From: Stratiolaelaps scimitus
Lineage: Eukaryota; Arthropoda; Arachnida; Mesostigmata; Laelapidae
Reading direction: 5' to 3'
NCBI GenBank assembly: GCA_019614645.1
Contig: JABWDB010000001.1
Span: forward strand, 29,567,501-29,631,500
DNA: 64,000 nt
The position numbers were made by a program, and so were the translations under genes. A model generated the notes under the pieces. That model made no database searches, was not told the origin of the DNA, and saw only the letters and a list, made by a program, of their open reading frames with translations. This document shows positions 1 to 64,000 of the stretch, piece after piece. Numbering within the stretch: the stretch's first letter is position 1; each line of letters starts with the position of its first letter.

Positions 1-759
1 CACTCGTGGTGTATCCAGTGTATTTACGCACTGATTTACTGAAATTCAATTTTGCGATGGAAGGAATACCGTCACTTCCCCAAGTTTCACGGGTGTGATT
101 TGAAATATCGGCTTGCCGATATTGTAGCCAAATAGCAATGGAATGTTTAGTAATGCTTCGTTGTGCATAAAAATGCATTGATTCATAATACTTGACAACG
201 AAATTCGAAGATAAGTTGGGCCGTTATACACGTTTACGCCATATACGAACGTGTGCGAACGTCATATAACGCAAAATGTAGCGAGACGTCATTCCTGAAT
301 GCCATTGAGAACGTTCTTACATACCGTTAAACGCCTGAGATCATAAACGCCTTACGATTACCGTGGAAACCGAAAGTGATTTCAATGAGTAATCCAAAGA
401 AAACCTCTATGCCATGGGATGCTACTCATGGACAAGGGTAGTATTCCTTGAGTGGCCTCTTAAATCAATGCATAGACCGTTCGTAGAGTAAAACCATTAA
501 GGGTGTTCGCAGATTTGAACCAGACAAACCAGGGACTCTTAGGCGTTTCTCCTTCGCTATCCCGGTGGATATATTGAAGCCATTTTGTTTATTATTCAAG
601 TCATAAATACACCTTATTGTATCCGTGGCGCGTATTTTGTGATATTTTTCATGTGCGCGCCGCAGATATTCGTCATAATTAGGATCTGTGGCATCATTAT
701 CATAAGCTACTTTTTCTCGTCTTTCATGTTTTTTTCTGCATTGTATCCATGTATAGGTC

Positions 760-780
760 TGTGTGTGTGTGTGTGTGTGT
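760..780. repeat. (TG)n microsatellite
   Basis: An uninterrupted TG/GT run of about ten units is seen directly. Confidence 0.95.
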
Positions 781-2183
781 TCCAAATAGCCACAGCCCTC
801 TTATACTGTCATTCATCCATCTACCTTCAGATTTTCTCGTCTCCGACGATTGTCAATGCTACAATTCGATTTGTTCTTTGGCAGCCAGTGTTGCACATTT
901 TCAGATTACGTGCTCTGTTGTTGCAGCAACGTCATCACACACGAGACTGCACCTTCGATAATTGTACTTATTAACACTATACTTTGACATGAGTCTTTAG
1001 CACTCGGCAACGTGCAAATAGTCCTCATGAGATAGAGGATTTTTGTTAAGAGTTTACACAGTCAATCTATGCTGTCTATTATGTTACGATCCATAGTTAC
1101 ATTGAATTGGCGGATGTTAGTGCGGGTACAATATATGGCTTTCCATACCGCCGGTGTCACCAGGAACGGATTACACTCCACAAAGCTTTGTACCGGCAAG
1201 TTCTTGTATCCTTCAAGCTCGTCGTAGATCAGGGACCAGACAGATATGCAGAGATGGAGCCGTCGCTCACGACAAGTTCCAATTATTATCGTAAAATCGG
1301 GCTTTCAATATGGTGTCGGGACCTCAACTTACCCAGTGAAAGCACACCCCTCATCTCACGTACTGTGTGTCTCTGTACTACCAACAGACAATTAGCACCG
1401 ATCACACAGAGATGGCAACCTAGAGTCGATAGCTTGTCCGTTTTCAGTGGCAGCATCTGAATCTGCATTATCACGGGCCGCGGCCTGTACAATACTCGAA
1501 GCTGTCAAGGACGCAGTTAGAAGGACGAGAAATCAAAGGAGAAGTGAAACAAGTCCCGCCCTGTTGCGGCTACGTCGGACGGCTAAGTTTCGTCATCTGA
1601 CGGAGCAAGTATCGAAAACATGCGAGCTGAGTCGAATCCTCGAAATGTCCAATACTAAATAGCCTGTTCTTTGCCTCTGGCAACTGTGAAACGAGATTTA
1701 TGCAACAACAAAACGGAACTCAGACTCCCTAAAGGTCGATAGTAATCTATCAGCCGTCTTGAAACAAGCGAAGGCATCGTTGTGCACCGTTCCCTGGTCA
1801 GCTATTACCATTCTTGTAGCCAGCGGGTTGTGTTTCCGAAAATCTCCAATCGTAGGTTAATAGTGACCGACGTTGTACGAAGCCCATCCATATGTGCGAA
1901 AGACTTCTGTGTGGGTGCTCGAAACCGATTTCCCATAAAACTATCCTGTGAAGCTGTACTTATGGCTTCTACACTTAGTTGAACGCTAATTAAAGCAAGA
2001 CACACAAGAGAACATCAGTGGTTCTGTCGATTTATTGTAATTAATCACTTATATACAACGAGGGTTTGTGTATGACGATCTCGTTTTCAATTGGTTGTAT
2101 ACAAGAGAATCATGATGATCAGCCCATATGTACTCTTCTCCACTAAGCTATCTTTCTTCTATGCTACACATGATGTGCATGTT

Positions 2184-2273
2184 TAATCAATCAATCAATC
2201 AATCATTCAGTCAAATCAATTGTCCAGTTACCCAATCAGTCATTCTCAGTGAATCAATCAATCAATCAATCAA
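2184..2273. repeat. Two (AATC)n tetranucleotide blocks
   Basis: AATC units repeat at 2184-2205 and again at 2252-2273, separated by about 46 bp that hold degenerate copies (AATCAGT, CATTCAGT). It looks like one decayed array. Confidence 0.9.
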
Positions 2274-2344
2274 CCAGCTTCAATGGATGCAGGTTACCAT
2301 CAGCGTCACACTCAGTCTCTATAGTTCATTCATTGTTGACTCAA

Positions 2345-2366
2345 CTCTCTCTCTCTCTTTCTCTCC
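2345..2366. repeat. (CT)n microsatellite
   Basis: A pyrimidine run of CT units with one TTT interruption is seen directly. Confidence 0.9.
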
Positions 2367-4547
2367 CACCCTCCCTAATCTATCTATATATAGCTATCTA
2401 TTTATGTGAATTAGAACTCGATCTCAGTCACTTGTCAGTACCACCTAACGCATTGTGGTGACCTTTGCCGGCTAACCGGCGTCGGCAGCAGCCTCTTGTT
2501 CTTCAGCTTCTGTTACGTTATGATCGCCGCCATCAGCAGTATATAGGTGTGGGGATGTGGACGCGCATACTTTATAAATTACACGGTCTGTGAAAACGAT
2601 CAGCATTGGTATCTGTATATAGCATTTCGCTAGCTACACTTCTATTATTACCATCACTATTGACCTGAGCATGACCGTTGGAGTATCGACGTGCTCGACA
2701 AACACTTCTACCGCGGCTTGGTTGCCCCTTGTGTGGCTATATGGACGTTTGTCAAAGCAATTTGTTTTGTCACGTTAGCTAGGTGTGTGCGTTAAGTTGC
2801 TCTGAGGTGAGTAAATTATGTTGACATTGACAAAACTCACGTCGTGAGCTTTGTCAGCAGTATGCCCCCGCCGTAGTGTCTTTTGCATTTGTCCTTGGCT
2901 TAATTAATGTTCGCCGAATCATACAATGGCAACTTGAAATTCTCACTGGTAAGCGAGCGGAGCACATAGCAAGCCTCTAATAGTTTGTATAAAGGAATAT
3001 TATTCACTTCCGAGCACAATGCAGGTTTTACCGTTACATCGAAAATTCACAATAGGTAATAATAAAATCACAACAGCAAAGCATAAAGAGAGTCGACTAA
3101 TCGCACTCCGCGCGTGTAAACGAACCATAATTTCAGAAGCTCGTGGTATTACGAGGGCGTATACAAAGCATCTAGGATATTTATAAAATTGTTACGGTCC
3201 CTCTAATAGGCAAGCGTCGCGTAATTCACTTGACTCAGTGTAGCATATAATTTATTATTATTGTTATTATTAATCCGTCTTATCTTTGGTCAAAATAGCT
3301 GAGATACTGCTGGACGCCAACCAACGCCAGGATCAACAATGGCGACAGACAGACGTGTATGCGTTGTTTGCCGTTGTGTTTCACAGAATATTGGAAAAAA
3401 AACAACAACAACGATCAGTAGGTTTCTGCTCTGTGTATGCTAATCTGCGGTGGATGGATCAGATCGTCTGACAAGTGGCTGGACTGAGCGTCGAGATCAT
3501 GAAATAGTTGAAACACGATGTCTCTCAGGTCCATCGCAGTGGAAAGCTCGGCTTTGTGTCCCCCTCATATCTAGAATGTCGTTAGGATATAGGGGCGTCG
3601 ATTAATGCATCGCTTTCCATCGATATCGAAGGCGTACATTTGGTTCGCTACCTTTAATCTATCAGTAAACAATAACAATGACAAATTGACGAGAAAAAAA
3701 AAACAGATCCAAGAAACAAGACATAGTGAATTTGCGGCAGCCAGTCGTGACACAAGGCCAAAATTGAACAACGTGAATTTTGCAGAGCAATCACTTTTGT
3801 TGGTCGGTGAGTGCTATCCACGCGTTGAATAGTCGATATATTCATGCATTTGATATAAGTTAAGGTCGAAGAAAAATCAGTACAGTGATAATAAAACAAT
3901 CAAACATAAATTGCAAACAATAAATAAGACTGCTGACAACAAGAATTGCCGCCACAGGTGGCCTTCCGTTGCAAAAATAAGTCCACATGGTCAACTATTG
4001 CCATTGCAGTCGTTTGGTTCGGCATCATCGACCTGTCGTATTTCAGGCTTGGGATACAATTCGAATTAAATTCACTGGCTGCAATTTGCTACAGAAGAAG
4101 TTCAGGGATGATGACTTTGAAAGTCTGACTTCGGATAAGAATCAGAGTGAATAAAATAGTTGATTGAATAAAATTTCAAAGCGTTAACAAAAGCTGCGTC
4201 TCGTCGTAACAGGTGGTGGCAACGATTATTGCTCTCGTTGTCGTCTACAGCTTCTGCGCAATCCTATCCGGCTGTGGGAGATCCGGCCGAGATAATCCGG
4301 TATAATCACTAGGAATGTGTTGTGTGGCTGTTGTATGCAGCTACCGCGGCCTGCTGCTGACAGGCCGAGCTGGTCGGTGTAATCGCAATCTTGAGCCTCG
4401 CTACCCTTCATCAGGTACTTCAGTTAGCGGGTGATTCGTTGATTGGTAGGTACTCGTCAGAGTTTCACTTGAGCGAAGATGAATGCACGCTTGTGTAGAT
4501 GCGTTATGGATGAGTTCGACGATGGTGTACAATGGTTAGTGGATGGC

Positions 4548-4550
<3 letters not shown>

Positions 4551-4594
<44 letters not shown>
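4551..4594. repeat. (TA)n-(TG)n compound microsatellite
   Basis: About 16 TA units pass directly into TG units. It lies within 45-90 bp beyond the stop codon, so it would be transcribed as part of the 3' UTR. Confidence 0.95.
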
Positions 4595-4637
4595 ATGACG
4601 CCGATTTCTATGCGAAGTAATTTTGTGCTTCGTGACG

Positions 4638-4859
4638 CTACTCCTTGGCGAGTTCCGCGGCCTTAGCCACAGCCTCAGCGACGTCGCTGTAGACAGGAAC
4701 GCGGCTGCGGGTAGCCTGATCGGACAGGTATGACCTGCCGCGATTGTAATCTTTGGCCTGCGTTGTCGACACCTTCTCGCCGTGGATCAGCGAGCCGACA
4801 GAGACGTCTTGGATGCAGAGGACCACTTTGAATTTCTCAAGCCCGATGTAGTAGCTTGC
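4638..4859 (-). CDS. Exon 10: C-terminal end of NDT-like domain 2 and stop, residues 609-681
   Basis: The acceptor is acatggcttcttccag|GCAAGC. The exon is in phase 0 and reads ASYYIGLEKFKVVLCIQDV, then GSLIHGEKVST and RGRSYLSDQATRSRVPVYSD. It ends in an alanine/lysine/glutamate helix at the TAG stop at 4640-4638. The strand KVVLCIQD corresponds to LVLAIED of domain 1. The NRGRSYLSD...VPVYSD ending is the closing strand and helix of the fold. On the minus strand, the nearest ATTAAA (3658-3653) and AATAAA (3256-3251) lie 1.0 and 1.4 kb past the stop. Either could be a polyadenylation signal, so a 3' UTR of that size is possible but unproven. Confidence 0.9.
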   Translation of the reverse strand, partial: ASYYIGLEKFKVVLCIQDVSVGSLIHGEKVSTTQAKDYNRGRSYLSDQATRSRVPVYSDVAEAVAKAAELAKE

Positions 4860-5064
4860 CTGGAAGAAGCCACATGGAAAGATCCACTAACAGTAAGACC
4901 GAGTCTTGACAGGTGCATTTCACAAATGCTAGCTAGAAAGCTAGATATATGGATGGATGCTAATTAAAAATCGAGTAATTGCCCTGTCGTCAGATCACGA
5001 GAGGAGCAGATGCTCTAATTGCGTATAACGAAACAATACGTCCAAAAGCACCAAGAGGACGTAC

Positions 5065-5206
5065 CATGATCATCTCTGGGGCTCCCCACGTGTCCGACGC
5101 AAACACGAACAGCAGAACTTTGCACGCCTCAATCTGCTGCATCTCCATGGGAAGAAAATGCTTACAGCTGTCATCGTTGCGCGTTCGGAACGATACATGC
5201 TCCTTC
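5065..5206 (-). CDS. Exon 9: core of NDT-like domain 2, residues 561-608
   Basis: The acceptor is gtcgtcttcag|GAAGGA and the donor ATCATG|GTACGT. It encodes KEHVSFRTRNDDSCKHFLPM and then EMQQIEACKVLLFVFASDT, ending GAPEMIM. The VLLFV strand and following helix line up directly with exon 6 (ARVLLFVHDKETRSLASMVE). The residue matching the presumed nucleophile Glu361 is here Met608, the last codon of the exon. The splice sites are strong, so the substitution is unlikely to be an artefact of exon choice. Domain 2 is probably non-catalytic, perhaps structural or regulatory. Confidence 0.88.
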
Positions 5207-5465
5207 CTGAAGACGACACGGCATCACAAAACATTTGAGTGTTAAGTAAGTTACTTTCATCCGTATGATATAGCAGCCGGTGCTTGCCATCGCTGTGAAA
5301 ATTCCCACCTGGTTGCTTGGATTGGGTTTAGCGCTGCGCTGATTTGTTTGTTCACGTTCATCTGTCTATTGCCGCTGATACTGGCTATAAATTTTGGGCT
5401 GCCAATTAATATTTTTTGCCACCGATTCGACCAGCGATTAGATGAACACATAGCGCAGCCACGCA

Positions 5466-5467
<2 letters not shown>

Positions 5468-5498
<31 letters not shown>
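5468..5498. repeat. (AT)n microsatellite in intron 8
   Basis: A perfect AT run of about 15 units sits inside the 405-bp intron between exons 8 and 9. Confidence 0.95.
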
Positions 5499-5500
<2 letters not shown>

Positions 5501-5611
5501 TGATACAGGCATCCATCTACAAACACATCTACTTTCACCTATGGTTCAGTGAGTTGGCATGTGATTTTCAGATAGTACAACTTCGAAAGGCAGGGGTCGT
5601 TCAACACTCAC

Positions 5612-5935
5612 TTGAAATGTGGCAGAGCTACAGTCATACGCCAGTCTTCTGCGCCGGTGGGGCCTGCAATGAACACCTTTTCGGTTTCGCGAGAAGGGGA
5701 AAAGTATCTTTCTGAGGGCCAAGAAATGCCAAGCACCTTGAACAAATTGGGCTTGACCATCATGCGATATTCGGCGGTGATCATGCAGTACTGGTCGAAT
5801 GTGATCTGGTCCTTGTCACTGATAAGGAGCTCCTTTGGAAGTTCGCGACCAGTCGAGACACGGAATGCCATGTGGCGCTCAGGAATTGACAGGTGGTCAT
5901 TCGTCGAGTGGTTATCGAATGCGCTGTGGATCTTG
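5612..5935 (-). CDS. Exon 8: second EF-like stretch and start of NDT-like domain 2, residues 453-560
   Basis: The acceptor is gtatctttcttacag|CAAGAT and the donor CATTTCAA|GTGAGT. It begins IKIHSAFDNHSTNDHLSIPE. In the middle, ISDKDQITFDQYCMITAEY looks like the last part of an EF loop (DxDxITFDQ) followed by its helix, echoing exon 3. Next comes KPNLFKVLGISWPSE and an exposed linker. The second NDT-like domain starts at residue 540 with VFIAGPTGAEDWRMTVALPH. Aligned with exon 5, hydrophobic strand, Gly turn, WR and LP are all conserved, which shows an internal duplication. This is the longest exon except exon 2. Confidence 0.9.
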
Positions 5936-6136
5936 CTGTAAGAAAGATACGTAGAGGGAATTAGTATTTTCACTCAGGTTCAATCGTTGATATCATTATT
6001 GGTATTACGGCTAAGTCCTAGTTCCTATTAGAATAACAATAATAATAGTAATGCTTCGATAGCAACATATGCAGATTGATCCATTCGCGCGAAGACAGAG
6101 CATATCTGGCCATCATATAGGTCGCTATATACTCAC

Positions 6137-6322
6137 ATAAACTTTTCCCCAAGGGTTTTATCGCAAACCGGCGCAGTTTCGTCAACGCTGGACTTGCTAT
6201 GGCCCTTCACAATATCGATGCATCCTTGTACAGCGGCCTCAATTTCGGCATGAACTCGGACACGGCAGGCTTCAGCAATGCACCGCATGTAGTTTCGGGC
6301 GCGTTGCATTTCCTGCATTTCC
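6137..6322 (-). CDS. Exon 7: helical segment after NDT-like domain 1, residues 391-452
   Basis: The acceptor is ctctcgtttacag|GGAAAT and the donor TTTAT|GTGAGT. It encodes a strongly helical, charged segment starting EMQEMQRARNYMRCIAEACR, then VHAEIEAAVQGCIDIVKGHS and a Ser/Asp/Glu-rich tail ending near LGEKF. In simple NDT-like proteins the last part of the fold is a helical segment of this sort, so it probably finishes domain 1 and begins the inter-domain linker. No separate motif is recognised. It is followed by a short 201-bp intron, so exons 7 and 8 are close neighbours. Confidence 0.86.
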
Positions 6323-8398
6323 CTGTAAACGAGAGAGAGAGAGAGAACAAACGCTACATTGCAATTTAATCTATACGATTATGGCACTAGTCTTAGAATG
6401 TCCTTGGTATAGAGTAGAGCGATTGAGAACTAGCGCGACCATTGTGTTGCTTCACAGGCTGAATAATTTAGATAGATAGATACATATAGTAAGTCCACAA
6501 ACATCTACAAGAGTGACTTCATAACGATTCACGATGTTATCGTTGTTCATGCTCACAACTCAACGGATCAAAGAAACGCAGGTGGGCAGACATCTTTCGA
6601 AAAAAAAACATTCACTACTCCAATCACAGATCATGTCACATGTCCCTCAGCCTTTGCGAGAAAAACGTCGTTGTAACAACTGCCTTCGACCCGGTAGGTA
6701 ACTACAGGAGGAGATCTGCCAAAACCTCCGAATAGTTAGTTAATCTGGCCAGCCGCCTCACGCTCGTGTCGCCACGGCCGCCGCAGTAGCTGCTGCTACT
6801 GTTGTTGTTGCTCCAGTCTTTCACCTATTCCCATCATCCATCATCGGTTTGATTTGCTTGATTTTCATCTTCTCGTGGTCATCGTATGGTGTCATCGACA
6901 CATTGTCGCTTGTGCCGACTCGACACTGGCTGCTCTGCCAACTTCCCCCTGAAGAGAGTGCTAGCGGCTGCAGTAGCCACGGCGACGGCAGCGTCAGCAC
7001 CGAGCGAACTCCACTGTCGAGGGCCGCTTTTGCGCCGCGTTATCGTATCGGGTGGCACAACACGACGGAGTCGTATTTCGGCTGCGGGTGGCTGTCGCAA
7101 GCAGTCGCTGACGCCACTGAGGCGGCCGGTCGTTCGACCGAAACGCGCGCGTCCCTCAGCGCCCCCAGAGATCCAGCCATTATCATGACGATGGTGATGA
7201 TGATAATGATCTCCAACAAGGCGGCGTCATCCCTTGAGAATCTTGTTCTCATCTCTTCCACGGAACGAGATCCCCGCGAGCGACGCGGACGAAGAGAGAG
7301 ATAGCAGAGGGGGATAGGGAGCCAGTGACTCCGTTTTTTTTTTTTTCGACAGACCCGGCCAGATCCAGCAGTTGGCAGGCGACACTCGATCTATGGGTGA
7401 GTGGAGTTACGACGGCGGCGGCTGCGACGGCAATCTCAACCAAATTAGCTCACACATCGACACCAACACTCACCCTGTCCCAGAAGTTAACCATCGAGTT
7501 GAAGCTGAAGAGCCAATGAAATACGAGAGAAATTGAAAGATAACGATGGTGATGACGGGATGGTGAAGGGATAAAAGGAAAACATAGAGTAGAGGGAGCC
7601 AAAGAAAAGGCGAGAGACAGAGAGGGAATATGGGTTTAAAAAAAGTATCGAATGAATGGTATCACGAAGAGACGCAAGGGGATCTGCTGCTGCCACCGCT
7701 GTTGCCGCTTCTACAGTTACCATGACGATGGTGGAGCTGGCCTAGGCGTAATGGGGAATGCTTTTGCTGGCGTAAGCCGAGTGTCGTTCGACGTCACTGC
7801 CACCCGCATCAGGTATCTCCATATAGAGAAGGAGGTCGCAGAGTCGGCGGCAACCTTCTATTCTGGCGCCAAGGGATCCCGGCGTTGAGCCGAGGAACAG
7901 AGCAAAATCAAGGTAGACCGGGTGTGCGCGTTTATGCCTGGTGCATGAGACGAACTCGACGGGCGGCTGCAGCTTACAGAAGCAGCCACGACGGCAAAAA
8001 TCTTATGGAAGAAGGCGACACGTTGATAGTATTGCCGGTGGACGCGTGAGAGTGTCACCAGAGGCCATCCCCCAAGAAACAGATTCGTATACGAAGTATA
8101 ACAATATTCGTTGCAGCACAATGAGTCTCGTTCGTATGCAATCGAGAGATGGCGTTTGCTACACAAGCTCAAAAGTATCGCGAATGTTTTGTAGACCGGC
8201 CTCCCTCCTACACCGCAGCTTGTTCATGACCTTCACAACAAGGTCCGTTTGCAAAGCCGCTACGAATCACATATCCCTATACATCAGATAACAGATCATT
8301 ACGTGTTCGTAAACAAAGATGTGTTATTGTCGAAAAAAAACAACAACAATAGAACCTAACAGATATGCATTTTTTCTATGCTTGCAATGTCTACGTAC
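6323..8398. other. Intron between exons 6 and 7, with a GC-rich island
   Basis: It holds a GA run next to the exon 7 acceptor and a GC-rich, CpG-bearing stretch at about 6730-7480 with CTG and CGG clusters. Open frames of up to 151 codons occur there on both strands, but they lack splice or motif support. The island may be regulatory. Confidence 0.5.
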
Positions 8399-8604
8399 CT
8401 GTCCGAAAGGGTCTCCCCCATAACTCCCTTGCCCTGGTCCTCGATGGCCAGCACGAGCTGTTTCTTGCGAGCGCTCAGCTCACCGGCCTCGACCATTGAC
8501 GCGAGGGAGCGTGTTTCTTTGTCGTGAACAAACAGGAGGACACGGGCATTCTCCTTCGCCTGCTGCTCAAGTTCGATCAGTTCGGGTCGCCAGTCAGATC
8601 GTTG
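8399..8604 (-). CDS. Exon 6: catalytic core of NDT-like domain 1, residues 323-390
   Basis: The acceptor is aaactctatcacag|CAACGA and the donor GACAG|GTACGT. It opens QRSDWRPELIELEQQ, with the tryptophan and glutamates typical after the NP turn. It then reads ARVLLFVHDKETRSLASMVE, followed by AG and a basic loop before LVLAIED. The glutamate of SMVEAG (residue 361) is the position I align with the nucleophilic Glu of nucleoside 2-deoxyribosyltransferases, one helix turn after the VLLFV strand. The order strand, acidic loop, M-x-E-A helix, then the VxLxI strand is complete. I therefore call domain 1 potentially catalytic, though the alignment is by eye. Confidence 0.88.
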
Positions 8605-9505
8605 CTGTGATAGAGTTTCGCCCGACAGGTAGACAAGGTATCGCCGCCCGGTGTCGCAACCCGATGGAAAACATGGAAAATTGAGCGCAAAATAACGAAA
8701 ACGCGAGAGATTATTCGGGTGTCGACTGTCGCTGTTGTCTCTCCAATGTCACTCGTTTGTGTGAGTGGCGTGGTACGCCTCACAGATTGGCATTGCGCGC
8801 CCCTGTGGGCATCACTATGGAGAGCGGTTTTTGATTTCTTGAGAGACAAGAACGTCTAAAAAAACAACCGATAAGCCACACGCAGACACACACACACAGG
8901 ACAGACAGCATATGCATCCATGACTTTGAATGTTCACAGATGCATCGATGGAGCAACAGCCTTCTGTGGTCGAATTGCCATGAATCAATTGTACGCTATC
9001 CCGCCGAGCGTCGTTAAGAATCTGTATTCGTCAATCTTTTGCATCATACCCAGACATATCGAACCATTTCGAATGATGTCGGCTGTGAAAAATATACGAC
9101 AAGCAAACAGATCCCTAGCAGCGTAGAGTCGTCAAATGGTTGCAGCGGGCGTAACCCGAGTGGAAACTGCCTCTTTGGGTGGCTCAGTATCTGCCCGAAA
9201 TCGTGTTATAAACGTCAATCCCGTGGTAATCCGATGTATTCCGTATGGATCTCCGCTCAATGCATACAGTAGAGTAGATGAACGTTTCGCAGTATCGGGT
9301 ACTAAGTCTGAACGAGGTCGTTACTGCGGAAATCGGTCCCGACCATCTTAATCAAGTTTATGACTGCAGCTCCACCGCTGCCCGCCCAGTCATTCGTAGG
9401 TATCTTGATCGAAATCTCGCGAGAACAGGCAGACCGAAAGCCTATGCATTGGACAGTATTCATATGAATAGGTTGACATAATCACATCAGATAGATCAGC
9501 AAGAA

Positions 9506-9511
<6 letters not shown>

Positions 9512-9544
<33 letters not shown>
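9512..9544. repeat. (AT)n microsatellite
   Basis: A perfect AT run of about 16 units. Confidence 0.95.
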
Positions 9545-9547
<3 letters not shown>

Positions 9548-9940
9548 GCAGTGAAAATAGCCATGCTCGAGTTTTGTAGACGATCCACTGCAGGCACCGG
9601 CGGTCATTCATGTACCCGTAGGTATATTTCCATTATCTAATAATGATAAGAATGGCATAATAATAATTATAATAATAATCATAGTAATTTTATCAACGAT
9701 CGTGATAACGCGACAGCGATCAGCGCGTGGCGGGAGGAGGAAGCCACCGTTCGTCTCCTATCTTCTCTTCTTGAGCCGCACTCAACGACTCAACACGAGG
9801 ATTTACTTTTCGTTAGACTCACCCTCACTCCTTACCCTTGCGCATTCGAACGACTTCAGCTTGTCTCAGTATTTTATTTTCCCCTGTAATCCCTATCCGG
9901 CGTGTGCATAATAGAGGCTTTACCAAGAAGTGACCCGAAG

Positions 9941-9993
9941 ATATATATATATATATCATTGTTTCACTATATATATATATATATATATATATA
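9941..9993. repeat. Split (AT)n microsatellite
   Basis: Two AT runs (9941-9957 and 9968-9993) are separated by CATTGTTTCAC. Confidence 0.95.
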
Positions 9994-11352
9994 CGATGCC
10001 AACACATGAGACTATGGCAGACCATCGCCTCATCCCTCACTCCCGAGCCTGTCATCGTTTTGCATGCGTGCGTCTCGACGAATAATCGTCACAAATCAAC
10101 GCTTACCACCGAAATCGATCATCGCCACGACAGGGTCGTACATAGGTAATTGTACTCGTATCCGTGCGACCGTAGGTATAATGATACGATTATCATTTAT
10201 TATTATTATTATTCTTCTCCCATTCGTTTCCTTCATCCTTGTCGACTTCGTCGACATCAGCTTCTGCTTCTGGCGTATCCGTGTATGCCTGTATATCAGC
10301 ATTAAGTGCGCATGGAAGCGGTCGCGCGCACACGGAAATAACAACGAGGGTAGCGCGGTCAGCTAAGACCACACTCGCACACACGGGCTAGCTTGTCCAT
10401 CCTCTTGCCCGACTAGCAGCTAAAGGCGCGACAGAATCAATTGCCTCCGCACGATTATCCTCCACGAATCGATGCTGCTGCTGTTGTTGATGCGGCGGCG
10501 ATTTCGGATTTGGCCGCTGCCAACGACAGAGACGAGTTAAGCGAACATCGCCGCAGCCGCCCGAGCCTCGTTGACACAATCATCGTATGAATGCATTAGA
10601 TACGCAATGAAACACAGGTCGGCTGATACAGGCAACTGCAACAGCGCAGCGCGTGAGCAGCGCCAGCAGCAGCAATGCATACGCGAACCGAAATACAGAC
10701 AAGACAACGGACGGAGATGAGAGTCGGGGCAGGCAAGTGACTTGAACGTGAGTGTAGTCCGTCGGCCGATGTTTGCCGAAGCTTTAACGATGCGACGTCA
10801 TCTCGCGCCACCAGATGACGGAGGACATTGACGGGACGTTCTAGCGGCACTAGATTGTTATTTCGTTATCCTGTTTTGCCCTCCTGTTATCTGCATTGAA
10901 CCATCATTTGGCAACACGTCAAGCAGTGCACGACGCTACGCCAACCGAAAATGGATGGCTCGCTTTCGAACCCGTTTATAACCACTCGTAAAATCGTGGT
11001 CAGAGTCTCGGACCGGCTGTCGACGCGCACCACCACCTACTACTGTACTACTAGAGCTCGACTCCGGATTGATCAGGCCGACTCTGGAATATAAGGTCGA
11101 CCAGAAGAATCATCTAGATCGACATCAATAGAGGTATGGGTGATGATGTGAGTTTTCGATTGATCATCCGCCGTCTCGCTACTGCAATGTGTTTATGAGG
11201 GGCAAAACGTCGATTAGAATCTCTTCTGTCATTATCTCGATCGAGACAAGTACGGCCACGTGTGTCCTCGATAATCATCAGTGTACGTAATGGTGATGTC
11301 TGCTACGTCGCCGGTAGTGTAGCAGTCGTGATTACGCAACATAAATGAAGCC

Positions 11353-11374
11353 ATATATATATATATATATATAT
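11353..11374. repeat. (AT)n microsatellite
   Basis: A perfect AT run of 11 units. Confidence 0.95.
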
Positions 11375-12808
11375 GAGGTCTTTTGACTATTGGCATGTTG
11401 ATATTTTCTCGCTCGCTCTCCCTCATCCGCAGACATCCACCCTTCCCTTTAGGCTTAGAAACCATCCTACTTCAATGATCGCAAAGCAGAAAGAGTGGTC
11501 CGCCAAAAGAAAAGCCACACCATCAGTGGCAAGCCGCAAAACCATCTCAACGCTGGTACAACAAACGCCTCGTACCCTTCCCTACGAACGCTCCCCATGA
11601 AAAGCTTGAGGCACGCTATGGCACCACTTGAAGGTGTCGATATCGCAGGACACGGCCAAACCAGAATAATAATTAATTCCCGGATGACAGTAACTGTCCA
11701 ACCACCAGCTCGACGCGCCACATAATCAAACATCCCGGCATACGCAAGTAGATATATGCTGTAGCGTTCCCTCTAGCGGTTGATCTGTGCTCTGACCTCC
11801 CACCGGCTTCGGCTTTCACACGGCGGCGCCTTTTCTTTGTACGTGATTTTTTGTTGTTGTTGTTGTCCTCATTAGCGTTCTTCCACAGTGATATCAACAA
11901 ATATACTATCACCATTATTGAGCCTATAGCGTATTTCACTGTGGCGTATGTCGCACGCGCCCGGCTCACTGTCGTCGACGATGACTAGGTATTATATTCA
12001 TAATGATAATGATGATAATAATCAGTTTGATTCCGACATACGGACAGGTTGGCCGACAGCACAACATGACGTTTGCTCAGCTGAAAATAAGGACTACCGA
12101 TCTGCTCCCAGATCCCAGGGGTCCACCAGCGGTCGAATCGGTTGTCCCCGCCAACGGCGTCACTGACAGATATATCGACTCACGAACCCAGGCTGGAAGG
12201 CACGCACAACGCTGGCAATCGCCACTAATGTGATACGAGCTCACAACCACAGGAATAATATGCGGGCGACGTTATACGCCACTGCTAGCGCCGCGACTGC
12301 TGGTAAACCAAACTCCAACGGTGGCATCCGATGGCATGAACGAACAGGTAGACAGGCCGACAGCCATAGTGGATAGCAGCCTTTAGCATCAGAAAGCGAT
12401 CAAACGCGGCCAGAATCTACCGGCCAGGTCGCGACGTGGCCAGCTGATCTGAGGCTACGCAGCAGATGAGGTCGTAAGTGAACTGGCGTCCGCTTTCCCA
12501 GCCAATTCAAAGTTGCTCACTTATTGACTATTTGTATTCTGGACAGAGGGACGCGCTGCAGAGGAAACAGTCATCGTCAATTGCTTCTGCTGCTGCTGCT
12601 GTCGTTCAGTTCTCAACTACAGACTTGCTGCTGCTGCTGCTACTTGCTTTGACGACTACTGTACTACGTTCAGTGCCAGGTGCCGCCGATGTGCGTGCGT
12701 TTGTGGGCAGATGGAACTCAATAGGGCTAATGCAATCATTCACAGGGGAGATACAACGGCGATAGGATATCAGCCGGACACGCGGCCGTAGAATATTATC
12801 TATTTTGT

Positions 12809-12814
12809 ATATAT

Positions 12815-12851
<37 letters not shown>
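12809..12851. repeat. (AT)n microsatellite with one interruption
   Basis: Two AT runs are joined through an extra AA. Confidence 0.95.
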
Positions 12852-13156
12852 GTGTCCACATTCATATATAGAGTATGATATTGAACGTTGACGTAAACAA
12901 CAATTAAATCACTGATAGGGTGAACACGACAGAATATATCACGCAGGTTGAGATGACGGGACGAATAACCAGAGAGAGATTGAACCAATATGTGGCTATT
13001 CTGCCGTTTACGTTAAGTGCTATTGTACATCGTCGAATACAATACTACATAGATGTAGTTACAATTTCGCGTAATATGCCAAACAATAGTTGTCTCAGCC
13101 GGCGTATCACTCAGCAATGATTATTATCCACAGACACTACCAATAGACACTACCAC

Positions 13157-13211
13157 TATATAGCGTAGTCGTCAATGACCACGTATTCGTCATTGACGAA
13201 TACGCTATATA
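13157..13211. repeat. Long hairpin (23-bp arms, 9-nt loop)
   Basis: Arms 13157-13179 and 13189-13211 pair at 22 of 23 positions around loop CACGTATTC. The right side also contains a second perfect palindrome, GTATTCGTCA-T-TGACGAATAC. It lies in the intron between exons 5 and 6, 196 bp past the end of exon 5. It could be a foldback remnant, a small-RNA precursor or a recent local inversion-duplication; the sequence alone does not decide. Confidence 0.85.
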
Positions 13212-13406
13212 TCTAAACAACGGTTAATTATTACCTAGAAAGCAGCAACAACAATATTTGTCTTACTGGAATCAATTGTGCCTGAATGAATGCCTGGCCT
13301 CTATGTGTTGTCAAATACAATCATTGACCAATCAACCAATAGTAAATTCACGAAGCGGACGGCTAGCGATTCATTCTAGCAATATGCATTTAGAGGAAAT
13401 TCGTAC

Positions 13407-13498
13407 CGGATTATAGTAGGTGACCTGGGCCTCTTTCAGGGCGGGGATGGCCTGATCGCGTCGCCACTGCGTTGGATTGCACGAGCCTCCAAGAAAGA
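13407..13498 (-). CDS. Exon 5: first strand and helix of NDT-like domain 1, residues 292-322
   Basis: The acceptor is attttcttttctgcag|TCTTTC and the donor AATCCG|GTACGA. It encodes FLGGSCNPTQWRRDQAIPAL and then KEAQVTYYNP. This is the first beta strand, the glycine-rich turn (GGSC) and the first helix of a nucleoside-deoxyribosyltransferase-like Rossmann-type fold. The F-L-G-G-S-C...W-R...IP-L...YYNP pattern is the most diagnostic part of the protein. In this enzyme family the strand-turn carries residues that hold the nucleoside base. The matching segment in domain 2 (exon 8) reads VFIAGPTG followed by DWR and LP. Confidence 0.88.
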
Positions 13499-13880
13499 CT
13501 GCAGAAAAGAAAATTCGGACCATTACAAACGTCGTTCATCTATGGTAGTATGGCTCAATGAACACCTGATTATCTGGAAGAAGGTCGAGGCGTTGACGGA
13601 CGATGTATAATCATCTGTTTTCAGAAATTTATCTTATCTCCACTATTGTGAAAATCAATTTAATATTGTGATGTTCAACTTTCGTTTGTGGAGATTGGCG
13701 ACGCGTGAAATTCTACGATTCTACGAAAATTAAAAGCTAAATCAGTATCATAAAATGAAATAGACTCGAAAGCCAAATCGACTGAAAAAAATATCACGTC
13801 AAGCGTGGTTTAAACAGCAATTATTGCTAAAGGATCCGCTGTTTGAAAGTCCCTCGCCGTCCGTCGTTATCTTTAGCAGC

Positions 13881-13883
<3 letters not shown>

Positions 13884-13918
<35 letters not shown>
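13884..13918. repeat. (AT)n microsatellite in intron 4
   Basis: A perfect AT run of about 17 units, followed by further TACATGTATATG sequence. Confidence 0.95.
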
Positions 13919-13920
<2 letters not shown>

Positions 13921-14985
13921 CGTACATGTATATGTATACATATATATGTTAAATAAGACAGACTTTGTGAGTATATCTATCTCAGATTTCACCTCATGTG
14001 ATGCTATGGCTAGTCATGCCCACCCACGTATACCGCCTAATACCTATACGGATAAAGCAGCTATCGTTTCAAATTCGAAAGTAGAGTGGAACATATCAGG
14101 CACCGAGCCCCTAAGCCGCACACACGCTTAAGCACCCGGCATTATACTATATGATACGTGATTATATAATCGTACCGCTTCCGACCGAGCATTAGATAAT
14201 GAAAAAAGATAATCGAAAGCGAACGGCCCACGAATGATCGACAGCTGCTCACGAAAGGCTAACTGGCGCAATTAGATAGGTAAGTATACAGAGCGGTCCT
14301 AAATGACAGATTCGTACCCAGCCAAAGTGTTCCGGCGCCTAACCACGCTCGGTTGTAAGCGGCCCTTGCCGTCACAGCCGTAGATAATAGCAAGATTAAG
14401 TTAAGTGGCCGTGCGCAAAGATTATAAGCCAACAAAAAAACAACGCATATACTAATTAATTTTCTGCCAGTCTAATACAAAAAAAAAAAATGGTGAAAGC
14501 AGAGTCTTTGATAAAAGAGCGCCTCGGGAGCAGGACGGCAAATGATGCTATTCTATGGCTGACGGCGGAGGGCAGCATGGTCAGCGCGAGGAGTGTGCGT
14601 GGCCGGGCGGACAAAGCAGCGCCAGCGAGTTGAAGCGATGCTTAACTATAGGCTTAACCTTTGCACAGACGCGGACAGACACTGCCCTGGATGCGCCGGC
14701 AGGACTCGAGAGCCTTATCTATTATTGTACTAGGTACGATGATGCCGGCACAGGTGTGAGAGACGCTCATGTGTGTCCTAAAGATTATACAGAACGTTGC
14801 GAGTGCGACTGACCTCTTAAGTACTCTCTCGCTTAACAGGTTTTTATTGCAAATCCTGTGGATTAGATAATCGTTTGCGTTTGCATCGCGTCTCTATGCA
14901 TGGACACCATTCGGGCATGCATACAGGTTGAGTTGGTGTCGTATATTAATATGAATTTATTTCTGGACCAGTAGTTAGATAATTT

Positions 14986-15013
14986 TAGAGAGAGGGTGAG
15001 AGAGAGAGAGAGA
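14986..15013. repeat. (GA)n microsatellite
   Basis: A GA run broken by GGGT is seen directly. Confidence 0.9.
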
Positions 15014-15517
15014 TTTAAAAATGTAAACCAAATTTGGAATCAAAAGAATGACACAGCACCACCAAGCAGAATCACTGCAAAGCAATACAACGCGAGTAGA
15101 CTATGAGCAATGCCCGCCGGATTGATTACTCTGATGATGGACTTGGAGATGCGCCGGCATCACCAGCAGCAGTATCAGTAGCAGCCGTAGCAGCAACCAC
15201 GTTGACATTTCGTGCGGTTGGTTGGAAAATAGCATCTGCAATGGCATCAATAGACGCTTGAGGTGGTGGCTAGGAAGTCAGCCTCGCCTCGGACGAACAG
15301 CGAGCGTCTCTGTTAGCGTTATTGTTGTTGTTGTTGGCTGCTGCTGCCTTAGCTGTTGTCAACAGTCCCAGCATAACGGCCAAGGTGGCTGCTATCGCCC
15401 GCTGTTGTGGCTGCTGTCGTTGCCGCTTCTGCTGACAGCGCGGTCACTATTACTGTTACGGCCGCCGCCAGCATAGTTTACGACGGGCGGTGGGCTTCCT
15501 CATACTAGAGAGCTTGG

Positions 15518-15580
15518 TCTCTCTCTCTCTCTCTCTCTCTCGCTCTCTTCTACCTCTCTCGGTGTGTCTGTGTGTGTGTA
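15518..15580. repeat. (CT)n-(TG)n compound microsatellite
   Basis: A long CT run passes through CTCTTCTACC into a TGTGTG run. Confidence 0.9.
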
Positions 15581-16106
15581 CGACTCGTCTCTCATGGAAC
15601 CTCCAGCAGCAACAAACTTTTCGGCAAACGAATGCCAGCAGCAGCAGCAACAGCGGCAAGCTATGCATGTGTTAGTCACTATATGGTACTCTTATACTAC
15701 GTAGATAAATACTTAGATAATGCATAGATGGCGCAGAGATTCTCACAGCTCCTCACTGTTCATCTCCAGCCAGCCTTTCTAATCGTGGCAGTTACTGTGG
15801 TGAACAGCTCTACACCCGTCCTCGGAAGCCGTGGCCGTCGTGTCCTTCTGTACCTCGCGTGTGTAAACGCAATGAGAAAAGTAGCGACAGCGGCAGACAG
15901 CGTGAGGACGCTTCGAGCGAACAGGACGGCAACAGACAACAGAGAGACAGGTAGATGGGTGGTCGAGGGGCGGCGGGGGTATGTGTGGGTATCAGGACAA
16001 GGGAATAGAGGCAAGGGAACACATGGGAACGCTGGCTGGATTGGCAAGTGCTTGACTATAGGGAAGATATCCGTTTGCGAGGGGTGCGTTTCGTGCCAAA
16101 AATTAC

Positions 16107-16303
16107 CTTCGGTGCAAAAGGGCCCGATAATTTCGGCGTCGTCGTCGAGATCGACGAACGACGGGTCTCTGCGCGGACGCTTGTTCCAAAGGCTTTCGCT
16201 CGATGTATCCTTGCGAATGTTCGGAGACACGATGGGCTGCACGGTCGCACGAGTGTGCGCCGGCAGCGGGTGCACGACACTGTCATGGTGGTGGTTGTGG
16301 TAT
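16107..16303 (-). CDS. Exon 4: charged linker leading into NDT-like domain 1, residues 226-291
   Basis: The acceptor is cgggtttgacag|ATACCA and the donor ACCGAAG|GTAATT. The incoming AT of exon 3 plus the first A gives isoleucine, and the outgoing G plus TC of exon 5 gives the valine that starts domain 1, so both phases fit. The sequence begins YHNHHHDSVVHPLPAHTRAT and later contains NKRPRRDPSFVDLDDDAEI, a basic patch followed by an acidic run. No known fold is visible and it is probably a flexible linker; the basic patch might direct nuclear import. The same frame stays open 5' of the acceptor to tandem ATGs at 16347-16342, so this exon may also serve as the first exon of a shorter transcript. 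A 211-codon frame on the opposite strand is a shadow. Confidence 0.72.
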
Positions 16304-16347
16304 CTGTCAAACCCGGAAGATACCAACGGGCTGCCCACCTGCATCAT
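16304..16347 (-). CDS. Possible alternative start extending exon 4 upstream
   Basis: Immediately 5' of the exon 4 acceptor the reading frame stays open to two consecutive ATG codons (16347-16342), adding MMQVGSPLVSSGFDR in the same frame as exon 4. If a promoter lies in the GC-rich sequence just above (16.4-18.1 kb), this would give a 470-residue protein. That form would lack the polyQ linker and first EF-like region but keep both NDT-like domains. First ATG context is only moderate. This is an inference from frame continuity. Confidence 0.3.
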
Positions 16348-18040
16348 CTGGTACGATCACTAAGTGTTTATGGCTCGATGAAAGCGCGATGGAAGGTGTC
16401 TCTGTGATTGAAATCTTGGTGAGATTTGGATGGAGAAACAACAGTTCGTTCAGTGGGGTCGGAGGTTCTCACTAGCGTTAGTCTCGTTGCGGGCGTGGGG
16501 GGCGTATAGTCACAACAGTTCAAAAAAGGACCACCTACTCAGCAGTTGGCTCTTGTCAAGTGTACGAAGGTGCGAACGCAATCGTCTCGCAGTCATGAGT
16601 GCTGACCGTGCCAGCGCGGTCCCCTTTCTTATAAGCGATCTCTCCCAACACAGCGCTGCCGTTGCCGCTGCGACCGGCAACGCCACCGCCAGCGCCGGCG
16701 GAGGAGGAGAACAGCAAGTAGCCGCAGCAGTTGCGGCGGCGGCGGCAGCAGCAGCAGCGACGCTGCTGCTGCTGCTTAGGACGACTCCGCACCCAGTCCT
16801 GTTCCTACTTCGATCAACACCGCGCAGTCTGCCAGCTGCTCCCAGCCGGTCCCGTCACTCGATGGCCGTTGGCTCGCTTGGTCTGTCAAAATCATCAGTC
16901 AGTGACTTAATTAGACATCGAGACCTAATATTGACAGTTCCAAGCTTGTGTCAGCTTTCTTAAGCTCTCTCGCTCTCTCGCCACGTTCACACAGATGGCG
17001 CACAAAGCGGCCCACACAAACATCGAGACACCCACGCTCGGACGCGCAAACCGCACAGTCTAACTTGGCAGTCGATCTTGACAACATAAGACTATCGTAG
17101 TGTGCGTGCGGTTGTGTGTGTGTGTATGCGTGTGTATTTACGAAAGCGTGAGAATCTAGCCAAAGCAAAGCATCGCATTCATAAGCACTTTCCTCTTCTT
17201 CTGGAGCTTTCTCCAGAAGTCTTCATCGTACTGGCGTGTTGCTGGCGCTCATGAGCACCATGCTGATAGGCAATTCCGAAAGTAGAAAATAAATGTTGGA
17301 CCATCAACGACCGAGCCCCAATTATCGTCTACGTTGCCCCCAGCATACCCACGCGCCACCATAGGCATATGGGATAAGTAGGCCAAATCTCTATAGCGTC
17401 ACCCCTCATCTCTCGCGAGCGGTCGACACCACCACAACCACCACCACCACCACCGTCGCCGTCCGCCACCAGCAGAATTAGATGGCGGTTAGCGAGCGGG
17501 GACGATTTTGCCGTCACGTCGACGTAATGCATAGTCACGTGTGTAAGAGACGAACCAGCCAGCCAACCAGCTCTGCCGCCAAGGGGGCAGCGTCATACTT
17601 TCGATGCAACTCTACCCACGATGTATCTACGATGTCTCGCGCGTACGACCTGCTCGTGTCCTCACTCTCTCGGTCGTCCTCGGTCTTCGTTTCTCTCGTT
17701 CTCGCTCACAGACACACACACAGATACGCACACACTCCCATCGGTGAACTAGTGTCGCGATCTATCGCGCTTCCTCGCGTCAGGCCGAGATGGCTCTCGA
17801 ACAAGGAACCGCCATCAGCGGTTCGCACATCATATTGACATTTGATACAGCACTCTCACTCGTCAGAGGACGGTGGAAAGCTGTATAAGATGACAGGGAT
17901 AAGGCCGGCGATCGCCGACGCGTCTAGATGCTCCCTGCGTGACCAGCAGCAAGCTTGCAATGACTGTTAATGGCTAAATTTGCCTGGGCCCAGCGCTGTC
18001 GGGCTATTGACTAGGTTTCGTTGTTGACCCTCCATCTCCG

Positions 18041-18062
18041 CAGCAGCAGCAGCAGCAGCAGT
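18041..18062. repeat. (CAG)n run
   Basis: Seven CAG units in non-coding GC-rich sequence. Confidence 0.95.
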
Positions 18063-18575
18063 AACCGCGCTCATGTTAGCAATATGATAGCCCCCCCTAC
18101 CCTTTCGAGGCGGCTTGCTGTTCCCGCCACAGCAGTCGTAGCAGATGCTTAGTTCCTTATCGGAGCTCGCGGGAGGTAGCACATTTTTCGTAAGCGGTTT
18201 TATCGTCGGTTTGACTGCGGAGATAAGCAGTCAATTTAGCTGTGCTAAATATAAAGGCATTAACCACACACATTTCCTTATCACTGACATTGTCAACGAC
18301 TTTAGGCTCGTGGATCCATGTGCGTACACAGACATGAATCGATGTTGGCGATCGCTAGCTGTTTTAGCGTCTGTAGCAATAGTGACTGTGATAGCTGCCC
18401 ATAAATCAATCAACAAACACAACGAGCACAACAGAGTGTTAAAATTGTCCATAGGATACGTTCGTGAAACTCGAGAACAATTGACGTAAGAGATCAGCTC
18501 GTATTTTCTGTTTCGTATCGATATTCTACGACGCCTAAACATCACGGTAGGACAAAAATCATCCTAGATTATAGT

Positions 18576-18718
18576 AGGTAAAGGTATATTGGTTTATTAA
18601 AGGAGCTGCAATTTTACAATGCTTAAGCTCTCTTATATGTCACACAGCGGGGCTCGAACCCGCTGCCTCTGGCTTCCGATAGCCAGAGACTTAGCCGCCC
18701 AAGCCACCGCGCTAACCA
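18576..18718 (-). mobile_element. tRNA-derived SINE, full-length copy 1
   Basis: Read on the minus strand, the element starts with a tRNA-like head, GTTAGCGCGGTGGCTTGGGC, containing an A-box-like block. An anticodon-like arm CTGGCTATCGGAAGCCAG follows, then a perfect T arm (GCGGG TTCGAGC CCCGC) carrying a B box. The body ends in TTTAATAAACCAATA and a pyrimidine-rich tail (ATACCTTTACC). The anticodon loop is the wrong length for a functional tRNA and a unique body follows, so this is a Pol III SINE and not a tRNA gene. The AATAAA in the tail could act as a polyadenylation signal on the host transcript's strand. Confidence 0.82.
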
Positions 18719-19000
18719 AGATAGCTCTTCATAGAGCGAGACCTAAGAATACATAAGAACGACTTCAAACGTACGCCAACGTGACATGACAAAGTTAAAT
18801 CGTGACAAGTGGACGAACGAGCGCCTGCAGAATTTCAAGGAGATAGATGACCAAAAGACCACATGTGCATTCACCTTAGGGAAGAAGCCTAATATCGCCT
18901 ACGAATTCGAGCCGAGCGACAATTAGTGCCCTGCATCATAATTGTTGTTATTATTAGTATTACTATGATTTGTACGCGCCCCCCGCCCATCATGGCGGGG

Positions 19001-19072
19001 GTAAGGGTAAGGCTTTATTGGTTTATTAAAGGAGCTGCAATTTCATAATGCTTAAGCCCTCTTATATGTCAT
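19001..19072 (-). mobile_element. SINE copy 2, tail half only
   Basis: The body and tail (ATTGGTTTATTAAAGGAGCT on the plus strand) match copy 1 almost base for base, ending at the ATATGTCA block. The tRNA-like head is absent, as in a 5'-truncated insertion. Confidence 0.8.
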
Positions 19073-19561
19073 CACTCAGGGGTGTTTCGAGCCATTTCAA
19101 CGGAGCGCAGCGTGGGACTGCGTGACACTATTGAACACGTAGACACTTTTATTGGCTTCGGCGATATCGTTTGTCAATGTGCCTCGTTTTTGAGAGCGGG
19201 TTCGACCCCAGTGGCGGATGGCTCCAGCGGTGCGATTGGAGAGGGGATTCCGTTTGCGTCAAAGCATACGTCAATCGTTCATCATGAAATGGATCAGGCG
19301 GCCGCCCTCCGCGCCTGCCACCTTCCTCGGCTCGGATCCTCACCACCAATGAGGTGCGTATCAATCGCTAATAAACGGCGCTCGGACGCGTCATCAGGGA
19401 AACGGGTGCTATTTTTAGCCGCCTGTTTGAAATAATCAACCAACACCAGCATCTCGCCTATCTCTCTCTGTGCACATCTCTCGTGCTCTCTTCTCAACGG
19501 CCCGTTGTCACGGCCAGAACAGGGCCGACCAGAGCTGTATCCCTTTTCGATCGATTGAACG

Positions 19562-19768
19562 TCACAGATGAGAGTCGACGCGATTGGTGACAAACAAGGC
19601 GCAACCCTGAGGTTCGACACAGCATTTACGCATTTCGTCTAAGGACTCCTCTGGTGTTTCTCCTTCGCCTGCATCGATACCCGTCACTTGAGTGTGACGA
19701 AAGACGATCGTTAACAACAGCAACGACAACAGCACAAGGGCGATGCAGCGCGAGTCAGAAACCATCGG
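19562..19768 (-). CDS. Weak candidate: short secreted-peptide-like frame
   Basis: From the ATG at 19768 a 68-codon frame starts MVSDSRCIALVLLSLLLLTI, a textbook signal-peptide shape (short polar start, then a leucine-rich core). An acidic stretch and MRKCCVEPQGC follow before a stop. The cysteine spacing (CC-x5-C) does not match the insulin A chain (CC-x3-C), and I recognise no family. It lies in the large intron on the host gene's strand. It has no assignable splice partner and Kozak context is mediocre, so it may be chance. Confidence 0.18.
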   Translation of the reverse strand, partial: PMVSDSRCIALVLLSLLLLTIVFRHTQVTGIDAGEGETPEESLDEMRKCCVEPQGCALFVTNRVDSHL

Positions 19769-20009
19769 CAGACAGATTGTTTGCCACTTGTGTTCCAGGC
19801 CGGCTCTAGCAGACGCCGGCATTGATAGGAGCTGAAAGCAGGAAGAGCAAGACACCGCTTGCTGCTTGGAAAACTTCGAGATTCGTCTAACGTAGTCTGC
19901 GTAGAGAACTGATAACGTAACGCGTACCGCGATACGGACCCTATAGACGGGCGTGGGTGACTATATAGGTGCTGCTAAAGCATTGAGAATATCAATAGGT
20001 TTATGAACA

Positions 20010-20046
20010 CACCGTAACGCGACCTGGTACAGGGCGCGTTACGGTG
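20010..20046. repeat. Perfect 12-bp hairpin with inner stem
   Basis: CACCGTAACGCG pairs with CGCGTTACGGTG. The loop contains a further CCTG/CAGG stem around GTA. It is GC-rich in AT-rich surroundings. It is not followed by a Helitron-type CTRR end. Confidence 0.85.
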
Positions 20047-21335
20047 CTTTCACGTTGGCTTACCTGTCTTTAATGGCCTATGCTTGCGGCCGTAGGCAAA
20101 GCGTGCCGTGACAGAAACCAAAATTGAGACTGTATACCTTTAGTCGACACACATGTGTAGTACCGAAATGTCTATATATTATGAATATAACAGATTTTGC
20201 GGGTACTAGGCAGAATTATCCTTCTATATTATAAGCAGTTGAATATGGCGACCTGGCCCCCACCGGTCAATTTTGTTCAGAGGGAAGTTTTGCAGGCAGT
20301 ATTAAATTCTTTATTAAGAGTATTCTATGCAGACGAAACCTCTGCACCTCGTATGGGTCCGTTACGAAGGGGTTTCCGCAAAAGGATTGCTCAGAATATC
20401 AATTTAAGTAGAGTTTAACTTGACAATAAAATGGAGCACAGCTCTATTTTAACGATTCGTATTGCACTTGACTGATGCTGGGACGCGAGCGAGATAGGAG
20501 ATGATGCAGGCTGATACGACGCTCGCCTGCGGAGTACCACAGGGGGGTATTACACCCAGCAAAACAACTCTTTCGAGCAGTCTTGCTAAGCTCCTGCTAT
20601 TTGCTCCATGGCTTCAGCTCCGGACCTGCGGCCATGTCCGAGCCACAATCTGTGCGCCTCCGAGCGACATATATCTGGTAGAATTCTTGTTAAATATAAA
20701 GAACGTAGATGCCAGTTAAATATTATAAATAATAGACACACGCATTTTTTTCGTACTGGAAAAAAACCCTAAAGATTAGACACTATACTAGCGTCAACAT
20801 TCGCTCCAGCAACGATGTACATCGTGGGCACAAAATACTCTAACCATTTGCGTTAACAAAAAAATAAGCGTTTTCAAAATTTCCCAAAAATCCCATTTCT
20901 GATATGCATGTTGTATTTACAACGTTTATCAGCTGCTGTCGACATTACGTATCTATCCGTTACATTTGAGGTCACCATACAAATGGACAAAGGAAGCCAA
21001 GGTCTAGAATCAGAGAGGTACTGATAACTCTCATGGGTAGAAACGTTTTGACCAGCTATGAGCGCTATACGGGTGTGTTGTCGTGTGGGGGCGTTTTTAC
21101 CGATTTTTTTTACGTACTGATCTTCTGCTCCGTCTATCTCACACTCTATCAGCTAATCACAAGGTGTCAAGTATTTCTATCTATAATTTATTGCCAGTGA
21201 CCTAGGACCCCTCCTGGCACCGACCGGTTCGCCTCGTATGCAATTGCTTGAAATAACGCCACAACGCTAGGCTCTGCTCTAAGGGGATAAACAAGTCTGC
21301 GAAAGTGTAACGACTTCAAACTTGTGGCAATCTCG

Positions 21336-21362
21336 CTAATCGGCTCAACTGCAGCCGATTAG
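21336..21362. repeat. Perfect 10-bp hairpin
   Basis: CTAATCGGCT pairs with AGCCGATTAG around a 7-nt loop. Confidence 0.85.
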
Positions 21363-21418
21363 TCGTGGCCGTGCGAGCCTCCGAAGTTCGCTTAACCATC
21401 TAAACTGTGCACATGTCA

Positions 21419-21440
21419 CTGAGAACATTTGTGTTCTCAG
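21419..21440. repeat. Perfect 9-bp hairpin
   Basis: CTGAGAACA pairs with TGTTCTCAG around TTTG, 57 bp after the previous hairpin. Confidence 0.85.
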
Positions 21441-21571
21441 CCAGCTGCAGCTCTGTTCGAAAGTGTTCGATCAACGTGAAAATTTGCGTGAAATACGTGT
21501 GAAATATAATCATTGATACATATTTTATGGGGTCTTTGCTGAAGAAGTCGATTTGGTCCTCGAATATAGCA

Positions 21572-21632
21572 AAAGGTAAAACATTATTGGTTTATTAAAG
21601 GGACTGCAATTTTACAATGCTTAGGTTCTCTC
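21572..21632 (-). mobile_element. SINE copy 3, tail fragment
   Basis: It shares ATTGGTTTATTAAAGG and CTGCAATTTTACAATGCTTA with copy 1, then diverges. The head is missing. A few substitutions suggest it is an older or different subfamily copy. Confidence 0.75.
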
Positions 21633-23068
21633 CAAAAAACAACAACCTTGTTTCTGATTGGGACAAAACTATCACATAGCAACGTGGACATATTCAGAGT
21701 GCTTTAGAAAGCATCGGTGAACTAGACAAATCGCTGCGCTTGTTGGTTGATACTTCTATTGAGCACTTTTGTGTGACTTCGCACAAAGGTGCGCTTCTGG
21801 TAGCAATTGAGATAATACGCTCCGTTGTAGATGTGACCATAAAACTTATCGGTAAACTGAAATGTTCGTCCGGCTTGAGGACTACACGAGAGAGAGCGAG
21901 AGAGAGAGAGACGAGCTTACCATGCGACCTTACAAAAGTAACAGCTAAGGTAAGTAACCTTGCATGACTAAATTACAGATGAATGTTCACTGGCGAACAC
22001 AACTCGTAGGGCAACACAAGGTGGCCGGAGTTAAAGTCTGCAATGAAAAAACTCTCCGTCGTCAGGTCACTCAGTCAGGCCCCGACGGAGTCTAGAATGA
22101 AAGGATTCCTATGAACAGTGTATGCACAAATGAAGAACGATCATCAGAGCAAGGTATGCTTCATAATAGCAACTAGTTAACAGGTTCTCAGTTTGCTTTT
22201 GTCGGCAAATGAACACGGACTAATGAAAAAAATTCGATAAATTATTATAAAACTGCAGTTCAGTAACAGACCAACAAAAGCTTTACGTTTGACTTAGTGC
22301 TTATTGGCACAATACTGTTTTGACAGTTCCGCATCATAAAGGCATATACAATATAACATAAATTGAGATAACCAGATTTAGCAAATGTTGCTTCCGTCAA
22401 ATATAACTGACCGCAAATGTAACTTCCTATCCTTCGGCTGCGATCAAGCAGTTTCTCACACAGAGCGAACTCGCTAACTGCGTAACAACAACTATCGTGT
22501 CAAATATTACGTGCCGAGGATTACTCAGGCTATATCATCCAATCATGTGATGGCGTTACATCTGTAACGCAGTTGTTACCATTTCGATTTTGAGTTTCGT
22601 CGCTGTGTGACCACGAATTGGCCAAACTCTTCCTCCTCTCTTTCGTCCAGGCGAACATCAATACCGAGTGCAACATTAGCATTAGAAAGTGCGCGCCGAA
22701 CCGTTGGCGGGTAACGAATACTCGCGTGCTTGTTGCTGTAAAGGTTTTCTCAATGGTGGGTCAGCAGCTGCAGAATGTGACGTTTCTGGCTGCGTTGCGA
22801 CCTTAAGCGTTAACTACCCTAAAGCAACAGGCGATATGGGAGATGTCCACGCGAGGTGTCAGAGAAGCGTCATTGGCCAACGGCGGCTTAGAACAGTCCT
22901 TGGCAATTGTCCTTGGCAACTGTAGGTTGGCACGTGAATAACGCAGTCTTGGGGGCGCGGGGAGGGAGGGGGTACGCTCACTTAGTGTACGTACGTCAGC
23001 TCATTCAGCCAATCGCGTATAGAACCCACCCAGAAAGGCGGAACATGAGAAGGCTTAAAGGGTTTTTC

Positions 23069-23208
23069 AAAGGTATATTTATTGGTTTATCGAAGAAGCT
23101 GAAATTTTACAATGCTTAAGCTCTCTAATCTGTCCCTCGGCAGGGCTCGAACCTGCGGCCTCTGGCTTCCGATAGCCAGAGACTTAGCCGTCCAAGCTAC
23201 CGCGCTGA
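23069..23208 (-). mobile_element. tRNA-derived SINE, full-length copy 4
   Basis: It has the same head, body and tail order as copy 1, with more substitutions (TTATCGAAGAAGCTGAAATT in place of TTATTAAAGGAGCTGCAATT on the plus strand). The T arm is GCAGG TTCGAGC CCTGC, so one base pair differs from copy 1 by a paired change (G-C to A-T). The anticodon-like arm is identical to copy 1. Confidence 0.82.
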
Positions 23209-26200
23209 CAGGAAAGAAATTTCTGCTGATGTCTACAGAGATCTCGACAATTGAGTGCGTCGAGAAGCCAATGCACTTGTAAAAGATGACACTCAGACAA
23301 AGGACATTCCCTTTCGATTAATACTTCCGTCATGTTGAATCTACTTTGGACGCGAGCTCTTACCTCCATGTGTTACGAGGGTACTACTATGAATGGCCTA
23401 CAGATGGTCAATGTAATCAATTACAATCGGCTGAAAGACAATATAGAACAAGTATGACGGAGTTCAGTTTAAGTTTGGGTCCAGGCGCTCATGCTTGAAA
23501 GGCGTGTTCGATAAATTTACCCGAATCATGATCCAATATTGATTGACAAAAGTAAACAAGCCAGTGAGCTCCGTCACCGTTTATAGTTCGAGTAAATGTT
23601 TTTCGGCAAAAAATAAATCTGGCGGAAAACGTTCAATGCTTCAGCGAGTTGTGCAAAAGTATGCCACGTCCTATCCACAAGGAGGTCTTAATAGATAGAC
23701 AACCAATGGCCCTAGTAAATAGGGTTCGTAGCTCGATGCACTTTTGACCATCCGCTAACGTCACGTTGACGTTTTGAAACGATTGACGCCTATGGGATAG
23801 GTCGAACAGTAGCTGCTAAATGCTACCGCGTAACAACATTAGTCTCAGTGATAGATAACCTCTGCCTGGTCCCTCTGTGGCTTCTATTACCTCTTTGGCA
23901 GGCTACCGTTCTACCCCCAAGGATATGGTAGTCACTGACAGCGGTAATCCTCTTATTGAAGCTGCAACAGCACCTGGAGCCAATCTGTGCGCCGCGTACT
24001 GTCTGGCCCTAAGCAAAGGTTGTGTCGTAGGAACGATTCTCGAACGGGATAATTATACAAACAGTGTGACATACATCAAATGAATGAAATTCTTTAAGGA
24101 TGTTACACAACTGTGTGTGGTGATGCATATTCAATGTCATCGACACTTCCTCTACTGGTCCGATCTCGCTAACGGAAACGGAGTGAAATCCCAGGGCACC
24201 ATCGACCATTTTAAAGGTCGACTAAAGGCCATTTTAAAGGGGCGCTCAGTTGTAGTATGCAATAACAATATATGGAAATACGTTGTACTAACGCAGGACA
24301 TCATTGTGACTCAGCAGAACTGTCTAAAAATAGGGCCACTCGAAATGAACGGCTCCCCAAGGGTATCTATGAGACCGGGCTAACCTTTAGCATAGCCGAG
24401 GAACTATTTGTTAATCCACATTATTGATTTGAGTGCGATTCATGGCCAGAATCCTGTTTGTGTTTTTAAACAACGACCTATCTAAAATTTTTAGTGATTC
24501 GGCTCGTTCAGTTACACTCGAAATGGTAGACGTATCATTAATAAATAAATCCACGATAGTATATATAGCAAGAACAGTTTTCTCACGGAACTTCATAATG
24601 AACCAGCGTCAATGCAACGCATAATCTAAGTATGATATACCCTCCCGCGTCGGCACCCGCCGGAAGTGAGTCCACCATCTTGATTAGCATACTGAACATT
24701 CAGACGTCAGGACTGCAACGACAAATCCGTATTCAGATTTACTAGTGACGCGCATGCCAATTGCTCGTCCTGCTTAAACATCACCTTCACCATATCGGTA
24801 TACAACACATGCAGTTAGCCTGTCTGCGTACCAGCCTAGGCGAATCGTTGCTGATGATTTCATAACACCCCAAAAACGTCCCAGCTAGCCTTCACATAAT
24901 CACCTGACTATCCTAATCAGTCGATCCATTATATACTCGCTTGTTTTCCGCAATAATGCCTTCCATCATCATGGACCTATCGTCAGGGATCGCGCTCCAG
25001 CATAAACTGTGGGCACGAGCGTCGCCACACAGGATTCCTATCATTATTATTATTATCATCATTATCAGGCAACAATCTGGCGTTCATTAAGCAGAATATC
25101 GTGCTGATTATATCTCGCATTCGCAATTCCTTTCTCGTCACTCTTCACACTCTCGCTCTCTCTCTGCCACAACAATAGCAAGTGGCGTTATGCATGCAGA
25201 TCACATCTTGCTCTGTCTGAGAGCGCGCGTAAACTCACAACGATTTCGAGGGTTGTATCGTATCGGGCACAACCTTGTCCAGCTGTTTACGTGAATGCTA
25301 CGCTAATGCACGCCGAAGAGCGATCTACACTCGGCCGTGTATCGCCTGTCGTCTAATTGTGGCAACAAACAGCAGGGCCGCCGTCGCCGTCGCTGCCGCC
25401 GCCACCATCACCATTGCTAACATATTGCCAATCTGTTAATCATTCAGGGCAACTGAGATCAAAGCATAAGCACCGTTCATTTGCGTTGCTTTTTCATTTT
25501 GCCGACAGACGCACATGTGCTATTCTTCATAATGTAATACAATGACAACAATAGCTGATATCAGAACATCTTCTCGACCAATCTTCACCTCAACAAGACG
25601 ACATTGTAAACGTGATACAAATACTACGATAGCGATGTGATAATACGACCGTCAGTCTTAACAGTCGTTCACGGCAAGCTTACTATTTGCTAATGGCTCC
25701 CTTTGTAAACAGTTCTCCCATCAATAATTATCGGTCTATCCATCGCTATCTAGGCAGATGACATGGCTGTCGTATCGAAGTCGCATTGGACTGCGACGAT
25801 CATCAATTCGGAATTTGAGCAAATTCGAGCGGCTTCGTTAGTCGCAAATTACGGGAACGTGGTCGTTGTCATCTTTTTCGCATAGTTGAATATTCGGCTC
25901 CGTCTCCGGCACAGGGTATGCGGTCATTGGCGGATGCCAGAGCTGATTCTGTCAGACAAAACTGTTCGAACCCTTTACTCAAGGTTAATAATACAACGAT
26001 AGTTGCAACGGCCATTTTCAGTATACACCTGATGTATTTTAGGTGAGCACAGCTACGAGTTTCTATTCTTTGTGTCCGCTGTTCGGTGTAGCTAGTTCAT
26101 AATGTGACATAACATGATTGAACCATGTGGAACTTAGAATTCCTCATCACCAAAAGCACACGGCACACGCCGAGCTACAATTAATGCATTGCCATTCAGC

Positions 26201-26630
26201 AGGTGATCACCGGGCTCACCCAGGAATGGAAATCAAAACGCATCAATTTCTATTACGGTAACACCCCACTGGCCTGCAACTGATCTACATGCTATACGGC
26301 TATCATCGAAGACCTAAATCCGCTTCATAGAACTGCTTTATCAGCACTTATCCGCCGCTGATATCTGCTATCGGCGACCCGATAACGGTTTCGACATCCC
26401 AGTTAATTCTGTTGACCGTTTCTTATTTGGTCAACACTTACGGAGCAATGGCTAAGTATTGTGCATCAATACAAATCGATAGAATTCACATTGGCCACGG
26501 GGACCTAATGTGAATTTCGTTGTAAATTACAACAAGGCAAATTTTGTGGTAGATAAATACACGATTGCCTTCCTACAAGCCGGCGAACCCGCTTGCTCCT
26601 GCATATGAACACACAGAATATAGCTGTTTA

Positions 26631-26640
<10 letters not shown>

Positions 26641-26677
<37 letters not shown>
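26641..26677. repeat. (CT)n-(AT)n compound microsatellite
   Basis: About 18 AT units follow a short TCTCTC run. Confidence 0.95.
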
Positions 26678-26683
<6 letters not shown>

Positions 26684-27052
26684 GTACAAGCTTGTAAACA
26701 TGGCGCCTGTAAAGCTAACTTGTACCGAACGTTCCCTTCTTGAACGAGAATCTTATCATTGCCGTAATGAATTATCTCTTCCGAGATGTGTTACGCACCG
26801 ATAGCACAGTATCAACACATCATTATCACTCTTGTTCTTGAATATCCACGGCGAGATAACGAGTGTAATATTGCAGGCACCGCACACACAGCGTACAGCA
26901 AGAAGCTGGATAGCCTATAGCAGTGCTAGTCGGGCAATTGTGGCCCTACCGCCGCCGTCGCTGCCGCCACCTCGTGCTTGCCATCAGGAAACAGCGATCA
27001 AGTCAGTCGGTTAACGAAGAACACCGAAGAGTTTCTCCGACGTCGACGGCAA

Positions 27053-27222
27053 CAGCAGCAGCAGCAGCAGTGATAGATCCAATGAAATCTGCAAACGTCC
27101 ATCTATAATACAAATGATAACTGCGATTCTATCGATTTGGTCCATTTCTCAGCGTCCAGTCGGCGGCCGTTCCGCTCTCGCTCAGAGGCAGGCTGACGAT
27201 AGCAGCAGCAGCAGCAGCAGCA
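27053..27222. repeat. Two (CAG)n runs
   Basis: CAG runs at 27053-27070 and 27201-27222 lie in a GC-rich island (26.9-27.5 kb). No splice-compatible polyglutamine exon was found. Confidence 0.9.
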
Positions 27223-27731
27223 TCAGCGAGTAGTTGGTTCATTTTGTCGTCTGTTGTAGTGTCAGCCTGGCGGTCGTTCGTCTGGATTCGTCGATTTGTT
27301 CTGATTCGCCGGAACCGAAATGTCATTCTGCATCATCCATCCTTCAATACCCCGAATGCCTCAAACGAGGGATGAAGACAATCTGTCGCGGCTCATAATG
27401 CCTCCCCTTGCCTGCCATTGCGTTCGTTCGTGCGAGCAGCGCGCTTTTCTGCACCCACGCATACGCACACACAGACATGAATCCACCCATATGCAGCATA
27501 CGCAATGCGGCCTGTCTTCGCTTATTGTTCCGTTTCGTTTTAGGCCCCCGGTTAACTTCGGAAAAATGTATTAGAAGGTAAATTTGGTTTCTTTTGATTC
27601 ATGTATTGCTTTATTGGTATCTACTGAATCCCTGAATAGAATCTCCTGGTTGAGCTAGCCAGAGGACTGCCGAATATTTCGTATTCGGGGCCCCGGGAAG
27701 TTGTACAAAAATGAATGTGTTTCTGTGCAAT

Positions 27732-27734
<3 letters not shown>

Positions 27735-27764
<30 letters not shown>
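27735..27764. repeat. (AT)n microsatellite
   Basis: A perfect AT run of 15 units. Confidence 0.95.
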
Positions 27765-27767
<3 letters not shown>

Positions 27768-29784
27768 CACGGGCAGTACAGTCGGATTGTTGTATAGTGT
27801 CACAGCTACGAGAACGCTTACGGCGTCAACGCGAGCCTTAACATGCCGCAGAGACGTCCACAGTCTAGCGACAGCCGACAGTGATCAGCTACAAGGAACG
27901 GCCAGCACCGTTACCGTTGTCTCGCGATCGACCGCCCATAAGTGCAACACTAATATAGGCGCGTACCACAATTGTGGCGAAGGCAAGGTTATAATGGATA
28001 CCACAAAGGTTCGCGGTGTGTGCCAGCTAATCGATGTGAAGAAGAGAAGATAAATAGGCTATAATATAGTAAGGCAATCTGTCTGCATGCGAGCATCTCT
28101 ACGAATGAATAAATTATTGACGAGCTATCTCGCCACCTCTTCGCTGTTTCTCAGCGCATCCCTCTCTCGCGCCGCGTGGTCATCAACTCAGTCCCCCGCT
28201 ATGACCTATCGCTGCTGATTGGAGGCATTATCGTTTCGGCATGAAAGGATATAGACTAGAATATCTAGCAGCCCAGGAAAGGTTAGGCGGCGAGACGCAT
28301 CAGACACGTAAATAGTCATTGATAATGAGGACGACAACCTCAGGCGTGGCTGTCACAACAGCGACGTCTAATTGACTGTTTGTTTCTTCCTTGTGGAAGC
28401 TTTCAAAGAGCACGGGGGGTCATCTGCAGTGACGCTGGAAAGGCCGAAGCATCAACGGTTGCATAGGCAAGAGATACCGCAGACACAGAAAGACTACATC
28501 GTCCCGTGACGGAGTCAATTTAATTTTTGGCACCTGACGACCATCGTCCCTGTGAGACAACACACGCGCAGAACACAATCTGGTCGTGATTGAAGGGGAT
28601 ACGCAGTTTTCAACGAATGTAGGATGCCTGCTATCGACACATCTCAGACATCGGGTACCCGACTGATGAGTCCGTCCGTTTCAATAGGAAGTTTCTAAGC
28701 CGAAAATGACTATAACGAGGTAACGGTACACTCTATGACGACGAGTGTATGTTAGGTCCGCAGTGGTACCTTTGGGATAATCCACGACTCAGTCCGCGTT
28801 AAATTGTACGCTATCTTACGATAGTTGTGCTGATATCCTTTGAGTCCTACAGGACTGATAGTTATAATAAGTACGAAGCTATGAAGTCGAATATATCGAA
28901 CATCGGGTTTATGTCAACGGGGAACGCACACACGAGGCCAATTGATACAACGTTGAAAAGTGACTGACGCCTAAAGCTGAGATTTTATTTCAATAGAGTT
29001 AAAATGTACACATGTCGTGACCGGAGAAAGCAGCCGACGAAGAAGAAGTCTATGGCCGGACGCTGTTTTCTCTGCCCCAGCCCGAACCTCTTTGTTGACT
29101 CGACCCTCGTGCACCCAATTCAAGCTAGCCTGCCGGGAGGCGAGTGTCAGTTATTATTGAGCTTATTGGTACAAGCCTACGTAAGGAGTGCACAGATCCC
29201 TTCTACTTCCTATGATAGATAAGCTTCGTCTTCCGGCTTCTTGCCGCGCCGTTTTCTGGAGTCGTTCATCGATATCCGAATAATACCTGTGACGTTTGTA
29301 GAAAAGAAAAGTCGTTTCCAGCTCACACCATTGCTCACCCAAAGGGCCAACTAACAGGGTAGCGTAACTGCGATACACGAGTAACACTGCTACATAATCA
29401 TAATAGCGAGCGATAAAGCCTTCAAAAAATATAACACCATTCGGTCATATGATCATCTATCGGGCTTTACCCGCTCGGAGGATGTAATTTAATCCGGCTT
29501 AACGGCACGTAATCCTGTGCCGCGGTGATGGCTCGTCCAATGATTTCGTGAGAGTGAGTCGGGTGTTGTTATTTCGTTCTGCCTGTGGTGACTACGTAAG
29601 CCAGTAAAAAAGAGCAATCCCACACAATCAATCGAGCCAACAATAACAACAACAGCAACAAACGCTCGAAAATGATCACTGACATCAACATGCTCACAAA
29701 GCAGCGCTGATCGCCAACGCACAAGGGTGAGCTACTATAGCTACTATGAATGCATAAGGATCAAAATAGGAAGGATTTATACAG

Positions 29785-29790
<6 letters not shown>

Positions 29791-29815
<25 letters not shown>
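29791..29815. repeat. (AT)n microsatellite
   Basis: A perfect AT run of 12 units. Confidence 0.95.
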
Positions 29816-30017
29816 GCCATGAAAATTGTATTTATCGCAACGAGATCAAGAAAAACTCGAGCTCTGCGTTTGACGGTGTACAAACGAATTTTTTTTCTCT
29901 AATAAACAGGTATTCCTGTTGTTGTTATTAGCAGTGAATTAGGATTGTAATTTCGCAGACTGTAGGAATATTACCGAAAGGCCAGTTTGACGAGGAAGCA
30001 GTCAGTTAATAACGGTA

Positions 30018-30066
30018 TAAAAAAAAAAAATATATATATATATAGATAGATAGAGAGAGAGAGCGA
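30018..30066. repeat. A-run, (TA)n, (GATA)n, (GA)n compound repeat
   Basis: Four simple motifs follow each other without a gap. Confidence 0.9.
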
Positions 30067-31107
30067 GAGTACAATACAGAGGTACCACGTGAAAACGCCA
30101 CCGGTAATTGACAGGCCATGAAGGTGGTATCTCCAGAGGCGAGACGACTGATGCGAGGGTTGACTATTGATGCTGTGATTGACAAGAACGCGCAATTCCA
30201 TTATTTTATTATTGTTATTACTCGACTGCTAGTGGCCACAGGCCATATGAGGAACCATGCTTGGCAATCGACCCTTGACCCTGCTTTCAAACGACGGCAC
30301 GTTGTCCATGGAACCCCTTTTACGTGTCCGTAGACGGAATATCGCTAATAACATACCTGGCAATACTCTGTCCTTGCTCTAAGCACTAATAGATGAGCCT
30401 TTACGGGAGTCGCATTGAGGCGTTCGCCTCGAATAACAAAAAAAAAAACACGTACTATCTTTATCAGTCAGCTGAAGTTCTCTAGTAGCTGCAAATGCGC
30501 CGGGCGACACTCTACCGTATGGCCGCTGCTATCGACGCTGTAAACATGATAACACTTGACTAAGTGCCTACCATTATGTTACTCCATATACCAAAGACAT
30601 TTCGTTCTAGCTCGTGGTGGCCACCCATGTCAAGAGGTAAATATCACGTCTCGTTCAGATCATGAATTTTGTTCTAGCACATGCGCACGCTAGAAATGAT
30701 TGCATACAAGTTTGTCAATTGGTCCATTTTCAACAATCGGTGGATTTCTAAACCCGCTTGCACACTGTTATGCTGCTGGCAGCAATTACAGCAATTTGAC
30801 TATGTAAAATCGACAAATACCGGTGGTTCGTGATGTAATTCCACTGGTCAGACGTGGAGGGTGAGGGGTCCAAGGGACGTCAAGGCTGTCACGGCCCCGG
30901 AATGGAAATAATTATATTCATCAATTATCAAAATTTGCGCATAAATGCTCCAGTGTCACACCAGTACAATCCAGGACATTCAAGACAACGAAGCGAGACT
31001 ATCTCAGTTTGTTTGAACGATTGCTAGGATTGCCAGTCATTACTTCATTAAGGTATAGCTTTGGCGGGTGTACGTCCTCATTCGATAAACAGGGATATCT
31101 CTCAGTA

Positions 31108-31455
31108 TCATTTCCTGACATTAGATATATGTTTAGATATATGTATGCTCAAATATCGGAAGCCAACACCTCGAATCCGTGCAACTAAAAATGAAATCCC
31201 TAGCGGCACGTGGCGGATGTCATAGGCCAACCCGCGCCTAAAGCAGACCCAGAGACAACGAGCATCGCGCACTGCAAACAAACGCTTAGCGCTAGCATCG
31301 GCTACACCGCGGGTAGCACGTTTACTGGCTGCTGATATTGGTGGCACGGCCATTCCATGCCGGCTAGTAGATGTAGGCCTAGCGTCAACGAAACCTATCG
31401 TACCTACAGGTGTCGCCACAGCCGTGGCTTCAGTCGGGCTGGTTCCGCTTTGCAT
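31108..31455 (-). CDS. Weak candidate: unrecognised 115-codon frame
   Basis: The frame starts with a true ATG and reads MQSGTSPTEATAVATPVGTI, then an Ala/Arg-rich stretch. Its local GC content is higher than the flanks. No domain, splice signal or repeat match is apparent. It could be a remnant of a mobile element or chance. Confidence 0.12.
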   Translation of the reverse strand: MQSGTSPTEATAVATPVGTIGFVDARPTSTSRHGMAVPPISAASKRATRGVADASAKRLFAVRDARCLWVCFRRGLAYDIRHVPLGISFLVARIRGVGFRYLSIHISKHISNVRK

Positions 31456-32496
31456 CGGTCACATTATCGCCCCGCCGTTTGATCCCTGCTTCACTCAATA
31501 GTGCTCGCGGATAGGCGCTTACTGACTCGTTGGGATGGGTCCGAGGACGCATCCACTCCCAGTGGATTAAATAAGCTCAGACGCGCGACTAAATAGGCAA
31601 TGTCCAACGTCCAAAGGGTTGCGGAATTCATCGAAACAACTGATAAAAGCCTACTACTCGGGGAGTGCTCATCAATCTATTCTTGGGCTGGAAAGTTTCC
31701 CCTGAATATCTCCAGACAGAGTGTCAATACAAACAGCAGGTGGGCAAATGCTCACTGTTCCAGGAGCCGTTGAACAGAGTCGCGGATTTTCTCTACCCTG
31801 CATGGTGACGCGGAAAGAGCCAAGATGCGAAACTGCCTGGCTGGCAAACTCGCTGACATTACCGTTAGGTTGCTAACTATTTCTGACCACAACTGATATA
31901 ACGGCATGGCAATGCTGAGTCTGTTCTAATACGAATACGTTTTGCTTACACCCATTTCCACATTAATGATATATTGTATTAACTAACATATGAAATATAG
32001 TAGAACACAATGCGGGACAACTTCAAGCAATATTTCGATGTCGAACGCTGTTCCATGTAGACGTTTGATATCCACCGAAATGCTTCACAGAACGCTTACA
32101 ATGGCCGTTCGGCGGCCTGCCAAAAGTGACGAAGTCGCTCTCTGTGTTTTATCGGATTTAGTGAAATTGATCCAAATTGCGCCTTGGAGTCCATAGCATA
32201 CCGCCGAAGCAAACAAGTCAATCAAACCCTTGAAAAATACAAGTGCCCGTGGCGAATGTTCAACGTTCCCCAAAATCGGGGCGGAGGAAACGACAATTAG
32301 AATTCTTACCGAGTCATATGAGTATCGCATGGACAAGTGGTTGACCCTTACGTAGACGCGTATTGACTGATCACGGTGGCTGGTGATGTGCAACAGCAGT
32401 TCAATCATTATCGTCGAGAAAGTGACTGGTGGGGGTGTCAAGAAAGCCAATGTAAACGAATCCAAAACACGTGGCAGGATGACGAGAAAAGGGGCT

Positions 32497-32498
<2 letters not shown>

Positions 32499-32529
<31 letters not shown>
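32499..32529. repeat. (AT)n microsatellite
   Basis: A perfect AT run of about 15 units. Confidence 0.95.
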
Positions 32530-32532
<3 letters not shown>

Positions 32533-33379
32533 CCCTTATTCTCGTATATATAGATATAATATATGTTCGGCGTGGTACAGTAGTATTTCGTAGTCTGCAG
32601 TAGCTGTGCATCAATAAGTCGCACAAAAGTTGCTCATGCTACAAAGGCAGATATAATCATTGAAATCAAAAATAAAGAAAGCCAGTAAGCAGATACGACT
32701 TTGCCGTGAAGACTTGCGAGGACTTTCCTCAGAGCTGAGGTGCTGGCTAATCCACAACCAACAACTTGTATGTGCCGCGAGGACAAGCATGACAACAGGT
32801 TGGTGAATTCAACTGATACCCCATTTATATATATATAGTACATCTGCTTGATCTCATATCGCAGGCAACAATGAAAACGGGTCACGCGCTGACCCAATTG
32901 ACGCATCCTGCTTAGAGTATTATCCATCATCTCCACTGACCAGGGAAAACACTGGTTAAAGTCTAAGCGTCATGATCATTATTATTCCTAGTCGCCAGAC
33001 AGGCGTTCATGCACAGCTTTGCAGATCCTGACAGGAGAGACTTCGCTGGACAACTCGTTCGACGTTCTTGCAGCGTTCGGCACCCAGCAGCGCGAACGGG
33101 ATTTTGGCCGAGTGCCGGACGAAACAATGAAATGCGAACGGACGCCCCCCCCGTCTCGACACGTGCGCTCAATGAACCGCCGTCAGCTAACTTCGAGGGC
33201 CATCACCGTCACGCTCTCTTGATGTTCATATCAACTATCTGCGTACATCTCTCATAATATGTTCGTATCCACATGAACTATCGATTAGGACCTTCTTCTC
33301 GTTTCTTTTTAGCTTCTTTAGCGCCTATTTCTATCCCCAGTGTACCTCGTATATCGGCGTGCACTTGGCAGTGAAACGC

Positions 33380-34340
33380 CCTGACGCGTTGTCGATTCCG
33401 TCGGCAGGTTGACAGAATTACGCGTAATGGTTTCGACGAACGTCGGAGTCAAGTCACTGGCGACAGTCTGTCGCTTAGCTAGTTCGTCTCTCGCAGCGTG
33501 TTACCGTCTCGATCGATCGGACACCACCGCGGCCGCGACCAGAATTCGGCTGGTTGACGGACACGATGCCTAGATCAGACCGTCCCGACGACGACGCCGC
33601 GCACCGCCGCTAGTGTAGTTCGCCTGTCGCGATTTTTTTTTGTGGTCCGACGTTACACGCTGTTGCTGTTGCTGCTGCTGATGATGATGTTGAAAGAGAA
33701 AAAATTATCTGTTCTTTTACGCGCCTTGCTCCAGCGCTCGGATCAACTGAGCTGGTTGCTGTTTGCTGTTCGCGGTGGAGCCTGTCCGCCTGCGTTTCTG
33801 CCGGCTAACCGACCGTCTCCCCTCCTCTCGAAGTGAGTGGCGCGCACATTGATTGCTTCCTCCGAGGCAACACCGTGCGAATTTTGCCATCACCACTTCG
33901 TTGTCGGTGGTGGATCATCCATCGGACGAGAATGAGCAGCAGCAGCCGCAGCAGCAGCCGCAGAGCAACCACCATCGTCGTCATAATCAAAATCAGGAGC
34001 ATTCGCAGCAGCAGCAGCAACAATAACAACATCAGATAATGATAATCAGTATCATCAACGAAATTGTCAAATTGTTCCTGCTTTGTGGCCAGCCGCCACC
34101 AGCAGCGATCGAATTGGGAACAAGGATGACGGCCGCGTGGCAGTAGTAGTTGTTGTTGCTGCTGCTGCTGTAGCAGCAGCACAAAGCCAAATAGATGAGA
34201 GACGAGAGGAATAGACATATAACAATAAGAGAAAAAACGGGAGAGAGAGCGAGAGAAATCGTCGACATCGTCGCCAGAAGCTGAAGATGATGTACAATAA
34301 TCCAGCCACAGCTGCACGAGCAGGAATCGCCATTCAGTGA
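33380..34340. other. GC/CAG-rich island in the large intron
   Basis: CpG-containing sequence (CACCGCGGCCGCGACC) is followed by CAG/CAA clusters (33930-34030). The long frames here (211 codons on the minus strand) are leucine or arginine/serine runs that come from the CAG repeats. A plus-strand GAA|GTGAGT donor-like site occurs at 33831. It could be a promoter or an untranslated exon, but nothing proves it. Confidence 0.35.
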
Positions 34341-36033
34341 TAATCATAATAACACTAGCGCCGTAAGCGTCAGACGTCTCGACGAAGCCTGCTTCGGCTG
34401 GGCACACAGATGAACACAAAATCCACACATCGGTCAACAAACGGTCTATTGTATACGGCCTTTACCGAGGGGGAGATACCGTAGACTGCTAGGGTAGCCT
34501 GCCACGAACTGTTTTGTTTTTCTACCGGACGCCGCTGAACCAATATAAGAGACAACGCAGCCCCGGTCTCAAGCAAGGAACTCCCGAAGACGGTATGGCT
34601 GGTGATTTCAGTTCGGGTTGCATTGGGAGTGGTATGCCAATATTTCGGGCACTAGTCGCTTTCTTATAGATCAGCTGAACGTTGGAAGGCTACGATGTAA
34701 CCGTCTGTGACGGTAATGACGAACGCCAATGAGTGAATGAAACTGGTCCAGGAAGGACTGGCCAAAACAGGCCACCTGCTACGATCGACATAGGCCCACA
34801 GTGTCGTCGAGCCCTCGGATGTCGGTGATAATAGGCTGTGCCCTAGCAAATAACCTAGAAAGGCTGTGCGAACACAAAGGCACCGATTGTTGTCTACAAT
34901 GGAACTATAATAAGAAGCAAGGGAAAACAATCAGTTGCCTCTAATAAATGTACAGCAGCTGAGAGATCAAACCGCCCAGGCTTTCGACTGGGATCGATTA
35001 TTATCTATTCGGCAGTTCGAAGATCGCCACTGGCCGAAGTAAGTCTCGTGTAATTAGCCATCATTTGATTATTGACTATATCATCTGTAGATAGGCACAT
35101 ACCATCAGTCAAGTGATTGAGGTAGCCAATTCGGTGTCCATCTGGCCAACCAGATTGCCGTCAGTGCAGACCTATTTATATACGATATATACATATACGT
35201 TACATATATATATATATTCTAGATTTCCGTGCTTTGTAGAACAGTAACATTACCCGTGATAGAAACAATGGATTGTCTCATCCGACCCTCCGCAACGGTA
35301 ACACCAGAACAGAAAGTACACCAACAAATATATTGTATGTAATATAGTGCACTAGTTAGAACAACAACAATAATAGTGATAATAATAGGTAGAAAAATAG
35401 CCCTTGTAATGTGTACATATATGAGCTTGTGTGTGTAGCGTTCATATAGCGCTTATTTGGCTCTCTTACCCTCGTCTCTACATTCAACAAATATAGTTGT
35501 GACAGCAGAAACAGAAAACATGGCCACCGAACAACAAAAAAGAAACACGCACTGGTGATACAAATGACATACAAACGTCGGCAACACAACAGGGAAGTGA
35601 TATTCCACAAGGCAGACAACGGCGGCAGCAGCAGCAACAACTTTCCTTTTTATCTCGACTGTCTCGCTATTGCGATTGCCCGACCACAGCTGTACGACCG
35701 TGGCTGCACACAGCCACTAACCATAGCCCGTTGCTAATGTGGACAGGCACTTCGCCGACATTGAAAAGAGTATTGGCGATTGTGTTTCTTCTACTAACTG
35801 CAGCAATTCCAGCAGCAAGGCTAGCAAACGCGAGCTAAAAGGCTTTTGACAGCGACGAAGTCAGCCGCCGGATAGATGGGCGTCGAAAATGGAAATATGA
35901 ATTCGTACTCGATATCGCTTCTCCTCGAGCCTTGGAACAACGATGTTACGGTGTGATGACAATAAATTGATGGCGCATCGCAGTGCGTGTGTTACAGCTG
36001 AACCCGAGCCGTGATTGTCATTGAGCATGGGGA

Positions 36034-36055
36034 TGACTGACTGACTGACTGACTG
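36034..36055. repeat. (ACTG)n microsatellite
   Basis: About five TGAC/ACTG units are seen directly. Confidence 0.9.
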
Positions 36056-36696
36056 GAGGATTAACCGACTGAAACGCTGGCGAGAGTCTTCGAGACGCAA
36101 TATCGGACGGCCACTCGGGATATCGACGCGGGCTTTGTCGGATGTCGGACGAAAGACAATGAAAGCGGGCCGTACGTCGCGCCGTTCCGCGTGTCATGAA
36201 TGAATAAGCTCTCTACATTATGAGCGTACGAACGTATTCTGTAGAGCTCTTCAAAATACGATTTTGTCATGTGGAGACGTGATGTTTGTCTGAGCGGGCT
36301 GGCGCACAAAATGATCGCTGTTCTGAACACGCTGTTGTTCCCGTTCCGTGACGACGGCTTATGCCATAATGACGGTGTGAAATAGGTCGACAACAACAAC
36401 AATCATAACAACAACATCAACAATGATATCAACAGCAACACCAACGAAACAACATGGAAACGCTGACTGTATGTGTCCAGTAGAGGCGTACGTTATATTG
36501 AAAATTAAAATGTAGTAGAAATGATAAAAATGGCACTGTAATGTTTGCACATAGTCAAAGTGAGCTTGTTTTCGTGGAATATTTTGTTTTATACCTTGGT
36601 GAACGTCTGCTGATAGCCCGTAGTGTTTCTCGCGAATAAAGCACATCACGCAAATATAAATAATGACTAATCCCCTGCTGTTCTGCTGTTGTACTA

Positions 36697-36699
<3 letters not shown>

Positions 36700-36732
<33 letters not shown>
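36700..36732. repeat. (AT)n microsatellite
   Basis: A perfect AT run of about 16 units. Confidence 0.95.
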
Positions 36733-36733
<1 letters not shown>

Positions 36734-39700
36734 TTATTTAGTAATATATCCAACCAGTCGTCTTCTACTAACTATAGTTCCCTTCTTCCATAATCGCATC
36801 ATATGAGGTCTTCCGTCATAGTGATACCACTGTGATTGTCACCACCACCACCACCAACACCCATCACCAAATCGAAATGTTTAATCTCCTCATTTTATCT
36901 TATCTCACCTTCGCCTATAAGCTCGTACGGCGGGTACAAACATGTGGTCCATTCGTCCGTACGCGTTATCTAAAAGCCGCACACATAGGCGGTGCATTGT
37001 ACCAGTGCAAGCCGTGCTCTGTAATGCATTTATGGTTGGTCGTGACAACTAAAAAAAAGCCAACCCCCGCAAATCGTAGTAAATACCGACAATCTCGCAT
37101 CAGGCTTCGAATTTTCCCCTCACGAAAGGATCAGTTGGCCTGCACGACCGCAAATACAATGAGCCTCCACGGCCTGGCCCGAGACCACTATAATTGTGTA
37201 GTGTTTGCGCTGGACACATAATCCGCACATCGTAGGGATTATGAGATAGACAACTCGTACGGTTGGTCCTCTTCCTTTAGCCACGATTGCGAGGTCGCTC
37301 ACAAATGCATTGTTAATCCACTCCGACGAGTGTGGAGTGCACAGAGAATCAATCAATCAACAATGGATGGACGTTTAGATGGACGCGTCTATGCCAGCCG
37401 TAAGTCTGGGATCGAGCGGACCGTCCGAGGTAAGTATACAGATTTATCTGTAGGAGAAAGACAATTCGTTGGGTAAGTACGAGACGAGCTGATCGCAGAG
37501 CATTACGTTAGTAGGGACAGCAGTTGATATCATAGTTAACGGGCAGACTAAATGGATCAAAGATATGGGCCGAATCAACTGTTGATGGATGAAGCTCCTC
37601 GGGCTCATTAAGCGAAGGCCTCAATTCATTAGGGTCTTGATCCTGAGCTGACGGGAACTTCCATGATCCCTTCCCGAGGACACTCACTGTACAGCTGTAA
37701 CCCATACACAGTGACACACTGCTGACCACACATCAAGAGAGCGCTGCCGAAGCGTGCAGCCAGCGTATCGTGTGATCATGACGTACACGCCAGGCACTTG
37801 AGAGTGGACATCGCTTGAAGGACAACTCGAACACGTGGAAGTAAATGCTGCGTGTTGATATCATTTTCGTGGAGACGCAACCCAAATACTCACCGATTCG
37901 AGCTAGTAATAATTAAACGGCCATCATTTTATAACCGTTAATAAATGTATTCGTACAGAGTCTGACAATCATTGCTCGTAGGTCTATCCACAGGGTGAAT
38001 CGGTCGAAGAAGTACAGTGGACGTTAAATGTTGTCCCGAGAGTCAGCCCGAAAACCTTAGGTCAATGCAACCTAGGGTGAATCGGTCATTGGCCACAGGG
38101 GGGTGGAATCCTGCGCCCCAGAAAGACGACCCAAACGATCTCCGTGCACTGATAGTTGCTTTTGCCATTATTCTCATGTGAGTTATACTCAGCTGTACGA
38201 ATACACTCAAAACCAGTACGTAACGTATGTGTCTTGTGGATTTATCTCCCGAAATAACGAATAAATTGTTAAACAATTGTCTTTAATCTCTCACGATTCC
38301 AGCTATGTGGTATCACAAAACAATCTTTGCTTTTTCTTTTTATAAATCTGGCTGGCCATGAATCGATCAATAGTCCACACCGATAAATCGATACTTATCA
38401 GCGAGCGTTTGCGCAAAACACCGCCGTTATTCAATCCTCATTAATCGACTGCACCGTGAAAGGAGCGGTGGGCCCCTCGTCTAGAGCGCGTTGGCAACTA
38501 CACGGCAAGCAATATACGAATCCTGCTCCCATCACTTGAATAGCCTGCAGCAATGCTCTTCGACTTGGGTGGTGCTTGCGGCGGCGGCGGCGGCGGCGAC
38601 CACCGTTGCAGACTTTGCGCGTTGCCACTTTCGAATGCGTCGAGAGATGCAGACCACGGTGTCACACATAGACGCATCGACCAACCTTGCCAACTCGTGT
38701 CTCTCACCCCTGTCCTGCTCTCTCTCTGTAAATAGTTCTGTTTATATCCTGACCATTCTATTGATAGTACGTCCATTGGACTTGCGTCTTTCCTCTCCGT
38801 GCACGGGGTGCTATTCGGTCGGCCCTTGGTGACTTCTCAAAGCATGCTAAGAAGTTGTTGTTCTATCACTGTGTATAGCTGGACGGCCCTTCTGTCATGT
38901 CACTATCTGCCAACGACGTAGCTCTGAACAGCCCACAAGGTGTAATCATAACAGCAAGATCACCTGTCCTGCCAGCGCAGCTATGCATCTAGAGCGAAGC
39001 TTCGGCAGGCCCGGCCGTGCAATATTGCTTCACAACAGACAACACCTGCCGAATCAAACCGAACGATCATGACCCGTCGCCGTCGAACAGCGTCACCATG
39101 TGCGGCAACAGAGTAATTCCACAATACACTACAGTATTACTCCTCATCTTTCTCGATCGCTCGCTCTTTCTCGTTTTGCTCTGCGAATGTCTGCAGACGT
39201 CTGGTCTACATAGAGGCAGATGCCAAGAATCTTACCGTCATAATAGGAATGTTGAGAAGACGACCGGCATGCTTTACGAAGCGAAGGTGAACCGCACGAG
39301 ATTTTCCGACAGGGATTGCAGCGTGCTCTGCAATTGATACACGCACAAACGGATGCAGAATGAGTGTCATGGTGAAGATGGCGTTTGCAGCCCTGCTTGA
39401 TCTAGCCGGCTCGCTACAACTGTCTCACTACCTATTCAGGCATTGCATTTCATTCGTTCGAGAATATGCCGAGAATTAGAGCGACGTCTTGCATACGAAC
39501 TAATGCTACCCGTTCGTACTCATTGTTTAAGAGAAATCTATCGCTGAAGAAGGTCATAGCCAAGTTAGGGCTGTACGGAATGGTTGAACCGTGAATGCAT
39601 CGGCGAGATGACAGAGTACAAGAAGGAATAACGCTTGCTAATTTCTTGGGAAGATGTCTCTCTGCCTTGAGAGGTCTTCTTCACTAGAGTGATATTTTAC

Positions 39701-40280
39701 GGAGGCACTTTTCACATGATGAACCAGAAAAGAAATCAAACGAAGACAAAGGGTGGGAGGGGGCGAGGTGCGGAGAAAGGCTTACTGTGGGAAAAAGGCA
39801 AATTTGTATCTTTGAAAATATCGTTTGCAAAATGTACGTATCACGGAAAGCGTCATGCTTACATGTCTAATATCTCGTAAACTGGCTCTTTACTAATGCT
39901 AAATTTACTTTTACTCCACAAGGCATCGGCCCCTAGGTGTTAGCTATAGGGACCTAACTAGGACTAGACTCCGATCTCGGGCGGACACTAGACGAAGGTA
40001 ATTTTGGGGCGATGATATCCGCAAACTCAGCCATGTGCAGTTCCGACGAGCTGGCGTCCTGGTCTTGCATTTGCACATGCTACATATAACGTCCTTGTAT
40101 ACGATGGAACATATTCTATTCACGTTTAAATTGTGTCACTCGACAAACTGGCAATCCACGTCAAATCGTTGTTAGCTACATTTTTATGGGTCATACACCA
40201 GGAAGAGCCAGGAGGGGGGGGGGGTAGTGCAAGGGGCTCGTAATCGTTAGCATAGACATTTATTATGATATAACACTCAC

Positions 40281-40505
40281 ATTTTTTCCGAGTACTTCAT
40301 CTCCGCAACGTAGAACGAGTAGACGCCTTGGCTAAGGTAGGTGTCGGTGTGTCGACGTGTCTCGCGGCTAAGTTCGAGCATTTCGTGTATCTGCGCCTGT
40401 GACGGGATCACCTCCATTCCCCGGAAAAGCAGATCAATAATTTGACAGTCACTTGTGGTGATCGAAGGCGAGCCGACGTTTTTTTTCCAGACCTCAAGCG
40501 TTCGC
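40281..40505 (-). CDS. Exon 3: calmodulin-like EF-hand-fold region, residues 151-225
   Basis: The acceptor is gtttgggttacag|GCGAAC and the donor AAAAAT|GTGAGT. The reading opens RTLEVWKKNVGSP. It then has the segment IIDLLFRGMEVIPSQAQIHE, which has the spacing of the helix-linker-helix between paired EF hands in calmodulin-like proteins (compare the general LRxxGxxPTxxEL pattern). The stretch DTYLSQGVYSFYVAEMK resembles the end of a degenerate EF loop followed by the exiting helix. No canonical 12-residue calcium loop with the full set of acidic ligands is visible, so this is probably a structural rather than a calcium-binding EF fold. A similar, shorter segment recurs in exon 8, just before the second NDT-like domain. 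Confidence 0.85.
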
Positions 40506-41219
40506 CTGTAACCCAAACGATAACGACGGGAACAATATTAGCATCAGTGATATACGGGAAGAGCAGGCACACTACGATCCGAGCTGTTTCCAACATAACG
40601 CATCGCACGGGCCGGCACAATAGACTCAAAACCGTATACGCGCTAATGACCACATCGTCGAGTGCACACGAGCAAGCTGACCTAGTACGCTCGGAGCCCG
40701 AGAGCAGAAGTTAGTTGATTGACTATCTCGTTCATACCCACTTTGAGGGGCAGGCAGACCCATGGATGATCCGTGTCCTGCTTCGAAGCCGGCGTACTCA
40801 CGTGCCATTGTTGCAAGCAGATATATTCTACAATCTTCTATTACTAATTTTACCTCGGGACAGTAGTCGTACGACTGCGGTCCGCTGGTTCGAATCTACT
40901 CTGGTACAACAGATCTAGGCGCGGCGGTAGACTTCTTCAGTCTATCGATAGTAGTTACATTCTGTTGGTAGCATCGTCGAGTTGATAACACCTTACAGGG
41001 CGTTTGCTATTTTGATCTCGGTAATATGATCGACAGAGGTCGGTGAATCCATTGGTGATCGCTGATTACACACGATTCGAAGGAGCTTGCAAATAATGCG
41101 GCATTGTTGGTTGACATTATCACCAACCGTCAAGTTGTTGAATTGGACTGCAGTGGCCGGTCATATCTCAAGATCACGGCCAATAGTCTCGCTCTTTAGG
41201 TTTGGCTCTTAGAATACAG

Positions 41220-41225
<6 letters not shown>

Positions 41226-41262
<37 letters not shown>
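41226..41262. repeat. (AT)n microsatellite
   Basis: A perfect AT run of about 18 units. Confidence 0.95.
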
Positions 41263-41267
<5 letters not shown>

Positions 41268-44001
41268 GCACATATGCCTGAGCCCACTATTATACGCGCT
41301 TGTTGCATACGTCTCTGCCTACCTCGATCGCACAATGATGATCATGCAAGTCATCTCTGATCCTTCTTCGAAGGTGAGGACAATAGCCGGCATCTCCGTC
41401 ATAGTCGCTGTCTTCTTATTTCGATAACTGATCCTGCGAGACGCAGGTATCGGGTTCTCCTATCACTTCTATGACTATTACTACTACTATTACTACTATG
41501 ACAACGGGTAACACTACAACAATAAGCACGACCGGATATTGTACGCAATGTTGTCATCCGTAGATTCGTTGAGAAGGTCTCAGAGATGGAACTTGATCCG
41601 AGCTTCGAGTATACAGCCAACTGGACGTGATTGCGAAACTAAGCGCCAATCACCGACCAATACTCGGGCATGACTCTGATGTTGTCAATCGAAAGCTACT
41701 CTTATACATCGGATGGTTGACGATGGTTGACGATTTCTTACAATGCAACTCTGGTGGAGCTGGTATTGCCCTTAAAGTGAAATGTCGCGCCGTATCCGCA
41801 CCAGATGATCTCCAGCAAGGGAGCGAGGCGGAACATCAATACAGACCTTCCCTTCCCGCCGGCACTGACCCTTGGTAAAGGGTAAAGGCGGGACCATGGT
41901 GGACCTCGAGCACGAACTGATGAGACGAAGGAACGGCCACAAAATCGAGTTAGATCAGGTCTGGCCCAAACGGGAGAGAGCGAGAAAGATACAAAGGGGA
42001 GGTGCGAGCGAGGCGCACACCAACGTCGAATGATTGAAATGATTGAAATTACGGTCGATCTCCGACCCATCGCGTGAACGCTTGAGCCAGATAGATAGAT
42101 CGATAGATTTGTGCGCGAGAGTAGGGATTTGAATCAGGACGAGCGTCTCATCGGACGATGGCCAACGGAGCATCCGTCTCTGTCACAGTTACGTCACGTT
42201 GCGTAGTGCACAAATGGCAGCGAGGCAGGACATCAGATGACCGCGAGTGCAGTCAACACTCACGGGTAGTTGATACGAGGCACACAGCACACGATAGTGA
42301 CATGTATAGTGCGCATATGCGAGAAGTCACAGATACGCTGTCATAGATCAGCCAAGCGATAGAAAACAATGTTGATCCAATATTCCGCAGTCTTTCATCT
42401 TGCTTTTGTTGCACGGAATCATTCGGCCCCTACGGAACACGGGTAAGGCGCTTTGTCTTCGTTCGTCATGTCGTGGATTTCAACCTAACCACCAGCCATC
42501 TTGTTTACCCTTCGGAGTTCCTCATTTAACTCAATACACGGAGTTGAACGTCTGGAACCGGCTTTGCCGTTAACCCCATTAAAAGGCAACACTCGCACGG
42601 AGAACCATTACCACTGCAGCGGTACAAGAGAACGTACGTTGTACAAATAGATCCACGTGCCATCTGCAGAAAAACAACCGGGAGGTGACCAACCATTGGC
42701 CATGTCATCTCACGCAATGGCTCCGCGATTTTGTCACGCAATGTGATATCATGTGCTGGCGTCCACCAGCATCATAGTCTAAACAGTTGAACCATGCTTT
42801 AACCCAACGCTGTTTCAATCACCCAATCGCAGGGTGCTACGGAATGGCGGAATCAACCGTTCAACCTATGGAAACACTGAGGGAAAAACGAGATCTAGAA
42901 TAGGTGTTTTTATCATCTCCCTGAGATTTTCACTGATCCTCCCTTCAAGGCGATATTTGAGATATGGTGCCCTTTTCTTCAATGGGGGGATGGTTCTGTG
43001 TCAGATTAGTATGCTTTGTTTTGGCTAGCGGTTGGAGTCTCAATGATGCTATCGTATCTATCATATATTATTACTGAATCGAATGGAATATATGAAAGTG
43101 TGTGCTATCTGCACATGTGCTAAATGCCTGAGCACAATTCTGATAGGGTTCTCACCATTTAACCTTGGCATGATTGCTGTAGTAGGCTAACGCTGCCTAA
43201 ATGAACTCAAACCGGCAACGCCTCCGTCAGGAGCTGACTATTAAATATTCGCCGTTGAAGTCGACAGTCCCACTAAATACGACAATACAGATCAGATATA
43301 TATATAGATATATATTATATTGACGGAAGAAAACCCCGAACAGAGCTTGAAATGTAGCAGCTGTTGCTTTATAATCGACCTTTGAGTGTTACTGCGTATA
43401 AGGTGGGCCGGCAGGGATCGTTTTGTTAGTAAATTCATCATAGCAACATGAGCGAGCTCATAGTAGTATTTTCAAAGCCGACTATCTCAACTTTCAATCT
43501 AGCTTTTGTCTGCTCCCAGCTGCATGACAACGTATGATAACATCGTGGTCAAACGCTTCGAGCACCAAATCGAGGACAATGGTAAGAGACTTGCAAAAAA
43601 ACGCATTGGCTTTGGCCTTATGAAAGCAGCTGGCATTAAAATAGTTATTACCTCTACCTACAACATACGCTGGACGCTTTCCGCTACTATATCTCTATCT
43701 CTCTCTCTGCTCTCTCTCTCTGCCTATAAGTGTAAGTGCTATGAGGTAATGTGGCTAGAACTGGGCCCAATATGAGCAATAGGGTCTAGAGAAAAGCAGC
43801 CGCCAACGTTCCAGTATCGCGTGCGATAAAAATTCGTGTAAAAATGACTTGAGAGAATTTGAATTAGGGGAATTTAGAAACAGCACTTGTATTTAGTTCA
43901 ACTTACAGAGAGAACCGTGCGGCTGAGGTGGACAGTCAGTAGAGAATGTGCACAGGTTGTGCAGAAAAAAGAAGGATAAACATTCAGGCATGTTTATTCT
44001 C

Positions 44002-44117
44002 ATATATATATATATAATGTGGCATTAATTTTCGGAAATCTTGATGGCATTCATTTAGGACATGAATTTACAATTTCTACTCTAAGGAAGGTAGCTCAGG
44101 AAAGAGGATTATCCTCT

Positions 44118-44145
<28 letters not shown>
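44002..44145. repeat. Two (AT)n runs
   Basis: AT runs at 44002-44016 and 44119-44145. The second is preceded by the small palindrome AGAGGAT-T-ATCCTCT. Confidence 0.9.
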
Positions 44146-44148
<3 letters not shown>

Positions 44149-44792
44149 CGTTGGCATACATAAGATCAATATGATATCACGTAAGGCGATGTGAAGATAT
44201 TGCGCGTCCTTGTCGTATTGGTCAATGGACGCCCTAAACGTATCATACGTATAAGCCTGCTATTGACGCATCCAAAAGGCTACCAAACGCATCGATTATA
44301 ATTGATCGCAGCACAACTGAAAAGGTGATGTTTATCTAGAAAAGCGAAACAAAAGTCCAAACGAATTCAAGTGGATATCGTACAGTCCCGTGATCATCGC
44401 GAGCAGCGTTGGGCCTCAGACCTCCACAACCCGAAAGAGCTTTCTCGTGTTGATTGCGTGTATTTAGGGTGTGCGAAGTTGACTCCCCAATGACCTGCTG
44501 ACCGTCCTCTGTAAAGTATTATTGTATTTATGTTGAAAATGTAACTGAATGTTGTCTCACCCAGATCAGCGCCGTTTGGCCTCAAGCAAATTTTGTTGCG
44601 ATTAATTTGTTGTACAATGGAAGCTAACCGAAAAGCACTAATATTCATGTCATTTGACAAATGGTTAGCTGACCTAGGCGCGGGACCGTTCTACTGTAGA
44701 CAATTAGCACAATTATGGCAATTCGATTGCCACATTCAGATCTCAGTTACGATTCTCGAACGATCATCATGTATCGTCATAGAGCATTTAGC

Positions 44793-44795
<3 letters not shown>

Positions 44796-44823
<28 letters not shown>
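44796..44823. repeat. (AT)n microsatellite
   Basis: A perfect AT run of about 14 units. Confidence 0.95.
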
Positions 44824-46189
44824 CCGCTGAGCGATTTGAAAAGGACTATTACACATTACTTCCAGCTGCGGCTGACTGCCACTCATATATTGTAGGATCA
44901 GAATTGAAATTGGGTTGATATTACGCTACGCGGCTCAAACGACAACGTTATTAGACGAGACTTCGTCTCTCACCTTCTTTTCTCTCAATTCGAAACAGTC
45001 CTGCACACTCGCTTCTCCCAATTTGTTATTATCATGTATCGACGTCTGTGCTGTGGCAATTTCTCACTCATTCCAGTCACGATTTTATTGAGTCGTTACA
45101 ATTCAACAAACGAAAAACAATCGAACTCGCCGCTTCGGAACATCAGCTGTACCCCACCCCATGCACAATTTGCAACAAGTTCAGGTCTATTATAGTTACA
45201 ATACAATTCGGTCACACTTCAGTTGACGTCGCCCTACGCTTACATTGCAACACGCTTACATTTCTGAGCTTAATCGTTATCTCGACTTAAACCTCCGACT
45301 ACCCCCCCCCCCCAAATACTTGAGTGAGCACCTACCCTATGAGTTGCCTTTGCAGTTTTGGTCTAATTCTTCCCATCTTGCCGCCTCATGGCCGTAGGCA
45401 GATCTCTTATCCGGGCCATCTCTGCATAGCGCATGGCGGGAGCCCCCGTCTTGAACCGCAACTAACTCCAGGGCGCGAGGGTCGGCGCGGCGCTCCCGGC
45501 CCTATTCGGGGGTGGGCTGAGGGGACATCTCGAAGCGAACATTGGCGATGACTTGTGTCACTTGGTATCACGGCACTGCTGCCGGAGCCTCGTTTCGATC
45601 GGCTTAGAACAGCCGCAGCGAGTGAGCAGCCGGATTGAACACGAAGCGTGTGCGGCAGCAGCAGAGAATAATGACTAGAAAGTCGACGCTGGAGTCGGCC
45701 GGGGCGTCAGTTCGTTCGTTCGTAGTTGAGTCGAGATGGGCAGAGAAAACGCATTTTACAGATGGAGGGGGTGACTGGGAGTTGAATCAAGGCAGGTGCC
45801 GCTACTGGTGGCAAATAGGGCTCGTACACTTGTGAAGTTTCACTTCGTATGCGCCCAGCGGAATCAAGCCGCAAAGAACTAATATTTTGCATTAACAAAT
45901 GTTTTCAAAAGAGTATAAATTAGTTGGGTAGTTTAACAGACAAAAGTGTGTATAATACCGAAGTGTCCCGCGACTTCAGTTCTACCCCACCTGTTCAGCC
46001 TCACATGTGACCCTCACTATACCGGAAGATCTATCAGGCAATCGAACCTTTTGAATGGTAATGGCACAGGAGGCCTTTCATATCAAATAGGATTAGAGCA
46101 GCTCGTTCCACTGCATTCAAATGGATTCTGTATGCCAGCTGTTCACAACTCTGAAAACCAGAGCGTTGCCACCATTTTACTAGAACAAG

Positions 46190-46241
<52 letters not shown>

Positions 46242-46283
46242 ATATATTTATATATATATATGTGTATATATATATATATATAT
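46190..46283. repeat. Longest (AT)n tract in the window, with GTG interruptions
   Basis: About 94 bp of AT units are broken by TGTGTATATATTTA and TGTGTATA. It is the largest simple-sequence locus seen here. Confidence 0.95.
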
Positions 46284-48630
46284 CTGGTTGAATCCAAAAT
46301 CGCGAAACCTAATCAATGTTCGTTTCGCTCTTGTGCAACGGCTTATGCAAGGCGTCCCCTCGACCTGCTGACAAGTGACCCCTGAATGACAACAATAGAG
46401 TCATCATAGAGTCACACGTGAATCATTAGAGGCAATACTCCTTCCACGAGGCGGCAACAACGACGCCGTGACGACATCGATACGTGACCGCGCCGCCAAG
46501 AGTGTTTGTGTGAGTATGCGTCTGTACCGAATGGGAGTGCAGAGAGCAGACGTCGGAGAAGATGCCCGTCAAATAAATAATTGCAACCACTGTCGAGCTA
46601 CACCCACACACACACCGAGGCTGTCCAGATGGTGGCGGCCGAGGCCGGGACTGTTGTAAGGTCGAAAAAAAATCGATGGCCCTTGCTGTTTAACCAAGAC
46701 GATACTCGTGGCCGCGCGCACACAATATTTTATACATTTTTGTTAAGCTTGTCAGCTAGCTGAGCTTTGTAGGTTTCTAGGGATACGTTTGAACGAAAGA
46801 TGAGTTTAGCATAAAGCATGAGAGATGAAAATGAACTGACAAGTGACAATTTGTGCCAGCTTTGCAGAAACGGTAGGCTAAATTCGGTGAGAGATCATCA
46901 CGTTTTCGACCGGCGGTGTAAGAAAAACAAAGCCAACAATAGTCTGGCACAGATACGACAAAGGCGTGCTTCCATTATCTAGAGATCAGCTTCTATTCAC
47001 TCCGCGTTCTACACTGGTACACAGCTTATATCGTTCATACACATCTTTATCCCAGTCGAGGGGCATCACAACGGGACATTATTGTTAATGCCTTGCCTCG
47101 TCTGCTGCTGCTCGCGATAGTCACCTGCCTAGACCAGTAGGTTGGGGTGTACGGCGTGGAATCACGTTAGCCCGAGGCATTATATAATTGCCATAGAACG
47201 AGACGCCAGAACAGAACGCACGAAGTGTGTCGTCCACCGTACCATACAAGCGACGCATGAATTAGGTGGCTTGCTAGTCGGCCGCCGCCCCGAGGGCCCG
47301 AATTAGCACACTCATCCTGCGTGTGGTCCAAGTGGCACAAATAGAGAGCGCTCCAGACGACGGGTGCCGACGCCGTTATCATTGCAACATTGCCAAGGTC
47401 GCGTACACACACCCGGACGCTCATATGCCGAATATCTACACAGCATCGACGACGGCAGATATGGACAAGTGCTATGCTTACAGCACGGAATATACGTCTA
47501 GAGTTACACCTTTGTAGCAGCTTTTGCCTTTCAACCTCGATCCATTGATGACAATATTCCTGTACGTGCCGCGACAGTGTCGCTATCGTCTATGAACTAG
47601 GAATTTCAGAACACTTAACTAAATCCTATATATGCTCGTTACAATAACAGAGGGCGAAGAACGCCGATTACCTCTTGTCCGCGAGGAAATGTTGAACCTA
47701 GGCCTTTTTTTTTCGCAGGAGGTTTTTCGCCTTAAGCTCGTCGTGACCAACTACAACTTGCTTGTTGACAACTGGCGTCCGGAGGGTGATTCCTTTTCAT
47801 TATTCATTTGTATTCGTTCTGTCGGAAACATCTCAAATCAGCTTCGCATTTCTACAGGGAATCGAACTGAGAGACGGCGCCCGAAGAGCTCTCTACTCCG
47901 ACCCATTTCAAGGCAATGCTAGTATTCTCACTGATAATTAAGGCGAAGACAGCGTTTTAAGACCTTATATTGCAAGCGGCTACCCGCACGACGGCACTGC
48001 GGTTGTCTACCGCTCCTAAAGGCTCATGATGCCGTAATTTCTCGCCCTCTCCAGACACAGACGTCCACTAATGACTCCACGGTGCACCGGTACACTGTAA
48101 ATCGTCGAAAATGCCACAAGTCCGTGAGTATAGTATCATAGTATCAAAGGCATTCTATAAATATTTAAGCCCAAGGAGAGTGTTCTTAGATCTATACTGT
48201 TAAAAGCCGAAATGCTTTAAAAATTGGAATATTTTTTTGTTAAATAGATACGTGTGTTCAATAAATACGTATACTATAATAGACAAGCTGAAAGCGAAGC
48301 TGATTTTTGTCATTGTCATTCTGGGCAGCTGCCACAGAATTGCGACCACGTCCAATGACAGAAAAAGCGATATCGTCCGGCGATCATCTAATCAGGGCGG
48401 CTTTTTGCTTTCAGCCAGCGAAATGTAATTAATGGGTGACGACCCAACGGAACGAGGTCTGCCAACGGAATGGGATTACACAACACAAGCTCATATTCTG
48501 AGGCAATATTTTGCCAAAATCGTTTATAATCCGTTATAGACGGGAAAGCCTTGAGACTATCTAACACAATAGTTGCTCAACAACAGCCACAACAGAACAA
48601 TGCCAACGCACATTACTAATTCACGTATAC

Positions 48631-48659
48631 GAATTATTATTATTATTATTATTTTTATT
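48631..48659. repeat. (ATT)n microsatellite
   Basis: About seven ATT units followed by TTTTATTA. Confidence 0.9.
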
Positions 48660-51293
48660 AATTGTACAAGTCGCCAACTTTCCTCTTTTCGACAGTGGCG
48701 CAGTTTCGCCACGTGCCTACAAACGCCCCGTACAAATATACATCCCGTTTGCTTCTTATAACTATCAGCTATTGGATAGAGAACATGCACCAGGATCGGC
48801 CTAGCCTAATAACAGTATTACGATAATAATAATAACAAACACTCATCTATCCTAATCTTATCTCAGGTAGAAATCTTATGAACGCAACGAAGCAAGTCTG
48901 TATGGGATGGATATGAGTGACTATTCTACGATCGGCGTCGCTACATATTCACATGTACGGGATTGTGGGTGATACAGAAAGGTGAGTCAATCACCATCGA
49001 CCTATATGGTCACATCTATGACGGAAGTTACACGAAAGATATAAACACATTTATTTTCGGATCAGAGCATAGTCGTACAAATCGAAGATATCCGGCAACC
49101 CCAGCAAATGTCGCAACTATTCCATTGCTTATCCATAACCGCAATGTGATGCACGTATTCAAGTTATTGACCTGCCTACCATTGGTGTTGTATACATCGC
49201 TCGCGGTAGAGATTTCAGATTGAGCATGCACATAATACAAAATGTAGATAACCCTGAGCGTGATGCAAGAGTTGCTAATGCGTGATATAGCAGAAATATC
49301 GACGCAATATCCCCTTGTGGGCTCGTAAGAATAAAAATCTATATATTTATGTAATCCATATCAAGCGCGCGGTATCATTCACCATCGCGTCTCCTCCTAG
49401 ATAATTCGTATCGCAGCACGAAGCTAACCGCGTTTGACGGGGGGGGGGGTCAGGCGTCGTTCAGTGGACTCTACGCGCACTCAAGGTGTTTATTCAAACA
49501 TGCAGGAACATTAGGAATTTCGTGCCCATCGTGCCCAAATGTAACACACACAATAAACATTGTACACCCCAGCAATAATCTTGACTGGTCCCTTCCGCAG
49601 ATTTTTGAGAAATCCCACCATTGCAAACTTGCCTATAATTTGAATGAATTTTGTACACAATCGCCGCACGATGTGGGGAAACGCGTTCAGCATAGGCTTC
49701 AACAGGGAGATATTGACACAGCCTCTAACAGATGAAATTACAATTAAAAACATAAAACAACACCAATGGGTTCAATACTAATAATATTCTATTGCTATAC
49801 CCGTCAGTGCGTGTAGCTAAGCCAGCACGAGCAATGGAAGCTACACAAATGTGGGTGTTTTTAGCGAGAGCATCATTACCACCACCATCGCCGTATTCAA
49901 GCAAGAAATCAACGTCTCATCTTTCCTCAATGAAAAACACTTCGATAGCTGAATGTTATTACATTTTGAATAGAAAATGTCACACTTGCCGCTTGCTCTC
50001 GACAACAAAATAATGGATGTGTAGTGGTTTTTTCATAGTTCTCTAAAACATACCATAGAAAGCCATAGATGTGTTGCACGATCAACAACGATATTAATGT
50101 GGCTATTTATTGGGCCAGCTGATTATGATTATTACAATGATACATCATCGTGCGAGTGTCGTGGGGCGAAAACTCTTGCACGGGTTAGAACGATCTACTT
50201 TTGCTAATAAACGTCGATCTTTCCATCTTTCGTTTTATTTATTTAATGACAATATTGTTTTGCCGGGCAGAGCCTGGCCTGAACAAACGGGTACGGCCTC
50301 ATCGAGCCATAGCTTCAATGACCTTCATCCGTGATTGCATCGACCTTTAACTCTAATACGCTATGCTGCTTTTTTTCAAACCATGCTACTGGATATATTT
50401 TCAATCAAAGCAGCTCTAGACCACCAAACCCACTAGACCACTGTCAGGTTGCTTGTCAGCAACTGTTGTTGTAGTCAGCTGTTCCTTCTTATGATTACAT
50501 GCGTATGCAAAAAAAATAGCAAATGCTGTTCAAAGTTGTCCACACATTGCTAGGCATTACCATTGTCCTCAGTGGAGGTGGCTAGTTCTCTGTACACAGT
50601 GCGGCCCCTATGGCAAAATCACAGCTGAGCACGTTACCGCATATTCAATCACTTCCGTGTTTCTCAGAGCGAACGCTTGCCTCTGTTTACCTACGGTGGT
50701 CACCTGTCCACTGCATCACACTTGTTCAACCACGAGTGTCGGGCGTCCGTCTGCGAACCGGTCACCCTGTGCTTGTTGTCGCCGACAGCAATGCTGTGGG
50801 ATGCATTCAAGTTAAATATAGAACTCTTCTTTTCTACGTATGAACATCGAGCATCGTTCTCTTAGACGAAACAGTTAGTCATTGCTCCTTAAAATGTCTG
50901 ATCTGAATGTCGGAGGCTGTTCGGTTAGAGACCTTCTTCACAATCTCGGCCGTCTGTTGGGGAGGTTTTTTCCCCCCGTTATTTCTTAAAGTTACATCGA
51001 TAACTGCCGAGAAGTGTCCGATGAGAGAGGGTTGGGGGACCTAGCCGCGAGCGAAAGTTTCCTGGACCAGAAAAGCGGATCAGATGCACACCTTCACCAA
51101 GCTCTCAGTTACCCGTGGAGAGTCGACAATTACACACATCTCAACCTGACGGAATGTCTGCCGCGTTCTGGGGCCAAACCCTTAACCGACAGTTTGTGCC
51201 CCAGACAGAAGCGGATCGGATCCCCACCGCTTGTGGCCTCTTTAAATCCATACTTTATTCCGTAGTTCTGAAGTAATTATTTATTCTTATTCT

Positions 51294-51298
<5 letters not shown>

Positions 51299-51341
<43 letters not shown>

Positions 51342-51343
51342 TA
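51299..51343. repeat. (AT)n microsatellite
   Basis: An AT run of about 18 units followed by CATATATA. Confidence 0.95.
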
Positions 51344-52573
51344 CAACGTATCCCGTAGCGCGGATATCTTTGTGTGGAATACTATATTTGATCCCCCTTT
51401 CGTTTCTCTAAAGAAATGAGGCGTTTCAAAAAACGGATCGGCATTTTAAGCAGGAACCGAGAGAATGAGTTGCCAATACTCGTTGCAATAATCAGGTTGG
51501 GCGACGCTATCTAGCTGGCGTAAAAATATACTGTCTGGTGTGAAAATATCACTATGTAAAAGCATTTTTCTTCGTGAAGCTTGTTCGAACACACGGAATA
51601 TAACAATTGTGCCCTGTCTAAGGTGAGAGTCTGCTTACGCTCTGCCCTGTGCGTCCTTTGTCTAAGGACACCTATTCAATGGTGGTAACGGCCTGAAATG
51701 TTTGGTATCGATGCTGAGAGGGTCCAGCGCGTCAGCCCGAAAACAGTTATAAGCAAACAATACGTCAACACTTGTGACAACCAGTGCATATTCTGGAAGG
51801 GTAGATGCGTAGAATAACAACATCAATCGACCGTCAGCATATAGTGATGCTGTTATGATGCACGACATGATTACGAGTTAGTTATTCTCAGATTCGGTAT
51901 ATATCAAACGTATCGTATACATGCCTTATTAATACAAATATCTAGAAGCGGCGGCGTACAAGATGAGAACAGCTGATGAAACGGTTCATTTAAATATTAC
52001 GACCATTTATGTCGACATACGCTATCTGCACAGAATGCGGATCTCTTCACTGGCGGATGGCCGCCCCGCACCTAAGTAAAATGCTCAAATAAGATATACC
52101 GCAGTGTTTCGCCGTTCACGATACGCAATACGTTGTAGTTTGGACGACAGCAGGCAGGTGCATTTGTGTCATTTAGAACCTCAGGTTACAGCCTCATGAT
52201 CGACGTGCAGTGCGGGACGGGATCTCGGAACATAACTCTGCCATTGGAACCGTTCTGTTGCTGCTGTTGTTACAACCCGATCCCTGGCAGCTGATTAAAG
52301 ACATACGGCCTCGCTGTGTGCCTGTGTGCACGCATGCATGGTCCCCTAGTCTGAGTCATCTGAGAAGCGGTAAAAGTAGTGAGAGCTTTTAATGGGTCGC
52401 TGGCTTCCATTATTGCTCGATAGGGCAACGACAAGACATGGCCTGACGTGACGGCTTTGAATGGCACGCGTCCCGTGAGACGGCGTGGTCCTGGAAGGTC
52501 GCGTGCCGGCAGTCGTCAGCTCTGTTTCTGCCGTTGTGTACCCAGGCCAAGAGTCGGTGTTGCTTCCAACGGT

Positions 52574-52620
52574 GGGAACGTTCCCGGGGCGGTGAGCCAT
52601 TTACGGCCGGGCCGTAAATG
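52574..52620. repeat. Two adjacent perfect palindromes
   Basis: GGGAACGTTCCC (52574-52585) is followed 12 bp later by a hairpin with arms CATTTACGGC/GCCGTAAATG around CGG (52598-52620). Two perfect dyads in under 50 bp suggest a protein-binding site or RNA structure. Confidence 0.8.
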
Positions 52621-52738
52621 TGCCCAGCGACAATATAATTATGAAGGCAAAGACTCACAAATCGGGCCCGGGGGTGGGGGGTGTTGAGCTTTGAAAGAAC
52701 AGTTGATTCTTTTAGCGCTAAAAACGCACTCGTCTTGT

Positions 52739-53218
52739 CTACCTCCCACTGCTCAAGTGGCGGCAACTGCAGCGGCAGCGATACCAGCACAATATAATGC
52801 ATAATGCCGACGATAAGTGTGGAGAAATGAGAGGCAAGAATGAAGGGTTGGTTGCTTCGGTTGGAGACATCACAGAAGGACGCACTGGAAAAGGCCTCAG
52901 CATTTTAGCATAAGAGTTGCTGCTGCTGCTGCTGTTGGTACTGATGCAGTGGTGCGGCTGCGGCGGCGATGATGACTGATTGTGGCTTTCCTGCGGGAAC
53001 CTGCTTTCCTGCCAAGAACTAGCATCGTAAAATACAACGCCCTGATCAACACGATGACTGTGGGAAGGCCCTATAAACAACATAGCAATAATTGATTTGC
53101 AAAGTAAACTTGTTTGCACAGTGTAGCATGGCGCCGGATCCAGTCGGTGGATGCAATCATATATAGAAAATTGTCGAACCAAATGTTCTCCTCCAATTCC
53201 CATGCACGCTGGGAGCAT
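52739..53218 (-). CDS. Weak candidate: 159-codon serine-rich frame
   Basis: The frame opens with a true ATG (MLPACMGIGGEHLVRQFSIY) and carries a serine run encoded by an antisense CTG repeat. It has no recognised domain and overlaps another open frame on the same strand. It lies inside the second-largest intron. It could be an alternative exon, but no phase-compatible splice pair was established. Confidence 0.13.
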   Translation of the reverse strand: MLPACMGIGGEHLVRQFSIYDCIHRLDPAPCYTVQTSLLCKSIIAMLFIGPSHSHRVDQGVVFYDASSWQESRFPQESHNQSSSPPQPHHCISTNSSSSSNSYAKMLRPFPVRPSVMSPTEATNPSFLPLISPHLSSALCIILCWYRCRCSCRHLSSGR

Positions 53219-54539
53219 TGTCTCGAGACAAACACACGAGACAAATGCTCGAATGGGATATTACTGTGGAAGCTACAAGGGAAGTTCGTAGCGTGAAAAA
53301 CGAGAAACAACAGTGTAGTGGGGGGTGGGAATGTTTGGTTGCACACTGTGGTGCAATTTCGTTAGCGATACGCTGCTCTAGAAACCACAGTTCGAGAGAG
53401 ACTTACGAGCGCATTTGGCCGCATCAGAACCATTTCTTGGCTAGCCCACGGAGACACCAAATGTGGATAATATTCGCACTGAAAGTCAACCTGCTGCTGC
53501 AGCTACTGCTGCTTTCTTGTTGTTCTGCTATTGGACGAGTCGCATAGATGAATGATCTTTGATGTGTTTGTTGTTCTACGGCGGCGAGCTACAGCTCTCG
53601 ACCGTCGAGGCGTGACAGCGCCATTGAGACTGCAGTACTTACCCGTCGTGAACATTAATAGCAGCGTTCCAATTGGAGATATGTAAGGTATTTTGCTAAT
53701 TGGAGTCGTCCGCATTCTTGATGATTAGCTGTTTACAGCGAGCCTACGAGAATAAATCAGTGCGTTACACTCGGGTAACGATCATTTGCACAGTTCGCTG
53801 CAGAGTTTACCGACGTATCCAATGTCGTTGCGGTCTTCATTATACGTCAAAGTCCAACGACAAATCTTTGCCGCTTGAAAAAGCATGGCAAATTTAACAC
53901 GCAACACATATAGATCGAATTAGTGGAGTGGTCATTCAGAATGGTTGTATCGTCCAAAAACGGGTGTGTTGGTAATTTTTCAACAGATGTTATGCGTTTT
54001 GTCGGGGCTGCAGGCTGACCCAGGATCAGGATTTACGCGCACGTTCGAAGCCTTGTATCGGTGACATTGTGGAAGCCACCAGGAAGGCGGACGTTTCGTA
54101 TCAATGCTAGTAACTTACTAGTATACATATATGTGTGATGTTTCGCGATTAAACACAAACATCTCAATGATTATTGAGGCGACTTATCAACAGACGTTCG
54201 TCTGTTAATGCCGTCTGGTGATATGTCGCTGCCGCATGTGTACGGAATGGTATAAACATTTAATCACCACCGCTCCCGCTGATCTTATTGTAAGCAACAA
54301 CATAACACGTTGATTCATACAATGTATAAGAATACCATGTATGGAATACAAACAAGACGATGACAAGCTCTCTTGTGTACGTGCCACTCGGATTGTAAAT
54401 ACATCTCAATCGTTGATGTTTGAGGCAGATTCGCCATTGTGCTATGTTCGTTGTATTTGTTCGGGATAATCCAGAAGGAATAACAATAATTGCGTGACAC
54501 TTCGAGTTAGGCATCAGCCATACAACAGTCGGGTAGCGA

Positions 54540-54680
54540 GAGTTGCCCCACCCCGTGTCCGCTCCCCGCCAAAGACGCCATCCTCTGTCGCGCGAGGTTG
54601 CTGTGTTGACCGCAGAGTATAAACAGACGCGCGGTGATTTCTGACTGCCGGCCAGTCGCCTCTGGCTAGGCTAGCTACGT
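54540..54680 (+). promoter_or_regulatory. Possible TATA-containing promoter
   Basis: TATAAA at 54618-54623 sits between GC-rich sequence (ACCCCGTGTCCGCTCCCCGC upstream) and CGCGCGGTG downstream, with an initiator-like TCTGACT about 25 bp later. The orientation would be opposite to the host gene. No downstream coding exon was found, so it remains a guess. Confidence 0.22.
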
Positions 54681-56077
54681 AACACTAACAGTGCAAGTTG
54701 TTTACGTCTTCGACGGCGATAATCAAAAACCACCGATTGATTGCTGTGATCTCATCAGTCGAGCTGATTGGTAGTCAGCCACCGTCATCAGCATCATGAT
54801 TGGTCGGGTTGTCTGGTTGGGTTGAAGTGGAAGACGCGAATCGAATTCACATCGTGACATAGAATGTCACATGGAAGGCAAGCTCTTCAATGCTTTTTCC
54901 CCTTGAATCCGTTATCTTGTTCGAGGCTACGGCGGTAACGCCATGTTGAAGGTCTCGCGTCGATCCCTTCGCAGAGCAAATACTTTAGTTAGTCGACGCT
55001 TGTATTGAGAACGGATGAAGTCTTTTGAACGTCTTGGTTAAAACTCTATGCAGCGTTTTTCAGCATGCTTCATGTGGCGTGAGGGAAGCTGTCCAGCTGA
55101 GCTCCATTGAAAGAGATGTTGCATCAGCTGCCTACTTTACACAAGCAGCCCCATCGAACGACGAAATTTCAGCTTGACGTCGAGAACAAAACACGAGTCA
55201 TATATAAAATCACTTGATGCGAAGGACGTGCGTCGAGAAACACGTGACATGCGCAACCGTTTGTGTCGTGTCACACTAACGCACGTTTACGCGCCACACT
55301 CACTTAAGAGTTATCTAGAAGCAGGCGGAGAGGGTGGACAAGCAGCTCTTGTTCAATCTCGTCGCACGCAGTCGGCCCTGCCGGCCCGATTTCTTGACCC
55401 TGTACCCCATCCCTGAGGGTGGTAATTCTTAGATGTATCGTCTAATTGTTAAAACTAACCACTATAGTAGGATGGATACGAATGACTGACGCTGGTCGCG
55501 AGACGTCAAATGACGTCTGCGATCCTCAGGCCGAAAGGGAACATTCATTGGAAATGAACTAAGCATAACTCAGTAGCGAGTCATTAATACGAAATTGTGG
55601 CCAAATGTAGAACGAACTCGGAACTACAGCGATCCGCGTCAGCAGTTTCAACGGACTTCAACAGAGAGGAATGAGTTAGAAAAATTGATGATTCGGAGTC
55701 CAGCTAAGAATTAAAGACGTTTAATCGGCGTATCGGAGTACAGCAACGTGGCATACGACAGAACCTAAGATTTGCAAGGATTGCAGTTTCTTTAACAAAA
55801 CAAATAAGCCTTCACCTTTACCGCTATAGTACTATAGATACTCAAATACAGCCTTCCACAATACTAGGAGAGACATAGAGAGAGGCAGGCTTATATATTC
55901 CTGGTGGGCGCAATCATCCACATCGTATGCAGTATTCGGCAAGCGGTTTTTACAGCGGCAGCTATCGATGACAAAGTGGATAAATTGTTACCTATAAATC
56001 TCGCCTGTTAAGTTTACGATGCGATTTGTTGCGATCTTATCAGCTGGCATTGAGAGCCATTTTCGATCGCGACTAAC

Positions 56078-56428
56078 CTTGTGAAATTTCCGAGAGGCCG
56101 AATTTCTCCCTCCTGTACGACCACGCTCTGCTTTTCGGCTCGGCCAGAGCTGCAACCGGCTCCACCTTCACCGCCGCTGTTGAGGTTGCTATTCTTCGTG
56201 CTGATAACGCCACTGCTGGTTGTTGAATTTGCCGATGGGACAGCGGAACGTGCACCATCAGCAACAGCAGAAAGTCGTGTATCCGAGGCTGTTTGCTGAA
56301 GCTGCTGCTGCTGCTGTGGCGGCGACACCGTCGAGACGGCGCTACGGACGATGTTCTTGGTGTGTTTCTTTGGTCTTCGGGGAGGTGTAACCGGCTTCCT
56401 CCCTGGTCCTCCCGCGTCGGTGGGACCT
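56078..56428 (-). CDS. Exon 2: basic, polyQ and Ser/Thr-rich N-terminal linker, residues 34-150
   Basis: The acceptor is caaatttcag|AGGTCC and the donor CACAAG|GTTAGT, phase 2 at both ends. The reading begins GPTDAGGPGRKPVTPPRRPKK, a proline/arginine/lysine-rich stretch. A glutamine run (PPQQQQQLQQ) and a Ser/Thr/Gly-rich segment follow, ending GEIRPLGNFTR, where the arginine is split across the intron and continues directly into exon 3. Such sequence is normally disordered. The basic patch could be a nuclear localisation signal, but that is inference. A second frame over the same bases is open for 125 codons (56450-56073); it lacks matching phases and is treated as a shadow. The join to exon 3 is strengthened because the split codon AG|G yields a sensible R-R junction. 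Confidence 0.75.
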
Positions 56429-58299
56429 CTGAAATTTGAACATAAGACACATCCGCTATGATTACTCCGATATCAATTCCTTGTTCGACACCATTATCCT
56501 ACTGATAGTTATTCGAATTTCACGGGTATACTAAAAGCTTCTGTGAGCTATGGTGAACACAGCTCGACGCCTGAGCGCAACTGAGCCACCTGCAACAGAA
56601 CTTTGATAGCCAGACATGACATTCTTATGAACGATCAACAGGAACAACTTGAGAAATAGTGTTTCACACTCTGCGGTTGAAACCCCTCAACTCTGAGCGC
56701 TTCCCAGTAAGATGTATGTGAACCCTTGATGGCAAGCTCATGCAAACAACTATGTATCAGAAGTTGCCCCCGAGAGCCCAAGTTTGTTTATCTTCGCACT
56801 GTATTTTTTTGCTCGCAACTTCATTCCTCTTGGAAAGTGGTAGACGTTTGTGTATATTCCCCGTCACAAGTTAGAAAAACCTACTGCCTGATAGTCCGAC
56901 AACAAACTCACTCAACTGATAAACATATAATTCTGATGTTTGTCTGTACAACGACGAGCGATTTCTGCCTCTCGACACGAGCATGATTACCAGCAACAGC
57001 AAGCAGCCAACCGTTGCTCAGCAATCTAACTGACTCACTCGTGAGCACAATAGATCAGAGATTTTTGTTGGTGCCATGTTGTTTGTTTTACTTGCTTGCT
57101 ATTGCCAGCCTGGCCGACCACTGCTCTCTTCGATAGCCACCGCAGTTAGCCGCCGCCCGATCGCTTAACGCCGTATATGGTTGTTTATCAGCCGAATCGT
57201 CCACCCAACCCATCTGTGGTTCTACCCATAATCTATATACATGCATTCAAATGCTATATGTTTGACAAATCCTTACATTCATCCAAGTCAAGTAGTCGGA
57301 CCGTTTTATCGGCTTAACGTATGTAAACGACCGATTGTTGACCGGGCCAATATCGAACTCTCAATGGCATAGAATACTCAGCCTATCGCACGTACACGCA
57401 CGCGCACAAACACAACGGCGACCTATACGGGCTCCCTCCAGGGACTACTTTATCGTCAATGCCCCAACCTACATTGTACAGTGTAATAAGAGCATTGTCG
57501 TTATCTAGTGCTTTAGATTGACCATGGACTGAGTGACTTGTTCGTTAGTTAGTTGCTAGGAAATCTACGAAATCCCGTAGTGCTATGTGTTCATTAGCTA
57601 TGTAATAATTTGAAGTTGCTTGACTTCTTGCAGATCTTATTGGATCGTCTAAAATCAGCAGCATGCACGAGTCCAATCTCCACGTTCGGTACATACTATA
57701 TTAGCAAGTCGAAATATGTAGTGGTAAGGATCCTTTTTTGTTATTCATATTTATATTGGGAAAATAGCTCTACATCGTAGAGTGCCAGGGCTCAGCGTTC
57801 ATTAAAATACACCATCCAGTGGGATGTTCTTCTCTTACAGGAAAGGAATGCTACAGGCTCAACGACCTCGAAACTGTTATCGCTAAAGACGCACAAATAA
57901 TGAGCATTTATATTTACGTTGTTCATGCTTACGTAGGTGACTCGTTGGGCCCGGCCCAGAAGGTTGATCTCGCTCCGCAACATTTGCTAGCGATTTCTAA
58001 AATTTCTTTATTTCTAAAATTCTTTTACCTTACCCTTCTTGGGTAACAGAACCACATATAAGATAGCCACAATTCGCTCAGTGAACCGAATAGGTTCTGC
58101 TCTCTCTCTCGTTGTTTGTATCGTCGAGTCCAGCAATTACTTCATTGACGATACGCCTTATAGCTTCGCTATTTCACTGGTGACGTTCGACCGGCGACCA
58201 TGGGTATCGATCGCTATCTGAATTACTGTATGTATTAGTGATGTCCATTGTTACTGGTGCGGCTACTCTATTTATTAGTATCGTCGCCGCTGTTGCTAC

Positions 58300-58400
58300 C
58301 TTTGCGCTTGCTCTGCACGAGTGAGTCCGCCGGAAAGGTCCGCCATCTCGTGCACAACGTCGCAGCATCCCACGTCGACATCGGCTGATACAAGACCCAT
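58300..58400 (-). CDS. Exon 1 (putative first coding exon), residues 1-33
   Basis: The proposed start is the ATG at 58400-58398, in good Kozak context (G at -3, G at +4). It encodes MGLVSADVDVGCCDVVHEMA and continues to a donor, CAAAG|GTAGCA. The exon ends two bases into a codon, which matches the single base that opens exon 2 and gives an arginine across the junction. The frame stays open upstream past 58490 towards a (CT)n run, so an upstream exon or an earlier start is possible. The donor is weaker than the others in this gene (C at intron position +5). Composition is acidic and low-complexity, with no recognised domain. This is the least certain exon; phase match and proximity support it, not homology. 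Confidence 0.5.
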
Positions 58401-58513
58401 GTCATTGACAGCGACTATAGCAGTATCAGCAACAGCAGCAGCAGCACCGGAATTGACGCATCCCGTTTCGAAGATATCGCTGTTGTTCAATCGTTCTATG
58501 ACACTGCAGAGTA

Positions 58514-58541
58514 TCTCTCTCTCTCTCTCTCTCTCTCTCCC
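58514..58541. repeat. (CT)n microsatellite just upstream of exon 1
   Basis: About 13 CT units. On the gene's own strand this reads (GA)n, a motif bound by GAGA-type factors in insects; whether that applies here is unknown. Confidence 0.9.
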
Positions 58542-58903
58542 TTTGTGTGTTCAATGTGTGTAAGGGTGACGAAAAGAAATTCTTAAACGGAAGACTACCA
58601 AAGCTACTCCCTCACCCCTTAACACTGTGTCCCGGTCGATGAATGATGAACGACTTCAAGGAATGCCCGCGCGGTTATACAATTCACAGACAACGCGGCA
58701 GGCAGCGATAGACAGCAACAACAGCAATTAGACGGGGCAACAGAAGCTCGTCGCTGTCATATAATAACGATTATACGCTGTGTTTCTAGACAGGCTTGCG
58801 TGACGATATGCCGTTGTCGTATTCGCCGGGGTCGCTGTGTTCTTCTAAGTTCTCTGGTGGTGATCGCAGTAGGATGCAGCAGCCAGTGGCATAACGTTAC
58901 CCG

Positions 58904-58923
58904 ATATATATATATATATATAT
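58904..58923. repeat. (AT)n microsatellite
   Basis: A perfect AT run of about 9 to 10 units. Confidence 0.9.
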
Positions 58924-60074
58924 TAATTACAAAACAAGATAGATAATACACGAACTCGCGCGCGCATACACACAGGCATCCAGATCGATGTCGCGCTCGA
59001 AAACACGCAGCTTTCACACACAAATTTGCATAATTTTACAGCATCAACTGCGTACACCGCAGCAGTTCAATGTTGAGCTGACGGCGGCCACAGCCCAAGC
59101 AGTTGTCATTGTTACGACAGCAACAGCAACAACAACAACAAACTGTAAATCAATAATAGCACCGTCATTTCGGTAACATTATGGTGTTGATGTTCATTTG
59201 GACTCCGGGTACTGTGATTCGCGCCCTGTCATACCGGAAGGGCGAAGCGGCGTCGGCGGCACACTCGCTTGCATCGTCACTATGAGCGGGTCCCGCTGTC
59301 TGGACGGATTAGTGGAACCTCCTAAATGACGTCAGCGTTATAGCAGCGGATCAGCATTTGGTTTGCCACGTTAAGCAGTCGGCATCGGTGACGTGTTGTT
59401 TTCACGATGATATCTCCACACGACCCAAGATGAGACGTGCGGTGGAATGAGCGGCGGAAAATCTCACAGCGGCTGCCTTTCTGGAATAATTTCTCGGAGG
59501 GTGATTTAATAGCCGGCCTCGTCGACATGCGACAATTACGAACTGCTTGCGTAACATGGTAAGCTGCGACGATTGGTAGTCGCCCTTTCGACTCGATGTT
59601 TGACTTCGCGTTAACGAAAACTAACTGATACCGTATTTGACTGACAAACGCGCGATTCGATCCGGTACGCAGTGAGTAGGTCTGTTGAATGGGGGGCCCG
59701 TGGCAGAGCTTCGAGTGCGGGGCCTCTCGAGTTCATCAACGTTTGACAACTATTCATATTTGACCACGATTGACTACGATACCACTGTTCCGGTCCGATT
59801 CATCTTCGAATCATCGTAGAAACATGAAGGAAAGCAATTTTTTTTCTTCTACCTTCATTGATCAATGTGGAGAAAGTGAGAGGCGCACCCGAAATTGCAC
59901 TTGAGTGCGCCTAAGTGCCATATCGTATTGCAAGCGTATTACTCGAATACGTGAATTGAGGCAGATTTCGCCCCTTGGGGATTTCGGCAAAGGGAGTGCC
60001 ACAAGGCCTTCGCCAACTAGAGGATGATTTGAATAAGGACATAACAACATGGTTGAGTCTGTTTTTATGCGGCA

Positions 60075-60401
60075 ATGAGAACATTTGGAATAAGTCTACT
60101 TCGTAGCGCTAGGCATTTGACGCATGGGTGGCCACTCCACTTCAATGGAAATTTAATTTCGGTAGCAATCGAAAAGTCATTGCTGATCGTTAACACGGAC
60201 CGTCCTTTGGTTGGCGGACATTACGACGGATACTTGAACTTCCTAACGCAATTCGTTGTGGAGTCTTTCGGCATTCGAGAAGAATATTCAGAACGTGAAA
60301 ATCGGAAATCCGAAGCGTCTGGTCCGAGCAATCGCTCCGTTAGCTCGGCTTACGTCCGACGCAGATGTCGCGAAGATAACACGAACGTCATCACGCCCTG
60401 A
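60075..60401 (+). CDS. Weak candidate: unrecognised 108-codon frame
   Basis: A frame with a true ATG reads MRTFGISLLRSARHLTHGWP and ends in an Arg/Ser-rich tail. A second open frame overlaps its 3' half, so at most one is real. No motif or splice site supports either. Confidence 0.13.
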   Translation: MRTFGISLLRSARHLTHGWPLHFNGNLISVAIEKSLLIVNTDRPLVGGHYDGYLNFLTQFVVESFGIREEYSERENRKSEASGPSNRSVSSAYVRRRCREDNTNVITP

Positions 60402-60811
60402 ACGACACAGTGACGATGATGACAACGATGAGATAGTATGTACATACGTAAGCAGGAAATAGCGTCCGGGTTACCGTCTATTCATCTTCGGGGCGACGTA
60501 CAAAATTAGACGCTTTAAGTGTTTGCTATTATGAGTGCTATTATGAGTTGCATCATCATCAGTACGCTTGAGACGGTCACTGAGTGACGGGGAACTACGT
60601 GCGCTGTCTGACGTAAATTGTGGTTCCATACTTACTTCGAATAAGACTCAAATTTCCATTATACTAATGGCTTAATAGATATTATCTTGTTACGAACAAG
60701 TGCAGCCTGCCTGCCTGAGCAGAGACTAATAAGCGCCATAAAACGTATAATAACACACAATATAGTATGTCTCGTCGATATCCTCTATTGCTCATTCAAA
60801 CGAAAAAACTA

Positions 60812-62099
60812 GGTTGACCCAAAAATAATGACACACATATAAATTTCAATATCGGCAAAACTAACTAGGTTAAAATAAAGAGTTTTTAGTATGAGCTAGA
60901 AGTATGCACTTATTTTATTTGTACATTGGTCCCAGAGTTCTGGCAGCCTTCTGACGGCTACGTATGCACCATTTCTATTACCATTTATAACTTGGTTATT
61001 TAAGGCCTCTCGGAGTAAATAGATGTTTGCATACCTTGTGCCACCTATAGCCCTCTTTAATCAACGGAAGCAACCATAGTCTCACGGGCTTAAATCGGGA
61101 GAATAAGATAGGGTGATGCCATCGCTCAATCTTGTTGACCTTAAGCTAGAACGTAATTCCATTTCTACGATGTGCCCTAGCATTGTCATCGAGCAACCAC
61201 ACTCGGTGCTTCCACTTGCTATGCCAATTATTCATGAGTCCCTTCAAGAACTCGAGATATCGAGCCGAGTCCATTATTCTTTTGAGCCCAAAATCTCGTA
61301 GTGGCAAATTCCGTTGAAATCCATGGCAAGTGCTACCATTACTTTAGGCCCGAACCTATTTGGTACGGCTACCGCCATTGCCTGTTCACTTGGTCGTAGC
61401 CACTGCTTCACTTGATCTTTTTCCGCTCCTCTATCCACAGGCTAACCCATGTCTCGTCCACGGCAACGGTATGCTCTAGACGACTCGTTTGCTGCCTATA
61501 TATCTTCAAATTATCTCGCCAACACTCCGCACACATTTTTAGTTGGACAGGACCGAGTTCACGAGGGGCCCATTTTGCACCTTCTTTCTGCATCCTCAGA
61601 TTATTTTTAATAATTCGACGACATATTTTAAAAGGCACGCCAATCTTAGCCGACAAAGTCATCAATGACCAAGCCCAAGTCTGCTCAAAAGCTTTTGCGA
61701 TTATCTCGATCCGTTCATTTAATTGAGATTGGGGAAGGGGTGGGCGCCCTCGATGTTTATTAATGTCCCAGCAGCCTTACCTAAACTGGGCACACCAACG
61801 GCACACCTGTCGTCGATTCAGGGCATTATGGCCGTGCACACTAACCAACCTTCGATATATTTCAGCTAGACATTTCTTCTTTTGAAACGTAAACCTGACA
61901 CTTTTCTTGTGACAATACAAGTCTGCGGGACCTGTTCCGGCGGTTGCCATTTCGAACGCCCAACGAAAGCCGAATGCTAGCTGCTTTCGCGCCGCCTGCT
62001 TGCTAATTGTTGTGTCTACTACCCGCCAAATTTGAATTCAAACCGGCCAGGCCTAAGAATTCGGCACAAGACGATAGTCTCATTATTTTTGGGTCAAGC
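60812..62099 (-). mobile_element. Mariner-type DNA transposon, 1288 bp
   Basis: The left end GGTTGACCCAAAAATAATGA and the right end (reverse complement GCTTGACCCAAAAATAATGA) form 20-bp terminal inverted repeats with one mismatch. Both sides are flanked by TA (60810-60811 and 62100-62101), the usual target duplication. Length and a minus-strand transposase relic inside fit the Tc1/mariner superfamily. It lies about 2.4 kb upstream of exon 1. The ends are well preserved but the coding part is broken, so it cannot move by its own transposase. Confidence 0.93.
61041..61950 (-). pseudogene. Broken mariner transposase (DDE/D type)
   Basis: The frame opens at the ATG 61950-61948 (MATAGTGPADLYCHKKSVRF), with a helix-turn-helix-like N-terminus. 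An in-frame TAA interrupts it at 61779-61777, after which the frame continues. The first catalytic aspartate lies in VDETWVSLW (61458-61447 for DETW). A stop follows at 61410-61408, with the reading shifted by one base near 61425. The second aspartate is in LDDNARAHR (61193-61167). A degraded YSPDLSP block at about 61107-61087, in another frame, holds the third. At least one stop and two or three frameshifts make it inactive. The spacing of the last two acidic residues fits the D34D arrangement of mariner proteins, allowing for small deletions. Confidence 0.88.
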
Positions 62100-64000
62100 T
62101 AATAATATCGATCTACGTGAAAACTTGATCTCAGCCTACGATGATGAACTAGCTCATAACTATAACAAGACCTAACTTTCGCGTTGGTGCTGCTGAGCGA
62201 GTTTTTCTAAGCGGGACAAAAGCATGTTAAGTAGAATACATTGAACGCGAGCTTTCCTCTGGTTTGATTAACGTTTTTGTTCATTACTACTCGTGCGCGG
62301 ATCGCCCGCACGCTGTTCTGTCTCCAGAAGCAGCTGCTGGAAGCGGGATCCTCCGCATCTTTGTGGTCGCCAAAACCAAGCCGATTTAAAGCAAGGACAC
62401 TTTCGCAGTGGCACCGGATTATCGACGCCCCCGCCCACCTCCCATATACCTCCCTCCAAAAAGCGGCTTTGGCATGCGAAAGTTGCCGACATTGACGTCT
62501 CTGTGACGACCACACGGCGAGAATCGTGCGCGCGCCCGCGCACCTCTGTCTGTGTATATGAATATCACTGTCTATATGGTCTATACGACACCAACAATCA
62601 TAAATAACATTACTATGGCGATCAGTGCTACTACCACAACAACGACTGTTGGTACACCATGGCAACGACGATTCTTTAATAATCAGCAACCGTACGCCAA
62701 TAGTCACAGTTATGCAATTCTAGCGTGTGTAGTGTGAGAGCAAACAACATAACAGAAATTTTATTTCTGGTGGAGTTGGATTCAACGCCAAGGTCGCCTC
62801 TATGAACAATTCGGCAGCGGCGACGCGAGAAAAGAGAGTGATCCGTCGAACTGTCGGACAGACACATCAGAAACTATCAAGTCGAGATACAACTGATTCG
62901 CGAGGGTCATCATCGAATGCGTGCGGGAAAATCGGCTCGATGGTGAAAGGAATTAGACGTCGTCGATCGTCCACCGTCCGAAGTAATTGTACGACCGTGT
63001 GGCGACAAAATACCCTTCGTAATTCTCATCGTTTATGGTTCAACTGAGGGCGGCAGTACGCAACCACACGGAGACCAATTACACGTCAGTTATTATGTAC
63101 AATTATGGCTCCAGTTATTGTTTCAGTGATTACAAGCTCTCGGATCCGAGAATACCCAGATTGTTAACACTCGATGATGATTTTTCAATCTAACGAAAGG
63201 TTTAATAGTAAAACCTCGCCAGTGCATTGTTACGTGTAACCAACATTATCGGAAGATCACCGCACGCTCTGTTCGAATTATGCTCAAAGTAGGTTTCAAC
63301 CGCGGACTCTAAGGGATTTCAGCTTTTACGACGATAATGACTCTGTTATGAATGATTCACATTTCGGCAATCGAAGTGCCGAACAGAGTTAACGAAAGCT
63401 CAACAGATATTAGATTAATAGTACAGACAGCGAGAGAACTACATCTGGCCTCTCCAGACACCAGCCATCGAAGCGCAACGATCGGACGATAAGTTCCAGC
63501 AAGCTATTACATATGGAGAGGATCCAAGTGGTGGACTTCCTATTGCGTACAGGAAGGCCCAGTGTGTGGCTGTAGTTTGTCACGAGAAACCCTCTCCCTA
63601 TAATAGCTGCTGTCATTGTCTGATGTGCAGCTATCATAGATCAGCTTGTGTTCCGGATTAGTAACGACACTGAGAAGACGACGAGCAGTGAGTATAATAT
63701 TATAGATGGTAAAGATTGTGAACTAGACGAACTAAATGGGCCCCGTTTAGCGAATCGCATCTAGTCACCTGGGATTCCCCTAAAATAACATGTTACACCG
63801 AAATCAACGCTGGGTTGAATATGAACGAGCTGATCAGCCACACGGTACGTTACTGTTCTAAGTTTGTCAAGGTAGTTCGAATTAGGCGTGCCCCCGTTTG
63901 AGTGTGCGCTTTACCGTACGTGCAAACTATAATAGTAAAGACAACAACGTTCCTGTCAACGGCATACATATGTAATCAGTATGAACGACGTCACTTACGT
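62100..64000. other. Right-hand end of the window: no gene recognised
   Basis: Open frames of up to 166 codons (62207-62707, minus strand) overlap others on the opposite strand and show no domain. The stretch at 62.4-62.6 kb is somewhat GC-rich. I see no supported exon. Confidence 0.5.

Follow-up and report, generated by a model that had tools for sequence, protein, structure and literature searches.

The minus-strand gene described here, from a 64,000-nt window of the Stratiolaelaps scimitus genome, is almost certainly the mite orthologue of Raw/OLRN-1. Its protein is a duplicated unit, in which an EF-hand-like pair is followed by a nucleoside deoxyribosyltransferase (NDT)-like domain. Taken as a whole, the data are best explained by a Raw/OLRN-1 orthologue with a nucleotide-handling site shared between the two NDT-like domains, a reading that we consider about evenly balanced. 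Raw and OLRN-1 hold JNK and p38-type signalling in check in morphogenesis, in neuron identity and in synaptic growth. If true, the shared site would give these long-studied proteins a testable biochemical job.

Gene model and family membership

The gene model comprises nine cleanly spliced exons (exons 2-10) running from 56428 to 4638, joined on the basis of splice sites, reading frame and homology. Exons 5-10, with AG/GT borders and phases that are compatible, form a single open frame that ends in TAG on the minus strand. Exons 2-4 were located by tblastn with the Varroa jacobsoni orthologue P0001 and join in frame. The joined model has 612 residues, with the first NDT-like domain (NDT1) at approximately 221-361 and the second (NDT2) at approximately 469-611. 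The residue ranges in the preliminary description, 292-400 and 540-675, do not fit this model.

56078..56428, minus strand: exon 2, low-complexity N-terminal segment, probably disordered (tblastn with P0001; AG/GT borders; in frame)
40281..40505, minus strand: exon 3, first EF-hand-like pair, degenerate (82% identity to P0001)
39236..39327, minus strand: exon 4, linker (direct in-phase join to exon 5, likewise in P0001)
16107..16347, minus strand: possible alternative exon, open from an ATG and ending ...IGPFCTE-gt (borders)
13407..13498, minus strand: exon 5, start of NDT1, VFLGGSCNPTQWR...YYNP, the stretch of 'Raw repeat' 1 (borders; tblastn with P0001)
8399..8604, minus strand: exon 6, core of NDT1, LLFVHDKETRSLASMVEAG, carrying the catalytic-type Glu (P0001 E292) as well as E266
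6137..6322, minus strand: exon 7, C-terminal part of NDT1 with rear motif EMQRARNYM (borders; tblastn; motif identical in P0001)
5612..5935, minus strand: exon 8, second EF-hand-like pair (degenerate in the mite) and start of NDT2, VFIAGPTG...DWR (borders; tblastn with P0001)
5065..5206, minus strand: exon 9, NDT2 core, Met in the Glu slot (PEMIM) (borders; tblastn with P0001; alignment)
4638..4859, minus strand: exon 10, end of NDT2 with rear motif KDYNRGRSYL and stop codon (borders; tblastn with P0001; alignment)

The segment of P0001 equivalent to exon 2 has a pLDDT below 50 in the AlphaFold2 model. A P0001-based search upstream of exon 2 did not find an initiator exon; a match near 59650 has neither an ATG nor a donor and is not claimed. 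The end of the 16107..16347 stretch resembles the segment preceding VFLGG in Galendromus P0003. Judged by eye, the stretch is out of frame with exon 4 for the acceptor used.

Similarity to dipteran Raw is orthologous over both NDT-like domains and includes the double-repeat layout, with two Raw repeats (VFLGGSC...WR...NP). Family searches covered the best 120 of 312, the best 120 of 361 and the best 120 of 154 proteins. Among the matches listed, relatives range from sponges to insects, which rules out a lineage-specific oddity. The protein had been described as unusual for an animal; instead, it belongs to a conserved family for which NCBI already uses the name NDT-like domain-containing protein raw. 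Neither D. melanogaster Raw by name nor C. elegans OLRN-1 is among the matches listed (best 120 of 312 and best 120 of 361). The relation of OLRN-1 to Raw is taken from the portion of PMC2213652 available to us. The aligned Drosophila row, P0142 from D. mauritiana, is labelled 'uncharacterized protein LOC117137678', while other Drosophila matches are labelled 'raw'. Differences within the family can also be observed. A Drosophila relative carries long inserts, OLRN-1 has a hydrophobic hairpin (PMC2213652, in part), and an EF-hand family match is found in 27 of the 120 relatives listed but not in the mite protein.

Unit duplication and fold

The joined protein matches PF15891 (Nuc_deoxyri_tr2) in two stretches with 99.2 bits (cut-off 30), and exon 6 alone reaches 33.7 bits. 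The tandem NDT-like domains of the preliminary description are thus confirmed, together with the coordinates given for them. Profiles of NDT1 and NDT2 align with a probability of 100% (E 3.7e-54) and those of the first and second EF-like regions with 92.7% (E 4.3e-7), while control NDT-versus-EF comparisons gave 0.53% and 0.18%. Because each half matches its own counterpart and the controls do not, a two-part unit was duplicated, as had been suggested; the alignment of unit 1 to unit 2 spans 218 columns. An EF-like stretch does precede each NDT-like domain.

The EF-hand-like pairs of the mite are degenerate by eye compared to the canonical 12-residue loop. No EF-hand Pfam match was found for P0001 at E 0.1 or for the mite protein at E 1. 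A family profile of the first region that includes the mite sequence finds calmodulins (best E 2.5e-4; best single stretch E 0.073), and a family profile of the second finds calcineurin B EF-hands (E 6e-9). Oppia P0021 exceeds the cut-off of EF-hand_6 (25.8 against 25) but not that of EF-hand_7 (27.8 against 30). The mite EF-hands look too degenerate for calcium binding, which finds no support in this mite.

An NDT-type fold is very probable for both domains, which are mostly above pLDDT 90 in the AlphaFold2 model of P0001. The Pfam family of the NDT enzymes, PF05014, has a cut-off of 28.8 bits; it gave 13.3 bits on exon 6 alone, 14.7 bits on a joined sequence with a few extra residues and no match at E 1 on the corrected protein. 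NDT, MilB and DNPH1/Rcl share with Raw the fold, the catalytic-type Glu and an acidic residue 26 positions earlier. Raw differs from them in a Phe that replaces the site Tyr, an extra hairpin and DxNRxRxY helix, the tandem fusion and the PF05014 score below cut-off.

TIR NADases (SARM1/TIR-1) may have a similar fold and, in the parts available of PMC10719852 and PMC2213652, have a genetic pathway in common with OLRN-1 and Raw. The evidence on the fold is mixed. Plant TIR domains rank first in Foldseek. In VIA-align with a single-domain model, NDT and MilB rank above the TIRs; Hydra TIR (10.2) and LarB (9.8) exceed Rcl (9.7), and PurE scores 9.5. No TIR family in Pfam matches P0001 at E 0.1 or the mite protein at E 1. 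With the full Raw model, Foldseek returned nothing at E 0.001 or better, the first row being an oxalate oxidoreductase. A PDB sequence search with the mite protein gave matches to His-rich tags only.

PF15891 also occurs as single-domain proteins of approximately 150 residues, from bacteria and a few protists. They carry the full set of site residues, as if ancestral to the Raw halves, and differ from Raw in having one domain and no visible EF-like part. In profile alignments they are 41% identical to NDT1 over 141 columns and 31% to NDT2. PF05014 matches six of 82 of them with E values no higher than 1, the best being 2.5e-5. No NDT was among the matches listed when PDB sequences were searched with protein P0309 or with two profiles of the single-domain proteins, A4 and A5; a match of P0309 to a bacterial shell protein (E 2e-4, best stretch 0.17) was judged to be chance.

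Residues of the putative site

In single-domain bacterial relatives the site is complete. Across the family, NDT1 retains its front half (GGS, WR, K, D, TR and Glu) and NDT2 its rear half (DxNRxRxY, as DYNRGRxY). There are exceptions: the front-half residues L277 and I280 are better kept in NDT2, and the rear-half L327 in NDT1. A permutation test gave p = 0.00085, a descriptive value that treats the positions as independent. Since mite NDT1 still has RARNY in its rear motif, the decay in opposite directions describes the family as a trend and is incomplete in the mite. This decay is what our analysis adds; we make no claim that a split site has never been proposed in print. The alignments comprise 31 (A1) and 108 (A2) family proteins and 82 of the 120 single-domain proteins listed (A5).

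The catalytic-type Glu (P0001 E292) is present in NDT1 of 238 of 239 relatives, the remaining one being a fragment. In the Glu slot of NDT2, the same 239 proteins, a Diptera-heavy set, have E in 54, L in 124, M in 29, Q in 15, V in 14, T in 2 and I in 1. Counts by taxon were made on 48 hand-picked proteins, of which 30 come from named arthropods and 17 from named non-arthropods; the last, P0095, is a EukProt entry whose organism is not stated and was counted as a non-arthropod. Other named rows, chiefly from flies, lie outside these counts. The NDT2 Glu is missing in all 30 arthropods and retained in 17/17 non-arthropods and P0095. Of the 'M-x-E/M' landmark described for both copies, the Glu therefore stands in NDT1 and is missing from NDT2 in the named arthropods checked.

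E292 follows a predicted strand (275-280) in the AlphaFold2 model of P0001. It pairs with the Glu of a classical NDT in an alignment whose probability is only 4.7%. The corresponding alignment of NDT2 has 0.70%, and that of the single-domain proteins 0.23% with a different residue pairing. The Glu of this classical NDT is in turn aligned to the one in solved NDTs by weak matches (best E 0.045). A Phe occupies the strand-1 position of the NDT/DNPH1 Tyr near the Glu in 119 of the 120 single-domain proteins listed and 119 of the 120 NDT1 rows listed, with a gap in the remaining row of each. In rat DNPH1, a Tyr-to-Phe change carried a 280-fold cost (PMC10483697, in part).

Possible functions of Raw/OLRN-1

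In the parts available to us, PMC10913048 and PMC10483697 describe NDT-type enzymes whose sites are built across a dimer. We therefore infer one composite site per chain, a tentative reading that falls a little short of an even chance. NDT1 and NDT2 would pack like two NDT-enzyme subunits, and the NDT1 Glu and the Arg-rich motif of NDT2 would form the one remaining site. The conserved arginines may select a phosphorylated ligand, either a nucleotide or an NAD-derived molecule; the chances of a nucleotide-type ligand are roughly equal either way. Ligand binding or N-glycosidic cleavage could then set Raw's restraint on AP-1/JNK/p38 output. Catalytic turnover by Raw would be rather unlikely. If nucleotide handling is true, the SARM1 pathway would have a nucleotide enzyme or sensor among its regulators. 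The conserved residues, the two-domain split and the ancestral single-domain version make the hypothesis checkable by one point mutation.

It is possible, although we do not favour it, that Raw is a pseudo-enzyme scaffold, whose inactive TIR/NDT-like folds bind proteins such as MAP-kinase or AP-1 regulators, with conservation reflecting folding and interfaces. However, the polar set of Glu, Lys, Asp and Thr-Arg is near-invariant from bacterial single-domain proteins to animal NDT1, beyond the needs of folding.

Two independent ligand sites of differing specificities, one per domain, with arthropod NDT2 being a binding module only, are improbable. The Glu of non-arthropod NDT2 agrees with this arrangement, as does the tree, in which NDT2 forms its own clan (support 100/98; both domains of 25 of the 239 proteins, 40 of the 120 single-domain proteins listed and two bacterial loci). 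However, the NDT2 site is incomplete even in non-arthropods, because the front-half Asp is lost in 18/18 of these rows as well.

The PF15891 family name and the PF05014 matches of single-domain relatives would suit an ordinary bacterial-type nucleoside salvage enzyme kept in animals, which is very improbable given the signalling and morphogenesis phenotypes of Raw and OLRN-1 mutants and an EF-like module that would be odd in such an enzyme. Among the roles proposed in the preliminary description, nucleotide handling is in our judgement the likeliest and salvage the least likely.

The published genetics, as far as the available parts of PMC2213652 and PMC10719852 go, place Raw/OLRN-1 as a restraint on JNK/p38 and TIR-1/SARM1 signalling, with mutant phenotypes in signalling and morphogenesis. 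Published OLRN-1 deletions fit one shared site per chain, but the significant rescue that delta-rawR1 still gives and the good tolerance of a deletion of the hydrophobic hairpin count against our reading (PMC2213652, in part). Also against it, the fly genetics in section 26 of PMC10719852, from 2023, imply that Raw does not act upstream of dSarm, and no colocalisation of the two was seen; the section states that how Raw exerts its restraint 'remains a challenging question'. The literature covered, partly as excerpts, contained no enzymatic activity or ligand of Raw/OLRN-1. No paper was found under the name Nuc_deoxyri_tr2, and the matches listed held no paper on both Olrn-1 and deoxyribosyltransferase and, by title, none pairing SLOG/TRPM with nucleoside deoxyribosyltransferase.

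In four of five bacterial genome loci, the PF15891 single-domain gene adjoins a gene for LSDAT_prok (SLOG in TRPM). Thoeris is a TIR-SLOG pair. With a slim chance, the Raw/OLRN-1 pseudodimer of NDT1 and NDT2 could be an enzyme or sensor for a phosphorylated NAD-derived signal from TIR-1/SARM1-type NADases, ending or gating it before JNK/p38. It would then descend from a bacterial nucleotide-signal pair in which a sensor of the SLOG/TRPM type neighbours an NDT-like enzyme, an arrangement like that of Thoeris. Locus L004 lies in genome G003; among 379 genomes of the phylum to which G003 belongs, one matched, namely G003.

Scanning the window for tRNAs and Rfam families gave nothing at the thresholds used. 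For six proteins, PADLOC gave no match and NCBIfam two, both far under the cut-offs. One viral scan found no relative; the other found two loci, L007 and L008, both of which were aligned, and the ORFs of L007 were read by eye.

Exons, domains and family of the mite protein

Nine exons (2–10) join in frame to encode 612 residues ahead of the stop, and exons 5–10 form a single open frame down to TAG. An initiator exon of raw was looked for in the window and none was found; an exon-like stretch, which has an ATG and whose donor joins exon 5 in phase, is a possible alternative first exon.

Exons of raw, window positions (2–4 placed by comparison with the Varroa jacobsoni orthologue; 5–10 with AG/GT borders and compatible phases)
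56428-56078, minus, exon 2
40505-40281, minus, exon 3
39327-39236, minus, exon 4
16107-16347, minus, exon-like stretch
13498-13407, minus, exon 5
8604-8399, minus, exon 6
6322-6137, minus, exon 7
5935-5612, minus, exon 8
5206-5065, minus, exon 9
4859-4638, minus, exon 10, open frame ending in TAG

The preliminary description proposed tandem NDT-like domains arising from a duplicated two-part unit, and this finding is real. PF15891 (Nuc_deoxyri_tr2) scores 99.2 bits on the protein in two stretches (Pfam); the only PF15891 match in the source genome (426 Mb, 145 contigs) is exon 6 of this gene. Both domains are present in the AlphaFold2 model of the V. jacobsoni orthologue P0001, which was run with 108 rows (mean pLDDT 81, at least 90 in 397 of 612 residues, pTM 0.78). 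The NDT1 and NDT2 profiles match each other with E 3.7e-54, the two EF-like regions with 92.7% probability and the whole units over 218 columns, while two NDT-versus-EF profile controls gave no match.

Parts of the P0001 AlphaFold2 model, residues
about 114-195, first EF-like helical part
223-361, NDT1
379-443, second EF-like part
471-611, NDT2

The EF-hand-like stretches described ahead of each NDT domain hold as a likeness to calmodulin-type proteins, but not as typical EF-hands. The family profile of the second region matches such proteins strongly (calcineurin B, E 6e-9) and that of the first weakly (E 2.5e-4; best single stretch 0.073). The mite loops, judged by eye, are without calcium ligands, and Pfam EF families match neither P0001 (E 0.1) nor the window protein (E 1).

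A homologue search returned 312 proteins, and the following rests on the 120 matches listed. They span ticks, insects, crustaceans, molluscs, an annelid, echinoderms, amphioxus and sponges. Among named relatives, that of the mesostigmatid mite V. jacobsoni is the closest, and a Varroa relative is 90% identical. Since source names include 'raw' and 'NDT-like domain-containing protein raw', and a midge bait retrieved Drosophila and other dipteran proteins, many named 'raw', the mite gene is almost certainly, as judged from these similarities, the Raw/OLRN-1 orthologue. Raw is reported to antagonise JNK output and dSarm-triggered synaptic growth (PMC10719852), and OLRN-1 the calcium/TIR-1/MAP-kinase pathway in AWC neurons (PMC2213652). 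The protein is thus less unusual for an animal than first described: the family is known and the NDT-like label is already in use for relatives. The new part is a proposed division of one site between the two copies, which makes a testable reading of Raw/OLRN-1.

Opposite decay of the two copies and a candidate shared site

We compared 35 paired positions, each conserved in at least 90% of the single-domain PF15891 relatives. In 30 named arthropods, the catalytic-type Glu (P0001 E292), Lys, Asp and Trp258 of the front half are each present in 30/30 NDT1 and 0/30 NDT2 copies. Conversely, the Asp, Asn, Arg, Arg and Tyr of the rear motif DxNRxRxY are each found in 30/30 NDT2 copies, whereas NDT1 retains them in 24, 2, 6, 5 and 7. 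WR, GG and TR are mostly retained by both copies. L277 and I280, retained better in NDT2, and rear-half L327 (27/30 in NDT1, not retained in NDT2) run counter to the trend. Ranked against all 35 circular shifts, the front/rear contrast comes first in arthropods and no lower than second in the 18 non-arthropod rows. Across all 239 relatives, the Glu is present in NDT1 of 238, the remaining one being a fragment, and in NDT2 of 54; Gln fills the NDT2 slot in 15. The S. scimitus NDT1 rear motif, EMQRARNYM, retains both Arg and Tyr, a partial departure from the family trend.

NDT enzymes build their active sites across a dimer (PMC10913048). In DNPH1, the 5'-phosphate is contacted by a serine of the adjacent subunit and catalysis requires the dimer (PMC10483697). 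In a fused NDT pair one complete site would be enough, and each copy could shed the half it does not supply. Because NDT and DNPH1 sites draw on both subunits and the halves decay oppositely, NDT1 and NDT2 may form one shared predicted site per chain, a reading we put forward tentatively, at slightly under even chances. Published OLRN-1 deletions are consistent with it. As reported in PMC2213652, activity is nearly abolished by deleting Raw repeat 1 or the region past repeat 2, and is not much reduced without repeat 2; rescue by delta-rawR1 OLRN-1 is still significant, and the hydrophobic hairpin is dispensable too. Residue numbers in that source, together with the Raw motif, place repeat 1 at the front of NDT1 and predict the DYNRGR motif in the stretch past repeat 2.

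Single-domain relatives and their bacterial neighbours

Bacterial genomes carry single-domain relatives of about 150 residues that start, as NDT1 does, with VFLGGSCNPTxWR. A search for such proteins returned 154; among the 120 matches listed, two are from EukProt, and all 120 have the conserved Trp, Arg, Lys, Thr and Glu as well as the final Arg of the rear motif. In an unrooted tree of 92 rows, with few columns for that number, NDT2 is one clan (support 100/98) and NDT1 falls on the side of the single-domain proteins, as two groups because the mite rows form a long branch. The single-domain form is probably ancestral.

In four of five bacterial loci (L003–L006), the single-domain gene adjoins an LSDAT_prok gene (prokaryotic SLOG, TRPM type; 32–38 bits, cut-off 25.4), which matches no other Pfam family at its cut-off. 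Reading of the ORF list alone showed no such neighbour in L002. Because L003 is close to a copy of L004 (87%), about three of the cases are independent, and the pairing offers a thin hint of nucleotide signalling. The NDT-like frame of L006 contains one in-frame TAG. L003 is a Lentisphaerae MAG contig of 5744 bases; since its genes and their order are almost identical to those of L004 (Candidatus Uhrbacteria), it may have been assigned to the wrong genome in binning.

LSDAT_prok genes, about 750-1000 residues (Pfam)
L003:3469-5721
L004:6673-9681
L005:6576-9488
L006:4974-7868, minus

A repeat and an open frame elsewhere in the window

A 122-residue open frame at 61408-61776 (minus), without a Pfam match at E 0.01, resembles a transposase fragment by eye. 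In a two-copy repeat at 18630-18661 and 23123-23154 (minus), a tail common to both copies comes after a GGTTCGAGCCC box that is tRNA-like. ARAGORN called no tRNA in the window. The repeat pattern was found in 0/100 shuffles, a control that excludes chance matches only, since the pattern was built from both copies; the repeat is perhaps a SINE.
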